A stretch of 64,000 nt of DNA from contig NC_013407.1 of NCBI RefSeq assembly GCF_000024625.1, positions 806,001 to 870,000 on the forward strand. The letters are read 5' to 3'. The notes under the pieces are model-generated. The model did not search any database. It saw only the letters and a list, made by a program, of their open reading frames with translations, and was not told where the DNA came from. Shown piece by piece: positions 1 through 64,000 of the stretch (positions within the stretch are counted from its first letter, which is position 1; the number at the start of each line of letters is the position of its first letter). Source of the stretch: Methanocaldococcus vulcanius M7. Its GTDB lineage: Archaea > AGJL01 > Methanococci > Methanococcales > Methanocaldococcaceae. A program made the translations under genes and the position numbers.

Positions 1-714
1 GGCCTTGTTAAGTGCAAATTTGGAGCCATAACCAATATTTTAGAAAACTACAAAATCGCAGGGGGAAGAAGATCTGCGTTAATTGCAAAATTTGGAAGTT
101 TAAAAAATGCCGATTATTGTTTTGTAAATAAAAAAGATGTAGAAAAATATCATCTAACCAATTTAAATTTTAAAAAAGACATCTCAATTTTGGACATTGA
201 AAAATCAGAAATTATACAGAAGTATCCTTTAAAATTTAAATATAATGGCATAAACTTTGAGTTTAATGAAAAAGTATTTGGAAATCATTTTGTAGAGAAT
301 ACCATATTTTCATTTGAGATCTGTAAGTTTTTAGTCGATGTTGACCATATTTTGGATAGGTTAAAATCGTTTAATCTAAAAAATCGTATGGAGATTAAAA
401 AAGTTGAAGATAAAGTTATTGTTAAAAATGTAAACCCTGGATTAGATATAAAAGCGATAAAATACGCGATTAAAGATTTTTTAGAGGTTTTCAATGGAGA
501 CATTTATATAGGTGGGGACTTTGGAATTGTCTGCGAAGAGATAGATGTTAAAAAACTTGCAGATGTATTAAAACAGTTTAATTGTAAATATTACCTTGTG
601 GGGGATATTGGAAAAGAGTTAAGAAAGTATATTGATGGAGAGATTGTAGATGAAATTAAAGAGCATGACTTCAATAAAGGCGTGTTATTGATCCTTAGAA
701 AAAAACTATCGTAA
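1..714 (+). CDS. cfbE: Mur-ligase-like protein, 3' part; probably coenzyme F430 synthetase
   Basis: The reading frame is open from base 1, so this is the C-terminal 237 residues of a longer protein whose start lies outside the window. The tail has the pattern of a Mur ligase C-terminal domain: a GNHFVEN-type segment, then RMEI, then an NPGLD motif followed by AIKYAIKDF and IGGDFG. In methanogens a Mur-ligase-like enzyme of this kind (CfbE) closes the last step of coenzyme F430 synthesis, the ATP-dependent lactam formation. The assignment rests on remembered family patterns and the N-terminal ATP-binding loop cannot be seen. It could be another methanogen Mur ligase, such as one for pseudomurein. 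A separate promoter follows it, so it is probably not in the pst operon. Confidence 0.55.
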   Translation, partial: GLVKCKFGAITNILENYKIAGGRRSALIAKFGSLKNADYCFVNKKDVEKYHLTNLNFKKDISILDIEKSEIIQKYPLKFKYNGINFEFNEKVFGNHFVENTIFSFEICKFLVDVDHILDRLKSFNLKNRMEIKKVEDKVIVKNVNPGLDIKAIKYAIKDFLEVFNGDIYIGGDFGIVCEEIDVKKLADVLKQFNCKYYLVGDIGKELRKYIDGEIVDEIKEHDFNKGVLLILRKKLS

Positions 715-786
715 ATTTAGATTTTTTAATTTTTTGTTTTTATAATTTAGTTCATAAAATATGAATTTTAATTCAAAATAGAAAAC

Positions 787-794
787 TTTATATA
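787..794 (+). promoter_or_regulatory. TATA box for pstS
   Basis: TTTATATA follows an A-rich stretch (GAAAAC), as expected for an archaeal BRE plus TATA box. A transcript would start near 818, giving a leader of about 25 nt that contains the GGTGAT ribosome site before the GTG start at 843. Confidence 0.6.
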
Positions 795-842
795 CCATTG
801 TGTAGCTTACACTTTTATCGTAAAACCTTGAAAGGTGATGAT

Positions 843-1973
843 GTGAAAAAAATATTGGCAATAGCACTGGGGTTGTGCTTAATAATCCCAATAATCTCAC
901 TTGCAGGATGTGTCAGCAGTGAAAAATCTTCCTCATCAACAATAATAATCAGAACTACTGGGGCTACATTTCCAAAATATCAAATCCAAAAATGGATCGA
1001 GGACTATCAGAAAACTCACCCAAATGTAAGGATTGAATATGAAGGCGGAGGTAGTGGATACGGACAAGAGGTATTTGCAAAAGGTTTAACAGATATTGGA
1101 AGAACAGACCCTCCTGTTAAGGAAGATATGTGGAAGAAATTCTTATCAACTGGAGATCAGCCATTGCAATTCCCTGAAATTGTTGGAGCAGTTGTTATAA
1201 CCTACAACATCCCAGAAATAGGAAATAAAACCCTAAAATTAAGTAGAGATGTTTTAGCAGATATATTCTTAGGAAAGATCACATACTGGGACGATGAAAG
1301 AATTAAAAAAATAAACCCAGAAATTGCTGATAAACTTCCACATAAAAAGATTATCGTTGTTCATAGAAGTGATGCAAGTGGAACAACTGCTATATTTACA
1401 ACATATTTAAGCTTAATTAGTAAGGACTGGGCTGAAAAGGTTGGAGCTGGAAAAACTGTTAATTGGCCAGTTGATAATATGGGAAGAGGAGTTGCTGGAA
1501 AAGGGAACCCAGGAGTTGTGGCAATAGTTAAATCAACACCTTACACAATCGCTTACACTGAACTTTCATACGCTATTGAAGATAATCTTCCAGTTGCAGC
1601 ACTTGAAAATAAAAATGGAAACTTCGTTAAACCAACAGATAGTACAATAAAAGCAGCTGTTTCAGCAGTTAAAGCAAACATTCCAAGTCCAACAGAGGGA
1701 TACAAAGAGGACTTAAAACAGATGTTAGATGCTCCAGGAGATAACGCTTACCCAATAGTTGCATTCACACACCTACTTGTCTGGGAAAACAAAGAAATGA
1801 AAAATGGCAAGCACCACTATACACCAGAGAAGGCAAAGGCAATAAAAGATTTCTTAACCTGGGTTTTAACAGAAGGGCAGAAGCCAGAGCATTTAGCTCC
1901 CGGCTATGTAGGATTACCTCAAGATGTTGCTAAAATAGGATTAAATGCTGTAAATATGATAAAAGAGCAATAA
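843..1973 (+). CDS. pstS: Phosphate ABC transporter, substrate-binding lipoprotein PstS
   Basis: This is the extracytoplasmic phosphate-binding component of the Pst ABC importer, 376 residues. It starts with a hydrophobic signal ending in the lipobox SLAGC, so it is predicted to be lipid-anchored. The mature protein shows PstS motifs: TGATFP near the N-terminus, EGGGSGYGQ, TDIGRTD, and HRSDASGTT, which supplies phosphate-binding residues. The GTG at 843 was chosen over an upstream start at 798 because GGTGAT lies just before it and the signal peptide then begins VKKILAIAL. A 307-bp gap with its own TATA box separates it from pstC, so pstS may be transcribed at a different, higher level than the permease genes. 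Confidence 0.95.
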   Translation: MKKILAIALGLCLIIPIISLAGCVSSEKSSSSTIIIRTTGATFPKYQIQKWIEDYQKTHPNVRIEYEGGGSGYGQEVFAKGLTDIGRTDPPVKEDMWKKFLSTGDQPLQFPEIVGAVVITYNIPEIGNKTLKLSRDVLADIFLGKITYWDDERIKKINPEIADKLPHKKIIVVHRSDASGTTAIFTTYLSLISKDWAEKVGAGKTVNWPVDNMGRGVAGKGNPGVVAIVKSTPYTIAYTELSYAIEDNLPVAALENKNGNFVKPTDSTIKAAVSAVKANIPSPTEGYKEDLKQMLDAPGDNAYPIVAFTHLLVWENKEMKNGKHHYTPEKAKAIKDFLTWVLTEGQKPEHLAPGYVGLPQDVAKIGLNAVNMIKEQ

Positions 1974-2280
1974 CGTTAAATTAAAACATATCCCAATTTA
2001 ATTAATTTGATTTTATAAGTTTAATAATTTTTTGATTTTTATAATTAATTTTTATATACTGCTTTTATAATTTAAAGATCATCATAAACAGTGAACAATC
2101 AACAAATCAATCATATATAAACAAATAATATTAGAAATTAATATTAAAATGACAGAATGAAAACAAAAATATATAAAAGTAAATCTGCTTAATAAACCAA
2201 TCACAACCCAAGATAATGGAATACTCAATTTTTGTCATCTTTTAAAAAAACCTTAAACAGATTAAAAAGGGTTGAAAGCT
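1974..2280 (+). promoter_or_regulatory. pstS-pstC intergenic region with pstC promoter
   Basis: This is 307 bp of very AT-rich sequence without a credible gene. The best promoter is AATATATAAAAG at 2168-2179, which would start transcripts near 2200 and leave a leader of about 80 nt for pstC. A weaker TATA-like stretch, TTTTTATATACT, lies at about 2049-2060. T-rich tracts just after pstS (about 2027-2055) could terminate part of the pstS transcript. No clear phosphate-responsive operator was recognised. Confidence 0.4.
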
Positions 2281-3210
2281 ATGAAGATCTTAAAAAAATT
2301 AGATAAATTTAAACTAACAACATTACCAGCAATATTTATCGTGTTTGTATTATTTGTGCTTATGTTAGGATTTTATTTTATCAATGCTCTTCCAGCCATT
2401 GAGAAGTATGGTATAAATTTATTTATAACAAATATCTGGCAAGCAGCAGAGGATCCTGCAAAAGAGGTTTATGGATTAGCAGCCCCAATATGGGGAAGCA
2501 TATATACTGCAACAATCGCTATTCTTATAGCTCTACCCTTATCTCTATGTTATGCAATATTTGTTAATGACTACGCTCCTAAAAAATTAAAACATCCTTT
2601 GATTATAATATCTGATATTATGGCAGGTCTTCCAACAATAATTTACGGAATCTGGGGAGCGTTTATATTAGTTCCTTTACTCAGGGACTATATTATGAAA
2701 TTTTTATACAATCATCTTTCATTTATTCCATTATTTAATTATCCTCCACTTTCGGGCTACTGTTATCTATCCGCAGGAATTTTGCTTGGAATAATGGTTA
2801 CTCCATTTGCAGCAGCCATTATAAGAGAGGCATATGCAATGATCCCATCTGTTTATAAAGAGGGTTTAGTTGCGTTAGGAGCAACGAGATATGAGACAAC
2901 AAAGGTTTTAATAAAATATATAAAACCAGCCATTATCTCTGGGCTTATATTAGCTTTTGGTAGGGCTTTGGGAGAGACAGTTGCTGTTTCGTTGGTAATA
3001 GGAAACTCCTTTAACTTAACATACAAACTCTTTGCTCCAGGATATACAATATCATCATTAATAGCGAATCAGTTTGGAAATGCAATCCTCTATAAGTACA
3101 TGACATCTGTTCTCTACTCCGCCGGTTTAGTTCTATTCATAATCGGTTTAGTAGTAAATATCTTAGGCCTGTATTACTTGAAGAGGTGGAGAGAATATGT
3201 CTCACATTAA
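2281..3210 (+). CDS. pstC: Phosphate ABC transporter permease PstC
   Basis: This is one of the two integral membrane subunits of the phosphate importer, 309 residues with about six transmembrane segments. The cytoplasmic EAA loop that contacts PstB is visible as EAYAMIPSVYKEG followed by LGATRYETT. The ATG at 2281 follows AAAGGG at a normal distance; a TTG nine bases upstream would overlap that site and is less likely. The gene overlaps pstA by 14 bp, which indicates translational coupling. It is assigned as PstC rather than PstA from gene order and from the larger N-terminal periplasmic region. Confidence 0.93.
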   Translation: MKILKKLDKFKLTTLPAIFIVFVLFVLMLGFYFINALPAIEKYGINLFITNIWQAAEDPAKEVYGLAAPIWGSIYTATIAILIALPLSLCYAIFVNDYAPKKLKHPLIIISDIMAGLPTIIYGIWGAFILVPLLRDYIMKFLYNHLSFIPLFNYPPLSGYCYLSAGILLGIMVTPFAAAIIREAYAMIPSVYKEGLVALGATRYETTKVLIKYIKPAIISGLILAFGRALGETVAVSLVIGNSFNLTYKLFAPGYTISSLIANQFGNAILYKYMTSVLYSAGLVLFIIGLVVNILGLYYLKRWREYVSH

Positions 3211-4042
3211 ACACAAAACTATTAGAATGATTAAAGATAAGATTTTTTTAATTGTAGTTGGAACTTTGACTTTACTTGCAATTCTTCCTCTATTTCATAT
3301 AATCATATCAATCTTTGAAAAAGGATTACCAATAGTTATGGAGAGAGGATTAACCTTTATAACTGGAACACTTAGTGAAGGAGGAATAGGGCCTGCAATA
3401 GTTGGGACTTTAATGTTAACTTTTATGGCAACTTTAATCGGTCTTCCACTTGCCTTCTTAGCAGGAGCTTATGCATATGAATTTCCAGATAGTTTTATTG
3501 GAAGAGGAACTAAGATGCTATTACAAATAATGTTAGAGTTTCCGACGATCTTGGTAGGGACTTTTATTATGGGGCTATTAGTTATTCCAATGGGAAGCTT
3601 TTCTGCCTTAGCAGGAGCGTTATCTTTGGCTTTAATATTAACCCCTTATGTTGCTGTCTATACAGAAGAGGCAATGGCAGAGGTTCCAAGGATCTATAAA
3701 GAAGGTGGATATGCGTTAGGATGCACAAGAGCCCAAGTTATATTTAAAGTCATTACAAAGATGGCTAAAAAAGGAATTTTGACAGGAATTTTAATAGGAA
3801 TGGCAAAGGTTGCAGGAGAAACAGCCCCTCTACTATTTACCGCTGGAGGACTATACGAGGTCTATCCAACAGATCCCCTACAACCTATTGGGGCAATTCC
3901 CCTCCTCATCTACACCTTAGTCCAAAGTCCATCTCCACAAGATCATCAAATGGCGTGGGGAGCGGCTTTAATCATGCTTCTAATATTCTTATCAATATTT
4001 GTCCCAATAAGATATGCCTTAAAAGATGATATTAAATTGTAG
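3197..4042 (+). CDS. pstA: Phosphate ABC transporter permease PstA
   Basis: This is the second membrane subunit of the Pst importer, 281 residues with about six hydrophobic spans. The EAA loop reads EEAMAEVPRIYKEGGYALG and is followed by CTRAQVIFKV, a close match to the PstA pattern. The ATG at 3197 sits inside the end of pstC and is preceded by GAGGTGGAGAG. A 177-bp gap follows before pstB, so pstB may have additional promoter input. Confidence 0.93.
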   Translation: MSHIKHKTIRMIKDKIFLIVVGTLTLLAILPLFHIIISIFEKGLPIVMERGLTFITGTLSEGGIGPAIVGTLMLTFMATLIGLPLAFLAGAYAYEFPDSFIGRGTKMLLQIMLEFPTILVGTFIMGLLVIPMGSFSALAGALSLALILTPYVAVYTEEAMAEVPRIYKEGGYALGCTRAQVIFKVITKMAKKGILTGILIGMAKVAGETAPLLFTAGGLYEVYPTDPLQPIGAIPLLIYTLVQSPSPQDHQMAWGAALIMLLIFLSIFVPIRYALKDDIKL

Positions 4043-4219
4043 GTTAAGTTTAAGTTAAATATAACATTATTTTTTTAACGTTAATATAAAAAATAAAACA
4101 GAAATCAACACTAATCCTCTATTAATCGATGAAGTCGATAAAGATAAAAAATGAAATGAAAATAAAGAATAGGACGTGGAAACTCTTTAAAAAATTTAAA
4201 AACTTCAAAAGGGATGAAA

Positions 4220-4978
4220 ATGGCCAGTGTAAAAATGGAAACAAAAAATCTAAATTTGTGGTACGGGGAAAAGCAGGCATTATTTGATATAAATCTTCCA
4301 ATATATGAGAAAAAAATAACCGCCCTAATAGGACCAAGTGGATGCGGTAAATCAACATTCTTAAGATGCTTAAATCGTCTAAATGATTTAATAGCAAATG
4401 TTAGAATAGAAGGAGAGGTTTTATTGGATGGAAAAAATATCTATGATAAAGATGTCGATGTTTATGAGTTGAGAAAGAGGGTTGGAATGGTGTTTCAAAA
4501 GCCCAACCCTTTTGCTATGAGTATATATGATAATGTTGCATTTGGCCCAAGAATCCACGGAATTAAGGATAAAAAAGAATTGGATAAGATTGTTGAGTGG
4601 GCATTAAAAAAAGCTGCATTGTGGGATGAGGTTAAAGATGAATTGCATAAAAACGCTTTATCTCTCTCTGGGGGGCAGCAGCAGAGATTATGTATCGCGA
4701 GAGCGATAGCAGTTAAGCCAGAGGTTTTATTGATGGATGAACCAACTTCTGCATTAGATCCTATATCTACCTTAAAAATAGAAGAGTTAATGGTTGAGTT
4801 AGCCAAGGATTATACGATCGTTGTTGTTACCCACAACATGCAACAGGCAAGTAGGGTTTCTGATTACACTGCCTTTTTCTTAATGGGGAAATTAATTGAG
4901 TTTGGAGAGACGGAGCAGATATTCCTAAATCCACAGAAGAAGGAGACAGATGATTACATCAGTGGTAGGTTTGGTTAA
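4220..4978 (+). CDS. pstB: Phosphate ABC transporter ATP-binding protein PstB
   Basis: This is the cytoplasmic ATPase that powers phosphate import, 252 residues and full length for the family. Visible motifs are the Walker [10 protein letters not shown], the Q-loop region [20 protein letters not shown] typical of PstB, the signature LSGGQQQR, Walker [11 protein letters not shown] and the switch histidine in VVTHNMQQA. The ATG at 4220 is preferred over the ATG at 4214 because the ribosome site AAAGGGATGA includes the first ATG; the same GGGATG-N3-start arrangement recurs at other genes in the window. Confidence 0.95.
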
Positions 4979-5043
4979 ATGCACAATCAAAATTTTTTAA
5001 TTAATCACAAAATATGAACTTTTATACTTGTTAGGGGATGTTT

Positions 5044-5712
5044 ATGCCAAAAAAATTTAGTGACATAGTGAATGAGATGGATAGAAAAATAGAGCTATTA
5101 GGAGAAGAAATAATAAAAAATCTAAATCTTAGTGTTGAAGGATACTACACAAACAAAAAAGACATCTGTAATTTGGTAATTTATAAAAACAATAACATAA
5201 TCAAAAATTTAGAATCATTGGAAATGTATGCAGTAAAGTCCCTATGCTTGTATAGACCCGTCTCAAAAGATTTAAGAAAATTGCTAACAATTATAAAATT
5301 GTGTTCAATGTTGGAAAAAATCGAAGAATGTGCTGTAAAGATAAGTTCTGTTCTGATAAATTCAAAATTTAACTTTGATAGAAACGATAAGTATATAAAC
5401 AGAATGTCCTCTTTAACTGAGGAGATAATTTTATTGAGTATCTCATCATACATAAACGAAAATATAAATAAAATTGATGAAATATATAAACTACACAGAG
5501 AGATTGAAGAGATATTTTATGAAGAGTTTCAAAGATACTTAGCAAGAAAGATTTTTGAAGACATATTTAATGTTGCTATTGTAAATGAACTAACCAATAT
5601 AGGAAAATACTTAGAAAGATGCGAAAATTCTGCAAATGATTTTAGAAAAGACATATATTTTTTAATTACCGGCAAAAAAATGATAGAGGGAAATTATGCC
5701 AAAAAAGTTTGA
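5044..5712 (+). CDS. PhoU-like protein, divergent copy
   Basis: This is a 222-residue all-helical protein of the PhoU family, which normally links Pst transporter activity to phosphate signalling. It aligns with the second copy downstream (both begin MPKKF, and share ALxLYRPVS/YQPVS-like and YLER segments). The metal-ligand motifs are altered: LEKIEECA and YLERCEN appear where the next copy has LEKVGDNA and YLERSGN, so an aspartate of the usual ExxxD motif is replaced by glutamate. The start at 5044 follows GGGGATG. It overlaps the next phoU gene by 17 bp, so the two are co-translated and may form a heteromeric regulator. Confidence 0.8.
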
Positions 5713-6388
5713 AGAGATTATAAAAGAAGTTGAAAACGACTTAATAGAGATGGCTGAACTTTGTGCAGACCAGACAGAAAATGCAGTAAAGGCGTTTATT
5801 GAAAGTGATAGAGAGTTGGCTAAACAGGTTAGAAAGAGAGATACTGCCATTGATTTAATGGAGATGAAAATAGAGGAAAAGTGTATTAAAGCAATTGCTT
5901 TGTATCAACCGGTTTCAGGGGACTTGAGGGAGTTAATGACTGCCATTAAAATTTCTTCAAAATTGGAAAAAGTTGGAGACAATGCATCAAAGATTTGCAA
6001 AATTTTGTTAAAATCAGATGTTGAGGGAAATAGAAAGAATGAACTTCTTATTGTTATGAAGGATTACTTAATAACCATGCTAAAAAATGCAATGGTTGCA
6101 TTTAGGGCAAGAGATGAGAGTTTAGCAAGAGATGTGTATCATATGGATAAAAGGTTGGATGATTTGTATGAGCAACTATACAGAAGTATGATCAGTAAGA
6201 TTATTGAAAATCCTAAAAATCTAACTCTCTACACTGAAATAATATTTGCAGGAAAATATTTAGAAAGAAGTGGAAATATCGTTGCTTCAATAGGAGATAG
6301 GATCGTTTATATGATTACTGGAGAGAGAATAAAAGAGGAGGAGATAGAAGAAGAATTAAAAAGAGAAGAAACAAGTGAGAACCCATAA
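5696..6388 (+). CDS. phoU: Phosphate transport regulator PhoU
   Basis: This is a 230-residue PhoU protein with two three-helix bundle repeats. The first repeat carries [11 protein letters not shown] (ExxxD metal motif) and the second [15 protein letters not shown]. It is expected to inhibit PstSCAB under phosphate excess. The C-terminus is highly charged ([12 protein letters not shown]). The start ATG at 5696 lies inside the end of the divergent phoU copy. It ends the phosphate locus; the next gene starts 20 bp later and may be read through. Confidence 0.88.
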
Positions 6389-6408
6389 TTCTTTATTTGG
6401 GGGAAACG

Positions 6409-6939
6409 ATGAGAATTGCAATAACTGGAACCCCAGGAGTTGGTAAAACCACAGTATCAAAAATTTTAGAAAAAAAACTTGGGGTAAGGGTAATAAATAT
6501 TACCGAAGTCGTCAAAAAATACAAATTATACAAGGAGAAAGATGAAGATATGGATTCTTATGTAATTGATTTTGAAAAACTGGAAGAATTTATTAAGAAT
6601 ATTGAAACAAAAGAAGGTGTTGTAATCCTCGACGGGCATGTTTCACATCTTTTAAATCCCGACTATACAGTAGTGCTAAGATGCGATCCTGAAATTGTAA
6701 AAGAAAGATTGGAAAAAAGGAAATATGATAGAAAAAAAGTTTTAGAAAACGTTCAGGCAGAAATATTGGACGTGTGTTTGTGCGAAAGTAAAGGTAAAGT
6801 TTACGAGATAGATACGACAGGAAGGGATGTAGAAGATATAGTCGAGGAAATAATGACTGCCATTAAATTTAAAAAAGAAAGAAAAGGGGTTGCTGATTGG
6901 ATGGAAAAATATTTTAACTATCTTTCTGAAAACATATAA
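6409..6939 (+). CDS. AK6/Fap7-like adenylate kinase
   Basis: This is a 176-residue P-loop nucleoside monophosphate kinase with the Walker A motif GTPGVGKTT at the extreme N-terminus. The short length, the DGHVSHLL segment and the RCDPEIVKERLEKRKY helix match the archaeal Fap7/AK6 group rather than long bacterial adenylate kinases. Eukaryotic relatives work with uS11 in small-subunit maturation, and a role in nucleotide balance or ribosome biogenesis is inferred from that. The ATG at 6409 follows TTGGGGGAAACG. The 20-bp spacing after phoU suggests co-transcription, although function gives no obvious reason. Confidence 0.8.
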   Translation: MRIAITGTPGVGKTTVSKILEKKLGVRVINITEVVKKYKLYKEKDEDMDSYVIDFEKLEEFIKNIETKEGVVILDGHVSHLLNPDYTVVLRCDPEIVKERLEKRKYDRKKVLENVQAEILDVCLCESKGKVYEIDTTGRDVEDIVEEIMTAIKFKKERKGVADWMEKYFNYLSENI

Positions 6940-7007
6940 TTACCGTAAATTTGAACCTTATTTTTAATATTTCCGTAATTTTTTCATATATGGTTGTGGG
7001 TGAAATT

Positions 7008-8462
7008 ATGGATCTATTTAACATATTGAGGGGAATAATTAAAGACAAAGATACTATAACTCCAAAGGAAATGGCAATAATAGATGAAAATGCCGAATAT
7101 CTCGGAATTAAAAAAATACTACTAATGGAAAATGCAGGAAAATCCGTTTATGAAGAAATTAAAGATATTTATGCAGAAAATTATATAATATTTTGTGGAA
7201 CTGGAAATAACGGTGGGGATGGGTTTGTAGTTGCGAGACATATAGGAAATGCAGAAGTAATACTAATAGGAAGAGAGCAGGATATAAAAACCCATGAAGC
7301 GAGAGAAAACTTCAAAATATTAAAAACTCTATCTGAATTTGGAGATATTAAAATAAGACAAATTTTAAGAGTTGAGGAGGTTGAAGGTATATTTAAGCAA
7401 TTAGAAAATGAAAATAAAAAAACTATAATCATTGATGCGATGATAGGAACAGGGGTTAAAGGAGACCTTAGAGAACCATATAAAAGTATTGTTGAAAAAA
7501 TCAATACTTTAAAGAAAAGGAATAAAAATATATTTGTCGTAAGTGTAGATGTTGAGACAGGAAATTTAGATAGTGATTTAACAATAACATTTCACAAGAG
7601 GAAGACAATAAACAGGAAAAATGCAATTGTTAAAGAGATAGGAATTCCAAAAGAAGCGGAATACATAGTTGGGTGGGGAGATTTAAAGGCACTAAAAAAA
7701 AGAGAAAAAGATAGCCATAAAGGCCAAAATGGAAAAGTTCTAATTATTGGCGGAAGTAGGGAGTTTTATGGGGCTCCAATATTAACAGGGCTTTCGTCTT
7801 TAAAGATTGCAGATTTAGTTGCGGTATTTTCAGTAAATAAAGTTATAAATAAAATAAATCATCCAGAATTCATACTCTATGGTGTTGAAGGAGATTATTT
7901 AAGTTCACAACACGTTGATTATGCGTTAAAAGTTTCTGAAAAATACGATGTTGTAGTTTTAGGTAATGGATTGTCAGTTAATAGCAAGACAAGAGCATTT
8001 GTAAATGAATTTTTATCAAGATGTGAGAAAAAGGTAGTTATTGATGCTGATGCAATAAAACTTATAGATTATGCTGAATTCGAGTTTTTGGAGAGCTATA
8101 TCTTTACACCACATATAGGAGAGTTTAAACGTATGAATTTAGAGTTAGACAATCCTAAAAGTATTAAAAATTTAAAATCAACAATAGTTTTAAAGGGAGA
8201 GAAGGATATTATATTTAATAATGAAATGGTAAAAATAAACAAAACCGGAAATGCTGGTTTAACAAAAGGAGGAACTGGAGATATTTTGGCAGGGATAATT
8301 GGGGCACTATTTTCAAATAATGAAGCATTTTTATCTGGATGTTGCGGAGCTTTTATTAACGGCTATGCAGGAGATCTTCTATTAAAAGAAAAAGGGTTTT
8401 ATTACACTCCAATGGATGTAATAGATAAAATCCCACACGTATTAAAGATCTTTGAAATTTAA
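7008..8462 (+). CDS. nnr: Bifunctional NAD(P)H-hydrate epimerase/dehydratase Nnr
   Basis: This 484-residue fusion repairs hydrated NADH and NADPH. The N-terminal YjeF_N epimerase domain (about residues 15-215) contains GTGNNGGDGFVVARH. The C-terminal carbohydrate-kinase-like dehydratase domain (about 225-480) contains KGQNGKVLIIGGS, the TPHIGEF segment and the catalytic GGTGDILAG. The ATG at 7008 is chosen because GGGTGAAATT precedes it and the homologous region begins there; a further 19 upstream codons are open but lack a ribosome site. The hydrate forms readily at high temperature, which fits a hyperthermophile. Confidence 0.93.
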   Translation: MDLFNILRGIIKDKDTITPKEMAIIDENAEYLGIKKILLMENAGKSVYEEIKDIYAENYIIFCGTGNNGGDGFVVARHIGNAEVILIGREQDIKTHEARENFKILKTLSEFGDIKIRQILRVEEVEGIFKQLENENKKTIIIDAMIGTGVKGDLREPYKSIVEKINTLKKRNKNIFVVSVDVETGNLDSDLTITFHKRKTINRKNAIVKEIGIPKEAEYIVGWGDLKALKKREKDSHKGQNGKVLIIGGSREFYGAPILTGLSSLKIADLVAVFSVNKVINKINHPEFILYGVEGDYLSSQHVDYALKVSEKYDVVVLGNGLSVNSKTRAFVNEFLSRCEKKVVIDADAIKLIDYAEFEFLESYIFTPHIGEFKRMNLELDNPKSIKNLKSTIVLKGEKDIIFNNEMVKINKTGNAGLTKGGTGDILAGIIGALFSNNEAFLSGCCGAFINGYAGDLLLKEKGFYYTPMDVIDKIPHVLKIFEI

Positions 8463-8562
8463 CACTAATGCAAAACAGATTATATTAAATTATATTAAAA
8501 TTATCATATAGGATATTTGAGTAAATCTATTGAATGGCATTATAAATAATTAAGGAGGGAAT

Positions 8563-9441
8563 ATGAAAGCGGATCTGCACATTCATACAAAATACTCGGG
8601 TATTGGAAGATTTTGGAAACTTAAATTTCCTGATTCAGTGGAAGAGCCAAAATGTATTTTAAAAATGGCTAAGAAAAGAGGAATAGACATTGTGGCAATA
8701 ACTGATCATAACACCATACGAGGCGGAATAGAAGCGAAAAAAATAGAAAAGGAGTTTGGTGTTGAAGTTATAATTGGAAGCGAAATAATGACATCTCAGG
8801 GGGAGATCATAGGACTATTTTTAAATGAGGATGTTCCAAAAGGTCTAACTCCTGAAGAAACGATAGAGAAAATTAAAGAGCAAGGAGGGTTAGCAGTAGC
8901 TCCTCATCCTTATAGTCCAATATGTAAAGCCCTTGGAGATAAAATATTTGAGCTGGAGCTTGATGGAGTTGAAGTTTTTAACGCATATCATCGTGATGGA
9001 ATTGTAAACAACATCGCACTAAATAGAGTAATAAAAAACTACCATAAAAAGCCATTTGCGTTTATAGGGGGGAGTGATGCCCATATAGCCAAAATGGTTG
9101 GGAATGCCTATACATTATTTGAAGGAAACTCCTCAGAAGACCTCTACACTGCCATACGTAAAAAAAGAACAACATTCGCAGGAAAGCCGACTCCACTATA
9201 TCAAGCAATACTTTGGAGTTATAAGATCGTTTATAAGTCAGAGAAAAAATTAATAAAATCGCTATTTTTCAATGTGGAAGATAACACTATAAACTCGATA
9301 AAACTTTATAAAAAGATTCTTGGGGTTTTTGGAGGGATTGTTTATATCTTAACTCCTTTACCAATTGTCTCAGGGGTCGTGGGAAACTATTATCTTAAAA
9401 GGAAGGCAAAAGAGAAGATGAAAGAGGAGATGGGTATTTAA
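8563..9441 (+). CDS. PHP-domain metal-dependent phosphoesterase family protein
   Basis: This 292-residue protein has a PHP domain in about residues 1-215. The metal-binding signatures are DLHIHTKYS at residues 4-12, ITDHNT at 46-51, GSE at 72-74, APHPYS and GGSDAH. Such proteins hydrolyse phosphate esters with a trinuclear metal site; the substrate is unknown. The C-terminal 75 residues are not PHP: they contain a hydrophobic stretch (IVYILTPLPIVSGVVGNYYL) and a basic tail, which suggests membrane attachment. The start follows AAGGAGGG. It is probably monocistronic. Confidence 0.85.
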   Translation: MKADLHIHTKYSGIGRFWKLKFPDSVEEPKCILKMAKKRGIDIVAITDHNTIRGGIEAKKIEKEFGVEVIIGSEIMTSQGEIIGLFLNEDVPKGLTPEETIEKIKEQGGLAVAPHPYSPICKALGDKIFELELDGVEVFNAYHRDGIVNNIALNRVIKNYHKKPFAFIGGSDAHIAKMVGNAYTLFEGNSSEDLYTAIRKKRTTFAGKPTPLYQAILWSYKIVYKSEKKLIKSLFFNVEDNTINSIKLYKKILGVFGGIVYILTPLPIVSGVVGNYYLKRKAKEKMKEEMGI

Positions 9442-9486
9442 TTAAATTATTGAATTTATTTTGAATTTATAATAAATAAATAAAAG

Positions 9487-10119
9487 TTATAAATAAAGAT
9501 GCTCTAATATAGGATGAAGGATTGTATAAAGTCCTATGATAATTATTACACTTCCGCTTATCAAGGGAAGTTTGGAGATGTTTCTATTTCCTATATATTT
9601 TTTAATCAATTCCTTACTCTCTACAAATGCAGCTGCTAAGCCAGTTAATGATATTGCCAACCCAGCGCTAAATATCGCAACATACATCAAACCATCCATT
9701 AAATTTCCTGATGAAAGGGAAAGGAGAAGAACAGCCAATGCCGCTGGACATGGAACTAATCCAGCAGATAATCCTAAGGCGATAACTCCCTTTTTTGTAT
9801 CGATCTTATGCTCGTGGGGTTTTATATACTGTTTTATTATCCACATACCCACGAGGATCAGTATAATTCCTCCAACTGCACTCATGACATCATGAACCAC
9901 ATCGATGTTTAAACTTTCTAATAGGAAGAGAGAAAGAATACCAAGTAGAAATATCACTGCTGTATGGGATATGGTTATTGTGGTTCCCAACAATATTGCA
10001 TCTTTTAGACCTGCTTTTGTTCCTAAGATATAGGCAGCAACAACACTTTTTCCATGCCCTGGCTCTAAGGCATGCAACATTCCGAGTATGAATGCAGTTA
10101 TAGCATATAAAAGTTCCAT
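9487..10119 (-). CDS. NicO-family nickel/cobalt transporter (RcnA-like)
   Basis: This 210-residue membrane protein has about six transmembrane segments. The first helix carries the NicO signature HALEPGHGKS and a later one SHTAVIFLLG; the central loop PHEHKID is histidine-bearing, and SAGLVPCPAALAVLL is also typical. Family members move Ni2+ or Co2+ and the direction (uptake or efflux) cannot be read from sequence. The ATG at 10119 is chosen because GGTGAT lies 3-4 bases upstream; two ATG/GTG codons further upstream overlap that site. Two palindromes in its promoter suggest control by a metal-responsive repressor. Nickel demand is high in methanogens (F430, hydrogenases). Confidence 0.85.
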   Translation of the reverse strand: MELLYAITAFILGMLHALEPGHGKSVVAAYILGTKAGLKDAILLGTTITISHTAVIFLLGILSLFLLESLNIDVVHDVMSAVGGIILILVGMWIIKQYIKPHEHKIDTKKGVIALGLSAGLVPCPAALAVLLLSLSSGNLMDGLMYVAIFSAGLAISLTGLAAAFVESKELIKKYIGNRNISKLPLISGSVIIIIGLYTILHPILEHLYL

Positions 10120-10162
10120 AATCATCACCATAATAATTGATTTTTATATTGTTCCATTTTTT

Positions 10163-10179
10163 GTAATACTTAATATTAC
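10163..10179. promoter_or_regulatory. Operator-like palindrome before NicO gene
   Basis: GTAATACTTAATATTAC is a perfect inverted repeat (GTAATA, 5-bp spacer, TATTAC). It is centred at about 10171, which is where a transcript from the TATA-like box at 10195-10202 would start on the minus strand. A repressor bound here would block initiation. NikR- or DtxR-type control is only an inference. Confidence 0.4.
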
Positions 10180-10191
10180 CTAAGTTGCCTT

Positions 10192-10205
10192 ACTATTTAA
10201 ATAGT
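10192..10205 (-). promoter_or_regulatory. Palindromic TATA region of NicO promoter
   Basis: ACTATTTAAATAGT is a perfect 14-bp palindrome that contains TTTAAATA, a plausible TATA box 25-28 bp upstream of the predicted start at about 10171. A further inverted repeat, ATAACT-TAAT-AGTTAT, lies at 10221-10236. Three palindromes within 75 bp is more than the AT-rich background would suggest by eye, but no statistic was computed. Confidence 0.35.
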
Positions 10206-10427
10206 TTATTACTACAAAAGATAACTTAATAGTTATTAAAAATGAATTTAATTTGATGGGTTAATACTTAGTAATAAATAATGTTAAAATTATCATACTA
10301 AATGAAAAAATAAAAATAAAAAAAGATATAAAAATGTATAAAAACACGTAAATATAATAATAAAAGAACCAAAAATCTTAAATAATAAAAACTTGAAATT
10401 AAAATTATAGTTGATTAAACGATTTAA
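10206..10427. other. AT-rich spacer without gene
   Basis: About 220 bp of A-rich sequence between the NicO promoter and the tandem hairpins. Apart from the inverted repeat at 10221-10236 nothing gene-like was seen on either strand. Confidence 0.5.
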
Positions 10428-10487
10428 CCCTGTCTCAAAGTAGACAGGGTGCACAATTTTTCACTGCACCCCATAGTGGGTGCAGTG
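10428..10487. ncRNA. Tandem GC-rich hairpins, candidate small RNA or terminator
   Basis: Two perfect stems stand side by side in AT-rich DNA: CCCTGTCT (10428-10435) with AGACAGGG (10442-10449), loop of six, and CACTGCACCC (10462-10471) with GGGTGCAGTG (10478-10487), loop of six. Local GC clusters in AT-rich hyperthermophiles are a known hallmark of structured RNA. The strand cannot be decided because both stems are symmetric. They lie between two minus-strand genes, so they could be the 3' end of the THUMP-SPOUT transcript, part of a long NicO leader, or an independent RNA. Confidence 0.45.
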
Positions 10488-10601
10488 TAACCTTATTCAT
10501 CAATTTAAAGATTAAAAAAACGAAATTATAATATAAAAAATAACTATTTTTAGTCCCTATTTTTAATTTAAAATAATTAAGAAATTAAATAAGCGACACA
10601 A

Positions 10602-11633
10602 TTACTCTTCTTGACTATAAATTGTCCAAAGTGCTATTAAAGCGGCAGGGATCGCGTGCTCCGTAGCAAAGGTCATATGAGGGGCTAAATCTATAACGTA
10701 ATCTGCAAATCTAAAAAGACCTCTTGGAATTCCTTCTCTTGATCCACAAAATATTATAACTTCTTTCTTTTTTCTAAGATCTTTCTGCAAGTTATCTCTA
10801 ATTTTAGACAACTCATCTCCTTTTGGATCTGTTATAATCAGCAGTCGATTATCTCTTCTCTTATCTCTAACTACCTGATAAAGATCTTGAACAGTTATTG
10901 GAACTAACTTTATATCAAAAGGATAGGCCCTCTTTTGAATTTCATATCTTGACTGCTGTCCAATTTTAACTCCTTTAATGAACTCCATCAACTCGTAAGC
11001 ATTTACTTTTTCTTTTGGGGATATAATTAACTCTTTAATTTCAAACCCTTGAGCGGATCTTCCAATCGCCTCTCCAAATTTTTTACATACGATCTTTTCT
11101 CCCAAATATGGCATTTGAACAACAACAACCTTTTTAAATAGATCTCTTGCGTTTCTTTTTTCTTTTGTATATTTTCTGTATTTTTCTCCGGGAGTTATTG
11201 AGATATATGCTTTATCTTTAAAAATCTCTACATGAACAACTTTATTGGGATGGGTTAAATCAACGGTAGCGTTTGTTAGGTCTTTAATCTTAGCCCCTAA
11301 AACAATATTTACATCTGAAGAACTAAATTCATGTTTTCCTCTTTTTTTAGTTTCTACTGCGAAGGTCTCGTTTTCTTGTATATGATCTTTTATTTTTTCT
11401 GCTAAGTTGACTATCTTATCAAAATCTGCTTCTGTCTCAAAATAAACTTTTAAAACTCTCTCAACTTCTGGGATCTTTAAAAGTTCTTCTTCAATATCTT
11501 TTTCAGTTTCGATAATAACAATTCCTTGATAACCGTTTGGGGTTAATTCATAGTTAAAATTATCAATAACCTCTTTAAGATTATTTACAACAATATTTTC
11601 AAATCCTTTCTGTGTCTTTATAATAAATTTCAT
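10602..11633 (-). CDS. THUMP-domain SPOUT-like RNA methyltransferase family protein
   Basis: This 343-residue archaeal protein has an N-terminal THUMP RNA-binding domain (about residues 1-165; EIFKDKAYISITPGEKYRKY is its last strand region) and a C-terminal SPOUT-like fold. The latter is suggested by IIFCGSREGIPRG and the final DLAPHMTFATEHAIPAALIAL helix, where a knotted SAM site would sit. It probably modifies tRNA or rRNA, but the target base is unknown. The ATG at 11633 follows AAAGGGATTGAT. A poorly conserved membrane gene lies upstream, separated by about 75 bp. Confidence 0.75.
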   Translation of the reverse strand: MKFIIKTQKGFENIVVNNLKEVIDNFNYELTPNGYQGIVIIETEKDIEEELLKIPEVERVLKVYFETEADFDKIVNLAEKIKDHIQENETFAVETKKRGKHEFSSSDVNIVLGAKIKDLTNATVDLTHPNKVVHVEIFKDKAYISITPGEKYRKYTKEKRNARDLFKKVVVVQMPYLGEKIVCKKFGEAIGRSAQGFEIKELIISPKEKVNAYELMEFIKGVKIGQQSRYEIQKRAYPFDIKLVPITVQDLYQVVRDKRRDNRLLIITDPKGDELSKIRDNLQKDLRKKKEVIIFCGSREGIPRGLFRFADYVIDLAPHMTFATEHAIPAALIALWTIYSQEE

Positions 11634-11709
11634 ATCAATCCCTTTTTGTTTATTTTGTTTTACTTTATCCTCATTTTACTTTACTTCTTTTTTTAATTCC
11701 TTTTATAAT

Positions 11710-12915
11710 CTAATTTTTATATTTCAAATAGTCATTTGAATATTTAAGCTTTGAATTTATATACAAAAACAAAAACAGAACGATGAGAAAGCCATAGTTT
11801 ATGCCTATCTCACAGTAAGATAGCAAGATCGATGCGTAAATTGCATAGAGTTTTTTGTCTCCTTGATATATATATTTTGACATTGCCCCCAAGATCATTG
11901 ATACAATTATTCCATATATGCCATAATCTAAATATAGTGTTCCAAAGAGAGTGGTTGTTATATTATGTTTATAATTGAAAAGTATTTCTCCAATTTTTTC
12001 TTCTCCATTGGGAACTAAGGTTATCCCGCCCAAAGTCAAAACTCCTCCATTGATTATTTTGTTTAAAACTTGAAGATCAAAGTATGCCCTGTATGACAAC
12101 AAACTTAATGGATCTAATTTCCAATGCTGATGAGATGAAAGTAAAATAATCTTTCCCATAACTCCAAGAAGAAGCAATGCAACAATAGCAAGAAAAATCA
12201 TTTTTTTAAGAGAGATATTGACTCGATTATAAGCAATATATGCAACAAATAGCATTAACACACCTGCTTTATATCCAAGTAAAATTAATATCAAAAAAGA
12301 TATTATAAAGAAGAATTTGTTTTCAATGCCTGAATATACAAGTGCTCCTGTTGCAATTAATCTCAACGGCTCTGAATTTATTGCCATCCTTATATCATAG
12401 TTAAACAGGGGAATTCCACCATAAACTACAACAATTAATAAAAAAGACAGTATTCCAACTGTAAGCATCATATAATTAATTATTTTTGTTCTATGTAGTT
12501 TAATAAATATCTCTACAACACCAAGAATAAACAACAAATATATTATTGCGAGAAGAAGAGAGCGTGTTGCAATAAATGCTCCAAAAATTGAAAAAAGAGA
12601 AAATAATAACAAGAATATGTATATTAGTATATTATTTTTTATTTTTATATTACCTTTATTATTGAATATTGTTTTAGTTAGTCCAATCCTTTTAAGGAGG
12701 TTATCAATAAAGAAAGGAATAGAAAAGCCGAAGATAAATAACACAATAACTAAAAAAATTTTAAAAAGTTCAAATATACTGAAATTTTTTAAATATGGAG
12801 TTGCAAGTAAGAAAATTGCCGTATAACCAAAAATCACAATTAAAACAGGATGAAATATATCTATTTTTGCCACAGTATATTTTATTTCTCCCATTATTTT
12901 TTCTATTCTTCTCAT
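11710..12915 (-). CDS. Wzy-like oligosaccharide repeat unit polymerase (copy 2)
   Basis: This is a 401-residue polytopic membrane protein with about ten to twelve hydrophobic segments. The loop after the mid-protein helix reads VYGGIPLFNYDIR, the position at which archaeal O-antigen-polymerase-type proteins carry a conserved G-x-P-L-F motif, and the final third has GTLYLDYGIYG. It probably polymerises or ligates surface glycan units. It starts one base after the stop of the related gene upstream, preceded by AAAGGGA, so the two are co-translated. Function is inferred from family pattern and context. Confidence 0.6.
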   Translation of the reverse strand: MRRIEKIMGEIKYTVAKIDIFHPVLIVIFGYTAIFLLATPYLKNFSIFELFKIFLVIVLFIFGFSIPFFIDNLLKRIGLTKTIFNNKGNIKIKNNILIYIFLLLFSLFSIFGAFIATRSLLLAIIYLLFILGVVEIFIKLHRTKIINYMMLTVGILSFLLIVVVYGGIPLFNYDIRMAINSEPLRLIATGALVYSGIENKFFFIISFLILILLGYKAGVLMLFVAYIAYNRVNISLKKMIFLAIVALLLLGVMGKIILLSSHQHWKLDPLSLLSYRAYFDLQVLNKIINGGVLTLGGITLVPNGEEKIGEILFNYKHNITTTLFGTLYLDYGIYGIIVSMILGAMSKYIYQGDKKLYAIYASILLSYCEIGINYGFLIVLFLFLYINSKLKYSNDYLKYKN

Positions 12916-12916
12916 T

Positions 12917-13993
12917 TCAAAATCCCTTTAAATTTTTTAAATTTTTTAACTTTCCAGAAATTAATGCATAAATACACAACAACATTCCAAATAAATAGTA
13001 TATTATTACATCTAAATCTAAAATTCCACTCTCAATGGCTATAAGTGTATACGCAAATAAGATCCCATAGACCCCTAAATATATCCCTTTTAATCTTTCG
13101 GACAGTTTATAAAAGAAACCTAAAAATATCCCTAAAATTCCAAAATATGGAATAACTGCAAGAGTTCCATAATCCCCAACAACCGCTCCCACGATGGTTG
13201 GGGTTATGCTAACTCCATATATACCCAATATATGAGCGATTACAGTCCTTGCACCGCTACACATCCCAAGATATGAAAAAACAGCTGAGTAGTGAATATA
13301 CCCATTAAAAATTCCGTTAAAATTGTTAAAAATAATATCATAGACAGACATTGTTAACTCTATCCTTGATGTTATTGGATTTCCTCCAACACCTAAAACA
13401 TACAACCTCAACGCTGAAAGAAATATTAAAACTGCAAACACCCCTATTCCATATTTAAATAATTCCCTATTCGATATATCTCCTTTGTAGTATAAAACAA
13501 TAATACTTGAGATTAATAAAACTAATACATTAGTTCTATATCCAAGAAGCATAATAAGCACTGCAAACACTGCTGTATATGCAATAACTTTTTTCCTTTC
13601 GATATTTGTTGAAGCAATTACGATTGCCCAACCTAAGAGGAAGAGATGTGAAAAAGTGGTAAAGTAAACGCTAAGAAATCTTCTTGATAAGGGATCGAAA
13701 AGTGGAACGTCTCTAACCCAAAGTAGATCTGCTATAATAAAGATTAAACCAATAATCATTAATATTAATCCAAAAGTATAGTGTTTTTTTTCATTGAAAT
13801 TGGGGAGAGTTGAGAACTTTGAATATAGTTTTTTTCCTACTATAAAGGAGATATAGAAAAATAGTGCAGAAATTAAAAAGACGAATGCAGAGATAATCGA
13901 TATATTTGAGAATATTAAATAAATGCATGCGATTAATACAAAGAGATGGTGAAGTTCCAACCTTTCGTTTTTAATTAAGCGTAATGATGGCAT
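12917..13993 (-). CDS. Wzy-like oligosaccharide repeat unit polymerase (copy 1)
   Basis: This is a 358-residue polytopic membrane protein with about ten hydrophobic segments, related in layout to the next gene. The motif RDVPLFDPLSRRFLS follows the fourth to fifth helix and a GDYGTLAVIPYFGILG segment lies near the end, matching GTLYLDYGIYG in the downstream copy. It probably polymerises a surface polysaccharide or an S-layer glycan precursor. Its start overlaps the upstream secreted-protein gene by 23 bp. The last residues (KLKNLKNLKG) are basic and cytoplasmic. Confidence 0.6.
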   Translation of the reverse strand: MPSLRLIKNERLELHHLFVLIACIYLIFSNISIISAFVFLISALFFYISFIVGKKLYSKFSTLPNFNEKKHYTFGLILMIIGLIFIIADLLWVRDVPLFDPLSRRFLSVYFTTFSHLFLLGWAIVIASTNIERKKVIAYTAVFAVLIMLLGYRTNVLVLLISSIIVLYYKGDISNRELFKYGIGVFAVLIFLSALRLYVLGVGGNPITSRIELTMSVYDIIFNNFNGIFNGYIHYSAVFSYLGMCSGARTVIAHILGIYGVSITPTIVGAVVGDYGTLAVIPYFGILGIFLGFFYKLSERLKGIYLGVYGILFAYTLIAIESGILDLDVIIYYLFGMLLCIYALISGKLKNLKNLKGF

Positions 13994-14753
13994 AATTATC
14001 CTTTATTTCTTTTGGTATCTGATTTAAAGTGTTGTTTAGAACAATATATACTTTTAATTTGGATGTTAATACCTCAGAACTGTTTACATAGTTGTTCAAA
14101 TTTTTTAACGTATTTAAATTTGTAGTTCCACTGATTATAAATCCTTTTTCCACAAAATAAATATTCATTCCTTTTTTAATTTCAGCATCAAATTTATTTA
14201 AGATCATCTGCCTCTGAACTGGAGAGAAAGTTGTAGAATCAACCCCTACATCTCCACTAACCTCAACATCTAAAATTTTGAGATTTTTATATTTTTCCAA
14301 ACCTAAGGAATGGGTTATATCATTTGTAAGGTTTACATACACGTTATTTAACGTCCTTCCTTCTATCGGCTTTACGTTGTAAACGATCATTGATTTTCCA
14401 ACTGGCTTCAATAAAATCTTAGATGCTGCAATATCCTCCTCATAAGCCATCTCTCCTCCAATGGTTATGGGAGTGTTGTTGTATATAGCATATAACGTCC
14501 CTCCTCTCGCGTTATATATCTCCACCTCTCCTTTGAATGGTTTTTTTGTTGCTGTCCATCTACCGATAATTGTGGCGTTTAGTGGAAACTTTTTGTTTAG
14601 AATTTTTTCACATATCCATGCACATTTATACATTTGATCTCCACTAAATTCATATTTACTTTCACTGCCGGAGTAGAATTTGTATGCAATTGAGGCAGAA
14701 GTGATAATAATTGCCAATATTACGATTATCTCAAGAATACCAATTTTTTTCAT
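13971..14753 (-). CDS. Secreted or membrane-anchored protein of unknown function
   Basis: This 260-residue protein has one N-terminal transmembrane segment (about residues 7-27, ILEIIVILAIIITSASIAYKF) after MKKIG, and a large extracellular part with several N-x-T/S sites. No enzymatic motif was recognised; the N-terminus resembles DUF4330-type proteins only vaguely. It overlaps the first Wzy-like gene by 23 bp, so it probably works with polysaccharide assembly. The ATG at 14753 is preceded by GGGGATGTGA. A hallmark class III signal motif is absent. Confidence 0.55.
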   Translation of the reverse strand: MKKIGILEIIVILAIIITSASIAYKFYSGSESKYEFSGDQMYKCAWICEKILNKKFPLNATIIGRWTATKKPFKGEVEIYNARGGTLYAIYNNTPITIGGEMAYEEDIAASKILLKPVGKSMIVYNVKPIEGRTLNNVYVNLTNDITHSLGLEKYKNLKILDVEVSGDVGVDSTTFSPVQRQMILNKFDAEIKKGMNIYFVEKGFIISGTTNLNTLKNLNNYVNSSEVLTSKLKVYIVLNNTLNQIPKEIKDNYAIITLN

Positions 14754-14857
14754 TCACATCCCCAAACACCTTATTTAATGTTCTAATGATCATTATAGTA
14801 TAAATAAGTTAATGAATTGATGCAAGTTTAGATCTATGTTGAAAAAAAGGTAAAAAG

Positions 14858-15718
14858 TTAAAAGTTTGCTTCATTTTCTGGCCCTTCAACTTCTACAATT
14901 ACATACTGCCCATCCAATTTTATATCAACCTTAATTCCTTTCTTTTCTATATCCTCTTTATCTCTCTCCTTTTTCTTTAATAACTCTTCATATTTTTCTT
15001 TTGCAGTTTCTTCATCCTTGTATTTTTCAACTCTAACTATTTTAACCATGTTGTTATCTTCGAAAGATATTGACGATCCATCTGCTATCGTATTATCCCA
15101 AGGATCGTAAGCGTTTCTAACTTCATAAACACAAGCATCTGACGGAAGTTTATCATATATATCCATAACTCCTTCATTTTTCAATAAGGATTCTTCCTTA
15201 CCTTTGATTACATCTATACACTCACGAACTCCCTGTTTAGTTCCTGCAATTATCATATCCTTATATATTGTTAGTGCAAATTCCTCATCAGGTTTTGTAT
15301 ATATTTTAAATCCCTCATACTCCTCTGTTGGGTTTATTCCAACTTTTTTAAGATGATTTTTAAATTTATCAAAGTCGTAGTCCCCTTCAATTATCATAAC
15401 GAAGTTGTCATAACTGCTTCCTCCAAATATCATTCTCTTTGTTTTGTTTATATATATTCCTGTCTCATCTTCGTTTGTATTCCTTATTTTTAGCATATTT
15501 AAAATTTTTGAGCGGTATTGTGATGACTCCTCTCCCTTAAGTGTCTCAAAATTAACATATATAAATCCATTGTAATTGTAGGGAAGCATTTTGATTAATT
15601 CATTTGCCTCACTTTTGCTGTCATTTACGCATCCACTAAATGAAGCTCCCACTACAATTGCTGACAACATTATCAATATTTTTGCCAATATTTTTAATTT
15701 TGCTGTTTTTATGTCCAT
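14858..15718 (-). CDS. Lipoprotein of unknown function
   Basis: This 286-residue protein has a long basic N-terminus, a hydrophobic signal (about residues 12-28) and a lipobox-like FSGC at residues 27-30. After it the sequence reads LIKMLPYNYNGFIYVNFETL, a pattern similar to DUF3352-like surface proteins that assess pilus or fold state, but that link is weak. The C-terminus is a charged helix (ETAKEKYEELLKKKERDKED). The start follows AAAAGGAGGGG, a very strong site, and the promoter at 15814-15831 is strong, so high expression is expected. A 104-bp gap separates it from the next minus-strand gene. Confidence 0.55.
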   Translation of the reverse strand: MDIKTAKLKILAKILIMLSAIVVGASFSGCVNDSKSEANELIKMLPYNYNGFIYVNFETLKGEESSQYRSKILNMLKIRNTNEDETGIYINKTKRMIFGGSSYDNFVMIIEGDYDFDKFKNHLKKVGINPTEEYEGFKIYTKPDEEFALTIYKDMIIAGTKQGVRECIDVIKGKEESLLKNEGVMDIYDKLPSDACVYEVRNAYDPWDNTIADGSSISFEDNNMVKIVRVEKYKDEETAKEKYEELLKKKERDKEDIEKKGIKVDIKLDGQYVIVEVEGPENEANF

Positions 15719-16087
15719 CTTATCCCCTCCTTTTACTTTTTACTTCCCCATAATATTTTTCTACTTTCAAATATTACCATCTCCGTTCGTGAAGCCACAT
15801 ACATCTATGCTTCTAATATAAATACTTTTCGTTAATCTATAAAATCATATATTCATGAATGTATATACTAAGTGTAATATTTTATTAAAAGTTTTAGAGT
15901 TGTCAGTTATGATAACGATAAAATAAAACAAAAGATGAATTTAAATTAATAATTAAATGGAGGTCTAATTAACAAAAATCAATTAAAATGCTTTTCCAGC
16001 AAAATCTAAAATACATCTAAAAAATAAAATTAACGTAAAATAAATAAAATAGAAAATCTGAAAAATTTTATTTTAAAATTAAAAATT
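15719..16087 (-). promoter_or_regulatory. Promoter region of the lipoprotein gene and spacer
   Basis: On the minus strand CGAAAAGTATTTATATTA (forward 15814-15831) forms a clear BRE plus TATA element; a start near 15790 gives a leader of about 70 nt ending in AAAGGAGGGG. The remaining bases to 16087 are AT-rich, hold the 3' flank of the KamA-family gene and show no other gene. Confidence 0.5.
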
Positions 16088-17950
16088 TTAATAGTAATAC
16101 CATATAGTCCTATACTCCTCGATATTTTCTCCGATCTCTTTTAAACTGTCTAAGTATTCTTTAATTGGCACATCTTTGTAGGTGTAGAGTTTAGTTGGAT
16201 ATATTCCTTTTTCCCATGGATGCATTAAATAAACTCTCCCTCCATCTGGTTTTATCGCTATCAACTCTCTATCCTGCCAAGCCCTCAAGTGATTTTTTCC
16301 CATTCTTGGGACGTTGAATATTGGTTCGTCTGTTCTAAACGAGCCGGGTAGTAATCTCGCTTCTTCTTTAACTTCTTGGGCTAATCTTGCAATTGGAACC
16401 AAGTAATCTTTATGTTCCATCTTTCCTTTTGGATAAAACGTATAGTAAGGAATGATTCCAACTTTCTTTAAAGCTATCCTTAAAGCTACATTTTCAAATC
16501 TTCTACTTACATATCTGTGGAATACATGTTGATTATAGACGTAAATTTTATTTTTATTGAGTTTTTCTACGGCATCTTTAACTTCTGGAGTTATTTCATA
16601 GCAACTTTCCACATGTGTTGAGATCATGATCCTCTTTTCAAAACTTCCCAATAACTCTGCCAACTCATCAGTTATTCTCATCGGGGCTGTTACTATTGTT
16701 CTTGTTCCAAATCTGACCCCTACAACGTGGTTCATTTCAGATATTCTATTTAACATTCTCTCAATGGCTTTATCACTTAAACTGAATGGATCTCCTCCTG
16801 TTATAAGAATTTCAATCATAGAATCATGCTCAGCAAACCAATCTAATGCCTTCTCGATCTTTTCCCAACCTTTAAATGCCTTGGCATCAAAGTCCTGCAC
16901 CATCCAGTTTCTCTGGCAATAGACGCAGATCTGTGGGCATGATTCATAAGGTTTCACTATCGCTATTGTTACATATCTTCTTGTAATTAGATCGATTGGA
17001 GATGTGTCATGTTCTCCCATAAAGTCAAAGGCAGTATCTCTATCTTCTTTATGCTCGATCATCTTTTCAACATACCACTCCGGTGGAATCACTTGCCTTC
17101 TAACTGCTAAGTCCTCAACGTAGGGATTTTCAAAATCAAATAAATGGAGATAATAGGGAGTTAATCCAAATGGAATGCCATTCTTAACTGCTTTTTCAAT
17201 AATCTCTAAATCATCGTCAGATATTTTAAAATTCGTTTCTTCTCTAAGTTTTTTTAATATTTCAACACCTTTTAAACCTCTTAGGACATTTTTAAATTGC
17301 CACTTGTAATTAAACCACTCTTCATCAGTTATACCAAAGAACTCTTTTAAAGTTTCTTTATTCTTTTTTCTTTTTAATATTACTCTTTTATCTAATCCAC
17401 TTGGGTATCTGCTTATATACTCCCTCATAATATCATAGACCTTGTCTAAAAAGTTAGATCGTGCAATTCCTGCATCTCTACCTTTCAATTTACTAAAATC
17501 GATAAATTTTATCCCTTCTTCAAGTAATCTCTCTCCTAAAAAACCAAGGGAATAATCTGCCTTTCCAGATATTGCTAAAAATATATGTTTAAATTCTTCA
17601 ATAAAACCTTCTCCAATCTCTTTTAACGCATCTTCATCTCCTTTATATGCCTTCCACAAATATTTTAGGGTGCTAAATCCTGCTAATTTTTCGTTATTTT
17701 TTGATATTATATTTAAAAATACATTTATGGCTGTTAATGAGAGCCAACGGTCTATCTCATTGTTAAATACTTTTCTTCCTGTTCTAATCTCCCATTCTAA
17801 TTCCTTTAAATAGTCAAATAACTTATTTCTCGCTTCTTCTAAACTTTCACTCTCCTCTAAGATCTCTCCAATTTCGGGTAGTGGAGAAAACACCTCTGTA
17901 AATATTTTGTAGTTGACTGTTTTCTCTTCACTCAATAATTTTGTTTCCAT
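16088..17950 (-). CDS. KamA-family radical SAM aminomutase-like protein
   Basis: This 620-residue protein contains a radical SAM cluster CPQICVYC (CxxxCxxC) near residue 325 and the SAM-contact motif ITGGDPF, as in lysine 2,3-aminomutases. It is about 200 residues longer than KamA because of an N-terminal helical extension (about residues 1-300 before the barrel). That form is typical of the methanogen homologue. Lysine-to-beta-lysine conversion for the osmolyte N-acetyl-beta-lysine is possible but unproven; no acetyltransferase (ablB) is adjacent. Start choice: GGTGAG lies six bases before the ATG at 17950, and ATG 17953 is an alternative. Confidence 0.8.
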   Translation of the reverse strand: METKLLSEEKTVNYKIFTEVFSPLPEIGEILEESESLEEARNKLFDYLKELEWEIRTGRKVFNNEIDRWLSLTAINVFLNIISKNNEKLAGFSTLKYLWKAYKGDEDALKEIGEGFIEEFKHIFLAISGKADYSLGFLGERLLEEGIKFIDFSKLKGRDAGIARSNFLDKVYDIMREYISRYPSGLDKRVILKRKKNKETLKEFFGITDEEWFNYKWQFKNVLRGLKGVEILKKLREETNFKISDDDLEIIEKAVKNGIPFGLTPYYLHLFDFENPYVEDLAVRRQVIPPEWYVEKMIEHKEDRDTAFDFMGEHDTSPIDLITRRYVTIAIVKPYESCPQICVYCQRNWMVQDFDAKAFKGWEKIEKALDWFAEHDSMIEILITGGDPFSLSDKAIERMLNRISEMNHVVGVRFGTRTIVTAPMRITDELAELLGSFEKRIMISTHVESCYEITPEVKDAVEKLNKNKIYVYNQHVFHRYVSRRFENVALRIALKKVGIIPYYTFYPKGKMEHKDYLVPIARLAQEVKEEARLLPGSFRTDEPIFNVPRMGKNHLRAWQDRELIAIKPDGGRVYLMHPWEKGIYPTKLYTYKDVPIKEYLDSLKEIGENIEEYRTIWYYY

Positions 17951-18213
17951 CATCTCACCCCCCATGTAAATCAATCAGAATAATTGAATTAATTAAATTG
18001 AAAGATATAGTGTAATTTATAAAAATTTGAAATATTTAAATATGGGAAAATAATAAAAACCAATCAAAAAATTTAAAACATTCAAAAAACTAATGCCTTC
18101 CAATAATATAAATGCCCATAATAATATAAAAAAGTTGTTATTATGTTCAAAAAGATAGTCAAAATTTTATTAAAAGATTTTATTAAAAGAATTTGAGATA
18201 TTTTTACTTTTTA

Positions 18214-21042
18214 CTATTCTAAGTAAATAGCGGGTTTAAACGGAAGTGCATGTCTTTTTTTCTTTGCCTTATCTTCCCCATTTATTATCACATCTTCAAC
18301 ATCAAATTCTTTCTTTAAAAATTCCTTAGCATTTTCTAATACTTTAACTTCGTTAATTAATTCAGAATTGTTTTTTATTAGTTGATTAACTACTTTTGGA
18401 ATTTCTTTTCCATATTTTCTAAATTTGCTATCTTTCATAATAATCGGCATTAATTCTTTAATGGTTTTTCCTTCGTTTTCTTTTATTATTTTCAATAGAT
18501 CATATTTCCAATCATCAGCAGTGTATAAATATATTTTTTTTGGTTTAACCTTAGCAACGTTTATTATTTCTTTTATATCTTCCATAATTGCCTTTAAATA
18601 CTCCTCTCCCTTTTCTATTTCTTCATTTATTAAGTCCTCATTAACATCTGGGAATTTAGAGATGGAAACAAAGCCCTCTTTTCCTAAGATCTCCCACATC
18701 TCTTCACATATATGGGGAGTAAATGGACACATTAACTTAATTAAAACTTCCAAAAATTCTTCTAAAACGTTTAAATTATCCCCTCCTCTTCTTTTATACC
18801 ATTTTAAGTTATCCAGTAGTTGATAAATTAAAATACCTGCTTTTCTAAGTTCAAAGTTGTCCATAAATTCACTATACTGTTTTATTGCTCTATTTAAAAC
18901 ACTTAGCAACCACTGATCGATATATGTTAATTCCTCTTTAACTTTTTCTGTTTTTTTCCTATCTGCAACTTCTTTTGTTAAGAAATAAATCCTTTCTAAA
19001 ACCTTTTTTGTATTTTCCATCTCTTTGAATTTTATATCTGCATCTTGAGGAAGTTCTGCACATGTTGTTATGTAAAACCTTCCCACATCTGCTCCAAACT
19101 TTTCAGCAACCTCTAAGACGGGCAATACAGGACCTTTCGATTTAGAGAGTTTTTTACCCTCAATTGTAACATAACCGTTAACCACTATTCCTCTCGGCCA
19201 GTGTTCCTCTGGAAATATTGCCACATGATTGAATATATAGAAGGTTAAATGGTTTGGAATTAAGTCCTTGGCTGAGCATCTCCAATCGACTGGATAGTAA
19301 TAAAGAAACTCCTCCCTCATGTTTTTTATAATATCCTTTGATATTCCTGTTTCTTTTTCAATATCATCAATATTCCCTTTTCCTAAAAATACATAGTCAA
19401 ATAAAGTTAAGGTCAGTTGTTCAGGTTTTATGTTGTATTGATTTATATATTTAGCAATAGTGTAATAAGCAGGATATATCGTTGAATCAGATAATGATTC
19501 TATAACCCAGCCCTCTTCAAATGGGAACTTAGTCCCTAAGCCCCTTCTTCTAACACATGCCTTGTCTTTCATCCAATCGATCTTTTCATGAAAGACCTGC
19601 CTTAAATTTTCTGGGATAAATTTCATCCTATCAATACATTTATGCGCTAATTCTTTCCATTTTTCGTCTGAATATTTAATAAACCACTGCCCTTTAACCA
19701 TCTTCACCATGCACGGAGCCCCACATCTGCAAACAACCTTTTCTTCGCTAAATTCATACATTATCTCTGCGAGACCTTTTTCAATTAGGTCTTTTGTTAG
19801 TTTATCTTTAACTTCCTTTACAGCGAGTCCTTCATAACCGATACAATTTTCATTTAAAACCCCCTTATGGAATTCTTCTTTATAAATTTTCTTAGTTGCT
19901 TCTTCCAATTTATCCTCTTCTTCCTGACTTTTTATCCCCATCTTTTCAACAATCTCTTTTGCAGGAAACTTTCCATAATTTGGAAGCTTTATTAGAGAAA
20001 TAAGTCCAATTTTATCAACTAAACCTAAATCCCTTAATGCAATGTAATCGTATGGTGCATGAGCAGGAACTGACATAACACAGCCAGTTCCAATATTGGT
20101 TTTTACAAACTTAGCGGGTAGTATAGGAACTTCTTTTCCAGTAATTGGATTTTTGACTTTTTTTCCTACGAGTTTTTCTCCTTTAAATTCTTCGATAATT
20201 TCAATTTTCCTATTCTGATGTTTTAGTTTTTCAGCACACTCCTTGGCCATTATCCATATTCCATTATCGATTAATTTAATACCTTCATCTGTCTCTTTCT
20301 CTAAATAGACCTTTGCTTTCACATAAGTCGCTTCAGGATTAATCCAAACGTTTGTTACTCCAAAGACCGTCTCAGGTCTCAAAGTAGCCATTGGCATTAT
20401 GCAATTATCTCCTGTTGTAAATTTTATTAACGTGTATTCAACCAGCGTAGCGTTTTCTCCTATTAAAATATCGTGATCTTCTACTGGATTATCGCAACTT
20501 GGACAGTATCTAACTGGATGAGACCCCTTAACGATTAAACCTTTTTCTTTCAGTTTATGGAATTGCCACTCAATAAATTTGGTAAACACTTCATCACTTG
20601 TTTTGAAATTTCTCCTCCAATCCAAACTAAATCCCATTCTTTTAAATGCCTCTTCTGCTTTTTTTGAGAAGTATTCCACTATCTTCTCAGGGGTTGTTAA
20701 TTCGAGAAGATCTTCCTCTGGAATTCCGTGCAATTGAGTATAAGCCCAAATGGTTTTTTCATCCCTATTTTTTATCAATTCAGCCAAACCCAAGATTGGA
20801 GTTCCAGTAACGTGATAACCAAACGTCCATAGAACATTTCTATTTTTCATTCTTTGAAATCTTGCAACAACTTCAGGGATTGTAAATGTTCTTAAATGTC
20901 CTGCATGTAAAACACCATTTAGATAAGGAAAAGCAGCTGTTATAAAAAATTTTTCTCTTTCATCCGGATTTGCTTCAAATAATCTTGCTTTTTCCCACTT
21001 TTCCTGCCATTTTTTTTCTATTTTTTTAAAATCAACGCTCAT
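18214..21042 (-). CDS. leuS: Leucyl-tRNA synthetase
   Basis: This 942-residue class I synthetase charges tRNA-Leu. The HIGH motif appears as HAGHLRTF near residue 47, the editing domain carries TLRPETVFG, and the KMSKS loop reads KLSKSKG near residue 635. A zinc-binding CPSCDNP segment and VVCRCGAPC are present. Length and layout match the archaeal/eukaryal LeuRS type. The ATG at 21042 is preferred because GGGATG precedes it by three bases, the same arrangement as for pstB. It is transcribed divergently from the ADP-ribosylglycohydrolase. Confidence 0.97.
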   Translation of the reverse strand: MSVDFKKIEKKWQEKWEKARLFEANPDEREKFFITAAFPYLNGVLHAGHLRTFTIPEVVARFQRMKNRNVLWTFGYHVTGTPILGLAELIKNRDEKTIWAYTQLHGIPEEDLLELTTPEKIVEYFSKKAEEAFKRMGFSLDWRRNFKTSDEVFTKFIEWQFHKLKEKGLIVKGSHPVRYCPSCDNPVEDHDILIGENATLVEYTLIKFTTGDNCIMPMATLRPETVFGVTNVWINPEATYVKAKVYLEKETDEGIKLIDNGIWIMAKECAEKLKHQNRKIEIIEEFKGEKLVGKKVKNPITGKEVPILPAKFVKTNIGTGCVMSVPAHAPYDYIALRDLGLVDKIGLISLIKLPNYGKFPAKEIVEKMGIKSQEEEDKLEEATKKIYKEEFHKGVLNENCIGYEGLAVKEVKDKLTKDLIEKGLAEIMYEFSEEKVVCRCGAPCMVKMVKGQWFIKYSDEKWKELAHKCIDRMKFIPENLRQVFHEKIDWMKDKACVRRRGLGTKFPFEEGWVIESLSDSTIYPAYYTIAKYINQYNIKPEQLTLTLFDYVFLGKGNIDDIEKETGISKDIIKNMREEFLYYYPVDWRCSAKDLIPNHLTFYIFNHVAIFPEEHWPRGIVVNGYVTIEGKKLSKSKGPVLPVLEVAEKFGADVGRFYITTCAELPQDADIKFKEMENTKKVLERIYFLTKEVADRKKTEKVKEELTYIDQWLLSVLNRAIKQYSEFMDNFELRKAGILIYQLLDNLKWYKRRGGDNLNVLEEFLEVLIKLMCPFTPHICEEMWEILGKEGFVSISKFPDVNEDLINEEIEKGEEYLKAIMEDIKEIINVAKVKPKKIYLYTADDWKYDLLKIIKENEGKTIKELMPIIMKDSKFRKYGKEIPKVVNQLIKNNSELINEVKVLENAKEFLKKEFDVEDVIINGEDKAKKKRHALPFKPAIYLE

Positions 21043-21250
21043 AATCATCCCTCATATTACATTATTTTTATTAGGGGGTTGTTGTTAATTATAAATTAAT
21101 TAAATTATAATTTATTCTGATTAAAGTGGTTATGGTGATTGACATAAACTATCATAAATACTACATTAACTACTGTCAATATTATCGAATCATACATAAG
21201 TGGCAATAACACACTGTCCAAAATATGACGAGAAAATATTACACAAAATA

Positions 21251-21260
21251 GATATATAAA
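21251..21260 (+). promoter_or_regulatory. TATA box close to the ADP-ribosylglycohydrolase start
   Basis: GATATATAAA is centred about 25 bp before the ATG at 21280, so transcription from it would begin at or next to the start codon. That implies a leaderless mRNA, although GGAG at 21271-21274 could serve a longer transcript. Confidence 0.4.
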
Positions 21261-21279
21261 AATTGAGTATGGAGATAGC

Positions 21280-22206
21280 ATGAACGAGTTTAAAGACAAA
21301 GTATTTGGATCCGTTTTTGGAGCAGTTATTGGAGATGCCTTGGGAATGCCAACTGAAAATCTAACCCGAGATGAAATAAAAACCCTTTATGGATTTGTAG
21401 ACGATTACGTAGAACCAAAAAATTATTTATCTGGAAAATTGGAAAAAGGAGAGTGGACTGATGATACAGAACAGGCAATCTGTGTTATAAACTCAATAGA
21501 TATGGATGGTGTAGATATTGAAAAATTTGCTAAATGCCTGATCGAATGGGCTAAAAAGAATCCTCCCGATATTGGGTTAACATCTTTAACAGCAATAGAG
21601 AAATTAAAAAATAATGATTATTCTGGAGTTGATAGTAGTAGTTGTGGAGCAGCAATGAGAGCTTACCCCCTTGGTTTAGTGTTTTATGATGATCATAAAA
21701 AGTTAAAGGAGGAGGTTATAAAAATATCAAAGATAACGCATAATAATCCTACAGCAATTGCAGGATCTTTATCTATTGCATTTTTTGTTAGTAAAGCGTT
21801 GATAGGTAGAAAGGATGTTGATCTTTTAGAGGAGTGCTGTAATTTCATAAAAGATGTTGATGAGAGTTTTTCAAAAAGGATTTTAGAGATAAAACATTTC
21901 ATAAATAAGGAATTTGAAGAGGCGTTTGATCATTTTGGAACTGGTGTAAAAACTGAGGAGGTTGTTCCATCTGCAATAGCTTCTTATCTTATAACCGATA
22001 ATTTTGAAGACGGAATGCTTGCATGTGTAAATGCAGGTAGGGATACTGATAGCTTAGCTTCAATGTATGGAGCAATTTCTGGAGCATTTTTTGGATTTAA
22101 AAGTATTCCAAAAAGATGGATCTACGGATTAAAACATAAAGATATGATTTTTACATTGGCAGAGAAATTATCTTCAATATTAGAAAAAAGAAGGAAATTA
22201 AAATAG
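21280..22206 (+). CDS. ADP-ribosylglycohydrolase family protein
   Basis: This 308-residue protein belongs to the DraG/ARH family that removes ADP-ribose from proteins or small molecules using two Mg2+ or Mn2+ ions. Metal-binding motifs are GEWTDDTEQ near residue 63 and GRDTDS near residue 250; the N-terminal [13 protein letters not shown] is also typical. No DraT-like ADP-ribosyltransferase lies nearby, so the target is unknown; nitrogenase reductase regulation is the classic role but cannot be assumed. It faces leuS divergently and a pilin gene convergently. Confidence 0.9.
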
Positions 22207-22256
22207 ATAATTAAAAAATAATACAAAAGTTAAGTTTATTAATTTTAATTGAATTT

Positions 22257-23336
22257 TTAGTTGTCATAGACAGTGAATTCAACTTTTACTACTTTACTTA
22301 CACCTTCATTTGATGTAACTTTTAATGGAACTTCAAAGGTCATCCATCCATCATTTGTGGTTCCTTTATAGTTTGGTAATTTTATGGTGTTGAAGAATAG
22401 GTAAGTATTTACCGTTGTCTCTGAATTTTTCTGTAAGGTTCCTATAACATATTCTGGATTGTTAAATAATGAATCCAACGCTTTTGGTTTAAGGAACCAT
22501 GTTGCTACTAATGTTCCGTTTCCAAATGCTGGTTTAAACTCTTCTCCACTTGCAGTATACAATTTAACATTACTACAAGCAGTATCATTCATTGGCCACG
22601 TGGTTTCTAATATTGGAGCTATTCCTGTAGTAGAATCTACTGCAGTCCACTGGGATTCATTTAAAACTCCTACTTTTGAAGATAATTCTCCATAGGTATC
22701 TCTTGTTTGATTCCATGCAACTACATAACCACTTGAAACTTCATACATGCCTGAAGAGTTTATATAACCTACAAACACGTTTCCATTCTTATCAAGTAGT
22801 TGATAGTTATCATTTAAATGTAGCCAGTAGGAATAGAACTTTACATCACTATTTTTAAACGCGGTTGTATATGTTCCTCCCATATTCACTATCTCTGGAG
22901 TTCCTCCAATGACTTTAACGCCTGTTAATTTGTAATCTTGTGTATCAATAGTTACAGGTATTTGAACGATAAATCTCTCATCATAAAATACAGTTCCATA
23001 TTTGGTGTTATATACTGCGTTTGAGCCCCATGAACTTGTTGAAGGAATCCCAATGTATCCATTACCTGCTGGGAATCCAAGCCAAGAACTGTCATCATCA
23101 ACTTCTTGATGTTTTATATTGTTTATACACGTTGCAGAGACCCTGATTGCATTTGCATCATAGAACATATTTGATGTAGTGCCTTCAAGAGCTCCCTGGG
23201 TTTTTTGCTGACTACTGCTAAACAATCCATTACCCCATGCGTAGAATACTGCTCCTACAACTATTGTAACTCCTAACACTATTAGTAGGGCAAGTATTGG
23301 AGATAGTGCCTTTTTATTCTTTAAGAAGTCGAACAT
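22257..23336 (-). CDS. Archaeal type IV pilin-like protein
   Basis: This 359-residue surface protein begins with MFDFLKNKKALSPILALLIV, a class III signal peptide with the basic segment KNKK followed by ALSP and a long hydrophobic helix. The prepilin peptidase would cut near the KKA-L boundary. The large mature domain (about 300 residues) is far bigger than a usual pilin, so it may be a minor pilin, adhesin or pseudopilin. The ATG at 23336 follows GAGGGGATT. There are few prospective N-glycosylation sites compared with archaellins. No pilus assembly genes are adjacent. Confidence 0.75.
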   Translation of the reverse strand: MFDFLKNKKALSPILALLIVLGVTIVVGAVFYAWGNGLFSSSQQKTQGALEGTTSNMFYDANAIRVSATCINNIKHQEVDDDSSWLGFPAGNGYIGIPSTSSWGSNAVYNTKYGTVFYDERFIVQIPVTIDTQDYKLTGVKVIGGTPEIVNMGGTYTTAFKNSDVKFYSYWLHLNDNYQLLDKNGNVFVGYINSSGMYEVSSGYVVAWNQTRDTYGELSSKVGVLNESQWTAVDSTTGIAPILETTWPMNDTACSNVKLYTASGEEFKPAFGNGTLVATWFLKPKALDSLFNNPEYVIGTLQKNSETTVNTYLFFNTIKLPNYKGTTNDGWMTFEVPLKVTSNEGVSKVVKVEFTVYDN

Positions 23337-23668
23337 TAGCAATCCCCTCGTTATTTTGATATTACGATTAAATATAATTCAAATATTTATTATTATTTTA
23401 TGTTGGTTTTTATGTAGGTAGTATTACGAAATTAAATTTTGTATGATTATGTATATATAGTTTACGATTTTTTTATAAAAAATAATACATTATATTAACA
23501 TCTAAAAAATTAGTAATAAAAAGGAATTTTAAATATTTTAAAATTTTTTTGAATATTTAGGATTAATATTAACTCGAAGATTTACATTTTTTGAATTTCT
23601 CTGTTAAGGTTTAAATACCAATTCCACTAAATAATAAAATTGTCAAAAGTTTTTTTAAGGTGAGATTA
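23337..23668. promoter_or_regulatory. Divergent promoter region, pilin and CBS-HPF genes
   Basis: This 332-bp region contains no gene. GTTTAAATACC at about 23609-23619 is a plausible TATA box for the CBS protein, followed by AAGGTGAGA before its ATG. For the pilin, TATA-like AATATAATTC/TAAATATTTGAAT stretches lie around 23370-23390 on the minus strand. An AT-rich segment with TATATATAG at about 23453-23461 lies between them. Confidence 0.4.
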
Positions 23669-24925
23669 ATGTTGAGTGAACCAGTAAAAGAGATAATGAC
23701 GAGAGAGGTTGTTACAGTAAGCCCTGATACTCCTGTTTCAAAAGCACTCGGAATTATGGAGGAAAATGGATTTCATCATTTAATCGTTGTGGATAAAAAA
23801 GATGGTAAGGAGGAGTATTATTTAATAAGCATGAGAGATCTATTATTGGCCTCATCAACAGACGAAGAAGTTAGATCACTCATGTATAAAGCACACTGCA
23901 TTCATGAAGACACACCTGTTTTAGATGCAGTTTGCGAGATGTTAGATAGTGGACAAAGAGCAGCCCCAATAGTCAATAATGTTGGAAAGATGGTTGGAAT
24001 TATAACAGATTATGACATAATGGCAAGAGTTGCGAGATCTAAAATAATGAAAGACACAAAAGTTACCAAGATAATGACAAGAAACGTAATAACCATTAAT
24101 GAAAACGACTCTATAGGAAAGGCGAGAGCGTTAATGAGAGATAATAACATAGGAAGATTGGTCGTTGTAGATGACGAAGGTAATCCTGTTGGAATGGTTA
24201 CGGAAGTAGATATATTAAAAAAGGTCTTTAAACCAAAGAGAAAAATGACTGCTGGGGACTTTAAAGGTGAGAAGGTTCCAAGAATGGGACAACCAGTTAA
24301 GTTGATCATGAACACTCCACTGATAACAATAGATGCTGATGCAAGTGCTGCTGATGCTGCAAGAGTTATGCAAGAGTATGATATTAGAGGAGTGCCTGTT
24401 GTTAAAGGAAAATCATTAAAAGGGATCGTAACAAGATTGGATATTATTAAGTATATTGCTGAATTGAAAAAAGGAGCCATGATTGAAATTGAATTGCACG
24501 GGACATTAGATCCTGAATTTAAAGATCTTGCTGAGAGAATTATCGCAACAGAAGTTAAAAAGATGGTTAAACACGCTGGAAGGATACACTGGATAAAGAT
24601 AACAATTAAAAAAGACAGGGACAAAGGAGGAGTTCCATATTACAGAATAACAACCTATGTTAAAACACCAAACAAGTTATATGTTGGAGAGGGTAGGCCA
24701 AAGGCCTCATTACCAAATAAATTGGAAGCGGAAGGAGAAGATATTGCCTACGTTTCTGAGCATGAGAGATGGGAGTTTATTGATGTTTTGAAAGAATCAC
24801 TGGACTCAGTATTAAGACAGTTAGAGGCGGACTTTGATAAATATCATCCGAAACATAGCGGAAAGTTAATTAAAGGCCAAATTCCAGAAGAATTCAATCC
24901 AGAAGAGTTTAAAAAGGAGGAATAA
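23669..24925 (+). CDS. Four-CBS protein with C-terminal HPF/S30AE-like domain
   Basis: This 418-residue protein has four CBS motifs in residues about 1-270 (segments ending ITDYDIMARV, VTEVDILKKV and VTRLDIIKYI mark the later ones). The C-terminal 150 residues are different: HGTLDPEFKDLAERIIATEV, a strand WIKITIKKD, and WEFIDVLKESLDSVLRQLE. The order of helix, strands and final helix resembles the S30AE ribosome-hibernation fold. CBS pairs usually bind adenine nucleotides, so the protein may couple energy state to ribosome binding; this is inference. The ATG at 23669 follows AAGGTGAGA. The gene is monocistronic. Confidence 0.75.
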   Translation: MLSEPVKEIMTREVVTVSPDTPVSKALGIMEENGFHHLIVVDKKDGKEEYYLISMRDLLLASSTDEEVRSLMYKAHCIHEDTPVLDAVCEMLDSGQRAAPIVNNVGKMVGIITDYDIMARVARSKIMKDTKVTKIMTRNVITINENDSIGKARALMRDNNIGRLVVVDDEGNPVGMVTEVDILKKVFKPKRKMTAGDFKGEKVPRMGQPVKLIMNTPLITIDADASAADAARVMQEYDIRGVPVVKGKSLKGIVTRLDIIKYIAELKKGAMIEIELHGTLDPEFKDLAERIIATEVKKMVKHAGRIHWIKITIKKDRDKGGVPYYRITTYVKTPNKLYVGEGRPKASLPNKLEAEGEDIAYVSEHERWEFIDVLKESLDSVLRQLEADFDKYHPKHSGKLIKGQIPEEFNPEEFKKEE

Positions 24926-25110
24926 CTTAGTATCAATTAAATAATCCCTAATAACAATTAATTCTTTTATTTTTTATTTTTAGGAGTTTTATATAAATAA
25001 TAAATTTTTTATAATACTTTTTTAACTTTTTTGTTATGGCAAGTTTAATCAATTTTTAATTACCCTACATCTTAAAATTGAATGAAAAACTTTTATTTTA
25101 AGTGATTTCT

Positions 25111-25551
25111 ATGGAGGAGTTAAAAGTTAAAAAAATTACAAATGGGACAGTTGTAGACCATATAGACGCTGGAAAGGCATTAGTTGTTTTTAAGATTTTA
25201 AATGTTCCAAAAGAAACATCTGTGATGATCGCTATAAATGTTCCATCAAAAAAGAAAGGGAAAAAAGATATTTTAAAAATTGAAGGGATCGAGTTAAAGA
25301 AAGAGGATGTTGATAAAATATCGCTAATATCCCCAGATGTAACCATAAACATTATTAGAAATGGAAGAGTAGTTGAAAAACTCAAACCACAAATTCCGAA
25401 TGAGATTGAAGGCATATTAAAATGCACGAATCCAAACTGTATAACCAATAAAGAACGAATAAGAGGGAAATTTAAAATTGAAAATACATCTCCATTAAGG
25501 ATCAGATGTCATTACTGTGAAAAATTTTTAAATGAAGTGGTTTTTGAATAA
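25111..25551 (+). CDS. pyrI: Aspartate carbamoyltransferase regulatory chain PyrI
   Basis: This 146-residue protein is the regulatory subunit of aspartate transcarbamoylase in pyrimidine synthesis. The N-terminal nucleotide-binding domain has GTVVDHIDAGKALVVFKIL, and the C-terminal zinc domain has CTNPNC followed by CHYC, giving the four zinc ligands. It is of normal length. The catalytic chain PyrB is not nearby, as in other Methanocaldococcus genomes as far as remembered. The ATG at 25111 is chosen over GTG at 25102, which forms part of the AAGTGAT ribosome site. Confidence 0.96.
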   Translation: MEELKVKKITNGTVVDHIDAGKALVVFKILNVPKETSVMIAINVPSKKKGKKDILKIEGIELKKEDVDKISLISPDVTINIIRNGRVVEKLKPQIPNEIEGILKCTNPNCITNKERIRGKFKIENTSPLRIRCHYCEKFLNEVVFE

Positions 25552-25607
25552 ACCTTTTTATTTTTATCAATCTTTTTTAATCTTTTTTTAATGTTTTTTT
25601 AAGGTTT

Positions 25608-26264
25608 TTATAGAATCCTGCCCTTAACTTTCTTTATATCAAATTTTGCAGTTTTTGCTATTGCCATTACTGCCAAAACTCCCGCTTGCAGGGGATCGCC
25701 AACCACAAGATCAACTACCTTAGGAACCGATCCAAACATTTTCAAGCTAATAACGGGAATATCTGACTTTTCTTTTAGCTCTTTAACTGCCTCTGTTATC
25801 TTTCCTCCCATTAAAGAGCCAGCTAATACTAAAATTCCCACTCGTGGGAGAGTGGCTACTGCCTTAACGGCCTCATATAAGTTTTCCTCTCCAACGATCG
25901 GGAGGGTATCTACGCTTATTCTCTCTCCTCTTATATTGTGTCGGTCTGCTTCGCTTATAGCCCCTCTTGCAACTTCTGCAACTTGTGCTCCTCCGCCAAC
26001 AATAATAACTCTCTTACCATATATCTTCTTCAGAGAGTTGTGAATTTCAAACCTTTTTACATGCTTGCATTCTTTAAGTTTATTATTTAGAAGACCTAAG
26101 TTTTTTATTCCCTCTATTTCCATATATATAAATCCCACGTTCTGATCTTCTTTTATAAACTGCTGAGTGTAGGTTATATTACCCCCAAGCTCATATATGA
26201 TTCCAGTTAGTTTATGCAATACTCCAACCTTGTTTTCTGCTTCAACACTTAATCCAATCTCCAT
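25608..26264 (-). CDS. ACT-domain protein with DUF5612-type C-terminus
   Basis: This 218-residue protein has an N-terminal ACT domain (about residues 1-75, with AENKVGVLHKLTGIIYELGGNI), which typically binds an amino acid. The rest shows a Rossmann-like start VIIVGGGAQVAEVARGAISEAD and a glycine-rich VLAGSLMGGKITEAV. It is a methanogen-restricted family whose function is unknown to me; a regulatory or sensing role in amino acid metabolism is inferred. ATG 26264 follows GATGGTG. It lies just downstream of bioA on the same strand (31-bp gap) and may be co-transcribed. Confidence 0.6.
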   Translation of the reverse strand: MEIGLSVEAENKVGVLHKLTGIIYELGGNITYTQQFIKEDQNVGFIYMEIEGIKNLGLLNNKLKECKHVKRFEIHNSLKKIYGKRVIIVGGGAQVAEVARGAISEADRHNIRGERISVDTLPIVGEENLYEAVKAVATLPRVGILVLAGSLMGGKITEAVKELKEKSDIPVISLKMFGSVPKVVDLVVGDPLQAGVLAVMAIAKTAKFDIKKVKGRIL

Positions 26265-26295
26265 ATACACCATCTTTCAGATTTTTAATAGAGAA

Positions 26296-27678
26296 TTATA
26301 GATCTGCCTCTTTTATTGCCTCATAGAGTGAATCACATAAATAGTTAATCTCCTCTTCCGTTATTGAAAGTGGTGGAACTAAGATAACCACATTACCAAT
26401 TGGTCTCATGTATATTCCTCGTTTTAATAATTTCTCAGCAACTCTATAACCAGCTTTATATCCATAAGGGTAGGGTTCTTTTGTTTCTTTATCTTTTACA
26501 AGTTCTATTCCTATCATAAACCCTCTTCCTCTCACATCTCCAACATGATCAAGTTCCTTTAACTTTTTTAGTTTTTCATGTAAAAGTTTTATCTTGGGTT
26601 GTATTTCTTCTAAAATATTTTCTTTTTCGAATATCTCCAATGTTGCCAGTGCAGCTGAACATAAGAGCTGATTTCCAGTATAAGTATGGCCATGGTAGAA
26701 CTGCTTACTTTCTCCAAACTCTCCTAAAAATTGGTTATATATCTCATCCGTGGTTAGCGTAGCTGCTAATGGTAAATATCCTCCTGTTATACCCTTTCCA
26801 AGACATAAAATATCGGGTTTTTTTAATTTTTTCAACTTCTCGTTATCACAAAAAAACATCTTTCCAGTTCTTCCAAATCCTGTGGCCACTTCATCTAAAA
26901 TAAATATAACATCGTTTTCTTTACATGCCTTTGCTACTCCTTCAATATATCCATCCGGAAACGGGATCATTCCAGCAGATCCTCTAATTCCACCTTCAAG
27001 AATAACGCAAAATACTTCATCTGCTTTTTTTTCAATTAGATCGAGCATCTCATCTAAACAACGCATATCACAACCTTTTTCATTTCTCTCATCAGTGTCT
27101 TTGAATGAGTGGTATTTGCATCGGTAGCAGTAAGGAGGATCAGCATGATACCCTTTAAAAAGAAGAGGTTTAAAAATTCCATGAAAGAGTTCACTTCCTC
27201 CAACACTCATCGCTCCAACAGTATCTCCATGGTATCCTTCTTTAACTGAGATGAATTTATTCCTCCCTTTATCTCCCCTTAATATGTAGTATTGGTATGC
27301 CATTTTAACTGCGATCTCTACTGCTTCTGCTCCATCTTCAGAGTAGAATACTTTTGTTAAATGGTTTGGAATAATATCTATCAATTTTTTTGCCAACAAT
27401 ATGGATGGAACATTTGCACTTCCCAATAGTGTTGAGTGGCAGATTTTTTCGGCCTGTTTTTTTATTGCATCTATTATCTCTCTTCTACTATGTCCAAAAA
27501 GATTGCACCATATTGAAGAAACAGCATCTAAATATCTTTTTCCATTTATATCAATTAAATAGTTTCCTTCTCCCCTCTCTATGATCAGATTTTTTGAATC
27601 CTTATATTCCTTCATTTGTGTATATGGATGCCAAATATACTCCTTATCCCATTTTTCAAGCAAATCCTTGTTTTTCAT
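26296..27678 (-). CDS. bioA: Adenosylmethionine-8-amino-7-oxononanoate aminotransferase
   Basis: This 460-residue PLP enzyme makes 7,8-diaminononanoate, the third-last step of biotin synthesis, with SAM as amino donor. The PLP lysine lies in LGKGITGGY (K295) and the aspartate in FILDEVATGFGRTGK. A cysteine-rich insert, CYRCKYH to CDMRC, is seen near residues 184-207, as in several BioA enzymes. The N-terminal WHPYTQM is diagnostic. It is separated from other bio genes in this window. Biotin is needed for PycB in this same window. ATG 27678 follows GAGGAGGTGG. Confidence 0.95.
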   Translation of the reverse strand: MKNKDLLEKWDKEYIWHPYTQMKEYKDSKNLIIERGEGNYLIDINGKRYLDAVSSIWCNLFGHSRREIIDAIKKQAEKICHSTLLGSANVPSILLAKKLIDIIPNHLTKVFYSEDGAEAVEIAVKMAYQYYILRGDKGRNKFISVKEGYHGDTVGAMSVGGSELFHGIFKPLLFKGYHADPPYCYRCKYHSFKDTDERNEKGCDMRCLDEMLDLIEKKADEVFCVILEGGIRGSAGMIPFPDGYIEGVAKACKENDVIFILDEVATGFGRTGKMFFCDNEKLKKLKKPDILCLGKGITGGYLPLAATLTTDEIYNQFLGEFGESKQFYHGHTYTGNQLLCSAALATLEIFEKENILEEIQPKIKLLHEKLKKLKELDHVGDVRGRGFMIGIELVKDKETKEPYPYGYKAGYRVAEKLLKRGIYMRPIGNVVILVPPLSITEEEINYLCDSLYEAIKEADL

Positions 27679-28118
27679 ATGATCCACCTCCTCTTTCCAA
27701 AATTAAAAATTAATTCAAAGAGTTGAGTCGTTATTTGATTATCAGCTACTAACCTTAATATCTCAAAACTATTGTAATTGTCTCTAAAAATATATACCTT
27801 GCATATATTTGCTTTTTTATTTCATGATCATAGGTCCTTTTACATCTAAACACTAAAATATAAAGATGTCATATCGATAATGTTAAAATAACTGCATGGT
27901 AAATAACATAGGTATTGATTTATTTTAAAACTCAGGATTTTAGTTGAGTCGTTAATGCTTTAAGTTTATTGATGGACTAATTAAAATCCAAAATGTTAAG
28001 TTTATAAATACAAAATGGCTATAAATGAATGAGTTATAGTATGTCAGATAATAGTATTTCAGATTGATAATAGGTTTGCAATTACCATCATTCATCTGAG
28101 TATCTAAGTGTGATAATT
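27679..28118. promoter_or_regulatory. Divergent bioA-polD control region with direct repeats
   Basis: This 440-bp region holds no gene. A 13-bp direct repeat AGTTGAGTCGTTA occurs at 27721-27733 and 27942-27954. An inverted repeat, AAATATAT (27788-27795) with ATATATTT (27803-27810), overlaps the TATA-like stretch for bioA on the minus strand. For the polymerase gene TTTATAAATA at 28001-28010 is a good TATA box; transcripts would begin near 28035 with a leader of about 85 nt. Confidence 0.45.
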
Positions 28119-31100
28119 ATGATTCATGTTGCATGTTCAGAAAATATGAGAAAATATTTTGAAAATATTGTAAAAGAAGTCGAAAAACTTTACAAAATAG
28201 CAGAAGAGTGTAGAAGTAGAGGGTTTGATCCTACTGATGAAGTAGAGATCCCCTTAGCTGTTGATATGGCAGATAGGGTTGAAGGATTAGTTGGACCAAA
28301 AGGTGTGGCAAAACGAATAAGGGAATTGGTAAAAGAACTTGGAAAAGAACCTGCCTCTTTAGAGATCGCTAAGGAGATCGTTGAGGGAAAATTTGGAAAT
28401 TTTGAAAAGGAAAAAAAAGCGGAACAGGCAGTTAGAACTGCACTCGCGGTTTTAACAGAGGGGATTGTCGCTGCTCCACTCGAAGGAATCGCAGATGTTA
28501 AGATCAAAAAAAATCCAGATGGAACTGAATATTTAGCAATCTATTATGCAGGGCCAATAAGAAGTGCAGGAGGAACTGCTCAGGCCCTATCCGTTTTAGT
28601 TGGGGACTTTGTAAGAAAAGCTATGAATTTAGATAAATACAAACCAACGGAGGATGAGATCGAGAGATACGTGGAGGAGGTTGAGTTATATCAATCAGAA
28701 GTTGGAAGTTTTCAATACAGTCCAACCGCTGATGAAATTAGAACTGCTATAAGAAATATTCCCATAGAGATTACAGGAGAAGCAACAGATAACGTTGAAG
28801 TTTCGGGACATAGAGATCTTCCGAGAGTTGAGACAAATCAAATAAGGGGAGGAGCTTTATTGGTCTTAGTTGAAGGGGTTTTGCTAAAAGCACCAAAAAT
28901 ATTAAGACATGTTGATAAATTGGGAATAGAAGGATGGGATTGGCTTAAAGATCTAAAGGGTAAAAAAGATGATAATAAATCAGAGGAGAAAGTGGAAGAT
29001 GAAGAGATAGATGAAGAGAACGATGAAGAATTAGAAGGATACTGGAGAGATGTTAATATTGAAGCAAATAAAAAGTTTATAAGTGAAGTTATTGCTGGAA
29101 GACCTGTTTTTGCCCATCCTTCGAAGGTTGGTGGATTTAGGTTGAGATATGGAAGGAGTAGAAATACCGGCTTTGCTACGCAAGGTTTTCATCCTGCATT
29201 AATGTATTTAGTCGATGAATTTATGGCAGTTGGAACTCAACTTAAAACAGAACGACCAGGAAAAGCAACATGTGTTGTGCCAGTTGATAGTATTGAGCCA
29301 CCAATTGTTCGTTTGAAAAATGGAGATGTTGTTAGAGTTGAAACAGCCGAAAAAGCAATTGAATTGAGAAATAGAGTTGATGAAATTTTATTTTTGGGAG
29401 ACGTTTTAGTTAATTATGGTGATTTTTTAGAGAATAACCATCCTCTCCTACCAAGTTGTTGGTGTGAGGAGTGGTATGAACAACTCCTAAAATCAAAAAA
29501 TATCTCCTACAATGAAGAGTTTATAGGAAACCCAAGACCAGATGAGGCAGTGAAATTTGCCTTAGAGACAAAGACCCCTCTCCATCCAAGATTTACATAC
29601 CACTGGCACGATGTTAGTAAAGAGGAGATAATACTACTAAGAAACTGGCTTTTAAAAGGAAAAGAAGATAATTTTGAAGGAAAAAAAGTTTGGATTGTAG
29701 ATTTAGAGACAGAGGAAGATAAAAAGGCAAAGAGAGTTTTAGAGTTAATTGGTTGCTGTCATTTAGTTAGAAATAAAAAGGTTGTAATTGAGGAGTATTA
29801 TCCATTACTCTACTCTCTTGGGTTTGATGTTGAGAATAAAAAGGATTTAGTTGAAAATATAGAAGAAACTGCAAACTCTGCCAAAAATTCTATCCATTTC
29901 GTAAACTTGTTATCTCCTTTTGAAGTTAGAAGAAACACCTATGTTTATGTCGGAGCAAGAATGGGAAGACCAGAGAAAGCTGCCCCAAGAAAGATGAAGC
30001 CCCCAGTTAATGGTTTATTCCCAATAGGAAACGCTGGAGGACAAGTTAGGTTAATAAACAAAGCAGTTGAGGAAAACAACACTGATGATATTGATGTTTC
30101 GTATGCAGTATGTCCGAAGTGTGAAAAAATTTCTTTATATAGAGTTTGCCCATTTTGCGGAACTAAGGTGGAGTTAAATAAGTTTGGAAAGATAAAAGCT
30201 CCTCTAAAAGATTATTGGTATAATGCGTTAAAAAGGTTGGGAATAAATAAGCCAGGAGATGTTAAGTGTATTAAGGGGATGACATCAAAGCAGAAGATCG
30301 TTGAGCCATTAGAAAAAGCAATTTTAAGGGCAATGAATGAGGTTTATGTCTTTAAGGATGGAACTACAAGATTTGACTGCACAGATGTTCCAATAACTCA
30401 CTTTAAACCAAGTGAAATAAATGTTAGTGTAGAAAAACTTAAAGAACTCGGATATGAGAAGGATATACACGGTAGAGAATTAGTAGATGAGGATCAGGTG
30501 TTAGAACTCAAACCTCAGGATGTTATAATCCCAGAAAACTGTGCAGAGTATTTTGTGAAGGTTGCAAACTTTATAGATGAGTTGTTAGAAAAACTCTATA
30601 AGATGGATAGGTTCTATAACGTAAAAGAGAAAAAGGATTTAATTGGACATTTAGTTATCGGAATGGCTCCTCACACATCTGCAGGAATGGTTGGAAGAAT
30701 AATTGGTTATACTGAGGCAAGAGTTGGTTATGCCCATCCTTACTTCCACGCTGCAAAGAGAAGAAACTGTTTCCCAGGAGATACAAGGATTTTAGTAAAT
30801 ATAGATGGAAATGTTGAGAGAATTACATTAAAAGAACTATACGAGTTGTTTGATGAAAAATACGAGGTCTTTGAAAACGATGCATTCGTCAGAAAAAAAC
30901 CATTAAATAATAAAAACATTAAGGTTTATTCCTTTAATCCAGAACATAAAAACGTCGTGTTAACAGATATTGAGGAAGTTATAAAGTTAGAATCTCCAAA
31001 TCATCAAATAAAGATTACGTTAGATGGAAATAGAGAGTTTATAACAACTCACGACCACTCAGTTATGGTTTATGAAAATGGCAAATTTATCAAAAAATTA

Positions 31101-32948
31101 GCTATGGATGTTAAAGAAGGGGACTTAATGCTAATTCCAAAGGTTGATTTTGAAGAAGATAATATAGAGGAGTTCGACTTATTAAAAGAATTCTCAAAAG
31201 AAGAGTTTAAAGATCTGTGGAGTATTTTAAGAGTTATAGGAATTAGTAATTGGATTAAAGAAAATATTGGTAAAGAATTAATTAGAGAGTTGAAGTTAGA
31301 TGAATATTTAAAATATGATACAATACCTTTGGATAAACTTCTTATATTATTAGAAAAATCAAATTTAACAATTGATGAGGTTCCAAAAAACTGTTATATT
31401 GCAGTTAAAGATGATAAAACGAATATTAATAGGATTATTAAAATTGAACCCTTATTAAAGCTTATTGGCTACTATCTCTCTGAAGGATATGCAAGAGAAT
31501 CAAAAACTGTCTATCAAATAAACTTCTCAAATTCAGAAGAAGAAATTAGAGAAAATATTAAAAAATCCATAAAAGAGGCATTTGGAGGTATAAACGTATA
31601 TGAGAGTAAAGAAGAAGGAAAATTGAGCTTATCATCAAGAGTTGTTTATTTATTCTTCACAAGAGTTTTAAAAATTGGTAAAAATGCAAAATCAAAGAGA
31701 ATTCCAAGCTTTATCTTTAAGTTGCCAAAGGAGAAGGTTAAGTTAATGTTATCTGCCTACTTTGATGTAGAGGGAAGCATTTCCAATACAAAACCGAGAA
31801 TTTCTGTTTATAGCATAAACAAAACGTTGTTGGAGGATATTGACTTACTTCTAAATAGATTTGGAATTAAAACTTACTGGATAGATGATAAAAATGTGGA
31901 GGGAGGAGGAAAAGAAAATCCAAAATTAGCTGTTTATGCTCTAAATATATCTGGATATTATTGTGATATATTCTTTAAAGAGATTGGATTTTTCTTAAAA
32001 AGAAAGCAGATGATCTATGAATTACATAAAAATAAAGTAAGAAAAAATGATTCAACAGAACATAACTTTGGTTGGATTGTAAAAGTTAAAAAGGTTGAAA
32101 TAATAAAGTCGAATGATGAATTTATCTATACCTTAAATGCTAAGAAGTATCACAATGTAATTATAAACGAGAATATTCAAACATTCCAATGTGATGGAGA
32201 TGAGGACAGTTTCTTCCTACTTTTAGATGCATTCTTAAACTTCTCTAAAAAATTCCTGCCCGATAAAAGAGGAGGGCAGATGGATGCTCCGTTGGTCTTA
32301 ACAACCATATTAGATCCGAAAGAGGTCGATGGAGAAGTTCACAACATGGATACGATGTGGAGTTATCCATTAGAGTTTTATGAAAAAACCTTAGAGATGC
32401 CTTCTCCAAAAGATGTTAAGGATATTATGGAGACGGTTGAGGATAGGTTAGGAAAGCCAGAGCAGTATGAGGGAATTGGCTATACTCATGAGACATCGAG
32501 AGTTGATTTGGGACCGAAGGTTTGTGCCTATAAAACACTTGGTTCGATGCTGGAAAAAACCGCCTCTCAGTTACTTGTTGCGAAAAAAATTAGGGCTACG
32601 GATGAAAAAGATGTTGCTGAGAAAGTTATTCAATCCCACTTTATTCCTGATTTAATAGGTAATTTAAGAGCTTTTTCGAGACAGTCAGTTAGATGCAAGT
32701 GTGGAGCAAAATTCAGAAGGGTTCCATTAAGAGGAAAATGCCCAAAGTGTGGATCAAAGCTTATTCTTACAGTTTCAAAAGGAGCTGTTGAAAAATATAT
32801 GGACGTTGCTGAAAAAATGGCGGAGCAGTATGATGTAAACAACTATATAAAACAGCGACTAAAAATTATCAGAGAGGGAATAAACTCAATATTTGAGAAT
32901 GATAAAAGTAAGCAGGTAAAGTTAAGTGATTTCTTTAAGATTGGATAA
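28119..32948 (+). CDS. polC: DNA polymerase D large subunit (DP2) with intein
   Basis: This 1,609-residue precursor holds the catalytic subunit of archaeal replicative polymerase D. The DP2 parts are residues 1-883 and 1358-1609, about 1,135 in total, normal for the family. Visible features are [10 protein letters not shown] at the start, GAMGRP-like [18 protein letters not shown], zinc-binding [17 protein letters not shown] and the final CKCGAKF to CPKCGSK. The catalytic CDGDEDS is split from its preceding RRN by the intein, so splicing is needed for activity. ATG 28119 was chosen because AGTGTGATA precedes it. The small subunit DP1 is not in the window. Confidence 0.97.
30768..32189 (+). 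mobile_element. Intein with LAGLIDADG homing endonuclease in PolD DP2
   Basis: This in-frame insert encodes 474 residues, DP2 positions 884-1357. Block A is CFPGDTRIL with catalytic Cys1, and block B is [11 protein letters not shown]. Two endonuclease motifs are [11 protein letters not shown] and [12 protein letters not shown]. The C-terminal end is ENIQTFQ followed by extein Cys+1, so it ends in Gln rather than Asn and the penultimate His is replaced by Phe. An intein at this same active-site position with a C-terminal Gln is known from Pyrococcus PolII, so splicing is plausible. The two acidic endonuclease residues are present, so homing may be active. Confidence 0.93.
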
Positions 32949-32999
32949 GAATTTTTAAATTTTTAGTTTTTAATTTAGATTTTTTAGATGGTTTATTGA

Positions 33000-33878
33000 C
33001 TATCTTTTTAAGAGCACGTTATCTCCTACTTTAACACCTATATGATCAGCAACTGGTTTGCATTTTGCCTTTAATATGTAGTATATTGGTTTTTTTATTC
33101 TGTCTTCATATTCTGTTAAACTTTCATAATTCCCCATTCCCTTAGCCACAATCATATCTGCTGTTTCAAACTCTTTTATAAATTCTGAAGAGCATTCTTC
33201 TAAGATAACGCCTATTATATCTGAACCTGTTGTTATAACTCTTCCAATCTCATCAATTTTTGCAATTTTCGCATCTTCTAATGTGGCATCGTTCAATATC
33301 GGCTTTCCTTTAACCACTGCAACAATTTCTTTTCCATATTTTTTGATCTCTTCCATTAAGACCCTATCAAATATTATCTCTCCTGCATTATCACAGATAT
33401 ATAAAACTTTTTTTATATCCTTATTTTTTAAATCATCCAATAGTTCTCTGCTGTTATCTAATGCTAACGTTCCGTTTAGGGTTTCTTCGATCATTTTTTC
33501 AATATCTACTTCTACACTGTAAGCTCCAAAGTCAATAACATTTCCAGCAATTGATGCCAAAACCTTCTTTCTTAAACGTTCGAGATCATCCCCCTCATCA
33601 CTCATTTTTCTAACTTTTTCCAAATATTTAAGTGCTATTTTATTGGCTTTTTCTTTTAATGTTTTGTAAGGATCGCTGTTTCCACTAATCTTTTTTAAAT
33701 GCCTATGAACCACAGTTCCCATCCACGCAGGAACTGCCTCTTCCCCATAAACCTCTGTAATAACAGACATCGTATCTTTTATTAGTTTAAATTGCTCACT
33801 TTCATCTTTTGATATTTCTTTTACAACTTCAACAACCTGCCTAACTATACATATAGCACATTCGGGTTTTATTTTCAC
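33000..33878 (-). CDS. DUF89/ARMT1-like damage-control phosphatase
   Basis: This 292-residue archaeal-type DUF89 protein is a metal-dependent phosphatase thought to remove harmful sugar or cofactor phosphates. The N-terminus carries a CAIC pair (residues 7-10) and the core has ICDNAGEIIFD, where the asparagine and aspartate bind metal. AKGMGNYESL near the end is also characteristic. The ATG at 33878 overlaps the stop of hflX by 4 bp, so the two are translated together. The substrate is unknown. Start and length match related methanogen proteins as far as can be judged. Confidence 0.85.
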   Translation of the reverse strand: MKIKPECAICIVRQVVEVVKEISKDESEQFKLIKDTMSVITEVYGEEAVPAWMGTVVHRHLKKISGNSDPYKTLKEKANKIALKYLEKVRKMSDEGDDLERLRKKVLASIAGNVIDFGAYSVEVDIEKMIEETLNGTLALDNSRELLDDLKNKDIKKVLYICDNAGEIIFDRVLMEEIKKYGKEIVAVVKGKPILNDATLEDAKIAKIDEIGRVITTGSDIIGVILEECSSEFIKEFETADMIVAKGMGNYESLTEYEDRIKKPIYYILKAKCKPVADHIGVKVGDNVLLKR

Positions 33879-35101
33879 AATTTCACCTTTCGAAGTGTTT
33901 TTAGTATTCTATTTACATCTTTCTCTTTTGCTCTAAATGTTATAATATGTGTTGATCCTTCCATTACATCCTCTATTATTTCTGTGTTTTCATAAAGATA
34001 AGATATAACTTTTGGATCGCAGGTTTCAACCGTTCCTGTTGAGAGATTTAAGTTTTCTAAGATCTTTGAAATGAGAAGATCGATATTCTCTCCATATCTT
34101 GCAGAAACGAATATTGGATTTACTAAGTATCTTTCAAGTTTGTCTATGATCTCATTTTTCTTTTTCTCTGAGATTTTGTCTACCTTGTTAAGAACGGTAA
34201 TTATCGGGGATTTGCAGTTAATCTTACTTAAAATTTCATGATTTACCTTTAACTTCCTTTCGATCTCCTCAATGCTATCGGATGAATCAACCACTATTAG
34301 TATTAAATCGCTGTTTGCACTTTCTTCAATTGTTGATAGAAACGCTTCTATCATGAACGGAGGAAGATCATCCATAAATCCAACTGTGTCAGTTATTAGT
34401 ATCTTCCTCTTAATACCTTTTATTGCTCTTGTCGTTGTAGTTAGTGTTGTAAAGACCTGATTTTTAGATTCTTTATCTTCTCCTGTTAATATATTTAATA
34501 AACTTGTTTTTCCAGCGTTTGTATATCCAATCAATCCTACAGAATCGAACTTTTCTCTACTCTTTCTTGCAATTTTTCTATGCTCTTTAACTTTTTCCAA
34601 CTTTCTTTTTATCGTTGCAATCTCTTTTTTTATTTTTTGATAGTATTTTTCAACTTCGTAATCTCCATATCCTCCAAATCCTGGTTGTTCTCCCATTTTA
34701 GCTAATCTAACTTTTTCTCTTGCTCTTGGAAGCTCGTATTGAAGTTCTGCTAATCGAACTTGCAGTTTCGCCTCCTTGGTTCGAGCATGTTTATAAAATA
34801 TCCTCAAAACAAGCTCAACTTTATCTATTACTTCAACTTTAAATTTTTTTGCTAAATTATACTTCTGAGAAGGAGTTAATGTATTTCCTACTATAACTAT
34901 CTCAATATTCTCTTCTTTAATTATCTCTACTAATTTTTCTACTAACCCACTACCTATTTGATATTTTGGATCCGGCTTTCTAATTTGAACAACTGACTTA
35001 ATCGGCCTATACAAAACCTCTGCCAGTTCCTTTAACTCATCAATACTTTTGTTGTCATATTTTTTGTCCTTTCTTAAAATTAACAGTGCTCTTTTTTTAA
35101 T
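33875..35101 (-). CDS. hflX: GTPase HflX, apparent non-canonical start
   Basis: This is a 408-residue ribosome-associated GTPase: the HflX N-domain is followed by a G domain with GYTNAGKTSLLN, DTVGFMDDLP and NKVDK. The first ATG/GTG/TTG in frame is TTG 35014, but that would remove the conserved first strand. Reading upstream the frame continues as KKRALLILRKDKKYDNKSID, an excellent HflX N-terminus, to ATT at 35101 (or ATA 35104), and GGAGGAG lies just before those codons. The start is therefore put at ATT with moderate certainty. Overlap with the DUF89 gene suggests a shared quality-control theme. Confidence 0.85.
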   Translation of the reverse strand: MKKRALLILRKDKKYDNKSIDELKELAEVLYRPIKSVVQIRKPDPKYQIGSGLVEKLVEIIKEENIEIVIVGNTLTPSQKYNLAKKFKVEVIDKVELVLRIFYKHARTKEAKLQVRLAELQYELPRAREKVRLAKMGEQPGFGGYGDYEVEKYYQKIKKEIATIKRKLEKVKEHRKIARKSREKFDSVGLIGYTNAGKTSLLNILTGEDKESKNQVFTTLTTTTRAIKGIKRKILITDTVGFMDDLPPFMIEAFLSTIEESANSDLILIVVDSSDSIEEIERKLKVNHEILSKINCKSPIITVLNKVDKISEKKKNEIIDKLERYLVNPIFVSARYGENIDLLISKILENLNLSTGTVETCDPKVISYLYENTEIIEDVMEGSTHIITFRAKEKDVNRILKTLRKVKL

Positions 35102-35471
35102 TATCTCTCCTCCGTAATTTCTTTTTAATTTTAAAATTTTAATAATTTACCGATACATATCTTGTTTTTTTTAACTTTGTTTTTAATAATTTTAACCTTT
35201 ACTTACATTTATAAATCTAAATGTGATATAAAGTATGATGTTTTTGTTTTTCTTTTTATTTATTTTTTATTATTTTTTTATTTTAGAGACGTTTTATACT
35301 AAGCACATTAAAAAAGAAACAAAGTTAAAAAGAAAATAACGTTAAAAAATAGAAAACACCACATATAAAAATAATAAAAGATATATTTTGATTTTTTTAC
35401 GTCGGATTATGAATAGTTAATGACTTATATTATTATGGCCAATATATTATATGGTATACATAATACAAAAT
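35102..35471. other. AT-rich spacer upstream of hflX and of RNA island
   Basis: About 370 bp without a gene. It contains the hflX ribosome site, long T- and A-tracts, and AATATATTATATGG at 35441-35454, a TATA-like box that would place a plus-strand transcript start at about 35472, exactly at the beginning of the GC-rich island. Confidence 0.4.
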
Positions 35472-35680
35472 GACGGCTCTCCGCCCTAAAGGGCGGAGTT
35501 TCGGGAGAGCAGAGGGCTCCGCCAAAGCCACTACCCCTATCCCTTAACGGGACTCGGGGCTACCTCCTCTCAACCGTTAGCCCCCAGCGGTGGGATTTTC
35601 GATACCGAAGCGAAGCTTCGGGTAGCAAAATCGAAGATTTTGCCTGAATCCCACCCATAATAACGTGGACTGGGGGCAAT
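35472..35680 (+). ncRNA. GC-rich structured RNA candidate
   Basis: About 200 nt of GC-rich DNA stands out from the AT-rich surroundings and has no convincing ORF. Helices: CTCCGCCC/GGGCGGAG (35479-35498, TAAA loop); AGAGG/CCTCT (35511-35515, 35566-35570); CCCC/GGGG and TCCC/GGGA (35534-35559); then GCCCCCAG/CTGGGGGC (35580-35587, 35670-35677) enclosing GGTGGGATT/AATCCCACC (35589-35597, 35647-35655) and two hairpins with GAA loops (35605-35621 and 35625-35643). A TATA box precedes it. Strand + is inferred from that box. It is not RNase P, SRP RNA, rRNA or tRNA by inspection. It could also be part of an IS605-like non-autonomous element. Confidence 0.6.
35481..35502 (+). repeat. Left copy of GC-rich end motif
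   Basis: CCGCCCTAAAGGGCGGAG followed by TTTC; a second, decayed copy in the same orientation lies at 35789-35807 (CCGCCCTAAGCAGAGTTTC). Direct-orientation hairpin motifs at both ends are a feature of IS200/IS605-type elements. No transposase or TnpB gene is present between them. Confidence 0.4.
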
Positions 35681-35698
35681 AATTATTATATCAAATTG

Positions 35699-35708
35699 GA
35701 TATATAAG
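35699..35708 (+). promoter_or_regulatory. TATA box for the DUF364-ABC operon
   Basis: GATATATAAG is followed by a predicted start near 35731, so the mRNA would have a structured leader of about 115 nt before the ATG at 35845. Confidence 0.45.
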
Positions 35709-35730
35709 ATTTCCCCACCCACCTCCCCTA

Positions 35731-35830
35731 TCTTCGAGCGTAGCGAGGAGAGTAATGAAAACCGTTAGGTTTTCATCTGAATTCATTACCGCCCTAAGCA
35801 GAGTTTCTTAGCGACAACTAATGTAAATAA
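35731..35830 (+). promoter_or_regulatory. Structured 5' leader with competing hairpins
   Basis: Within the predicted leader ATGAAAACC (35755-35763) pairs with GGTTTTCAT (35768-35776) around GTTA. TAATGAA (35753-35759) can instead pair with TTCATTA (35782-35788). The two pairings share bases and exclude each other in part. A TGAAT segment follows the hairpin as it also does after the last hairpin of the upstream island. Mutually exclusive stems before metal-related genes suggest a switch, but no ligand domain was recognised. Confidence 0.35.
35789..35807 (+). repeat. Right, decayed copy of GC-rich end motif
   Basis: CCGCCCTAAGCAGAGTTTC matches the motif at 35481-35502 with a 3-bp deletion and a substitution in the stem. 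It lies 37 bp before the DUF364 start codon. Confidence 0.4.
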
Positions 35831-35844
35831 ATTTGGTGAACGTT

Positions 35845-36552
35845 ATGGTTGATGTTAGAGGGTTTTTAAAAGATCTTGTTGAAAAGAATAGGTTATTGGA
35901 TGAGGTTGTGGAGATAAAGATTTCTGATACTAAGTTGGATACTACTCGAATTAAGGATTATCCTTTGATGAGTGGGAAGGAGATTTTGTTGAGGGCTGAT
36001 TTTAAAGGATGTTATGGGGATGCCTTCACAGATAAACCCGTTGAATTTAAAGGAACTGTAAGGGAGCTTTTGGATAAAGGAAGTAGGGCAGAGGTTGTGG
36101 CAACGTTAAATGCAGTTATGAGGTATCTTGGGTTAGTGGATAGAACAGTCCACTGCTCGGGGGATGAGCCAGAGAAGTGTGCAAAAGAGTTGGTTAAATA
36201 TTTAAAAGAATTAAATCCGAAGAAGATCGGAGTTGTTGGATTACAACCAGCATTTGTTAAAGAGATTGTAGATACCTTTGGAGCGGAAAATGTATTAGTA
36301 AGTGATTTAAATCCTGAAAATATTGGAAAAATAAAGTATGGAGTTAGAATAATCCACGGAAAATACAATGAAGAAGTAATAAAAAACTCAGATATTGTTT
36401 TAGCAACTGGCTCAACCATCGCAAACGGAACTTTCGAAGAAATCTGGAACCTCGCTAAAAAACACAACAAAAAAATAATATTCTACGGCACAACAATAGC
36501 AGGAATCTCCAAAATATTAAAAGTCGAAAGATTCTGCAAACTCGGGAGATAA
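35845..36552 (+). CDS. DUF364 (DUF4213) putative heavy-metal chelation protein
   Basis: This 235-residue protein has the two-part DUF4213/DUF364 architecture. The first half contains GCYGDAFTDKPVEF and NAVMRYLGLVDRTVHC; the second half contains a Rossmann-like VGVVGLQPAFV, VSDLNPENIG, and the conserved VLATGSTIANGTFEEI. Family members are thought to bind or process transition-metal species and often lie near molybdate/tungstate or nitrogenase genes. ATG 35845 follows GGTGAACG. The gene ends 2 bp before an ABC ATPase of the molybdate/tungstate kind, so a role in Mo/W handling is inferred. Confidence 0.75.
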   Translation: MVDVRGFLKDLVEKNRLLDEVVEIKISDTKLDTTRIKDYPLMSGKEILLRADFKGCYGDAFTDKPVEFKGTVRELLDKGSRAEVVATLNAVMRYLGLVDRTVHCSGDEPEKCAKELVKYLKELNPKKIGVVGLQPAFVKEIVDTFGAENVLVSDLNPENIGKIKYGVRIIHGKYNEEVIKNSDIVLATGSTIANGTFEEIWNLAKKHNKKIIFYGTTIAGISKILKVERFCKLGR

Positions 36553-36554
36553 AC

Positions 36555-37598
36555 ATGCTAAAAATTGTAAATTTAGAAAAGAAACTTGCATATTTTACTC
36601 TAAAAATTGACGATCTTGAGGTATACGAAAATGATTACTTCGTAGTTTTAGGATCGAGTGGTAGTGGGAAAACCACACTTCTGGAGATATTAGCAGGATT
36701 TAGAAAGGCAGATATGGGAAGTATTTACTTGGATGGAGAGGATATAACAAATAAGCCAATAAGCGATAGAAAAATAGTAATGTGCCATGGTAAATATTTA
36801 TTCCCTCATTTAAGCGTTAAAGATAACATCGGCATCGGAATAAGGAATAAAAAAATCAGAGAGGAGAAGGTAAAAGAAATAAGCAAAATGTTGGGGATAA
36901 GTCATCTTTTAAATAGGAATCCAAAAACACTCAGTAGGGGTGAACAACAGAGGGTTGCACTGGCAAGAGCACTTGTAGTTAATCCAAAGATCATACTATT
37001 AGACGAGCCATTAAGTGCATTAGATAAATTAACTCATGAAAATCTAATTATTGAATTGAAAAAAATTCATGAAAGTTCAGATTTAACATTTATTCACGTG
37101 ACTCATGATTTTATCGAGGCAATTGCACTTGCTAAACACATGGCAATAATTAAGGATGGAAATATAGAACAATTTGGAGATGTAAATGAAATAATAAATA
37201 CTCCAAAAAATGAATTTGTAGCGAGATTCGTAGGATATAAAAACTTTTTAAAAGGAAAAATAAAAAAAGATGGGAAGAAATACATATTCAAAGGAGACCT
37301 TGACATTATTATAGACAAACCACAAAAAGAAGGAAATGCAATTTTAGCCATAAGACCGGAAGATATAATGCTCGTAGGAGATGGAGGTTGCAGATATCAC
37401 TACAACAAGGAAAATATATTTGACGCAGAAATTATAGATGTTTATCCTTTAAGCTTGTCAACTGTTAGAGCAATTCTTGACGTGAATGGAATTACCTTAA
37501 TTTGTGAAGTTATAAGATCTAAGGCAAATAGAATGGGGCTTAAAAAAGATATGAATGTTAAAATTTCAATATCTTCTTCTGTCATCATTAGGAAATAA
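36555..37598 (+). CDS. ABC transporter ATPase, molybdate/tungstate type (WtpC/ModC-like)
   Basis: This 347-residue ATPase has Walker A GSSGSGKTT, a Q-loop VMCHGKYLFPHLSV, the signature LSRGEQQRVALARAL, Walker B ILLDEPLSALD and switch HVTHDFIEA. After residue 230 it has a C-terminal extension of MOP/TOBE type with LAIRPEDIML, found in molybdate, tungstate, spermidine and sugar importers. Adjacency to DUF364 favours Mo/W. No permease or binding-protein gene lies nearby, so it must work with components encoded elsewhere or is an orphan. CYS-free Q-loop replacement (CHGKYL in place of VFQ) is unusual. Confidence 0.8.
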   Translation: MLKIVNLEKKLAYFTLKIDDLEVYENDYFVVLGSSGSGKTTLLEILAGFRKADMGSIYLDGEDITNKPISDRKIVMCHGKYLFPHLSVKDNIGIGIRNKKIREEKVKEISKMLGISHLLNRNPKTLSRGEQQRVALARALVVNPKIILLDEPLSALDKLTHENLIIELKKIHESSDLTFIHVTHDFIEAIALAKHMAIIKDGNIEQFGDVNEIINTPKNEFVARFVGYKNFLKGKIKKDGKKYIFKGDLDIIIDKPQKEGNAILAIRPEDIMLVGDGGCRYHYNKENIFDAEIIDVYPLSLSTVRAILDVNGITLICEVIRSKANRMGLKKDMNVKISISSSVIIRK

Positions 37599-37609
37599 CT
37601 TTCCCTATT

Positions 37610-37624
37610 CCGAAATATTTATAT
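37610..37624 (+). promoter_or_regulatory. Strong BRE-TATA promoter of hacB
   Basis: CCGAAATATTTATAT matches the strong archaeal BRE plus TATA pattern. The same pattern, CCGAAAGATTTATATAG at 38262-38278, precedes the two-gene operon downstream. Confidence 0.65.
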
Positions 37625-37676
37625 GCAAAAAATAGGAATGTTACTAAAAGACATACATAAATTGAAGGGTGAAAGT

Positions 37677-38165
37677 ATGATTAGAGGAAGAGTTCATAAG
37701 TTTGGGGATGATGTTGATACTGATGCAATAATCCCAGGACCTTATTTAAAAACAACTGATCCTTATGAATTAGCGAGATATTGTATGTATGGAATTGATA
37801 AAGAGTTTTCAAAAAAGGTTAAAGAGGGAGATGTCATTGTTGCGGGGGAAAACTTTGGTTGTGGTTCAAGTAGAGAACAGGCGGTTATAGCAATAAAGTA
37901 TTGTGGCATTAAAGCAGTTATAGCAAAAAGTTTTGCAAGGATATTTTATAGAAATGCGATAAACATTGGACTATTTCCAATAATCGCAAATACAGACGAA
38001 TTAGAAGACAATGATATAGTTGAAATCGACTTAGATAATGAGAAGATAACTGCAAATGAAAATCTTATCCTTGATTGTAAGGTGCCAAAAGGTGTGGAAA
38101 GAAAAATTTTAGATGCAGAAGGCCTAATAAATTATTTTCACATTAGAAACAACAAGTCAAGGTAA
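37677..38165 (+). CDS. hacB: Methanogen homoaconitase small subunit HacB
   Basis: This 162-residue protein forms the swivel domain of an aconitase-type hydratase. It shows [36 protein letters not shown] and [11 protein letters not shown]. The YLKT loop resembles the YLRT of homoaconitases rather than the YLVY of isopropylmalate isomerases, so it should act on cis-homoaconitate-type substrates in the 2-oxosuberate route to coenzyme B. It works with a large subunit (HacA/LeuC-like) that is not in the window. ATG 37677 follows AAGGGTGAAA; the upstream in-frame ATG at 37623 lies inside the TATA region. Confidence 0.85.
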
Positions 38166-38261
38166 ATCATTTTACTACTTTTATTTTACTTAATCATAGC
38201 ACAACGTTTAACAATAGCTTCATCAATATTTTAAATCTATAAGGAAGTAAGATTCCTAATA

Positions 38262-38278
38262 CCGAAAGATTTATATAG
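38262..38278 (+). promoter_or_regulatory. Promoter of the NifE-like operon
   Basis: CCGAAAGATTTATATAG is a strong BRE plus TATA element. A start near 38304 would leave about 26 nt before the first ATG, which includes the GAGGTTG ribosome site. Confidence 0.6.
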
Positions 38279-38329
38279 ATCTAATAAAAATTTTAATAAG
38301 GTGATAACTATAAAAAAGAGGTTGAAAAA

Positions 38330-38965
38330 ATGAAAGTCCTATTCTTAGGAAAAAAACTCGATAATATTGACTCTTACGACGTAGATGAGTGCTTATTTCT
38401 TCCATTTAACAAAATAGATGTGGCAAAATATGATCTATCTATTATCTATCTCCCATTATTCTTTAATGACTTAACATCATATTCAGCAAATCAGTCAAGT
38501 ATCTCCACAATATTAAAAGATATAAAAGTTAAAGAGGTCTTAGAAAGCAAAGATGAACCAAAAGTTGTCGTTATTGATCCTTACTTTAAAAATATATCAA
38601 AAGGGAGGATTTTAGAACATTATTTAATGAAACATCTAACCAGAGATGGTTTTGTGGTTAGATGCAAAGATGGAGATGATATCAAAGTCAAAGATGATAA
38701 ATTTTCAAGATATGCTGATTTAATTAGAAAATACTCACACATATATGAGATTAAAGACGAAGAAGGGAAGTTAGGGATAGTTGATACTCTAACACTAATT
38801 TGTGATTATGAACAATGGAATTATGAGCCAATTATTGAGAACAGTAAGGGAGAGGTTTTGGGAGTTAGAGTTTTCAAAAATGGTTCTTTATATATTTTGC
38901 ATCCTCCGAGTGAAGATGTTAACGACTACAAAAAATTAATTGAAGTGTTAAAGGAGATAGTATGA
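38330..38965 (+). CDS. Unknown 211-residue protein coupled to NifE-like gene
   Basis: No known family was recognised. The 211 residues have no signal or membrane segment and show no cysteine cluster (three scattered cysteines only). The start MKVLFLGKKLDNI and a later VVVIDPYFKNI look like alternating strands and helices, so a small alpha/beta domain is likely; WNYEPIIENSKGEVLGVRVF near the end could be a beta hairpin. Its stop overlaps the start of the NifE-like gene by 4 bp (ATGA), so the two are translated as a pair and probably form a complex. The ATG follows GAGGTTG. Confidence 0.65.
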   Translation: MKVLFLGKKLDNIDSYDVDECLFLPFNKIDVAKYDLSIIYLPLFFNDLTSYSANQSSISTILKDIKVKEVLESKDEPKVVVIDPYFKNISKGRILEHYLMKHLTRDGFVVRCKDGDDIKVKDDKFSRYADLIRKYSHIYEIKDEEGKLGIVDTLTLICDYEQWNYEPIIENSKGEVLGVRVFKNGSLYILHPPSEDVNDYKKLIEVLKEIV

Positions 38966-40269
38966 ATGAAAATGCTGTAAAAGTCCTTCCATATAAAATT
39001 ACATTAAAAAGGGATGGGCTTCCGCTATCAGATAAGAAATCATCTCCAGGGGTTGTTAATCAAAGAAGTTGTCCATATTATGGAGCAAGATGGATTTTAG
39101 CCCCTATAAAAAATACACTTCATATTATACACTCTCCAATTGGTTGTGCTTTTTATGGGCAGAACGTTAGGAAAAAAAGATATACTATAATCTCAACAGA
39201 TATACAGGAAGCAGATGTTGTTTATGGAGGAGAAAAAAAGCTATACAATACAATAATTGAATCCCATAAAGAATTAGGAGGAGAGGCAATATTTGTTTAT
39301 ATAACTTGCGTTCCTGCATTGATTGGAGATAATATAGAAAGGATTAGTAGAGATGCTGAAGATATATTGAGAATTCCAGTTATTCCAGTATTCTGTCCTG
39401 GATTTTGCGGTTATCATCAATCAAAGGGTCATGAAATTGCAATGAAAGCTTTATTTAGATTAATTAAAGAAGGAGAGTTTAAGAAAGAATTTAAAGACAA
39501 ATTAGTGGTCAACATAATTGGGGAATATAACGTATGTAATGAAACAAAGGTTATTAAAGATTTGTTGAATAAATTAGGTATTGAGGTTATAGCAACATTT
39601 ACAGGAGATTGTTCAGTAGAGGATGTAAAAAATTCAAAGAATGCTAAGCTAAATCTTGTCCATTGCAGAAGAACTGGAAAATATATAGCAAACTATATGG
39701 AAGATAGATATGATATTCCACAATTAAAGGTTTCTTTTATTGGATTAAGAAATACAAAAAAATCATTAATGGATATTGCAAAATTCTTTGGAATTGAAGA
39801 TAGAGCAAGAGATGTTATAAAGGAAGAGTTTGAGAAAATTAAAGATGAATTAGAATTTTATATAAAAAAGTTGAAAGGGAAAAAAGTAGGAATGTTCATG
39901 GGAGCTTCTAAAATAGGAATACTAACCTCTGCATTTAAAGATTTGGGCATGGAGGTTGTTTCAGTTGGCTCACAGTTTGGTAGTTTTGAGGATTACTTAG
40001 ATGCTTATATAAATGTAGATGACAACACCATCTTAGTTGATGATGCCTCAAAGATTGATTTAGAGCTAATATTTAAGCACAAAAAACCAGATATATTTGT
40101 TGGCGGAACTAAGGAGAAATATATGGCGTTAAAATTTGGAATTCCATTTCTATCATTCCCTCAGGACTTTTATCCATTCACTGGATTTATAGGATTTTTA
40201 AACTTTGCAAGAGAGGTTTATAAAGCCATATATCATCCAATTTGGAGGATGATTGAGTTTAAATACTAA
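38962..40269 (+). CDS. Nitrogenase component-1-like protein (NifE/NifD family), orphan
   Basis: This 435-residue protein is related to NifD/NifE. Cysteines C37 (RSCPYYGA), C62 (SPIGCAFYG) and C116 (ITCVPALIGD) match the three cluster ligands of component 1, and TDIQEADVVYGGEKKL is a NifE-like block. C235 in LNLVHCRRTGKYI matches the position of the cofactor Cys275 of NifD. The histidine of the NifD cofactor site is not found: the corresponding segment reads FLSFPQDFYPFTGFIG, closer to NifE. It lacks CfbD features (HPRPS N-terminus). No NifK/NifN partner is nearby. Substrate unknown; a scaffold or reductase for a metal cluster or cofactor is inferred. Confidence 0.85.
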   Translation: MNENAVKVLPYKITLKRDGLPLSDKKSSPGVVNQRSCPYYGARWILAPIKNTLHIIHSPIGCAFYGQNVRKKRYTIISTDIQEADVVYGGEKKLYNTIIESHKELGGEAIFVYITCVPALIGDNIERISRDAEDILRIPVIPVFCPGFCGYHQSKGHEIAMKALFRLIKEGEFKKEFKDKLVVNIIGEYNVCNETKVIKDLLNKLGIEVIATFTGDCSVEDVKNSKNAKLNLVHCRRTGKYIANYMEDRYDIPQLKVSFIGLRNTKKSLMDIAKFFGIEDRARDVIKEEFEKIKDELEFYIKKLKGKKVGMFMGASKIGILTSAFKDLGMEVVSVGSQFGSFEDYLDAYINVDDNTILVDDASKIDLELIFKHKKPDIFVGGTKEKYMALKFGIPFLSFPQDFYPFTGFIGFLNFAREVYKAIYHPIWRMIEFKY

Positions 40270-40341
40270 GACATTTGATATTATGTGTCCTTTTTCTTCT
40301 TATCTCCTAATCTAAATAAACTACAAAAGTAATCTAAAAAA

Positions 40342-41610
40342 CTACTTTAAAATCTTAAACACCTCCTCCATAACTTCTATTGTTTTATCAACAACCTTAT
40401 CATCGTGTTTTATTGAGGTAAAGCAACATTCAAACTGTGAAGGAGGAACAAAAACCCCTCTCTCCAACAATCCCCAAAAGTATTTCATAAATCTCTCAAC
40501 CTCACTCTGCTTGGCAATCTCATAATTCACAACTTCCTTATCATTGAAATAGATTTGGAACATTGAAGCAATGTTATAAACCTTAGCTTTAATATTATGT
40601 TTATCAGCCAACTCTCTCAATGTATCTGCCAATATCTTAGCAGTTCTTGCTGTTTCTTTATAAAACCTATCATCCAACTGTTCAAGAGTGGCGATTCCGG
40701 CAGTTATTGATATTGGATTTCCGTTAAATGTTCCTGCTTGATATATAGCCCCTAATGGAGAAAACTGCTCCATAAGTTCTCTTCTCCCTACAATCGCACC
40801 AATTGGAAAGCCCCCTCCCAAAATCTTTCCTAAGGTAGCAATATCTGGAACTACTCCAAAATACTCTTGAGCTCCTCCTTTAGACAATCTAAATCCAGTT
40901 ATAACCTCATCAAATATTAATAAAATGTCATTTTCCTCAGTTATTTCCCTCAAAAACTCTAAATAGCCATCTTTTGGTAATATACAACCAACATTACCCA
41001 TAACTGGTTCAACTATGATACAGGCAATTTCATCTTTATTTTCATTTATTACTTTTTTAACAGCATCTTCATCATTAAAAGGCACTAATATTGTGTTTTT
41101 TGTTGTCTCCTCTGGAATGCCTGGAGAGTTTGGATGTCCGTGGGTTAAAGCTCCGCTACCGCTTTTAACTAAAACATAGTCATGAGCTCCATGATAAGCT
41201 CCATCAAACTTAATAATCTTCTTTCTTCCAGTAATTCCTCTTGCTAATCTTATAGCTGACATCGTCGCTTCAGTTCCAGAATTAACAAATCTAACCATCT
41301 CAGCACATGGAACTCTTTTAACAACCTCTTTAGCTAAGATAATCTCTTTCTCTGTTGGACATCCGTAAGCACTGCCAAGTTCAAGTTGCTCTTTAACTGC
41401 CTCAACTATCTTTTCGTTTGCATGACCTAAAACCATTGGTCCATAAGCTAAGCAGTAATCAATATAGCAGTTTCCATCAACGTCAAATAAATAGCAGTCC
41501 TTGGCTTTTTCAACAAAAAACGGATAGGGTTTAAAGTATCTTACTGGGCTGTTAACTCCTCCAACCAAATATTTTTTTGCCTCTTCAAACAACTCCTTTG
41601 ATCTGCTCAT
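40342..41610 (-). CDS. hemL: Glutamate-1-semialdehyde 2,1-aminomutase
   Basis: This 422-residue PLP enzyme makes 5-aminolevulinate for tetrapyrroles (F430, cobamides, haem precursors). The family start [16 protein letters not shown] is clear, the PLP lysine is K262 in [10 protein letters not shown], and the [14 protein letters not shown] block is present. Length is normal. It is the last gene of a minus-strand operon after map and a PgpA/CobZ-like phosphatase, four bases apart. ATG 41610 follows GAGGTGTGA. Confidence 0.97.
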
Positions 41611-41613
41611 TTT

Positions 41614-42048
41614 TCACACCTCGAAAACTTTACTCATACATCCTGCTAAGAGTCCTGCAATAGCATCATCTAAAAACATATAACCCTCTTTATCTAATTT
41701 TCCAATAATTCCCGGTTTTTTTCCATCGTAGAATCTGAAATTGAATATTGCTTTTGTTCCTGCTATTTCATTGGCTATTGCTAAGCCGATAACTTCATCT
41801 GCATAGACGTAGTTGGGATCGTCTGAATAGTTAAAGGGAAGTTTTCCATTTTTTCCTTCTCTATCTAAAAGTATTGCAGCAATTATTAAGGTTGAGACGT
41901 TTGGATTTGAAAGTTGTTTTAGAATTATTTTTTCAAGATTTTTTTTAACTTCTTTTTCCTCTTCTTCACTTCCAATATATAACGCCATCCCTGCTTCAAC
42001 TAAATTTTTTAAAGTTATTCCAAACTCTTCTAACTTTTTTAGAGTCAT
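41614..42048 (-). CDS. PgpA/CobZ-family phosphatase
   Basis: This 144-residue protein has the PgpA-family core YADEVIGLAIANEIAG and ends FLDDAIAGLLAGCMSK. In Methanosarcina a relative, CobZ, is an alpha-ribazole-5'-phosphate phosphatase of cobamide synthesis, whereas bacterial PgpA dephosphorylates phosphatidylglycerophosphate. The position beside hemL favours the CobZ role, but this is inference. No membrane segment is obvious except weakly hydrophobic stretches. Start ATG 42048 follows AAGTGAGA, eight bases after map. Confidence 0.65.
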   Translation of the reverse strand: MTLKKLEEFGITLKNLVEAGMALYIGSEEEEKEVKKNLEKIILKQLSNPNVSTLIIAAILLDREGKNGKLPFNYSDDPNYVYADEVIGLAIANEIAGTKAIFNFRFYDGKKPGIIGKLDKEGYMFLDDAIAGLLAGCMSKVFEV

Positions 42049-42056
42049 TTTCTCAC

Positions 42057-42947
42057 TTATTTGGTTGTTATTTCAATTCCATTATCAGTTATTAAAATTG
42101 TATGCTCTGCTTGACTAACCATTCCTCCGTTTCTTTCTTTTAATATAGGATAACCGTAGATACATGAAGCTCTAAGTAAAGAGTTTAATGCCAATCTTTC
42201 GTTTTCACTTTTCAAAACCCATCGTTCTGCAAAAGGTAAGTAGGAGTGGTTTTTTGAAATATGATCTAAAAGTTTTCTTGCTTGCGGTAATCTAACTGGT
42301 CTTTTTGCTAAAAACTTGTAAATATTTCCTAAGTTCCCATCCTTCACCATTCCAAAACCATTGGTAGCGAATGGCTCTATTGCTACTAAATCCCCAACGT
42401 TTATTTCTTTATTTGTTTTTTCATAAACGTTTGGAATGCTAACTCCGGTGTGTAGTTCGTATCTATGCATCACGTGCCCTGAGAGGTTAGAAACAGGTTT
42501 GTAGCCATAACTTTCTATAACTTCCTGAATAATTCTTCCCATTTCTCCGATATTCATGGGAGGGGTAATCTCTTTTATTACTGTATAGAGAGCATCTTCA
42601 GAAGCTTTTATTAGATCGCTGTATGATTTTGAAAGATCTACGGTTAACGCTGTGTCTGCAATATATCCATCAATATGAGCCCCTAAATCCAATTTAACAA
42701 TATCTTCATCTCCAAATTCTAAATCATCATTTAATTTTGGTGTGTAGTGAGCAGCAATATCGTTTATTGACAGATTACATGGAAAGGCAGGTTTTGCTCC
42801 TAACTCCATAATTCTCTGCTCTACAAATTCTGCTACTTCGATTAACTTTACTCCTGGTTTTATCATTTTTTTTGCCTCTTCTCTTACTTTTGAGGCAATT
42901 TTTCCCGCTTCTATAATTTTATCATATGCCTCTTTTTCTATATCCAT
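42057..42947 (-). CDS. map: Methionine aminopeptidase, type II
   Basis: This 296-residue enzyme removes the initiator methionine. The metal ligands are seen in LDLGAHIDGYIADTA (two Asp), GHVMHRYELHTG (His), EPFAT (Glu) and the final SQAEHT segment (Glu/His). The type II helical insert near residues 150-230 is present. Start ATG 42947 follows GAGGATGA. It lies downstream of a small membrane protein gene and UPF0216, and upstream of the phosphatase and hemL; all are on one strand with short gaps. Confidence 0.97.
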   Translation of the reverse strand: MDIEKEAYDKIIEAGKIASKVREEAKKMIKPGVKLIEVAEFVEQRIMELGAKPAFPCNLSINDIAAHYTPKLNDDLEFGDEDIVKLDLGAHIDGYIADTALTVDLSKSYSDLIKASEDALYTVIKEITPPMNIGEMGRIIQEVIESYGYKPVSNLSGHVMHRYELHTGVSIPNVYEKTNKEINVGDLVAIEPFATNGFGMVKDGNLGNIYKFLAKRPVRLPQARKLLDHISKNHSYLPFAERWVLKSENERLALNSLLRASCIYGYPILKERNGGMVSQAEHTILITDNGIEITTK

Positions 42948-43025
42948 TTTTTCATCCTCTTAATTCCACTAATTAATCTTATAGTTAACTTCAAGATATT
43001 ATACTTAACATGATGATTATAAAAG

Positions 43026-43196
43026 TTATAAAAAATGTCTTACCATTATTATAATAAAGATAACTGCTCCTAAAAATATCATAAACCAAACCCATATATT
43101 CAAAAAAAATAAAAATTTAAAAAGTTTTTCTCTTTTTTCTGGGTCGTTCATTAGTTTTTTTATTGGATCTCTTCCATAATACTTCTTACTCTTCAT
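43026..43196 (-). CDS. Small single-span membrane protein, 56 aa
   Basis: An ATG at 43196 preceded by AAAAAGTGATAA opens a 56-codon frame that ends at TAA 43026-43028. The product begins MKSKKYYGRDPIKKLMNDPE, is basic, then has one strongly hydrophobic span (about residues 31-52: NIWVWFMIFLGAVIFIIIMV) and ends RHFL. It lies between UPF0216 and map on the same strand, with 12 bp to the upstream stop. Coding is supported by start site, position and the amphipathic-then-hydrophobic layout; function is unknown. Confidence 0.6.
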   Translation of the reverse strand: MKSKKYYGRDPIKKLMNDPEKREKLFKFLFFLNIWVWFMIFLGAVIFIIIMVRHFL

Positions 43197-43208
43197 GTTT
43201 ATCACTTT

Positions 43209-43607
43209 TTAATCGCGTAGAGATAGTTTAAAGATCAGTTGAGTTGTAGTTGGCAGTTCTTTTCTTACTATTCTTAACTCTGGCTTGTAGATGTAGAGAA
43301 TATCCCTCTCAGAAAACGGATCTATTTCTTTTTCTAAAATTTTAGATATTACTTTAACCTCTTCAACTCCACTAACTTTTATCGCTCCTCCTATTGATGT
43401 GTCTACTTCTAACACTATGGGAATTTTTAGATTTTCGTTAGCAATCTCTTTTAAAAACTCCAACTCTCTTCGCTTTATTCGATGTCTCTTCCCATTTATA
43501 ATTACATGTGGCTTTTCTTCATCTATAAGTTCTTTTAATGTTTTTCTCTTAAATCTTGGATTCATATCTTTAATTATTCCCTTTATAATTGTTTCCACAT
43601 CCTTCAT
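43209..43607 (-). CDS. UPF0216 family protein
   Basis: This protein of about 132 residues is a conserved archaeal family of unknown function. Characteristic segments are MNPRFKRKTLKELIDEE, ING-KRHRIKRRELEFL and VSGVEEVKVISKIL. It is basic in the first third, which suggests nucleic acid contact. The start ATG 43607 was chosen because GGTTGAT lies immediately before it, an unusually tight spacing; GTG 43622 is an alternative. It seems to head the operon with the small membrane protein, map, the phosphatase and hemL. Confidence 0.75.
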   Translation of the reverse strand: MKDVETIIKGIIKDMNPRFKRKTLKELIDEEKPHVIINGKRHRIKRRELEFLKEIANENLKIPIVLEVDTSIGGAIKVSGVEEVKVISKILEKEIDPFSERDILYIYKPELRIVRKELPTTTQLIFKLSLRD

Positions 43608-43838
43608 ATCAACCACAATCACGATAATTATTTTATATGTTGATGGTTATATTATTTATTGTATGTTGTTAAAATTTTCCAAATAAATCGAAATGAAATA
43701 AAAAAATAATATAAAGGAAATAATAAAATGATATAAAGATATAAAAATAAATGAAATTTATAAAATTTAGAAATAAACCGATAAGGGATAATTTATCGAT
43801 CGCTTGGAATAACCTCAAAAATTCCGTGAGGGATGCTC

Positions 43839-44693
43839 GTGAAAGTGATAAAAATAGCAGAAAATAAAAAAATAATAACGGTATATCCAACCACAACAAT
43901 AAGAAACGCTCTTAAAACTATGAATGAGAATAGATACCGAAGATTGCCTGTTGTTAATGCAGGAAATAATAAAGTGGTTGGAATAATTACAAGTATGGAT
44001 ATAGTGGATTTTATGGGTGGGGGATCAAAATATAACTTAATAAGAGAGAAGCATGGAAGAAACTTGTTATCGGCAATAAACGAGCCAGTTAGAGAGATAA
44101 TGGAAGAAAATGTAATAACTTTAAAAGAAAATTCGGAGATAGATGATGCAATTGAGACATTTCTAAATAAGAACGTTGGGGGAGTTCCAATAGTTAATGA
44201 TGAAAATCAGTTAATCTCTTTAATAACTGAGAGAGATATTATAAGATCACTAATAGACAAAATAGACGAAAATGCAGTCATTGACGATTACATTACGAGA
44301 GATGTTATCGTGGCAACACCGGGAGAGAGATTAAAGGATGTTGCGAGAACGATGGTGAGAAATGGATTTAGAAGATTGCCAGTAGTTAGTGAGGAGAGAT
44401 TGGTAGGAATTATAACATCAACTGACTTTATAAAACTCTTAGGTAGTGATTGGGCATTTAATCATTTAAAAACTGGAAATGTTAGGGAAATAACAAATGT
44501 TAGGATGGAAGAGATAATGAAGAAGGATGTTATAACAGCAAAGGAGGGGAATAAATTAAAAGACATTGCTAAAACGATGATCGATAATGATATTGGAGCA
44601 TTGCCTGTTATAGATGAAAATAACAGGGTAGTTGGTATCATTACTGAAAAAGATATTTTAAAATATTTTGAGGATTATTTTAGCAAGCGGTAA
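43839..44693 (+). CDS. Four-CBS-domain protein
   Basis: This 284-residue protein consists almost only of four CBS motifs, each ending in a hydrophobic-G-I-I/L-T-x-x-D pattern: GIITSMDIVDFM, SLITERDIIRSL, GIITSTDFIKLL and GIITEKDILKYF. Paired CBS modules bind AMP, ATP or SAM-type ligands and act as energy sensors. The closest M. jannaschii relative by context is MJ1225. GTG 43839 is preferred because GAGGGATG precedes it, as at other genes here. It lies 118 bp upstream of a P-type ATPase, which it may regulate. Confidence 0.9.
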   Translation: MKVIKIAENKKIITVYPTTTIRNALKTMNENRYRRLPVVNAGNNKVVGIITSMDIVDFMGGGSKYNLIREKHGRNLLSAINEPVREIMEENVITLKENSEIDDAIETFLNKNVGGVPIVNDENQLISLITERDIIRSLIDKIDENAVIDDYITRDVIVATPGERLKDVARTMVRNGFRRLPVVSEERLVGIITSTDFIKLLGSDWAFNHLKTGNVREITNVRMEEIMKKDVITAKEGNKLKDIAKTMIDNDIGALPVIDENNRVVGIITEKDILKYFEDYFSKR

Positions 44694-44811
44694 ATTATTT
44701 TTTATAAATTTTTTGAAGGAAAATAATTTTTTAATGTTATTAGAATCTGCGATCTATGATTCAATCTGTTATATTGGGTTGTGTTGTTAAAAGAAAAAAC
44801 AGAGGGGGACT

Positions 44812-47214
44812 ATGGATATTGAAGAAATCGAAGAAGAACTTAAAACTTCATTAAAAACTGGATTATCCTCTGAGGAAGCAAAAAGAAGATTAGAGAAGTA
44901 TGGATATAACGAAATTCCAGAAAAAAAAGTTCATCCGTTAATAAAGTTTTTATCTTATTTTTGGAATCCTATTGCTTGGATGATAGAAATAGCAGCTATT
45001 TTATCAGCAATCATCAAACACTGGATTGACTTTACCATAATTATGATTTTACTAATTGTTAATGGAATAATCGGATTTTGGGAAGAACACAAAGCTGAAA
45101 ATGTAATTGAATATTTAAAACAAAAGATGGCATTAAACGCACGGGTTTTAAGAGATGGAAAATGGCAAGTTATCCCAGCAAAAGAACTTGTTCCTGGTGA
45201 TGTAGTTAGAATAAGGATAGGAGATATAGTTCCTGCAGATATAATATTGGTTGAAGGAGATTATTTAGTGGTGGATGAATCTGCCTTAACAGGAGAATCC
45301 CTTCCAGTGGAAAAAAAAGTTGGAGACATTGCATATTCAGGATCTATCGTTAAAAAGGGAGAGATGACAGGAGTAGTGAAAGCCACAGGTTTAAATACCT
45401 ACTTTGGAAAAACCGTTAAATTAGTTGAAAAAGCAAAGAGAGTTAGTTCCTATCAAAAGATGATCGTTAAAATAGGAAACTATTTGATGATATTAGCAAT
45501 TATATTAATAGGAATTATGGTGGCAGTTGAGCTCTACAGAGGAAAGGATCTTATTGAAACAGCCCAATTTGCACTTGTTTTAGCTGTTTCTGCAATCCCT
45601 GCTGCAATGCCAGCTGTTTTATCAATAACTATGGCAATAGGTGCCTTAAATTTAGCAAAAAAAGATGCAATAGTTAAAAAATTAGTTGCTATCGAAGAAC
45701 TTGCTGGCGTGGATATTCTCTGTTCAGATAAAACAGGAACACTAACCAAAAATCAACTTGTCTGTGGAGATATAATTCCAATGAACGGATTCACAAAAGA
45801 GGATGTTATTCTCTATGCTTCTCTTGCTTCAAGAGAAGAAGACGCCGACGCAATAGATATGGCAATCTTAAATGAAGCAAAAAAATTGGGGCTTATTGAA
45901 AGGTTAAAAAAATATAAAGTTAAAAAATTTATTCCATTCGATCCAGTGATTAAGAGAACAGAAGCTACAATAACAAACGATGAAGAATTTAAAGTTTCAA
46001 AAGGAGCTCCGCAAGTTATCCTCGATCTGTGTGAAGCAGATGAGAAATTAAGAAAAGAGGTTGAGGATATTGTTGATAAACTCGCTGAAAGTGGATATAG
46101 AGCGTTAGGAGTTGCGGTCTATAAAAATGGGAAATGGCACTTTGTTGGGATAATTCCTCTATACGATCCTCCAAGAGAGGATGCTCCGCTTGCAGTTAAA
46201 AAGATAAAAGAACTTGGTGTTATAATAAAGATGGTTACAGGAGACCATATTGCAATAGCCAAAAACATTGCAAGAATGTTGGGAATTGGAGATAAAATAA
46301 TTTCAATAAGAGAATTACTCGAAAAACTAAAAAGAGGAGAAATTAAAGAAGAGAAATTCGATGATATTATTGAAGAGGCAGATGGATTTGCAGAAGTTTT
46401 CCCTGAACATAAGTATAAGATCGTTGATGCCTTGCAAAACAAAGGACACCTTGTTGCTATGACAGGAGATGGAGTTAATGATGCTCCTGCTCTCAAAAAA
46501 GCTGACTGTGGTATTGCTGTTTCAAACGCAACGGATGCTGCAAGAGCTGCTGCTGATATAATCCTACTCTCTCCAGGAATATCTGTTATAGTAGATGCAA
46601 TTCAGGAAGCGAGAAGGATCTTTCAAAGAATGGAAAGTTATATAATATATAGGATTGCAGAAACCATAAGAATCTTGTTTTTCATTGAACTTTGTATATT
46701 ATTACTCGGAATCTATCCAATAACTGCATTGATGATCGTGCTTTTAGCGATATTGAATGATATACCAATATTAGCAATTGCCTACGATAACGTTGTTGAA
46801 ACAAAACATCCTGCAAAATGGAAGATGAAAGAAGTATTACTGATCTCCACAATAATCGGCTTTGTCGGAGTTGCTGGTTCGTTTATTGTATTCTATATTG
46901 CAGACAAAGTCCTACATCTCTCATTATCACAACTACAAACCTTCGTATTCTTAAAGTTAATACTGGCAGGACACGTTACAATATTTATAACAAGAATTAA
47001 AGATTGGATGTGGAAGCCCCCATATCCTCACAAACTATTGTTCTGGGGAATTATGGGAACCAATATAATCGGAACGATCGTGGCAGCAGAAGGGATTTTA
47101 ATGTCTCCAATTGGTTGGGGCTTAGCACTATTCCTCTGGGTCTTTGCAATACTTGAAGGACTCTGTGCAGATGTAGTGAAGATGATACTCCTAAAAAAGA
47201 TTAAAATTGATTAA
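44812..47214 (+). CDS. P-type (P3A-like) cation-transporting ATPase
   Basis: This 800-residue ATPase resembles plasma-membrane H+-ATPases. Motifs are LTGESLPVEKK in the actuator domain, the phosphorylated aspartate in CSDKTGTLTKN, KGAPQVIL in the nucleotide site, MVTGDHIAIAK and TGDGVNDAPALKKAD. About ten membrane segments are visible. The fourth helix reads VSAIPAAMPAVLS, typical of proton pumps. Transported ion is not certain. ATG 44812 follows AGAGGGGG. It is placed after the four-CBS gene and before the radical SAM activase, as remembered for M. jannaschii MJ1226. Confidence 0.93.
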   Translation: MDIEEIEEELKTSLKTGLSSEEAKRRLEKYGYNEIPEKKVHPLIKFLSYFWNPIAWMIEIAAILSAIIKHWIDFTIIMILLIVNGIIGFWEEHKAENVIEYLKQKMALNARVLRDGKWQVIPAKELVPGDVVRIRIGDIVPADIILVEGDYLVVDESALTGESLPVEKKVGDIAYSGSIVKKGEMTGVVKATGLNTYFGKTVKLVEKAKRVSSYQKMIVKIGNYLMILAIILIGIMVAVELYRGKDLIETAQFALVLAVSAIPAAMPAVLSITMAIGALNLAKKDAIVKKLVAIEELAGVDILCSDKTGTLTKNQLVCGDIIPMNGFTKEDVILYASLASREEDADAIDMAILNEAKKLGLIERLKKYKVKKFIPFDPVIKRTEATITNDEEFKVSKGAPQVILDLCEADEKLRKEVEDIVDKLAESGYRALGVAVYKNGKWHFVGIIPLYDPPREDAPLAVKKIKELGVIIKMVTGDHIAIAKNIARMLGIGDKIISIRELLEKLKRGEIKEEKFDDIIEEADGFAEVFPEHKYKIVDALQNKGHLVAMTGDGVNDAPALKKADCGIAVSNATDAARAAADIILLSPGISVIVDAIQEARRIFQRMESYIIYRIAETIRILFFIELCILLLGIYPITALMIVLLAILNDIPILAIAYDNVVETKHPAKWKMKEVLLISTIIGFVGVAGSFIVFYIADKVLHLSLSQLQTFVFLKLILAGHVTIFITRIKDWMWKPPYPHKLLFWGIMGTNIIGTIVAAEGILMSPIGWGLALFLWVFAILEGLCADVVKMILLKKIKID

Positions 47215-47508
47215 ATAATCTTTTTTATTTATTTTATTTTTTATTACATATTTCGCTTTTTAATCGCTTTGCTTTTATTTGTCTTAGTTATCAATTTTTA
47301 ATTTTTATCAATATAATCCAATGATAGAAACAAAACTACAAAACTATATATACATCATATACCCCTTTATATAAAAATTGAGACGTTTATATTTGATTTT
47401 GATTAACATGGATTTTAATTTTGCCAGTTTAATTTATTTTTTAATTATTTTTTAACCTCAATTTAGGTAAAAAAGTATTTTTGTCTCTTAAACATAGAAG
47501 GTGAGATC

Positions 47509-48234
47509 GTGAAAGTAGTTATCTCAGGAATCGTTGATCTTTCAACAATTGACTTTCCAAAAAAGGCCTCTGCTGTTATATTTTTACATGGATGTAATAT
47601 GAAGTGCCCCTACTGTCATAACCTAAAACACATCTTACAACACAAAAAAGAAATGACAATAGAGGAACTTTTTAAAGATATTGACTTTTTGTTTGCAGAT
47701 GCGATCGTTATCAGCGGAGGAGAGCCAACATTGCAAAAAGATGCAGTAATAGAGATAGCAAGATATGCTAAAAAAAATAATCTTCCTGTAAAAATAGACA
47801 CCAATGGAACACATCCTGAGGTTATTGAAGAGTTGGTTAAAAACGATCTTGTTGATTATGTGGCTGTTGATGTCAAGTGTAGATTTGATAGATATAGGGA
47901 GTTTGTAAAGTGTAAAGAAAGTGGAGAAGAGATAAAAAATAAAATATTAAATATAATTGATATTTGTAAAAGTCATGATATCTTTGTTGAATGCAGAACA
48001 ACATTTGTTCCTAGGGTTATGGATGAAGAAGATATTAAAGAAATTGCAAAAACAGTTAAAAATTGTGATCTATATGCTATTCAACAATTTGAACCAAAAG
48101 ATGCTTACGATGATGAATTCAAAAAACTACCAATGCCAAAAGAAAATGAGTTAAAAAAATTAGGAAAAATTGCAAAAGAATATATTAAAAATGTTGTTGT
48201 AGTTAGAACCGTAAATGGGACTTTTGAGATATAA
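47509..48234 (+). CDS. Radical SAM activating enzyme, NrdG/PflA-like
   Basis: This 241-residue protein carries the radical SAM cluster CNMKCPYC (CxxxCxxC) near residue 30 and the SAM-contact segment VISGGEPTLQ. The start VISGIVDLSTIDFPKKASAVIFLHGC is typical of anaerobic ribonucleoside-triphosphate reductase activating proteins (NrdG2 type). The target glycyl-radical enzyme is not in the window. GTG 47509 follows GAAGGTGAGATC. The preceding 294-bp gap is AT-rich and contains TATA-like TTTATATAAAAATTG near 47370. Confidence 0.85.
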   Translation: MKVVISGIVDLSTIDFPKKASAVIFLHGCNMKCPYCHNLKHILQHKKEMTIEELFKDIDFLFADAIVISGGEPTLQKDAVIEIARYAKKNNLPVKIDTNGTHPEVIEELVKNDLVDYVAVDVKCRFDRYREFVKCKESGEEIKNKILNIIDICKSHDIFVECRTTFVPRVMDEEDIKEIAKTVKNCDLYAIQQFEPKDAYDDEFKKLPMPKENELKKLGKIAKEYIKNVVVVRTVNGTFEI

Positions 48235-48293
48235 TCATCCCACAAAATATTACTCATAAATATTTATTTTTTGTAATATTTGCTTTATCGTTT

Positions 48294-48692
48294 TTATTTT
48301 CCACCAATAACTCTTGTTATCTTATATTGACCAACTGCCTCCATATATTCTACTTCTCCTCCTGGCTCTAAACCTTCCAAACCTTCTGGAATTGGTAATT
48401 CTAATGTTTCATATGTTTGCAAGTCCATAATTTGAACCATATCTCCCATTATAGCTAAGACCTGTCCTTTTCTTCTATCAATTATTGGCACCTCTACCTT
48501 GCTTGATGTTGGTGCAACAAACTCTTTTTTAACCTTATCAAATATTCCAATTCCTACAACTCTTGCCTTAGCTCCACCGTGTTTTCCTGGCTTTGAGACG
48601 CTAATATCTACAATTTCACAAGGAATTCCATCAATCATAACATACTGTCCAACTTTTAATGAACCAACGTTAACCTGTTTTGTTCCTGGCAT
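48294..48692 (-). CDS. eif5A: Translation initiation factor 5A
   Basis: This 132-residue protein helps peptide-bond formation on difficult sequences. The hypusine loop reads SVSKPGKHGGAK with the modified lysine at residue 37. N-terminal SH3-like and C-terminal OB-like domains are of normal length. ATG 48692 follows GGTGATATT. It is the conserved neighbour of pyruvate carboxylase genes here, with a 129-bp T-rich gap to pycA. Confidence 0.97.
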   Translation of the reverse strand: MPGTKQVNVGSLKVGQYVMIDGIPCEIVDISVSKPGKHGGAKARVVGIGIFDKVKKEFVAPTSSKVEVPIIDRRKGQVLAIMGDMVQIMDLQTYETLELPIPEGLEGLEPGGEVEYMEAVGQYKITRVIGGK

Positions 48693-48830
48693 TAATATCA
48701 CCTTTTCTTTTCTTTCATATATAAACCAAATTGCCTTTTAATTATTTTTTAAGGTATGTTTTAAGTTGTTCAAAAATGGTTTTTAATAAACTACTTCCTT
48801 ATGTTATATAAATATTATCCTTTTTTTGAA

Positions 48831-50336
48831 TTACCACTCCTTGTTATTTATTTCATTCTCCTTCATAATTTGAGATATATACATTGATAAACCCCCAACA
48901 GTAGCAGCTATTTTTTTATTCTTCTCAAATACCTTCTCTGAAACTACACTATATAAATCTCTCGACTCTAATGCATAGGTTATCATTCTATCCTTTAATT
49001 TTGGCATCTTTTTCTCAACATAATGCGTTGATATATTTCCTTTTAAGAAATCCTCTTCTTCCAAAACAGCCCTGTGAAAAGGGATATTCGTTTTAACTCC
49101 AATAATAACATACTCCCTCAAAGCTCTCCTCATTCTCGCTATTGCCTCCTCCCTACTGTTTCCATAGGTAATTAACTTAGCTACCATCGAATCATAATAA
49201 GGTGGAATCTCTGCCCCTCCATAAACACTACTGTCTATCCTAACCCCCGGACCTCCCGGAGATCTGTAAAGCTTTATCTTTCCGGGAGATGGAACAAAAT
49301 CGTTTAATGGATCTTCTGCGTTAATTCTACACTCAATAGCATGTCCTCTTATCTCAACATCCTCCTGTTTTAGAGTTAATTCTTCTCCAGCAGCTATTTT
49401 AATCATCGCCTTAACTAAATCAATTCCAGTAATTTGCTCTGTAACTGTATGTTCAACTTGAATTCTTGTATTCATCTCTAAGAAGTAAAAGTTGCCGTTT
49501 TCATACAAAAACTCAACAGTTCCTGCACTGTCATAATTTATTGCCTTTCCTGCCTTTATTGCTGCTTTTCCCATTCTCTCTCTTAACTCTTCTGTCATTA
49601 TTGGAGATGGGGCTTCCTCAATTAACTTCTGATGTCTCCTCTGTATTGAGCATTCTCTATCTCCCAAGTGGATGATATTTCCATGCTTATCTCCCAATAA
49701 TTGGATTTCAATATGTCTCGGATTTTCTAAGTATTTTTCAATAAATACCGTTGGATCTCCAAAAGCACTCTTTGCGATATTTCTTGCTGACTCTATAACT
49801 TCCCTTAATTCTTCTTTGCTGTAAGCAACGCTCATTCCCATTCCGCCACCGCCAGCTGAGGCCTTAACAACCACGGGAAAGCCAATCTGTTCAGCAATCT
49901 CTATCGCTTCATCAATATCTTCAATAGCCCCATCACTTCCTGGAATTAAAGGAACTCCTGCTTTTTTCATGATTTTTTTAGCATTTATTTTGCTTCCCAT
50001 TGCTTCTATTGCTTCAGGATTTGGCCCAATAAACTCAAAACCTGCCTTTTTAACTGCCCTCGCAAATTTTGCATTTTCAGCTAAGAACCCATAACCCGGA
50101 TGGATGGCATCAACTTTTGCCTTCTCAGCAACATTTAATATTGCATCAATGTTTAGATAACTCTTTATTGCTGGGGCTTCTCCAATGCAGTATGCTTCAT
50201 CTGCTAAGGTAGCGTGTAGGGATCTTTTATCTGCTTCAGAGTAAACAGCGACTGTTTTAATCCCCAATTCCCAACACGCTCTTATAATTCTAATTGCTAT
50301 TTCCCCTCTATTTGCAATTAAGACCTTGTTGAACAT
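48831..50336 (-). CDS. pycA: Pyruvate carboxylase subunit A (biotin carboxylase)
   Basis: This 501-residue subunit carboxylates biotin with ATP and bicarbonate. Family motifs are [20 protein letters not shown], the ATP-grasp glycine loop [11 protein letters not shown], and [14 protein letters not shown]. It makes oxaloacetate together with PycB for the incomplete reductive TCA cycle. A Zn-ribbon gene stands between it and pycB, all on the minus strand with short gaps, so the three form an operon. ATG 50336 follows GAAGGTGAAAA. Confidence 0.97.
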
Positions 50337-50342
50337 TGTTTT

Positions 50343-50564
50343 TCACCTTCCAAATATAATATCTAAAATATCTGCTAAGGTATTTTTTCCTTTTAGAACT
50401 TTTTTGTCATAAAATTCTGTATATCCGCATTTTTTACATGTTATTGCTATAAAACGGTTATATTGGATATTAAAAATTCTTGAAAATATTCCTCCAGTCA
50501 TGGATACTTCTCTTTCAAAAGCATCTGCATTTCCACATTTCGGGCATATCCATTTTTTCTCCAT
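50343..50564 (-). CDS. Small zinc-ribbon protein
   Basis: This 73-residue protein has two CxxC knuckles: CPKCGN near the N-terminus and CKKCGY in the middle, with RIFNIQYNRFIAITC between them. It matches the family of predicted nucleic-acid-binding Zn-ribbon proteins (YpzJ-like). It lies inside the pyc operon, 6 bp before pycA, but no link to carboxylation is known. ATG 50564 follows TTGGGGGAAATT. Confidence 0.75.
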   Translation of the reverse strand: MEKKWICPKCGNADAFEREVSMTGGIFSRIFNIQYNRFIAITCKKCGYTEFYDKKVLKGKNTLADILDIIFGR

Positions 50565-50614
50565 AATTTCCCCCAAATACTAAAAAATATCTTAAAAAAG
50601 AGATTGAATTCGTT

Positions 50615-52318
50615 TTATTTAATTATCATAATCACATCTCCAACATTCACGGCATCTCCTTCGTCGATTAAGATCTTCTCTACAGTTCCCTCAACTGGGC
50701 TTTCTATTGGATGCTCCATCTTCATTGCCTCTAATACAACAATAACATCTCCCTTCTTGACTTTATCTCCTTCTTTAACTTTAATTTTTGTTACCATTCC
50801 TCTAAATGGTGAGGTTATAGCCCCCTCCATCTCCGCAGTTATGATCTCTTTCTTTCTCTTCAACTCTGTTCCAATCTTTGGTTCTATCTTAACTTCAAAC
50901 TTCTCTCCATCAACCTCTACAATATATTCAGTTGGAATCTCTAAGATCTTTCCAATATCTTTTTCTTTTGGAATTGGCTCTGCCTTTAACTCTCCTCTTA
51001 GGAATTTAACAGCTATCTGTGGATATAAGGCATAGGTTAATATATCTTCTTCCTTCTTAACAATTCCTTTCTCTTCTGCTTCTTTTTTAACTTTCTCCCA
51101 TTCTGGAGGTAATAAATCAGCAGGTCTGCAAGTAATTGGCTTCTCTCCTTCATCTAAAACTCTCTTCAATAACTCTGGATTAATTGGAGCTGGTGGCTTT
51201 CCATAAAAGCCCTTTACATAATTAACTACTTCGTTTGTGATAATCTTGTATCTCTCTTCAGTTAAAACATTCAAAACTGCCTGAGTTCCAACAATCTGAG
51301 AGGTTGGAGTAACTAATGGAGGATACCCCAAATCCTTTCTTACTCTTGGAATTTCTTTTAAAACGTCCTCTAATCTATCAAGTGCTCCCTGCTCTTTAAG
51401 TTGTGAAACCAAGTTAGATAACATTCCTCCTGGAACTTGATAGATCAGTACTCTCGCATCGACAATTTGCGATATTGGAGAGATTAACATCTTATACTTC
51501 TCTCTAACTTTCATAAAGTAATCCCTGATCTCATTTAAGAGTTTTAAATCCAAGCCGGTATCGTATTTTGTTCCCTTTAAAGCTACAACAATACTTTCTG
51601 TTGGTGGTTGGGATGTTCCCATTGCGAATGGAGATATTGCACAGTCGACAATATCTGCCCCCGCTTCGATAACTTTTAGATAAGTCATTGGGGCTAAACC
51701 ACTTGTGCAGTGGCTATGAACGTCTATCGGTATTGAAATTTCTTCTTTTAGTCGTTTAACTAATTCGTATCCTTCATATGGAGTTAAAAGTCCTGCCATA
51801 TCCTTTATACAGAGAGAATCGCACCCCATCTCTTCCAATTTTTTTGCCAACTCTACGTATTGATCTATCGTATGAACTGGGCTTATTGTATAACTTATAG
51901 CCCCTTGAACCTCAGCTCCTACTTTTTTAGCTGTTTTTATTGCCGTTTCCATGTTTCTTACATCGTTTAAAGCATCAAAAATTCTAAAAATATCTATTCC
52001 ATTTTCATGGGCTTTTATAACAAACTTTTCAACTATATCATCAGGATAGTGTCTATAACCAACTAAGTTCTGCCCTCTTAAAAGCATCTGCAATGGGGTT
52101 TTTTGGATCCTCTTTTTTAAAGCCCTCAATCTCTCCCATGGATCCTCGTTCAGGTATCTTATACACGCGTCAAAAGTAGCTCCTCCCCAGACCTCCATAG
52201 AATAAAAGCCAACCTCATCCATCTTCTCCGCTATTGGTAGCATATCCTCGGTTCTCATTCTTGTAGCGATCAACGATTGTTGAGCATCTCTAAAAGTAGT
52301 ATCTACAATTTTAACCAT
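50615..52318 (-). CDS. pycB: Pyruvate carboxylase subunit B (carboxyltransferase and biotin carrier)
   Basis: This 567-residue subunit transfers carboxyl from biotin to pyruvate. The N-terminal TIM-barrel starts KIVDTTFRDAQQSLIATRM and contains IKDMAGLL and VHSHCTSGLA. The C-terminal biotinyl domain has VLEAMKMEHPI with biotin on K533. The arrangement resembles oxaloacetate decarboxylase alpha subunits, but PycA next to it defines the role. ATG 52318 follows GAGAGGGATATT. Confidence 0.97.
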   Translation of the reverse strand: MVKIVDTTFRDAQQSLIATRMRTEDMLPIAEKMDEVGFYSMEVWGGATFDACIRYLNEDPWERLRALKKRIQKTPLQMLLRGQNLVGYRHYPDDIVEKFVIKAHENGIDIFRIFDALNDVRNMETAIKTAKKVGAEVQGAISYTISPVHTIDQYVELAKKLEEMGCDSLCIKDMAGLLTPYEGYELVKRLKEEISIPIDVHSHCTSGLAPMTYLKVIEAGADIVDCAISPFAMGTSQPPTESIVVALKGTKYDTGLDLKLLNEIRDYFMKVREKYKMLISPISQIVDARVLIYQVPGGMLSNLVSQLKEQGALDRLEDVLKEIPRVRKDLGYPPLVTPTSQIVGTQAVLNVLTEERYKIITNEVVNYVKGFYGKPPAPINPELLKRVLDEGEKPITCRPADLLPPEWEKVKKEAEEKGIVKKEEDILTYALYPQIAVKFLRGELKAEPIPKEKDIGKILEIPTEYIVEVDGEKFEVKIEPKIGTELKRKKEIITAEMEGAITSPFRGMVTKIKVKEGDKVKKGDVIVVLEAMKMEHPIESPVEGTVEKILIDEGDAVNVGDVIMIIK

Positions 52319-52506
52319 AATATCCCTCTCAATAAGCGATATTTGTTTAAAAATGAAAATTTAAATTGAAATTACATTAAAAAGGAATAAATTCGAATAT
52401 TCAAAATGTAAAAACTTTAATCTCCTACTACAAAATTCTAAAACATCAAATATATATTTTTCTAAACAACGACAAATTCCTTTCTATTGATATTCATACC
52501 TCCTCC

Positions 52507-53397
52507 TTATATTTTAAAGTTTTCAGGGAATTTTCCACTAATGATTTTTAAAATATCCGTTCTTGTGATAATTCCAACAATTTTCTCGTCATCATCTACA
52601 ATAACCAATCTTCCAACATTATTTTTATTCATAATTTTTAAAGCATCATGTATTTTCTCGTTTTTGTGAATTGTTAAGACATTTTTTCTCATAACTTCTT
52701 TAACTTTTTTATCTACATTTTCAATGTTTTCAGCAATATCATGTAAACTAATTACTCCAACTAACTTTCCTCTATCTACAACAGGAGCTCCGCTGATGTA
52801 TTTCTCAGCAAACAATTTTGCAGTTTCTTTTAAAGTGCAGTTGGGACTTATTGTCCAGACCTCTTTAATTCCAACATCTCCAACTCTTATATTTGGAATG
52901 CTTGAGACCCCAAGGACATCTATTAATAAAATTCTATGAATATCATCCCTTCCAACGATTCTTCCATTTATTATAATTTTATTGTGATACGTTGGCCCCA
53001 CTCTGATAATGTCTCCAATGTTAAAGTGTTTTGTATCTCCCTCTATATGTATCTTTGAAGAACAACATTTTTCATGTGAGACGGTATCAAACTCTATTTT
53101 CACAACTTTAACTCCCTCAACCTTTTTTCCATCTTTGTATATTGGAACAATTATTTCTCCTTCATCTCCTAATCCCAATGCTCTATATGCCTTACTTGTT
53201 GGAACATACCCTCCTTTAGGTCCTGGAACTCCATCAACTAAGTCGAGAGCTCTTAATGCCTGCATTTGATTTCGAATTGTTCCTGGATTCCTATTTAGCC
53301 GTAGAGCTATTTCTGTTCCTTTTATTGGTCTATTTTTCTCCCGATAAAGATTTATTAACTCTTGTAGAATTTCTCTTTGCACAACTGTCAGTTCCAT
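52507..53397 (-). CDS. HTH-CBS transcriptional regulator
   Basis: This 296-residue protein has an N-terminal winged helix (residues about 1-70, GTEIALRLNRNPGTIRNQMQ), a middle domain with a CC pair (SHEKCCSSKIHIEG), and two C-terminal CBS motifs (GVISLHDIAENI and GIITRTDILKII). It is likely a ligand-responsive DNA-binding regulator. The nearest genes on the same strand are pycB downstream, 189 bp away, so control of pyruvate carboxylase is possible but unproven. The ATG 53397 follows AAGGGGATTTTT. Confidence 0.82.
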   Translation of the reverse strand: MELTVVQREILQELINLYREKNRPIKGTEIALRLNRNPGTIRNQMQALRALDLVDGVPGPKGGYVPTSKAYRALGLGDEGEIIVPIYKDGKKVEGVKVVKIEFDTVSHEKCCSSKIHIEGDTKHFNIGDIIRVGPTYHNKIIINGRIVGRDDIHRILLIDVLGVSSIPNIRVGDVGIKEVWTISPNCTLKETAKLFAEKYISGAPVVDRGKLVGVISLHDIAENIENVDKKVKEVMRKNVLTIHKNEKIHDALKIMNKNNVGRLVIVDDDEKIVGIITRTDILKIISGKFPENFKI

Positions 53398-53541
53398 AAA
53401 AATCCCCTTATCAAAAACACTAATGATTATAAATTATGATAAATTATTGAGATCCATTATAGATAATTATGGCAATAAAATAAATATATACTTATCGATT
53501 TAACTTAAAATTGATCTAATAATATATCTACATTCATATAC

Positions 53542-54642
53542 TTATATTTTCATTTCTTCAAGAAGTATATTCACAATTTTTTCTCCACTTTTTCCATCTC
53601 CGAATGGGTTTTTCCAATTTCTCTTTTTATTGAGCATTGTTTTAACTGCTTTAATTAGTTTTTCCTTGTTATCTCCGACTAATATATTAGCCCCTACTTT
53701 AACTGTTTCTGGTCTTTCTGTATTATCTCTCAAAGTTATGCATGGAATTTTTAAAATGCATGCTTCTTCCTGAACTCCTCCACTGTCTGTTAAGATTAAT
53801 TTTGCATTTTTTTCTAACATTAAAAACTCCAAATAACCAACTGGATCAATGATTTTTATTTTTTTGTTGCTTTTTAGTTTATCAAACAAATTAAACTCTT
53901 CCAATCTTTTCTTAGTTCTCGGATGGATTGGAAATATTATTTCTTTATCGTAAATTTCAGATATTATAGACAATCCATCAATGATATTCTTTAATCTTTT
54001 CTTATCATCAACATTTTCAGCCCTATGTAGAGTTAGTAAAAAATAAGCTCCATCAACAATATCATTAAAAAAATCTTTAACTTTTTCGTTTTTTTCAGCA
54101 ATCTTTAAATTTTGCAAAGTGGCATCAACAATAGTATTTCCAACGACAAAAATCTTACTCTCTCCAATACCTTCATCTAACAAATTATTTTTAGCCATTT
54201 CCGTCGGAGCAAATAGATAACTGCTTATATGATCAGTTAAAATCCTATTTATCTCCTCTGGCATGTTCCTATCAAAACTCCTTAAACCAGCTTCAACATG
54301 AGCAACATCGATTTTTAATTTAGAAGCAGTTAAAGCCCCAGCTAAAACAGTATTTGTATCCCCTTGAACGATCACAACATCTGGCTTTTCTTTTAAAAGA
54401 ACTTTCTCTATCCCTATTAACATCTTTCCCGTCTGCTCTCCATGACTACCAGAACCAATATTCAAATTATATCTTGCTTTTGGCAAATCCAACTCTTCAA
54501 AAAATACCCTATCCATATTCTCAGAATAATGCTGATTAGTATGAATAATATGCCAATCTATATTAATCCTTTCCAAAACCCTAATTATAGGAGAAAGTTT
54601 TATAATCTCAGGCCTCGTCCCCAAAATAATAGAAAACTTCAT
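53542..54642 (-). CDS. wecB: UDP-N-acetylglucosamine 2-epimerase
   Basis: This 366-residue enzyme interconverts UDP-GlcNAc and UDP-ManNAc for surface glycans. Family motifs are ILGTRPEIIKLSPI, VQGDTNTVLAGAL, HVEAGLRSFDRNMPEEINR, and LTDSGGVQEEA with TERPETV. Length is normal. ManNAc derivatives are constituents of methanogen N-glycans, so it fits the polysaccharide genes at 12-14 kb. Start ATG 54642 follows GGGATAGGAGATG. Confidence 0.95.
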   Translation of the reverse strand: MKFSIILGTRPEIIKLSPIIRVLERINIDWHIIHTNQHYSENMDRVFFEELDLPKARYNLNIGSGSHGEQTGKMLIGIEKVLLKEKPDVVIVQGDTNTVLAGALTASKLKIDVAHVEAGLRSFDRNMPEEINRILTDHISSYLFAPTEMAKNNLLDEGIGESKIFVVGNTIVDATLQNLKIAEKNEKVKDFFNDIVDGAYFLLTLHRAENVDDKKRLKNIIDGLSIISEIYDKEIIFPIHPRTKKRLEEFNLFDKLKSNKKIKIIDPVGYLEFLMLEKNAKLILTDSGGVQEEACILKIPCITLRDNTERPETVKVGANILVGDNKEKLIKAVKTMLNKKRNWKNPFGDGKSGEKIVNILLEEMKI

Positions 54643-54948
54643 TCTATCATCTCCTATCCCTTACAATCTAAACTCTTAACATAACTTTGACAAAATTAAC
54701 AAAATAAAACTTTCATGTGCCTAAAAGTTGTTATGAATTATATTTATAACCACAGTAAAGATTAATAAAGATATTTTGTATGAAAATTCTATTAAAAAAG
54801 GTATATATTTTTAAAAGAAATATTTAATATTTTTTCTATTTTTATTGATTTCCCATAAAATTTTAGAAAAAGTTATATAAAAACCTAAAAGGTTTTCATT
54901 GCCAGAAAACAACTTTCTGTTTCATCAAAATAAAAAGAATAAGGGAAG
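54643..54948 (-). other. Spacer with 3' hairpin of the protease gene
   Basis: About 306 bp without a gene. AAAACC/GGTTTT at about 54880-54897 forms a small hairpin close to T-runs on the minus strand and may end the protease transcript. TATA-like GTTATATAAAA and GGTATATATT lie within the region; the second could drive wecB on the minus strand only if longer leaders exist. Confidence 0.3.
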
Positions 54949-57900
54949 TTATGGCTTTTCTATTTTTACTGCTTTCCCATCTTTCCATTCTACGAATATT
55001 GGTTCTTTTGGAATGTCGTCTAATTGTTTGAAGTATTCTACCGCTGCCTTAGTTCCCCATCTATCAGAACCTGCCAAGAGAACTACCGTTACATCCCTAT
55101 AGATATTTTCATCAACTTTAACCCTCAAAGTAATTGCCTCAATAACTCCCCTATTCTTACCTGGGTAGTCATTGGTTATCCTAACTGGGAATTTATCCAT
55201 ATACTTCTTAGTTAACGGATTAGCCACTGGACCTCCAACTAATATGGTATCATCAGTTATCTCTAACGGTTTGTTGATTAAATCATAAGTATCCTTTAAC
55301 TCCTTAGCCGATAAATCAGCATCTACTTCTGAACCAACTATTAGTTTTGAAATATAAGTTATTCTACTGATTTCTAAGGATTTAATATCTTTATTAACCC
55401 CTAAATAGTTATGAGAATGTCCTGAAGTTATCACAGTATTTATTATTAGATCATTAGATGTTGATGGAGAAGAAGAATACTGAGGCATGTTTTTAGTTTT
55501 CACTATGGTGTTTGTTGTCAGTGTAGTGAAAGATGAGGTTATCGTTGGTGGAATTGTATCCACTGTGAACGATATTGATTTATTGGCCACGTTTCCAGAA
55601 GTATCGTTTGCTATAATTGTTATAGTGTGATGTCCATCACCGATGTTTACGTTTGTAATGTAATAACCGTTTTGTAATGTCATGGTATGATTAATTCCAT
55701 CCACGTCAGCAATGACTGTATTCACAGCAGTATTGTCTGTTACTGTTACATTTATCAAGGTTATGTTGTGATCATACGTGACGTTTTGAGGATAATTTAT
55801 ACTTATCGTTGGTGGAATTGTATCCACAGATATATTATATACAGTATTGTTGTTTTTATTTCCTGATGTATCGTTTGCTATAATTGTTATATTATACAAT
55901 CCATCTTTTGGAGCTGATAGTTCTCCAAAATATACTCCGTTGGATTGGTTTCCTTGCAACGTGGTTGTATTCACAACACTTCCAGAGCTTATTAGCTCTG
56001 CGATTACTTTATCTACTCCCATATTATCTGTAACGTCTGCCTTAACTTCGATGAATTTTCCACAGTTACTGTTATTTAGCGGCTGTATTATACTTATCGT
56101 TGGTGGAATTGTATCCACTGTGAACGATATTGATTTATTGGCCACGTTTCCAGAAGTATCGTTTGCTATAATTGTTATAGTGTGATGTCCATCACCGATG
56201 TTTACGTTTGTAATGTAATAACCGTTTTGTAATGTCATGGTATGATTAATTCCATCCACGTCAGCAATGACTGTATTCACAGCAGTATTGTCTGTTACTG
56301 TTACATTTATCAAGGTTATGTTGTGATCATACGTGACGTTTTGAGGATAATTTATACTTATCGTTGGTGGAATTGTATCCACAGATATATTATATACAGT
56401 ATTGTTGTTTTTATTTCCTGATGTATCGTTTGCTATAATTGTTATATTATACAATCCATCTTTTGGAGCTGATAGTTCTCCAAAATATACTCCGTTGGAT
56501 TGGTTTCCTTGCAACGTGGTTGTATTCACAACACTTCCAGAGCTTATTAGCTCTGCGATTACTTTATCTACTCCCATATTATCTGTAACGTCTGCCTTAA
56601 CTTCGATGAATTTTCCACAGTTACTGTTATTTAGCGGCTGTATTATACTTATCGTTGGTGGAATTGTATCCAAAACGACTGTCCTTAAAGGTAAAGCTAC
56701 TATATTCCCATTAGAGTAGTTGATATAAACCCTATATGTATAGTTTCCATTTCCTGTGATATTATAAATGAAATATGTTGGGCTAATTTTATTCATAGTA
56801 TGGTTAATACCATTCAATTCAAGGACTGCATTACTAATGTTTATTAAACTTTCTACATCGATTATTGTCCAATTTTGGGACAATGTTGCATTATTTTTTG
56901 GTGTTAATTTTCCATAATCAACTACAGGAACTGACACATTTACAATTAGATATGAACCTTCTGGAATATCTTTAGGAAGTCCAGAAGCATTGATTTCTTC
57001 TGTGTAATTAGTTGCATTTATTAAAATTTTAAATCCTTCAAGTTTTCCAGTAATGTTGTTGATAATTTTATCTTCCAATTTTATGTATATTGTTATATTT
57101 TGCGAACTAATGGCTTGTGAAACATTTGTCAAAGAATCTGTTAAATCAAATGCCATATATCCATCTGGGAATGGATGTGCTTGATAGTTATCATCTGAGT
57201 AGTATCCTATTATAAAATCTAAAAATCTCTGATTCCATAGTGGTGAAGCTGGATTTCCTACGCCTAATTCAATTCCTCCTGGTTCTTCTATATCCCCATA
57301 TTCGTTTAACTTTCCTTTTATAATATCTCCTCTTCTACTATGGTTAATCTTTACCAATGCGATTAGCTCAGGTTTATATGGTTGTTGTTTTGGAACAAAT
57401 ACGAATGCATATCCTTGACAAATTGAAAGATTTTTCGTTGCATTGTATGTCATCCAGAAATATCCCTTATCTCCCCACCAAGTTCCCCAAGAATTCACTA
57501 ACCTAAATGCTCCATAACCATCAGGAGTTGGAAGAGAGTCGTTATAACCAATTATTGTTACTGCATGTCCTCCTAAATAGGAACCATGACTTTGATTTAC
57601 TGCATATGTATCATTTGTTGAATTAAAATATTCAAAGTTGGAATATACATTAATTCCAGTTTCAACAACATATCCATCTGCCAATAACTGTTTTAGTTGA
57701 CTTAGCCCCTCATCACTACTTAAATCTATGACATATATAGGGCCGTATCCAATGCTCCTATATTTCATAGCTTCTAAGTATGCGCCTGTAGAACCCCAAG
57801 ATGAATAATCACTGTAATTATAAGGCATTGTAGTCCAATGACAAGCCCCCATTGTTGCTATTAGATACTGTGCATCTTCAAGATAACTTCCACTATCAGA

Positions 57901-58320
57901 ACCATCATTTATATGATTATAGACAAATGCAGGGCTGAATATTTCATCATAAGCTGAAGGATTTGGATTGTTGTTGAACCAATTAACCATGTATGTCCAA
58001 ACATAGTATGTAGATGCCCATGCATTGCAAGAACCCTGCAGTCCTTGATTACCTACAGGTGGTAAATATTGAGTATTTATTACACAAGTAGGAAGAGTTG
58101 TAGTAGCTTTTAATAATTTTGGATTTGGAGATTTAGCTAATAATTCTATTAATGTTTTGTTGTCTACTTTTTTGTATAGATTTGGATGAATTTTTTGGAC
58201 GTCTTTAAAAGGTATGTATATACACCCACCAGTTCGGTATTTTGTCACTTCTCCAAAAGAATAACTAAATAATGAAATTGTTGTCAATAATATTAATAGG
58301 ATAGAAATAACCTTTTTCAT
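54949..58320 (-). CDS. Secreted papain-like (C1A) protease with Ig-like repeats
   Basis: This 1,123-residue protein has a signal peptide (residues about 1-24) and a papain-type domain (about 70-300): catalytic Cys in NQGLQGSCNAWAS, His in GGHAVTIIGYND and Asn in RLVNSWGTWWGD. A beta-rich linker is followed by Ig-like domains each starting DTIPPTIS, four in an exact duplication of 185 residues. The C-terminus, with ILVGGPVANPLTKKYM and LLAGSDRWGTKAAVEYF, resembles the S-layer outer domain of methanogens, so it is probably cell-surface bound. Many NxT/S sites suggest glycosylation. It overlaps the upstream gene by 4 bp. Confidence 0.85.
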   Translation of the reverse strand: MKKVISILLILLTTISLFSYSFGEVTKYRTGGCIYIPFKDVQKIHPNLYKKVDNKTLIELLAKSPNPKLLKATTTLPTCVINTQYLPPVGNQGLQGSCNAWASTYYVWTYMVNWFNNNPNPSAYDEIFSPAFVYNHINDGSDSGSYLEDAQYLIATMGACHWTTMPYNYSDYSSWGSTGAYLEAMKYRSIGYGPIYVIDLSSDEGLSQLKQLLADGYVVETGINVYSNFEYFNSTNDTYAVNQSHGSYLGGHAVTIIGYNDSLPTPDGYGAFRLVNSWGTWWGDKGYFWMTYNATKNLSICQGYAFVFVPKQQPYKPELIALVKINHSRRGDIIKGKLNEYGDIEEPGGIELGVGNPASPLWNQRFLDFIIGYYSDDNYQAHPFPDGYMAFDLTDSLTNVSQAISSQNITIYIKLEDKIINNITGKLEGFKILINATNYTEEINASGLPKDIPEGSYLIVNVSVPVVDYGKLTPKNNATLSQNWTIIDVESLINISNAVLELNGINHTMNKISPTYFIYNITGNGNYTYRVYINYSNGNIVALPLRTVVLDTIPPTISIIQPLNNSNCGKFIEVKADVTDNMGVDKVIAELISSGSVVNTTTLQGNQSNGVYFGELSAPKDGLYNITIIANDTSGNKNNNTVYNISVDTIPPTISINYPQNVTYDHNITLINVTVTDNTAVNTVIADVDGINHTMTLQNGYYITNVNIGDGHHTITIIANDTSGNVANKSISFTVDTIPPTISIIQPLNNSNCGKFIEVKADVTDNMGVDKVIAELISSGSVVNTTTLQGNQSNGVYFGELSAPKDGLYNITIIANDTSGNKNNNTVYNISVDTIPPTISINYPQNVTYDHNITLINVTVTDNTAVNTVIADVDGINHTMTLQNGYYITNVNIGDGHHTITIIANDTSGNVANKSISFTVDTIPPTITSSFTTLTTNTIVKTKNMPQYSSSPSTSNDLIINTVITSGHSHNYLGVNKDIKSLEISRITYISKLIVGSEVDADLSAKELKDTYDLINKPLEITDDTILVGGPVANPLTKKYMDKFPVRITNDYPGKNRGVIEAITLRVKVDENIYRDVTVVLLAGSDRWGTKAAVEYFKQLDDIPKEPIFVEWKDGKAVKIEKP
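55539..56672 (-). repeat. Perfect 555-bp tandem duplication in the protease gene
   Basis: The unit at 55539-56093 recurs at 56094-56648, and the first about 24 bases of a third copy follow (to about 56672). The unit encodes 185 residues, i.e. two Ig-like domains. Both copies look identical at the DNA level by eye, so the duplication is recent or kept homogeneous by recombination. Confidence 0.9.
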
Positions 58321-58979
58321 CGAATCACCTCTAATTTAAATTTATATGTGATATTTTGATATTTTGAGGTAAATTCTACCATTTTAATGCTATTTTTGTA
58401 TGTGTATAAAATCCCTTCAACTTTATCTGCTTTTGATTTAGTTTTTTTCATACCAAATCCGTTTTCTACTAAAATTCTTGAGATATTGCTTGGGATTTCT
58501 ATTTTGTAGGTATTATTACCTACTTTTGTCAATTTCCCGTTTTCAATTGCAAATATTGTTAAATTGTATGGATTTCTTTCCCAAATAAATGAATAAAACT
58601 CATTTTTCTTAATGTTAAATATTTTTTCCGATATATTATCGGTTAAGTTGTATTGACTATGAGGGGGTGTTATAATTAGTTTTTTTAGATTGTTATTTAC
58701 AACATAGATTTCTGCACTAAACCAGTTTCCCACTAGTTTATGATTGTTTAAATAAAATCTTCTGTTGAGTATAATATGAGCAGTTTTATTGTCGAAATTA
58801 AAGTGTCCAATATATTGAGTACTTTCAATAGGTGAATTATCTTTATATATATCCAGATTGGAAATAAATGATAAATTATTGCAATTAGAGTAGATTTGGA
58901 GTTTTACAGAAGGATTAGTACACATTGATAAAATTACAAACAGGCAGAGTAATACTAGTACACACGACAGTTTTTTCAT
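58317..58979 (-). CDS. Secreted protein of unknown function, partner of protease
   Basis: This 220-residue protein has an N-terminal hydrophobic segment MKKLSCVLVLLCLFVILSMC, which ends in a cysteine but lacks the usual Ala/Gly before it, so lipidation is uncertain. The remainder is rich in Asn, Lys and Ile with several NxT/S sites and looks beta-sheet-like. No known family was seen. The stop overlaps the protease ATG by 4 bp (ATGA), so they are translated together; a propeptide-like inhibitor, chaperone or anchor of the protease is possible. The start is followed upstream by GGTGGGATAA. Confidence 0.55.
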   Translation of the reverse strand: MKKLSCVLVLLCLFVILSMCTNPSVKLQIYSNCNNLSFISNLDIYKDNSPIESTQYIGHFNFDNKTAHIILNRRFYLNNHKLVGNWFSAEIYVVNNNLKKLIITPPHSQYNLTDNISEKIFNIKKNEFYSFIWERNPYNLTIFAIENGKLTKVGNNTYKIEIPSNISRILVENGFGMKKTKSKADKVEGILYTYKNSIKMVEFTSKYQNITYKFKLEVIR

Positions 58980-59392
58980 TTATCCCACCAAGTAAGATTA
59001 ACTATCATATTCGTTAGATTAAATTAAAAAGTCTTTTCATATGCCAACCACCCTTTTACTTTAATATTCTAAACTACTTTTATTTGTTTATTGGAGATAT
59101 ACAATATTATTTATCTAAGTTAACCTATTTTTATATTTTTCTGTTTTCTAAAATACAAATCCGAAAATGAACGATAATTATAAGATTTAAAAATATCTAT
59201 ATTATAAATTAATCTCGTTGTCCTATAATCTACATGGTTGACTTTAAAAGTAATTTTAATATAATAAAAATCCACGTATTTTCTGTTAAAATTGTATATT
59301 ATCATTACATATGTGCCTGTTATGGAAAAAAATTTATAGAAAAAAGAGAAAAGTTTAATTAAAAAATATTAAAAACATTTATGCTTCAAAAG

Positions 59393-59405
59393 ATATTATA
59401 TAATT
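59393..59405 (+). promoter_or_regulatory. TATA box of cfbC
   Basis: ATATTATATAATT with upstream CAAAAG; a start near 59427 leaves a leader of about 28 nt including TTTGGTGAAA before the ATG at 59455. Confidence 0.5.
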
Positions 59406-59454
59406 AAAGTGTATTCCATCAGAACAATAAAAATATTTAATTTGGTGAAAAACT

Positions 59455-60288
59455 ATGAGAAAATTTTGTATTTATGGGAAAGGAGGTATTGGAAAATCCA
59501 CAACTGTGAGTAATATAGCAGCAGCGTTGGCAGAAGATAAAAAGAAGGTCTTGGTTATTGGTTGTGATCCCAAGGCAGATACAACAAGAAATTTAGTTGG
59601 GAAAAAAATTCCAACGGTTTTAGATGTTTTTAGAAAAAAAGGAGCAGAAAATATAACATTAGAGGATATTATCTTTCAGGGCTTTGGAGGCGTTTATTGT
59701 GTTGAAAGTGGAGGACCTGAGCCAGGAGTCGGGTGTGCTGGAAGGGGAGTTATTACCGCAGTAGATATATTAAATAAATTAGATGCATTTGAAATAATAA
59801 ATCCAGATGTTGTGATTTATGATATTTTGGGAGATGTTGTATGCGGAGGATTTGCAATGCCCTTACAGAAACACTTAGCCGATGATGTTTATATTGTAAC
59901 AACATGCGATCCAATGGCAATATACGCGGCTAATAATATATGCAAAGGAATAAGAAGATATGCGAATAGAGGAAAAATAGCATTAGGAGGAATTATTTAC
60001 AATGGAAGAAGTGTTATAGATGCCCCTGAGATCGTTGAGAATTTTGCTGAAAAAATCGGAACCAAAGTTATTGGAAAAATACCAATGAGCGATCTTATCA
60101 CAAGAGCAGAGATCTATAAAAAGACCGTTATTGAATACGCTCCCGATAGTGAAGTTGCAGAGAATTTTAGGAAACTCGCAAATGCAATTTATAAAAATAA
60201 AAATAGAATTATTCCAAATCCACTAACAGAAGAAGAATTAGATAAAATTTCTGAAAAGATCGACAGTTTAATAAAGCAAAACTTATAA
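59455..60288 (+). CDS. cfbC: NifH-like reductase CfbC for coenzyme F430
   Basis: This 277-residue protein is a NifH-type iron-sulfur ATPase. It has the P-loop [10 protein letters not shown] at residues 8-17, GCDPKADTT, and cysteines C94 (GVGCAGRG) and C130 ([10 protein letters not shown]), which hold a 4Fe-4S cluster between two subunits. In methanogens without nitrogenase its relative (MJ0879 in M. jannaschii) is CfbC, electron donor of the reductive cyclase that makes F430. The partner CfbD is not in the window. Whether it also serves the orphan NifE-like protein at 38.9 kb is open. Confidence 0.9.
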
Positions 60289-60469
60289 TAATGCCCCCTA
60301 CCAACAAAAATAAAAGCAACCAAAAAATTCTCAATATTGATTTTCATTAGATCATAATTCCTATTTTACCAAATGTAGATTAATAATATAAAAGTTTTGA
60401 TATACAAATGCCAGTTAAGTTCTCTCTTTTAGAGTTGATCAACATCTAAAAAATTGATTTTAATATCCT
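60289..60469. other. Spacer between cfbC and CRISPR remnant
   Basis: AT-rich, no gene seen. It contains C-rich CCCCCTACC directly after cfbC and a TGATTTTAAT at 60455-60464 that matches the end of the CRISPR repeat and may be a trace of a further decayed copy. Confidence 0.4.
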
Positions 60470-60570
60470 TTTTTTATCACGACCCGTGCTGATTTTAATT
60501 TTATATCTTTAGAAGGATAATATATTCAGAGTTTAAAGGTGTTTCCATCACGATCCGTGCTGATTTTAAT
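60470..60570 (-). CRISPR. Minimal CRISPR array: two repeats, one spacer
   Basis: On the minus strand a 30-nt repeat begins ATTAAAATCAGCACGG and ends ATCGTGATGGAAAC (60541-60570). A second copy at 60470-60499 has the same first 16 bases, one change (GGTCG for GATCG) and a decayed end (ATAAAAAA for ATGGAAAC). The 41-nt spacer lies at 60500-60540. The pattern is close to the remembered M. jannaschii repeat ATTAAAATCAGACCG…GGAAAT. The decayed copy marks the trailer end, so the leader is on the high-coordinate side. No cas gene is in the window. Confidence 0.7.
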
Positions 60571-60870
60571 AGGGTAATTTTCCTTATTTCATTATAATAT
60601 TTTTACTAATATTTATATTTTTCTACACTATAAAATTTCTACCCTTAAATAAAATAAAAACAAAAAACGCACTTAATCAACCATGGATTTCTAAAAACAA
60701 CTACAAATAACTAAAAACTCTAAAAAATCCCTATAATCAAACACATCTAAATATAAGAAACAATAAAACAAACCAACCCTCAGAAACCAACTAAAAAACA
60801 AATAAAAAACAAAAATCTAAACTAAAAACTCAAAAATCAAAAAAATAAAAACAAACAACAAGATAAAATA
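60571..60870 (-). other. Putative CRISPR leader, AT-rich
   Basis: About 300 bp of unusually A-rich plus-strand (T-rich minus-strand) sequence with no gene abuts the perfect repeat. This side is where a leader is expected; M. jannaschii arrays have a long conserved segment there. Conservation with other loci could not be tested. Confidence 0.35.
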
Positions 60871-60877
60871 TCATGCA

Positions 60878-60885
60878 TTATATAG
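60878..60885 (+). promoter_or_regulatory. TATA box upstream of hisB
   Basis: TTATATAG after GCA; a start near 60908 gives an 80-nt leader that includes two Shine-Dalgarno sites and a short upstream reading frame. Confidence 0.45.
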
Positions 60886-60926
60886 TATCATACATGTGTG
60901 GGGATCAATATTGTGGAGGTGGCATT

Positions 60927-61001
60927 ATGGTTTTAATAGATAATAATATTAATGTTAAATACGTTGAAGTATTGTGGAGGGATTGTTATGAGAATTTTTG
61001 A
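60927..61001 (+). CDS. Possible 24-codon leader peptide before hisB
   Basis: ATG 60927 is preceded by TTGTGGAGGTGGCATT, a stronger site than that of hisB, and opens 24 codons ([20 protein letters not shown] then YENF) ending at TGA 60999-61001, 14 bp inside hisB. The segment ATATTGTGGAGG is nearly repeated as GTATTGTGGAGG before hisB, so the upstream start may simply come from a local duplication. The peptide has no histidine, so classical attenuation is unlikely. A role in translational coupling is possible. Confidence 0.3.
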
Positions 61002-61566
61002 AGTAATGAGGGAGACAAGAGAAACAAATATTTATTTAAAGATAAACATTGATGGAACTGGGAAGTATAAAATAGATACTGGGATACCATTTTTTGACCA
61101 TTTATTGGCATCTTTTGCAAAACATGGGTGTTTTGATTTGATAATTAAAGCGAGAGGAGATTTGGAGGTAGACGATCACCACACAGTTGAAGATGTGGGA
61201 ATATGTTTAGGTTTAGCTTTAAATCAGTTAGAGAAGAAAAATATTTTTAGATTTGGATGGGCAATAATTCCAATGGATGACGCAAGAGCTACTGTTGCAA
61301 TCGATTTGGGAGGAAGGAGTTATTGTGTAGGGGATTATAAGCCAGAGAGAGAAGTTGTCGGGAATTTATCAACTGAGAATATAAATCACTTTTTTGAATC
61401 AGTAGCAAGTTATGGAATGTTAAACATACATTACGAAGTTAAAGGAAAGAACGAGCATCATAAAGTAGAGGCACTATTTAAAGCGTTTGGAGTGGCTTTG
61501 GATCTTGCTACAAAGATCGATGAGAGGAAAGGAATTACAAGCACTAAGGGAGAAGTTAAGCTATAA
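60988..61566 (+). CDS. hisB: Imidazoleglycerol-phosphate dehydratase
   Basis: This 192-residue enzyme performs the sixth step of histidine synthesis. The metal-binding motifs [10 protein letters not shown] and KNEHHKVEA are both clear and [13 protein letters not shown] is the family pattern. The monofunctional form is usual in archaea. ATG 60988 follows GTGGAGGGATT; the in-frame ATG at 60952 lacks a ribosome site. A 64-bp gap separates it from UPF0201. Confidence 0.97.
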
Positions 61567-61630
61567 AAACGAAAAGAAATTAAATAAAAGAGAAATTGAA
61601 AATAAAAAAATAATAAACAGGTGAAAGGGT

Positions 61631-62026
61631 ATGAAAGTAGTTATAAAATCAAAAGTTAAACCTACTGAAGATAAAAACAAGGTAAAGAAAGCAATATTGA
61701 ATATATTCCCAACTTCAAAGTTAAAGTTCGAAGAAGATCGATGGGAGGGATACTCAACAGACATTGATAACTTTAAAAAGCTACTTAGAAGTCAAGCAAT
61801 ACTCGATGCTGCAAGAAACGTATTGGAAAATGGGATGTCTGAAATGTCTACTAAATTTTATTTAAATAAGCAAGCTGCATATGTTGGAGCAGTTAATTTT
61901 GATATTGATACGCATGGAGGAATATTTGTAAAAATAATAGCAGATAGTTGTGAGGATATTGAAAAAATAATAAAAGAGATAGCTCCAAGAACGAAAGGAG
62001 GAGTAATCATTGAAGAAGAGGAATAA
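61631..62026 (+). CDS. UPF0201 family protein
   Basis: This 131-residue archaeal protein begins VVIKSKVKPTEDKNKVKKAI, contains LLRSQAILDAAR and NKQAAYVGAVNF, and ends acidic. It is a conserved family, thought from structures to resemble RNA-binding ribosomal L5-like folds, with no assigned function. ATG 61631 follows AGGTGAAAGGGT. It sits 21 bp before a HerA-like ATPase gene and is probably co-transcribed with it; this pair is remembered as adjacent in M. jannaschii (MJ1564-MJ1565). Confidence 0.85.
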   Translation: MKVVIKSKVKPTEDKNKVKKAILNIFPTSKLKFEEDRWEGYSTDIDNFKKLLRSQAILDAARNVLENGMSEMSTKFYLNKQAAYVGAVNFDIDTHGGIFVKIIADSCEDIEKIIKEIAPRTKGGVIIEEEE

Positions 62027-62047
62027 TGTCTGATAATGGTGAATTGT

Positions 62048-63568
62048 ATGGATAAGGTTATTGGATACACAATAGGAGAGACAAGGATAGATGAACTGAC
62101 ATTTTTGGCGAGAGAGGCCCCAAAAGTTGGCGACTATGTAAAAATAAAATATGACGGATCTGAATTACTTGGTATGGTGGAAAGCACAATTCAAGGAAAT
62201 CTTGCATTAGAAGATATATTAAACATAGATCATTTAGAAAAAATAAGAAAGTTTGAAGATAACTCATCATACTATATACTTGGGAAAATAAAAGTTTTAG
62301 GAGATGTAAAAGACCTAAATGAAGAAAAGGCGCTTAAACTTCCAAGAGTTCCTCCAAAACCAGGAATACCAATATATTTGGCTGAAAATGATCTTTTAAA
62401 AGAGGTTTTTGGTAAAGGACACTTGAAAATTGGCCATTTAGTTACAAGAAACGATGTAGATGTAAAATTAGATGCAAATAAACTATGTTCAAGACATTTG
62501 GCTATATTGGCAATGACAGGAATGGGAAAATCAAACACAGTAGCTGTTTTACTAAGGGAATTAAATAAACTTAAAGCAACGGTCTTAGTTTTTGACATGC
62601 ATGGGGAGTATAGAGATATTTACTGTGAGAGTGAAGATTTGAGAAAACACATTATTGAACCGAAAATAAACATTTATAAAATTGGAGATGAAGATCTATG
62701 CGATCTTGCAGGAGTAGATGCTCAGGCAACAAAACAAAGGCCATATATAAGAAAAGCCATTAAAGAAATCAAAGAAAATCATAGAGAGAGTGATTTTAGC
62801 ACTGTAAATGATTATATAAATGCAATAATCTCGAAATTGGAGGAGTATAAGTTGTATGACAATTATAAGAAAGATGAGAGTAGTATACAAACCGCAATAT
62901 TTAGATTGGAGGATATGCTACAATTTAGAAAAAATATAATAACCCTCCACTACAACCCAATAAACGACATAAGAGAACATTGCATAAATATCATACCAAT
63001 GGAGGAGTTAGATGAGAATGCTGTTGATATTGTAGTTTCTTACATTGCAAAGGCAGTTTTAGACGATAGAAAAAAAATCATCATAAACAAGGGACGAAAC
63101 TTTGCTAAGCCAGTGTTTATGATCTTCGAAGAGGCACATTTGATCGCTCCTCAACATAGAAAAACAAGGGCAAAATATTATTTGAGTAGAATAGCAAGAG
63201 AGGGAAGAAAATTTGGGGTTGGGTTGTGTTTGGTCTCCCAAAGGCCAAAAACGCTCGATGCTGAAACATTATCTCAATGTTCTAATCTAATAATCTCTAA
63301 ACTCATTGAGCCAACAGATCAGAAGCATGTCCAAATGGCTTCGGAGAATTTAAGCGAAGATTTAATTAAACAATTAACAAGTTTGAATATTGGAGAAGCG
63401 ATAATTTTAGGCCCTTGTATTAAAGTTCCTGCTATTGTTAAAGTTGATAGATTTGATGGAAGGTATGGAGGAGAGGATCTTGACATTGTAAAGTTGTGGG
63501 GAGAGAGTTTTGAGGAAGAAACAGATGATGATTTTGAAGATCGCATCTTTGATGAAGATGATTGGTAG
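62048..63568 (+). CDS. HerA-like DNA-translocating ATPase
   Basis: This 506-residue protein has a HAS-barrel N-terminus (about residues 1-100, GETRIDELTFLAREAPKVGDYV) and a FtsK/HerA-type ATPase domain with Walker A MTGMGKSNT, Walker B MIFEEAHLIAP and the SQRPKTLDAE sensor segment. The C-terminus is strongly acidic (EEETDDDFEDRIFDEDD). HerA works with NurA in end resection; nurA, mre11 and rad50 are not in the window, so this may be a paralogue with another role. ATG 62048 follows GGTGAATTG. Confidence 0.85.
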   Translation: MDKVIGYTIGETRIDELTFLAREAPKVGDYVKIKYDGSELLGMVESTIQGNLALEDILNIDHLEKIRKFEDNSSYYILGKIKVLGDVKDLNEEKALKLPRVPPKPGIPIYLAENDLLKEVFGKGHLKIGHLVTRNDVDVKLDANKLCSRHLAILAMTGMGKSNTVAVLLRELNKLKATVLVFDMHGEYRDIYCESEDLRKHIIEPKINIYKIGDEDLCDLAGVDAQATKQRPYIRKAIKEIKENHRESDFSTVNDYINAIISKLEEYKLYDNYKKDESSIQTAIFRLEDMLQFRKNIITLHYNPINDIREHCINIIPMEELDENAVDIVVSYIAKAVLDDRKKIIINKGRNFAKPVFMIFEEAHLIAPQHRKTRAKYYLSRIAREGRKFGVGLCLVSQRPKTLDAETLSQCSNLIISKLIEPTDQKHVQMASENLSEDLIKQLTSLNIGEAIILGPCIKVPAIVKVDRFDGRYGGEDLDIVKLWGESFEEETDDDFEDRIFDEDDW

Positions 63569-63620
63569 ATCATTTTTTGGGTATAAATAATCAAATGCAA
63601 TTGTAGAATAGGTATATGGA

Positions 63621-64000
63621 TTATTCTTTTAAGACCTTCTTTTTTCTACGTTCTATTATAACTTTACCAAGATAGATACCAAAAAGTGTTGTTAATAAAA
63701 TTATCCAAAAGTTTAATGGAAATCCAAGAATTTCAAAGTGTTTTAATATTTCTTCTTTTTCGGATGTTGATAATAGGATATGAATTGCCTCTAATGCGTA
63801 AACACCAAAAATTACTATTTCCAAGACCTCCATTGCCTCTCCGAGGGCTACTTGATACTTTGTATTCTCTGCGAGTTGATTTGCTATCTTTCTTTCTAAA
63901 TCTTCGGATATTGTTGTCAATAGTCGAGTTAAACTTGTTGCTAAGCTGTCATTACTTTTTAAAATGGTCTCTATCTCTGCAATTCTATAAATAAGACGTT
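63621..64000 (-). CDS. Membrane protein of unknown function, 3' part
   Basis: The minus-strand frame is open from the window end, so the N-terminal part is missing; the visible 125 residues include RIAEIETILKSNDSLATSLTRL upstream of a TTG codon at 63920 that is not a real start. A coiled-coil-like segment with ISEDLERKIANQLAENT is followed by two hydrophobic spans (about EVLEIVIFGVYALEAIHILL and FWIILLTTLFGIYLGKVII) and a basic tail RRKKKVLKE. It converges with the HerA-like gene. No family was recognised. Confidence 0.6.
   Translation of the reverse strand, partial: RLIYRIAEIETILKSNDSLATSLTRLLTTISEDLERKIANQLAENTKYQVALGEAMEVLEIVIFGVYALEAIHILLSTSEKEEILKHFEILGFPLNFWIILLTTLFGIYLGKVIIERRKKKVLKE

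Follow-up and report, generated by a model that had tools for sequence, protein, structure and literature searches.

A GC-rich structured RNA candidate of Methanocaldococcus vulcanius M7 lies within a transposase-less IS200/IS605-type mini-element and resembles a TnpB omegaRNA

Introduction

The analysed window, 64,000 nucleotides of the M. vulcanius M7 genome (positions 806,001 to 870,000 of NC_013407.1), contains a GC-rich stretch of about 200 nt (35472-35680) with a number of perfect helices in otherwise AT-rich DNA. The question raised by this locus is which kind of RNA, if any, is encoded here, and on which strand. A preliminary description, made from the sequence alone, took the stretch for a free-standing structured RNA, read on the plus strand from a TATA box that placed its start at 35472. 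Its observation was confirmed by the present analysis and its interpretation is partly supported: the stretch appears to be one end of a small mobile element, and its RNA, predicted on the opposite strand, resembles the guide RNAs of TnpB nucleases.

Results

Fold and composition

All of the helices of the preliminary description are present, including the outer stem, in which GCCCCCAG (35580-35587) pairs with CTGGGGGC (35670-35677), the inner stem formed by GGTGGGATT (35589-35597) and AATCCCACC (35647-35655), and two hairpins (35605-35621 and 35625-35643) with GAA loops in the plus-strand reading. The GC enrichment was verified as well, the island reaching 0.61 (61%) against 0.15-0.2 in the upstream DNA. 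Both strands beat their shuffles by far, and the minus strand (-105 kcal/mol, z -6.3) folds clearly better than the plus strand (-93 kcal/mol, z -4.7).

Rfam searches at gathering scores found nothing in the window, and ARAGORN predicted no tRNA there. The statement that the RNA matches no class has nevertheless to be revised, since it resembles both HgcC (RF00062) and the haloarchaeal TnpB omegaRNA family sot0042 (RF02656), in each case below the curated cut-off.

The mini-element, its ends and its target

Comparison of copies identifies the GC-rich stretch as one end of a 352-bp mobile element of the IS200/IS605 type that carries no transposase gene (Table 1). Three copies are present in the M. 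vulcanius genome, namely the window copy and two near-full ones with unrelated flanks, and relatives were found in seven other genomes of Methanococcales. The tetranucleotide TTAC, a target shared with IS608 (PMC8612924), precedes the left end in all 13 window-type copies in which this end is readable. A hairpin of the form CTCCGnnn-TTTA-nnnCGGAG, in the same orientation, is found at each end, the left one having decayed in the window copy, and the right end terminates with GTCA, after which unique DNA follows in each copy. The subterminal hairpins in the same orientation at both ends, the lack of inverted terminal repeats and the insertion on the 3' side of a short, fixed target, together with the GTCA end, are marks of the IS200/IS605 family. 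The mini-elements are also PATE- or MITE-like, being dispersed in several copies that lack a transposase gene and share their ends with an autonomous element.

No clean empty site, with precise excision and no target duplication, was found. At one candidate (L002) the ORF is open through the joint, but its homologues have about 76 extra residues between the two halves, so that this site is not clean. For the window insertion, the flank offers no orthologous empty site for comparison, because the adjoining DUF364 gene is itself a recent duplicate from another operon. This 720-bp duplicate (35834-36553) is 99.7-100% identical to C1:1055996-1056714, which follows an ABC transporter permease gene, as in G001 and G004, and the copy of the gene in the window begins 11 bp from the target site of the mini-element.

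Table 1. Features of the mini-element and of its predicted RNA (positions in the window)
Feature	Positions	Strand	Remarks and evidence
Whole mini-element	35471..35822	-	Left end 35822, right end 35471; no inverted terminal repeats; copies in the genome and relatives elsewhere
TTAC target tetranucleotide adjoining the left end	35823..35826	-	Comparison of left ends
Left end with subterminal hairpin	35784..35822	-	Hairpin decayed in the window copy; L003 has it intact (CTCCGAGC-TTTA-GCTCGGAG); alignment of copies
Palindrome within the left-end segment	35757..35774	-	Common to HgcC-type elements
TATA box, the element's own promoter (predicted)	35700..35707	-	TATA-like motif at a set spacing
5' domain of the RNA	35580..35677	-	Covariation; homologous hairpin within tnpB ORFs
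Inserted double-hairpin module in the apical loop	35605..35643	-	Hairpins with GAA loops (read as UUC in the RNA); L055 and L131 lack it, similar modules elsewhere
3' domain, TnpB omegaRNA scaffold	35471..35583	-	Match to model R1 (98 bits, from helices other than a misplaced one and from sequence); homology to tnpB 3' ends; sot0042 match
20-nt deletion site	35514..35516	-	Scaffold hairpin lost; alignment
Right-end hairpin, final helix of the scaffold	35479..35498	-	CTCCGCCC-TTTA-GGGCGGAG; double changes in 3 of 9 pairs
Putative guide, host DNA just beyond the right end	35451..35470	-	Different in every copy; length assumed from ISDra2 (PMC8612924)

Autonomous relatives

A complete element is found in a related genome (G001), where a left end after TTTTTAC, a gene of an intact 144-aa Y1 TnpA, a gene of a 412-aa TnpB and a right end follow one another; this TnpA lies between ends that match those of the mini-element. 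The same genome has five near-identical mini-elements with the same ends as its complete element, as well as one diverged copy. In M. vulcanius itself, the TnpB of a related element (C1:47193) is intact, consists of 412 aa with OrfB_IS605 and TNB domains, and is similar to solved TnpB and Cas12f; the TnpA carries in-frame stops. Another genome, G006, harbours the mini-element and no TnpB of this type, so the mini-element can persist without a TnpB partner. M. vulcanius also retains a decayed remnant of the autonomous element (L029, C1:1220446-1220792), in which a left end and a fragment of tnpB are left together with a scaffold to which model R1 (see below) still gives 98 bits.

Strand and promoter of the RNA

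The consensus structure was built for the minus strand from ten homologues of six genomes, and comprises 71 pairs, of which 13 are changed on both sides, with 96.5% of cells paired. Cells with double changes number 24, where shuffles gave 7.4 +/- 2.1 (0 of 500) and sliding controls 0-4. Because related sequences can make such a shuffle comparison look too favourable, and this alignment also served to derive the structure, the test of the strand matters. This test is provided by the wobble pairs: the minus-strand consensus contains 103 G-U cells versus 9 A.C cells, and the best consensus for the plus strand has A.C interrupting the same outer helices. The RNA is thus supported on the minus strand, opposite to what had been proposed.

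In 15 of the 15 copies examined, a TATA-like motif precedes the first base of the stem by 29-34 nt, so that the start of the RNA is predicted at about 35677-35680. From there it is predicted to run on the minus strand to 35471 and beyond. The formerly proposed start at 35472 falls within 1 nt of the boundary of the element (35471), and is therefore the edge of a transposon rather than the beginning of an RNA; the plus-strand TATA-like sequence assigned to it belongs to the unique flank and is absent from other copies. What holds of the initial idea is the structured RNA itself, as its helices are conserved among homologues and show compensatory changes across species; its strand, its start and the lack of a known class do not hold, the promoter being predicted on the minus strand and the RNA lying inside a mini-element. 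The end of an insertion sequence lacking conserved helices had been named as the finding that would speak against an RNA: the stretch is indeed such an end, but the helices are conserved.

The 3' domain

The 3' domain is common to the mini-elements and the tnpB genes, and compensatory changes were seen in its alignment with five tnpB loci. In G001, the scaffold of a mini-element and the 3' end of the intact tnpB are identical at 117 of 118 positions, and a scaffold homologous to the tnpB 3' end, or right end, is what characterises TnpB omegaRNAs. A covariance model of this domain, R1, matches tnpB-linked as well as solo copies in the order; it was built on a hand-drawn scaffold in which a single helix (columns 57-60 with 69-72 of A4) was misplaced, and its scores therefore rest on the other helices and on the sequence. 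The sot0042 model was matched over its full length in the window (25.6 bits, E 9.5e-5) and in L054 (39.6 bits, E 3e-7), neither of which reaches the gathering score of 88 bits. This family of haloarchaeal sotRNAs is treated as omegaRNA (PMC12558985).

Each right end is followed by a unique sequence, which might serve as the guide. A 20-nt hairpin of the scaffold, kept in L002 and the other relatives, is missing in the window copy and in L003, and the deleted form has probably moved itself, because these two copies occupy different sites. With one scaffold hairpin lost, the window copy may be a weak or dead guide.

The 5' domain and its counterpart within tnpB

The least expected result of the analysis concerns the 5' domain, a bulged hairpin that was also recognised inside tnpB ORFs. 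It consists of an outer stem (35677-35669 with 35588-35580), a conserved 13-nt bulge (35668-35656) and an inner stem (35655-35647 with 35597-35589). The model of the whole domain matches the mini-elements and also, some 650 nt upstream of the 3' scaffold, the tnpB ORFs of their lineage; its remaining hits are mainly to the double-hairpin module by itself. A model restricted to the hairpin has matches at 22 places in 9 of 198 genomes, and these are 15 mini-elements and 7 tnpB ORFs. The hairpins of the tnpB ORFs fold strongly (z -4.7 to -6.4). Between tnpB and the mini-elements, 8 of 18 pairs have double changes with 97.4% of cells paired, although most of these changes may trace to one split between the two groups, some occurring within tnpB alone. 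The bulge, AGUCCAnGUUnnUAUGGGU, is nearly constant between both groups, and since the stems were rebuilt while the bulge barely changed, the alignment suggests that selection acts on the RNA.

We infer that TnpB may bind this hairpin. A tentative extension, to which we give somewhat less than even odds, is that the TnpB guide RNA of this lineage is bipartite, the bulged hairpin in the middle of the tnpB ORF being a second domain recognised by TnpB for recruitment, processing or autoregulation, and that solo mini-elements survive by fusing this hairpin directly to the omegaRNA scaffold; HgcC would then, by extension, be a TnpB guide RNA too.

The two hairpins with GAA loops were considered as part of the RNA core and rejected, being an inserted module that is missing in L055 and L131. 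Apart from its place in the apical loop here, this palindromic double hairpin (GCGAAATCnnnGATTTCGC and CGAAGCTTCGCTTCG) is repeated between genes and in tnpB 3' regions (35605-35643; L132-L136, L138, L034, L137, L106, L108); some copies lack it cleanly, which gives it the look of a small mobile palindrome.

Relation to HgcC

HgcC is a GC-rich archaeal RNA family that has been described as being of unknown function (PMC5496347). Five shorter sister elements in the M. vulcanius genome (L004-L008, 247-265 bp; C1:145754, 301406, 1264989, 665435 and 1396707) score above the HgcC gathering threshold. The window element is of the same kind as these, with a shared left-end segment and TATA region, the same right-end hairpin and GTCA end, and weak reciprocal matches of the models. 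It differs from them in its 5' part and in its target, which is TTAC rather than TCAC, and reaches only 21.4 bits with the HgcC model, below the gathering score of 50 bits. The TCAC target of the five sister elements is the complement of the ribosome-binding motif GGTGA, which would explain why several of them lie directly upstream of start codons.

Nearly all of the HgcC RNAs examined in related genomes end at the same right-end GAGGTCA, and HgcC adjoins an oppositely oriented tnpB in five genomes (G012, G005, G004, G024 and G016). A second lineage of TnpB (about 370 aa) is encoded in the orientation opposite to the HgcC RNA inside one element (L101 of G012 and L099 of G005), whereas in the usual layout the guide RNA lies at the 3' end of tnpB. 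In Thermococcus kodakarensis, dRNA-seq detected five HgcC RNAs in cells, three of which start inside transposase genes (PMC4247193). None of the papers searched mentions HgcC together with TnpB. Position and the weak reciprocal model matches support the view of HgcC as a putative TnpB guide RNA.

Discussion

The explanation that we favour, with a probability of roughly 0.7, is that the GC-rich stretch encodes a solo omegaRNA, which has its own promoter within a non-autonomous element of the IS200/IS605 type and would let TnpB act for this element in trans. RNA polymerase, starting from the predicted promoter, would make an RNA of about 210 nt, in which the bulged hairpin (35677-35580) is followed by the omegaRNA scaffold (35583-35471) and then by host DNA past the right end, and this host-derived 3' end would be a site-specific guide. 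TnpB supplied from elsewhere in the genome, where an intact gene exists, would bind the solo RNA and cut the TTAC-flanked empty site left by excision, and repair from the sister copy would restore the mini-element. Such retention of an element by TnpB cutting the empty site after excision was proposed for ISDra2 (PMC8612924). Against a current function of this kind speak the 20-nt deletion in the window copy, the broken TnpA of its own genome, the persistence of the element in G006 and the Rfam matches below gathering scores.

The predicted RNA is similar to the omegaRNA or reRNA of known TnpB systems, such as ISDra2 (PMC8612924) and the haloarchaeal sotRNAs (RF02656, PMC12558985), in that a scaffold derived from the right end, with homology to the 3' ends of tnpB, precedes flanking DNA presumed to be the guide. 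Unlike these, it is solo, with its own promoter and no tnpB in cis, and has an extra bulged hairpin at its 5' end; the autonomous element keeps the corresponding hairpin far upstream of the scaffold, inside the tnpB ORF. The mini-element also resembles the PATEs of Haloquadratum (PMC3119063), which are transposase-free, have near-terminal palindromes and originate from IS605-type elements, yet PATEs are described mainly by their ends (PMC3119063), whereas the core kept in this mini-element is a conserved RNA with a predicted promoter of its own, resembling a guide RNA.

In one alternative, which concerns DNA only, an IS605-derived, PATE- or MITE-like element has palindromes for recognition by TnpA on single-stranded DNA and its RNA-like structure is a functionless leftover. 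Archaea commonly have elements that lack a transposase and bear palindromes near their ends (PMC3119063), and the presence of the scaffold-damaged form at two sites implies that movement does not need the lost hairpin. We consider this alternative unlikely: recognition of ends by TnpA would not be expected to bring about the covariation seen in internal helices distant from those ends, the preference of wobble pairs for one strand or the conservation of the promoter. Next, and similarly improbable, is a decoy or regulatory role, in which the solo RNA would not guide cleavage but would hold back TnpB or transposition by binding TnpB or by competing with tnpB mRNA. The solo RNA has both the scaffold and the hairpin present in tnpB mRNA, and truncated copies like that of the window would still bind and not guide; however, in every copy the scaffold ends precisely at the right end, the point from which a functional guide would extend, and a decoy would not need such an end, even if transposition itself also conserves it. 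The free-standing plus-strand RNA starting at 35472 and unrelated to transposons was rejected as very improbable, despite good helices and high GC on that strand too, because the start is the edge of a transposon, the TATA-like site lies outside the element and is not common to its copies, the fold is worse, and G-U changes of the minus strand become A.C.

The covarying hairpin hidden in the nuclease gene may help the nuclease to find or process its guide, and this could matter for hyperthermophilic genome-editing nucleases. The analysis offers a concrete explanation for HgcC, and turns an apparently orphan structured RNA into part of a testable, RNA-guided system operating at high temperature, in which solo guides with their own promoters would depend on TnpB acting in trans.

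Follow-up and report, generated by a model that had tools for sequence, protein, structure and literature searches.

The window analysed here is a 64-kb stretch (G000:C1:806001-870000) of an assembly of 1,761,737 bases in 3 contigs. Two open reading frames follow each other on its plus strand: hp4 (38330-38965), which encodes a 211-aa protein without a known family, and nifE (38962-40269), which encodes a 435-aa protein of the type referred to below as hp4-linked NifE. The stop codon of the first and the start codon of the second share the letters ATGA, an overlap of 4 bp, and both frames stand where a first-pass annotation of the sequence had placed them, with the lengths it gave. With 332 bits against PF00148 (cut-off 28.6), the longer frame cannot be a product of chance. 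Directly upstream of hp4 lies hacB (37677-38165, plus strand), a second gene for a homoaconitase small subunit, whose product reads PYLKT where the other copy has PYLRT (HacB_Meth 286.3 bits, cut-off 230). Elsewhere in the window, at 28110-32948, a 1612-aa ORF for an archaeal DNA polymerase large subunit appears by eye to be interrupted by an intein.

An NrpR-type operator, GGAAGTAAGATTCC (GGAA-N6-TTCC, letters which we take to be the NrpR consensus), is found at 38243-38256 on the plus strand, 87 bp upstream of hp4, and is followed by the TATA box of the hp4-nifE operon, TTTATATA, at 38270-38277 (plus strand). A second NrpR-type site, GGAAATAACTTTCC (37591-37604, plus strand), lies 86 bp before the probable start codon of hacB, and an identical site precedes hacB in genome G007. 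Exact GGAA-N6-TTCC sites number 4 in the 64-kb window vs 1.32 expected. Among the six genomes with hp4, that of the window included, five have an exact site upstream of hp4 and G008 has only a variant; the same TATA octamer stands 53-65 bp upstream of hp4 in 5/6 and was not found there in G003. An exact site also precedes nifH in each of the five hp4 genomes in which nifH was read. Each apparent nif operon of Methanocaldococcus FS406-22 is preceded by an NrpR operator, as Lie et al. describe (PMC8809328).

It was in FS406-22 that Lie et al. 2022 named the small gene hp4, in an operon with the 4-nt overlap, an NrpR operator and no nifN (PMC8809328); the hp names used here follow theirs by position and size. 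The pair had been put forward in the first-pass annotation as an undescribed nitrogenase-like system, but it is the hp4-nifE operon of that publication, and thus already described, neither orphan nor new. According to the legend of its Fig. 1, all diazotrophs known with hp4 are shown there, and the word 'vulcanius' does not occur in its main text (PMC8809328). NifE without NifN in this clade had been noted earlier, in the account of Garcia et al. 2020 (PMC7216921). Among the papers searched, only Lie et al. 2022 came up for Hp4 and nifE in methanogens.

Among the NCBIfam models run on the large protein, an alpha-subunit subfamily scores slightly higher (412.8 bits) than NifE TIGR01283 (407.5 bits, below the curated cut-off of 505.1), and the identity to canonical NifE and NifD is 31-42%. 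NifD was rejected as an identity (TIGR01282 351.4 bits vs a cut-off of 653.55; cofactor His442 absent). CfbD was rejected too, as had been claimed before: TIGR03282 gives 43.7 bits vs a cut-off of 268.4, and a separate, shorter PF00148 frame of 359 aa, which we infer to be CfbD, is located at G000:C1:701504. In sequence comparison with the large protein, NifD chains of known structure often score above those of NifE. Its AlphaFold2 model has a pLDDT of 83.9, and the fold search with this model could not tell NifE from NifD; the best 50 structural matches listed were all catalytic alpha chains. NifE is the name used in the literature; judged by the NCBI cut-off, the protein is a divergent NifE type.

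The cysteines C37, C62, C116 and C235, reported earlier as kept, are invariant in all six sequences and align with the O-cluster cysteines Cys37/62/124 and the L-cluster Cys250, respectively. The absence of the cofactor histidine was also correctly noted: the NifD column of His442 holds P400, and the next column holds Q401, which borders a gap and is, by this alignment, the equivalent of Gln419 and the second L-cluster ligand beside C235; the Gln is common to the Rhizobium and Methylococcus NifE. R70 is retained and matches the canonical NifE column, and K317 is Lys as in canonical NifE, where most NifD carry Arg. As a point against a pure NifE, the protein also retains Q153/H157, a Q/H pair of the NifD type; canonical NifE has Lys in the Q153 column, and its Rhizobium and Methylococcus rows have Asn in the H157 column. 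In Azotobacter vinelandii NifE, Arg70, Lys357, Gln419, Cys37/62/124 and Cys250 are described as holding or surrounding the clusters (PMC13031127). By our own mapping, Lys357 would correspond to K317.

The position of hp4-linked NifE was without resolution in a tree of 59 rows, in which long branches met; for this reason the analysis was rerun with 31 alpha-subunit rows, leaving out E_Nvulg, vE_Nostoc and the beta subunits. In the 31-row tree, the six hp4-linked proteins form one clade (100/100), which is sister to four canonical NifE (88/89), and a group of 14 NifD and one VnfD excludes them (80/84). The tree thus favours canonical NifE for the large protein, though not decisively, and AU tests excluded no grouping of the hp4 type (p was 0.12 for all NifE, 0.13 for Methanothermococcus-type NifE and 0.07 for NifD). 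The NifE of G022, G023, G028 and G033, genomes that are presumably Methanothermococcus-like, falls outside canonical NifE (AU p 0.03), though its gene stands beside that of NifN (L110-L113).

The distribution of the pair was surveyed in 36 Methanococci genomes, a number given by phylum-level and order-level searches alike. Hp4 is present in 6/36 (G000, G003, G007, G008, G034 and G035), a result repeated with a profile, and hp4-linked NifE occurs in the same six, never one without the other; that the two genes belong together, as first suggested, is therefore borne out by every genome having either of them. NifN, called as a strong TIGR01285 match other than NifK, is present in 11/36 (G014-G017, G022, G023, G028-G031 and G033). 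No genome has both Hp4 and NifN (Fisher p 8e-5, kinship ignored), and 19 have neither. In the six Hp4 genomes, the TIGR01285 matches are to NifK or are weak ones to component-1 proteins, and none is NifN; in G008, which is 86% complete, it has no match at all, not even NifK, and no nifD or nifK was found there despite hp4-nifE.

In the genome of the window, PF00148 matches in four places: the hp4-linked nifE, NifD, NifK and the 359-aa frame. A cluster nifH-nifI1-nifI2-nifD-nifK-hp1-hp2 occupies roughly 1,059.4-1,064.7 kb (L041 6404-11670), with nifK at about 1,062.6-1,064.0 kb, and the hp4-nifE pair at 844.3-846.3 kb is about 213 kb away from nifHI1I2DK. The large protein is consequently no orphan, and the earlier statement that it has no NifK or NifN partner stands for NifN (TIGR01285 finds only NifK in the genome), while for NifK it applies to the window and fails for the genome. 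A nifB homologue elsewhere in the genome scores 273 bits, vs a cut-off of 343.65 that is reached by none of the 36 genomes. Placement within a characterised NifE clade, with a nif cluster elsewhere, had been named as the outcome that would speak against the first-pass reading, and this is largely what was found: the cluster is there, and the placement with canonical NifE has moderate support (88/89). All in all, that interpretation is partly supported.

The pair and nifHDK stand beside each other in G007, G035 and G003, and in the draft genome G034 they lie on different contigs. The order in G007 is DUF364, ABC ATPase, hacB, nifH, I1, I2, D, K, hp1, hp2, hp3, ferredoxin, hp4, nifE. Window positions 35828-38166 and 38225-40265 align with stretches of G007 that stand 6.0 kb apart (L042 1855-4197 and 10226-12256), so the segment from nifH to ferredoxin is missing between hacB and hp4 here. 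The DUF364 gene occurs twice in the window genome in opposite orientation, at window 35834-36556 and at L041 2993-3715 (99.6% over 723 bp, with some 214 kb between the copies); since one copy is by hp4-nifE and the other near nifH, the duplicate suggests how the nif cluster was split. In G001 (L050 5161-5327; C1 at about 727.2 kb), the gene after DUF364 is a fusion in which the ABC ATPase contributes its first codons and nifE its last 44. This nifE remnant is 89% identical at the protein level, and the aligned flanks overlap by 7 bases; by alignment with G007, the scar marks the deletion of some 9.5 kb, in which the whole nif cluster was lost. G034 and G035 carry a further component-1-like pair, with a NifH-like protein behind it (L048 4238-7797, L049 4468-8009), adjoining genes that are by eye ABC-transporter-like and methyltransferase-like, and similar pairs occur in G022 and G033. 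One and the same gene, of 198-212 aa and metallo-beta-lactamase-like by eye, stands before nifH in the window genome (L041 5530-6126) and beside the Lys26 hacB in G035 (L120 2982-3620).

The small protein was described from the beginning as unlike anything recognised, and the searches agree: no credible match was found in Pfam, NCBIfam, PHROGs or PDB sequences, and none on plasmids. The scan of genome contigs with narrow peptide patterns gave one locus, on a MAG contig, with the same length and match place as that of G008. Six Hp4 sequences are thus at hand, the other five 65-83% identical to that of the window, and C21 is their sole invariant cysteine. Against NifN, NifD/E and NifX profiles, the Hp4 profile, which is shallow (Neff 1.5), found nothing, with an hhalign probability of 0.1 for NifN. 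The AlphaFold2 model from 6 sequences has a mean pLDDT of 37.5, so no structural inference is drawn from it.

Our main reading, to which we assign a probability of about 75%, is that the pair constitutes the hp4-nifE operon, under nitrogen control, of a Mo-nitrogenase system that has no NifN and in which NifE is the scaffold for FeMo-cofactor and is assisted by Hp4. At the sequence level, the operator and TATA box, the overlap, the kept scaffold ligands, the lost NifD histidine, nifHI1I2DK and a nifB homologue elsewhere and the absence of nifN are all in place. In the proposed mechanism, NifB would pass an [8Fe-9S-C] cluster to NifE, which would hold it via C235 and, more weakly, Q401 during the addition of Mo and homocitrate by NifH, and NifE would then hand the finished cofactor to apo-NifDK. 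Hp4 would act with NifE, either partly in the place of NifN or by aiding NifE assembly. NifN Cys44 adjoins a [4Fe-4S] cluster in A. vinelandii (PMC13031127), and Hp4 C21 could possibly lie next to such a cluster, although this is a guess. In FS406-22, according to Lie et al., a deletion of hp4 that spared nifE slowed growth on N2 and was complemented, and a deletion of hp4 together with the nifE start slowed it as well; the defect was seen on N2 and not on ammonium, and it was partial, as growth on N2 was not abolished (PMC8809328). Since these mutants still fix nitrogen, Hp4, and possibly NifE, are not essential. This weighs against the main reading, as do the NifE score below the cut-off, the NifD-like Q153/H157, the sequence and structure searches that favour NifD or catalytic alpha chains, the AU result for NifD, and G008, where hp4-nifE was found without nifD/K.

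Lie et al. themselves proposed that NifE forms the scaffold with NifK, a NifN homologue (PMC8809328), in which case Hp4 would be only a chaperone or adaptor for the exchange; NifK is the only beta-type subunit found in the genome, NifN being absent, and Hp4 is without similarity to NifN. We regard this arrangement as unlikely, and as the most credible of the rivals. A little less credible is that NifDK matures its own cofactor, as reported for Roseiflexus, whose NifDK needs no NifEN in vitro (PMC11573651), so that NifE and Hp4 would be auxiliaries that only speed delivery. The hp4 mutants of FS406-22 are leaky and still grow on N2, which agrees with self-maturation; however, hp4-nifE is kept under its own operator, and the metal-ligand residues of NifE are invariant in 6 genomes, as expected of a protein that handles clusters. 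NifE alone might also be a homodimeric or homotetrameric scaffold, as proposed by Garcia et al. 2020 (PMC7216921), with another task for Hp4; this we consider improbable, given the strict co-occurrence of Hp4 and NifE, the 4-bp overlap, and the effect of the nifE-sparing hp4 deletion, which slowed growth and was complemented (PMC8809328). The original idea, taken as a nitrogenase-like reductase that works on its own and has no part in N2 fixation, can draw on the divergence from canonical NifE and NifD (31-42% identity), but it is hardly tenable against the nif linkage, the operator, the absence from every genome without nif genes and the published phenotype on N2 and not on ammonium (PMC8809328).

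The hacB gene upstream may be a newer story than hp4-nifE itself. Two HacB copies over the cut-off occur in 4/36 genomes (G000, G007, G034 and G035), all of them hp4 carriers (p 2.5e-4, uncorrected), and in all four PYLKT stands in the extra copy and PYLRT in its counterpart. Over a core of roughly 180-360 bp, the copies of any one genome share 97-100% DNA identity (in the window genome, one base differs in the first 360), which suggests gene conversion between them, with the K/R difference nonetheless kept. Across the Methanococci, Lys at this position (residue 26) is found in 13/15 nif+ vs 0/16 nif- genomes; these 31 genomes with data are what remained of 33 with a pycA row after G031 and G032, without HacB over the cut-off, were dropped. 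Genomes without that row were left out: G026, in which no HacB exceeds the cut-off, G008, which has R and hp4, and the 64% complete G027, which has K and in which no nif genes were found. When G008 and G027 are included, K/R is 13/3 in nif+ and 1/16 in nif- genomes, a p of 1.3e-5 for a trait chosen after the data were seen and with few independent lineages; only 3 independent pairs lie on supported branches (sign test p 0.25).

Residue 26 reportedly governs specificity in the Methanocaldococcus jannaschii subunit MJ1271, for which R26K is said to have been made in the laboratory. Single-copy Lys26 genomes must still make coenzyme B, so Lys26 does not abolish the enzyme; we infer that Lys26 HacB may spare homocitrate. 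In the papers searched, no nif link of HacB residue 26 came up. One could go further and see hacB-hp4-nifE as a nitrogen-controlled cofactor module: Hp4 would replace NifN beside NifE, with Cys21 by a [4Fe-4S] cluster, and the HacB paralogue, held at Lys26 in the face of recurrent gene conversion, would lower homoaconitase flux and so spare homocitrate for FeMo-co where homocitrate is made only as a coenzyme B intermediate; nitrogen-fixing methanogens with a single HacB would have made the same R26K change in it. We hold this extended scheme to be doubtful. Through the Lys/Arg pattern of HacB, a connection of coenzyme B synthesis with the homocitrate supply of nitrogenase becomes open to test.

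The completion of FeMo-cofactor without NifN bears on the origin of nitrogen fixation and on minimal nif gene sets for engineering. To the published operon, the present analysis adds the mutual exclusion of Hp4 and NifN in 17/17 Methanococci genomes that carry a NifE-type gene linked to nif (Hp4 in 6, NifN in 11), a NifE that has scaffold ligands yet NifD-like Q/H residues, and one invariant, testable cysteine in Hp4.

Compared with the hp4-nifE operon published for FS406-22, the locus has the same two genes, 4-bp overlap, operator and TATA box, with no nifN and with nifB elsewhere. G007 has the layout published for FS406-22, and its Hp4 and NifE are 83% and 86% identical to those of the window; in G007, however, the pair comes directly after nifHI1I2DK-hp1-hp2-hp3-fd, whereas here about 213 kb separate it from nifHDK. 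With the canonical NifE of NifEN (A. vinelandii, and the Methanococcus-type NifE of G014-G017), hp4-linked NifE shares the positions of the O- and L-cluster ligands, the scaffold Gln (present in two bacterial NifE rows) and the Lys; it differs in having no NifN, in an identity of 31-42%, in its NifD-like Q153/H157 and in scoring below the TIGR01283 cut-off. NifD of the same genome is alike in fold, in the three cluster cysteines, the cofactor Cys and the Q/H pair, but hp4-linked NifE is 37% identical to it, is without the cofactor His, has Lys and not Arg at 317 and has no adjoining NifK. The NifE of G022, G023, G028 and G033 belongs to another lineage (35-37% identity), with NifN and without Hp4; there, the NifE-NifN genes follow nifK and an hp1-like gene, and the NifDK are 71-80% identical to those of the window genome. 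Two different maturation gene sets thus serve closely related NifDK.
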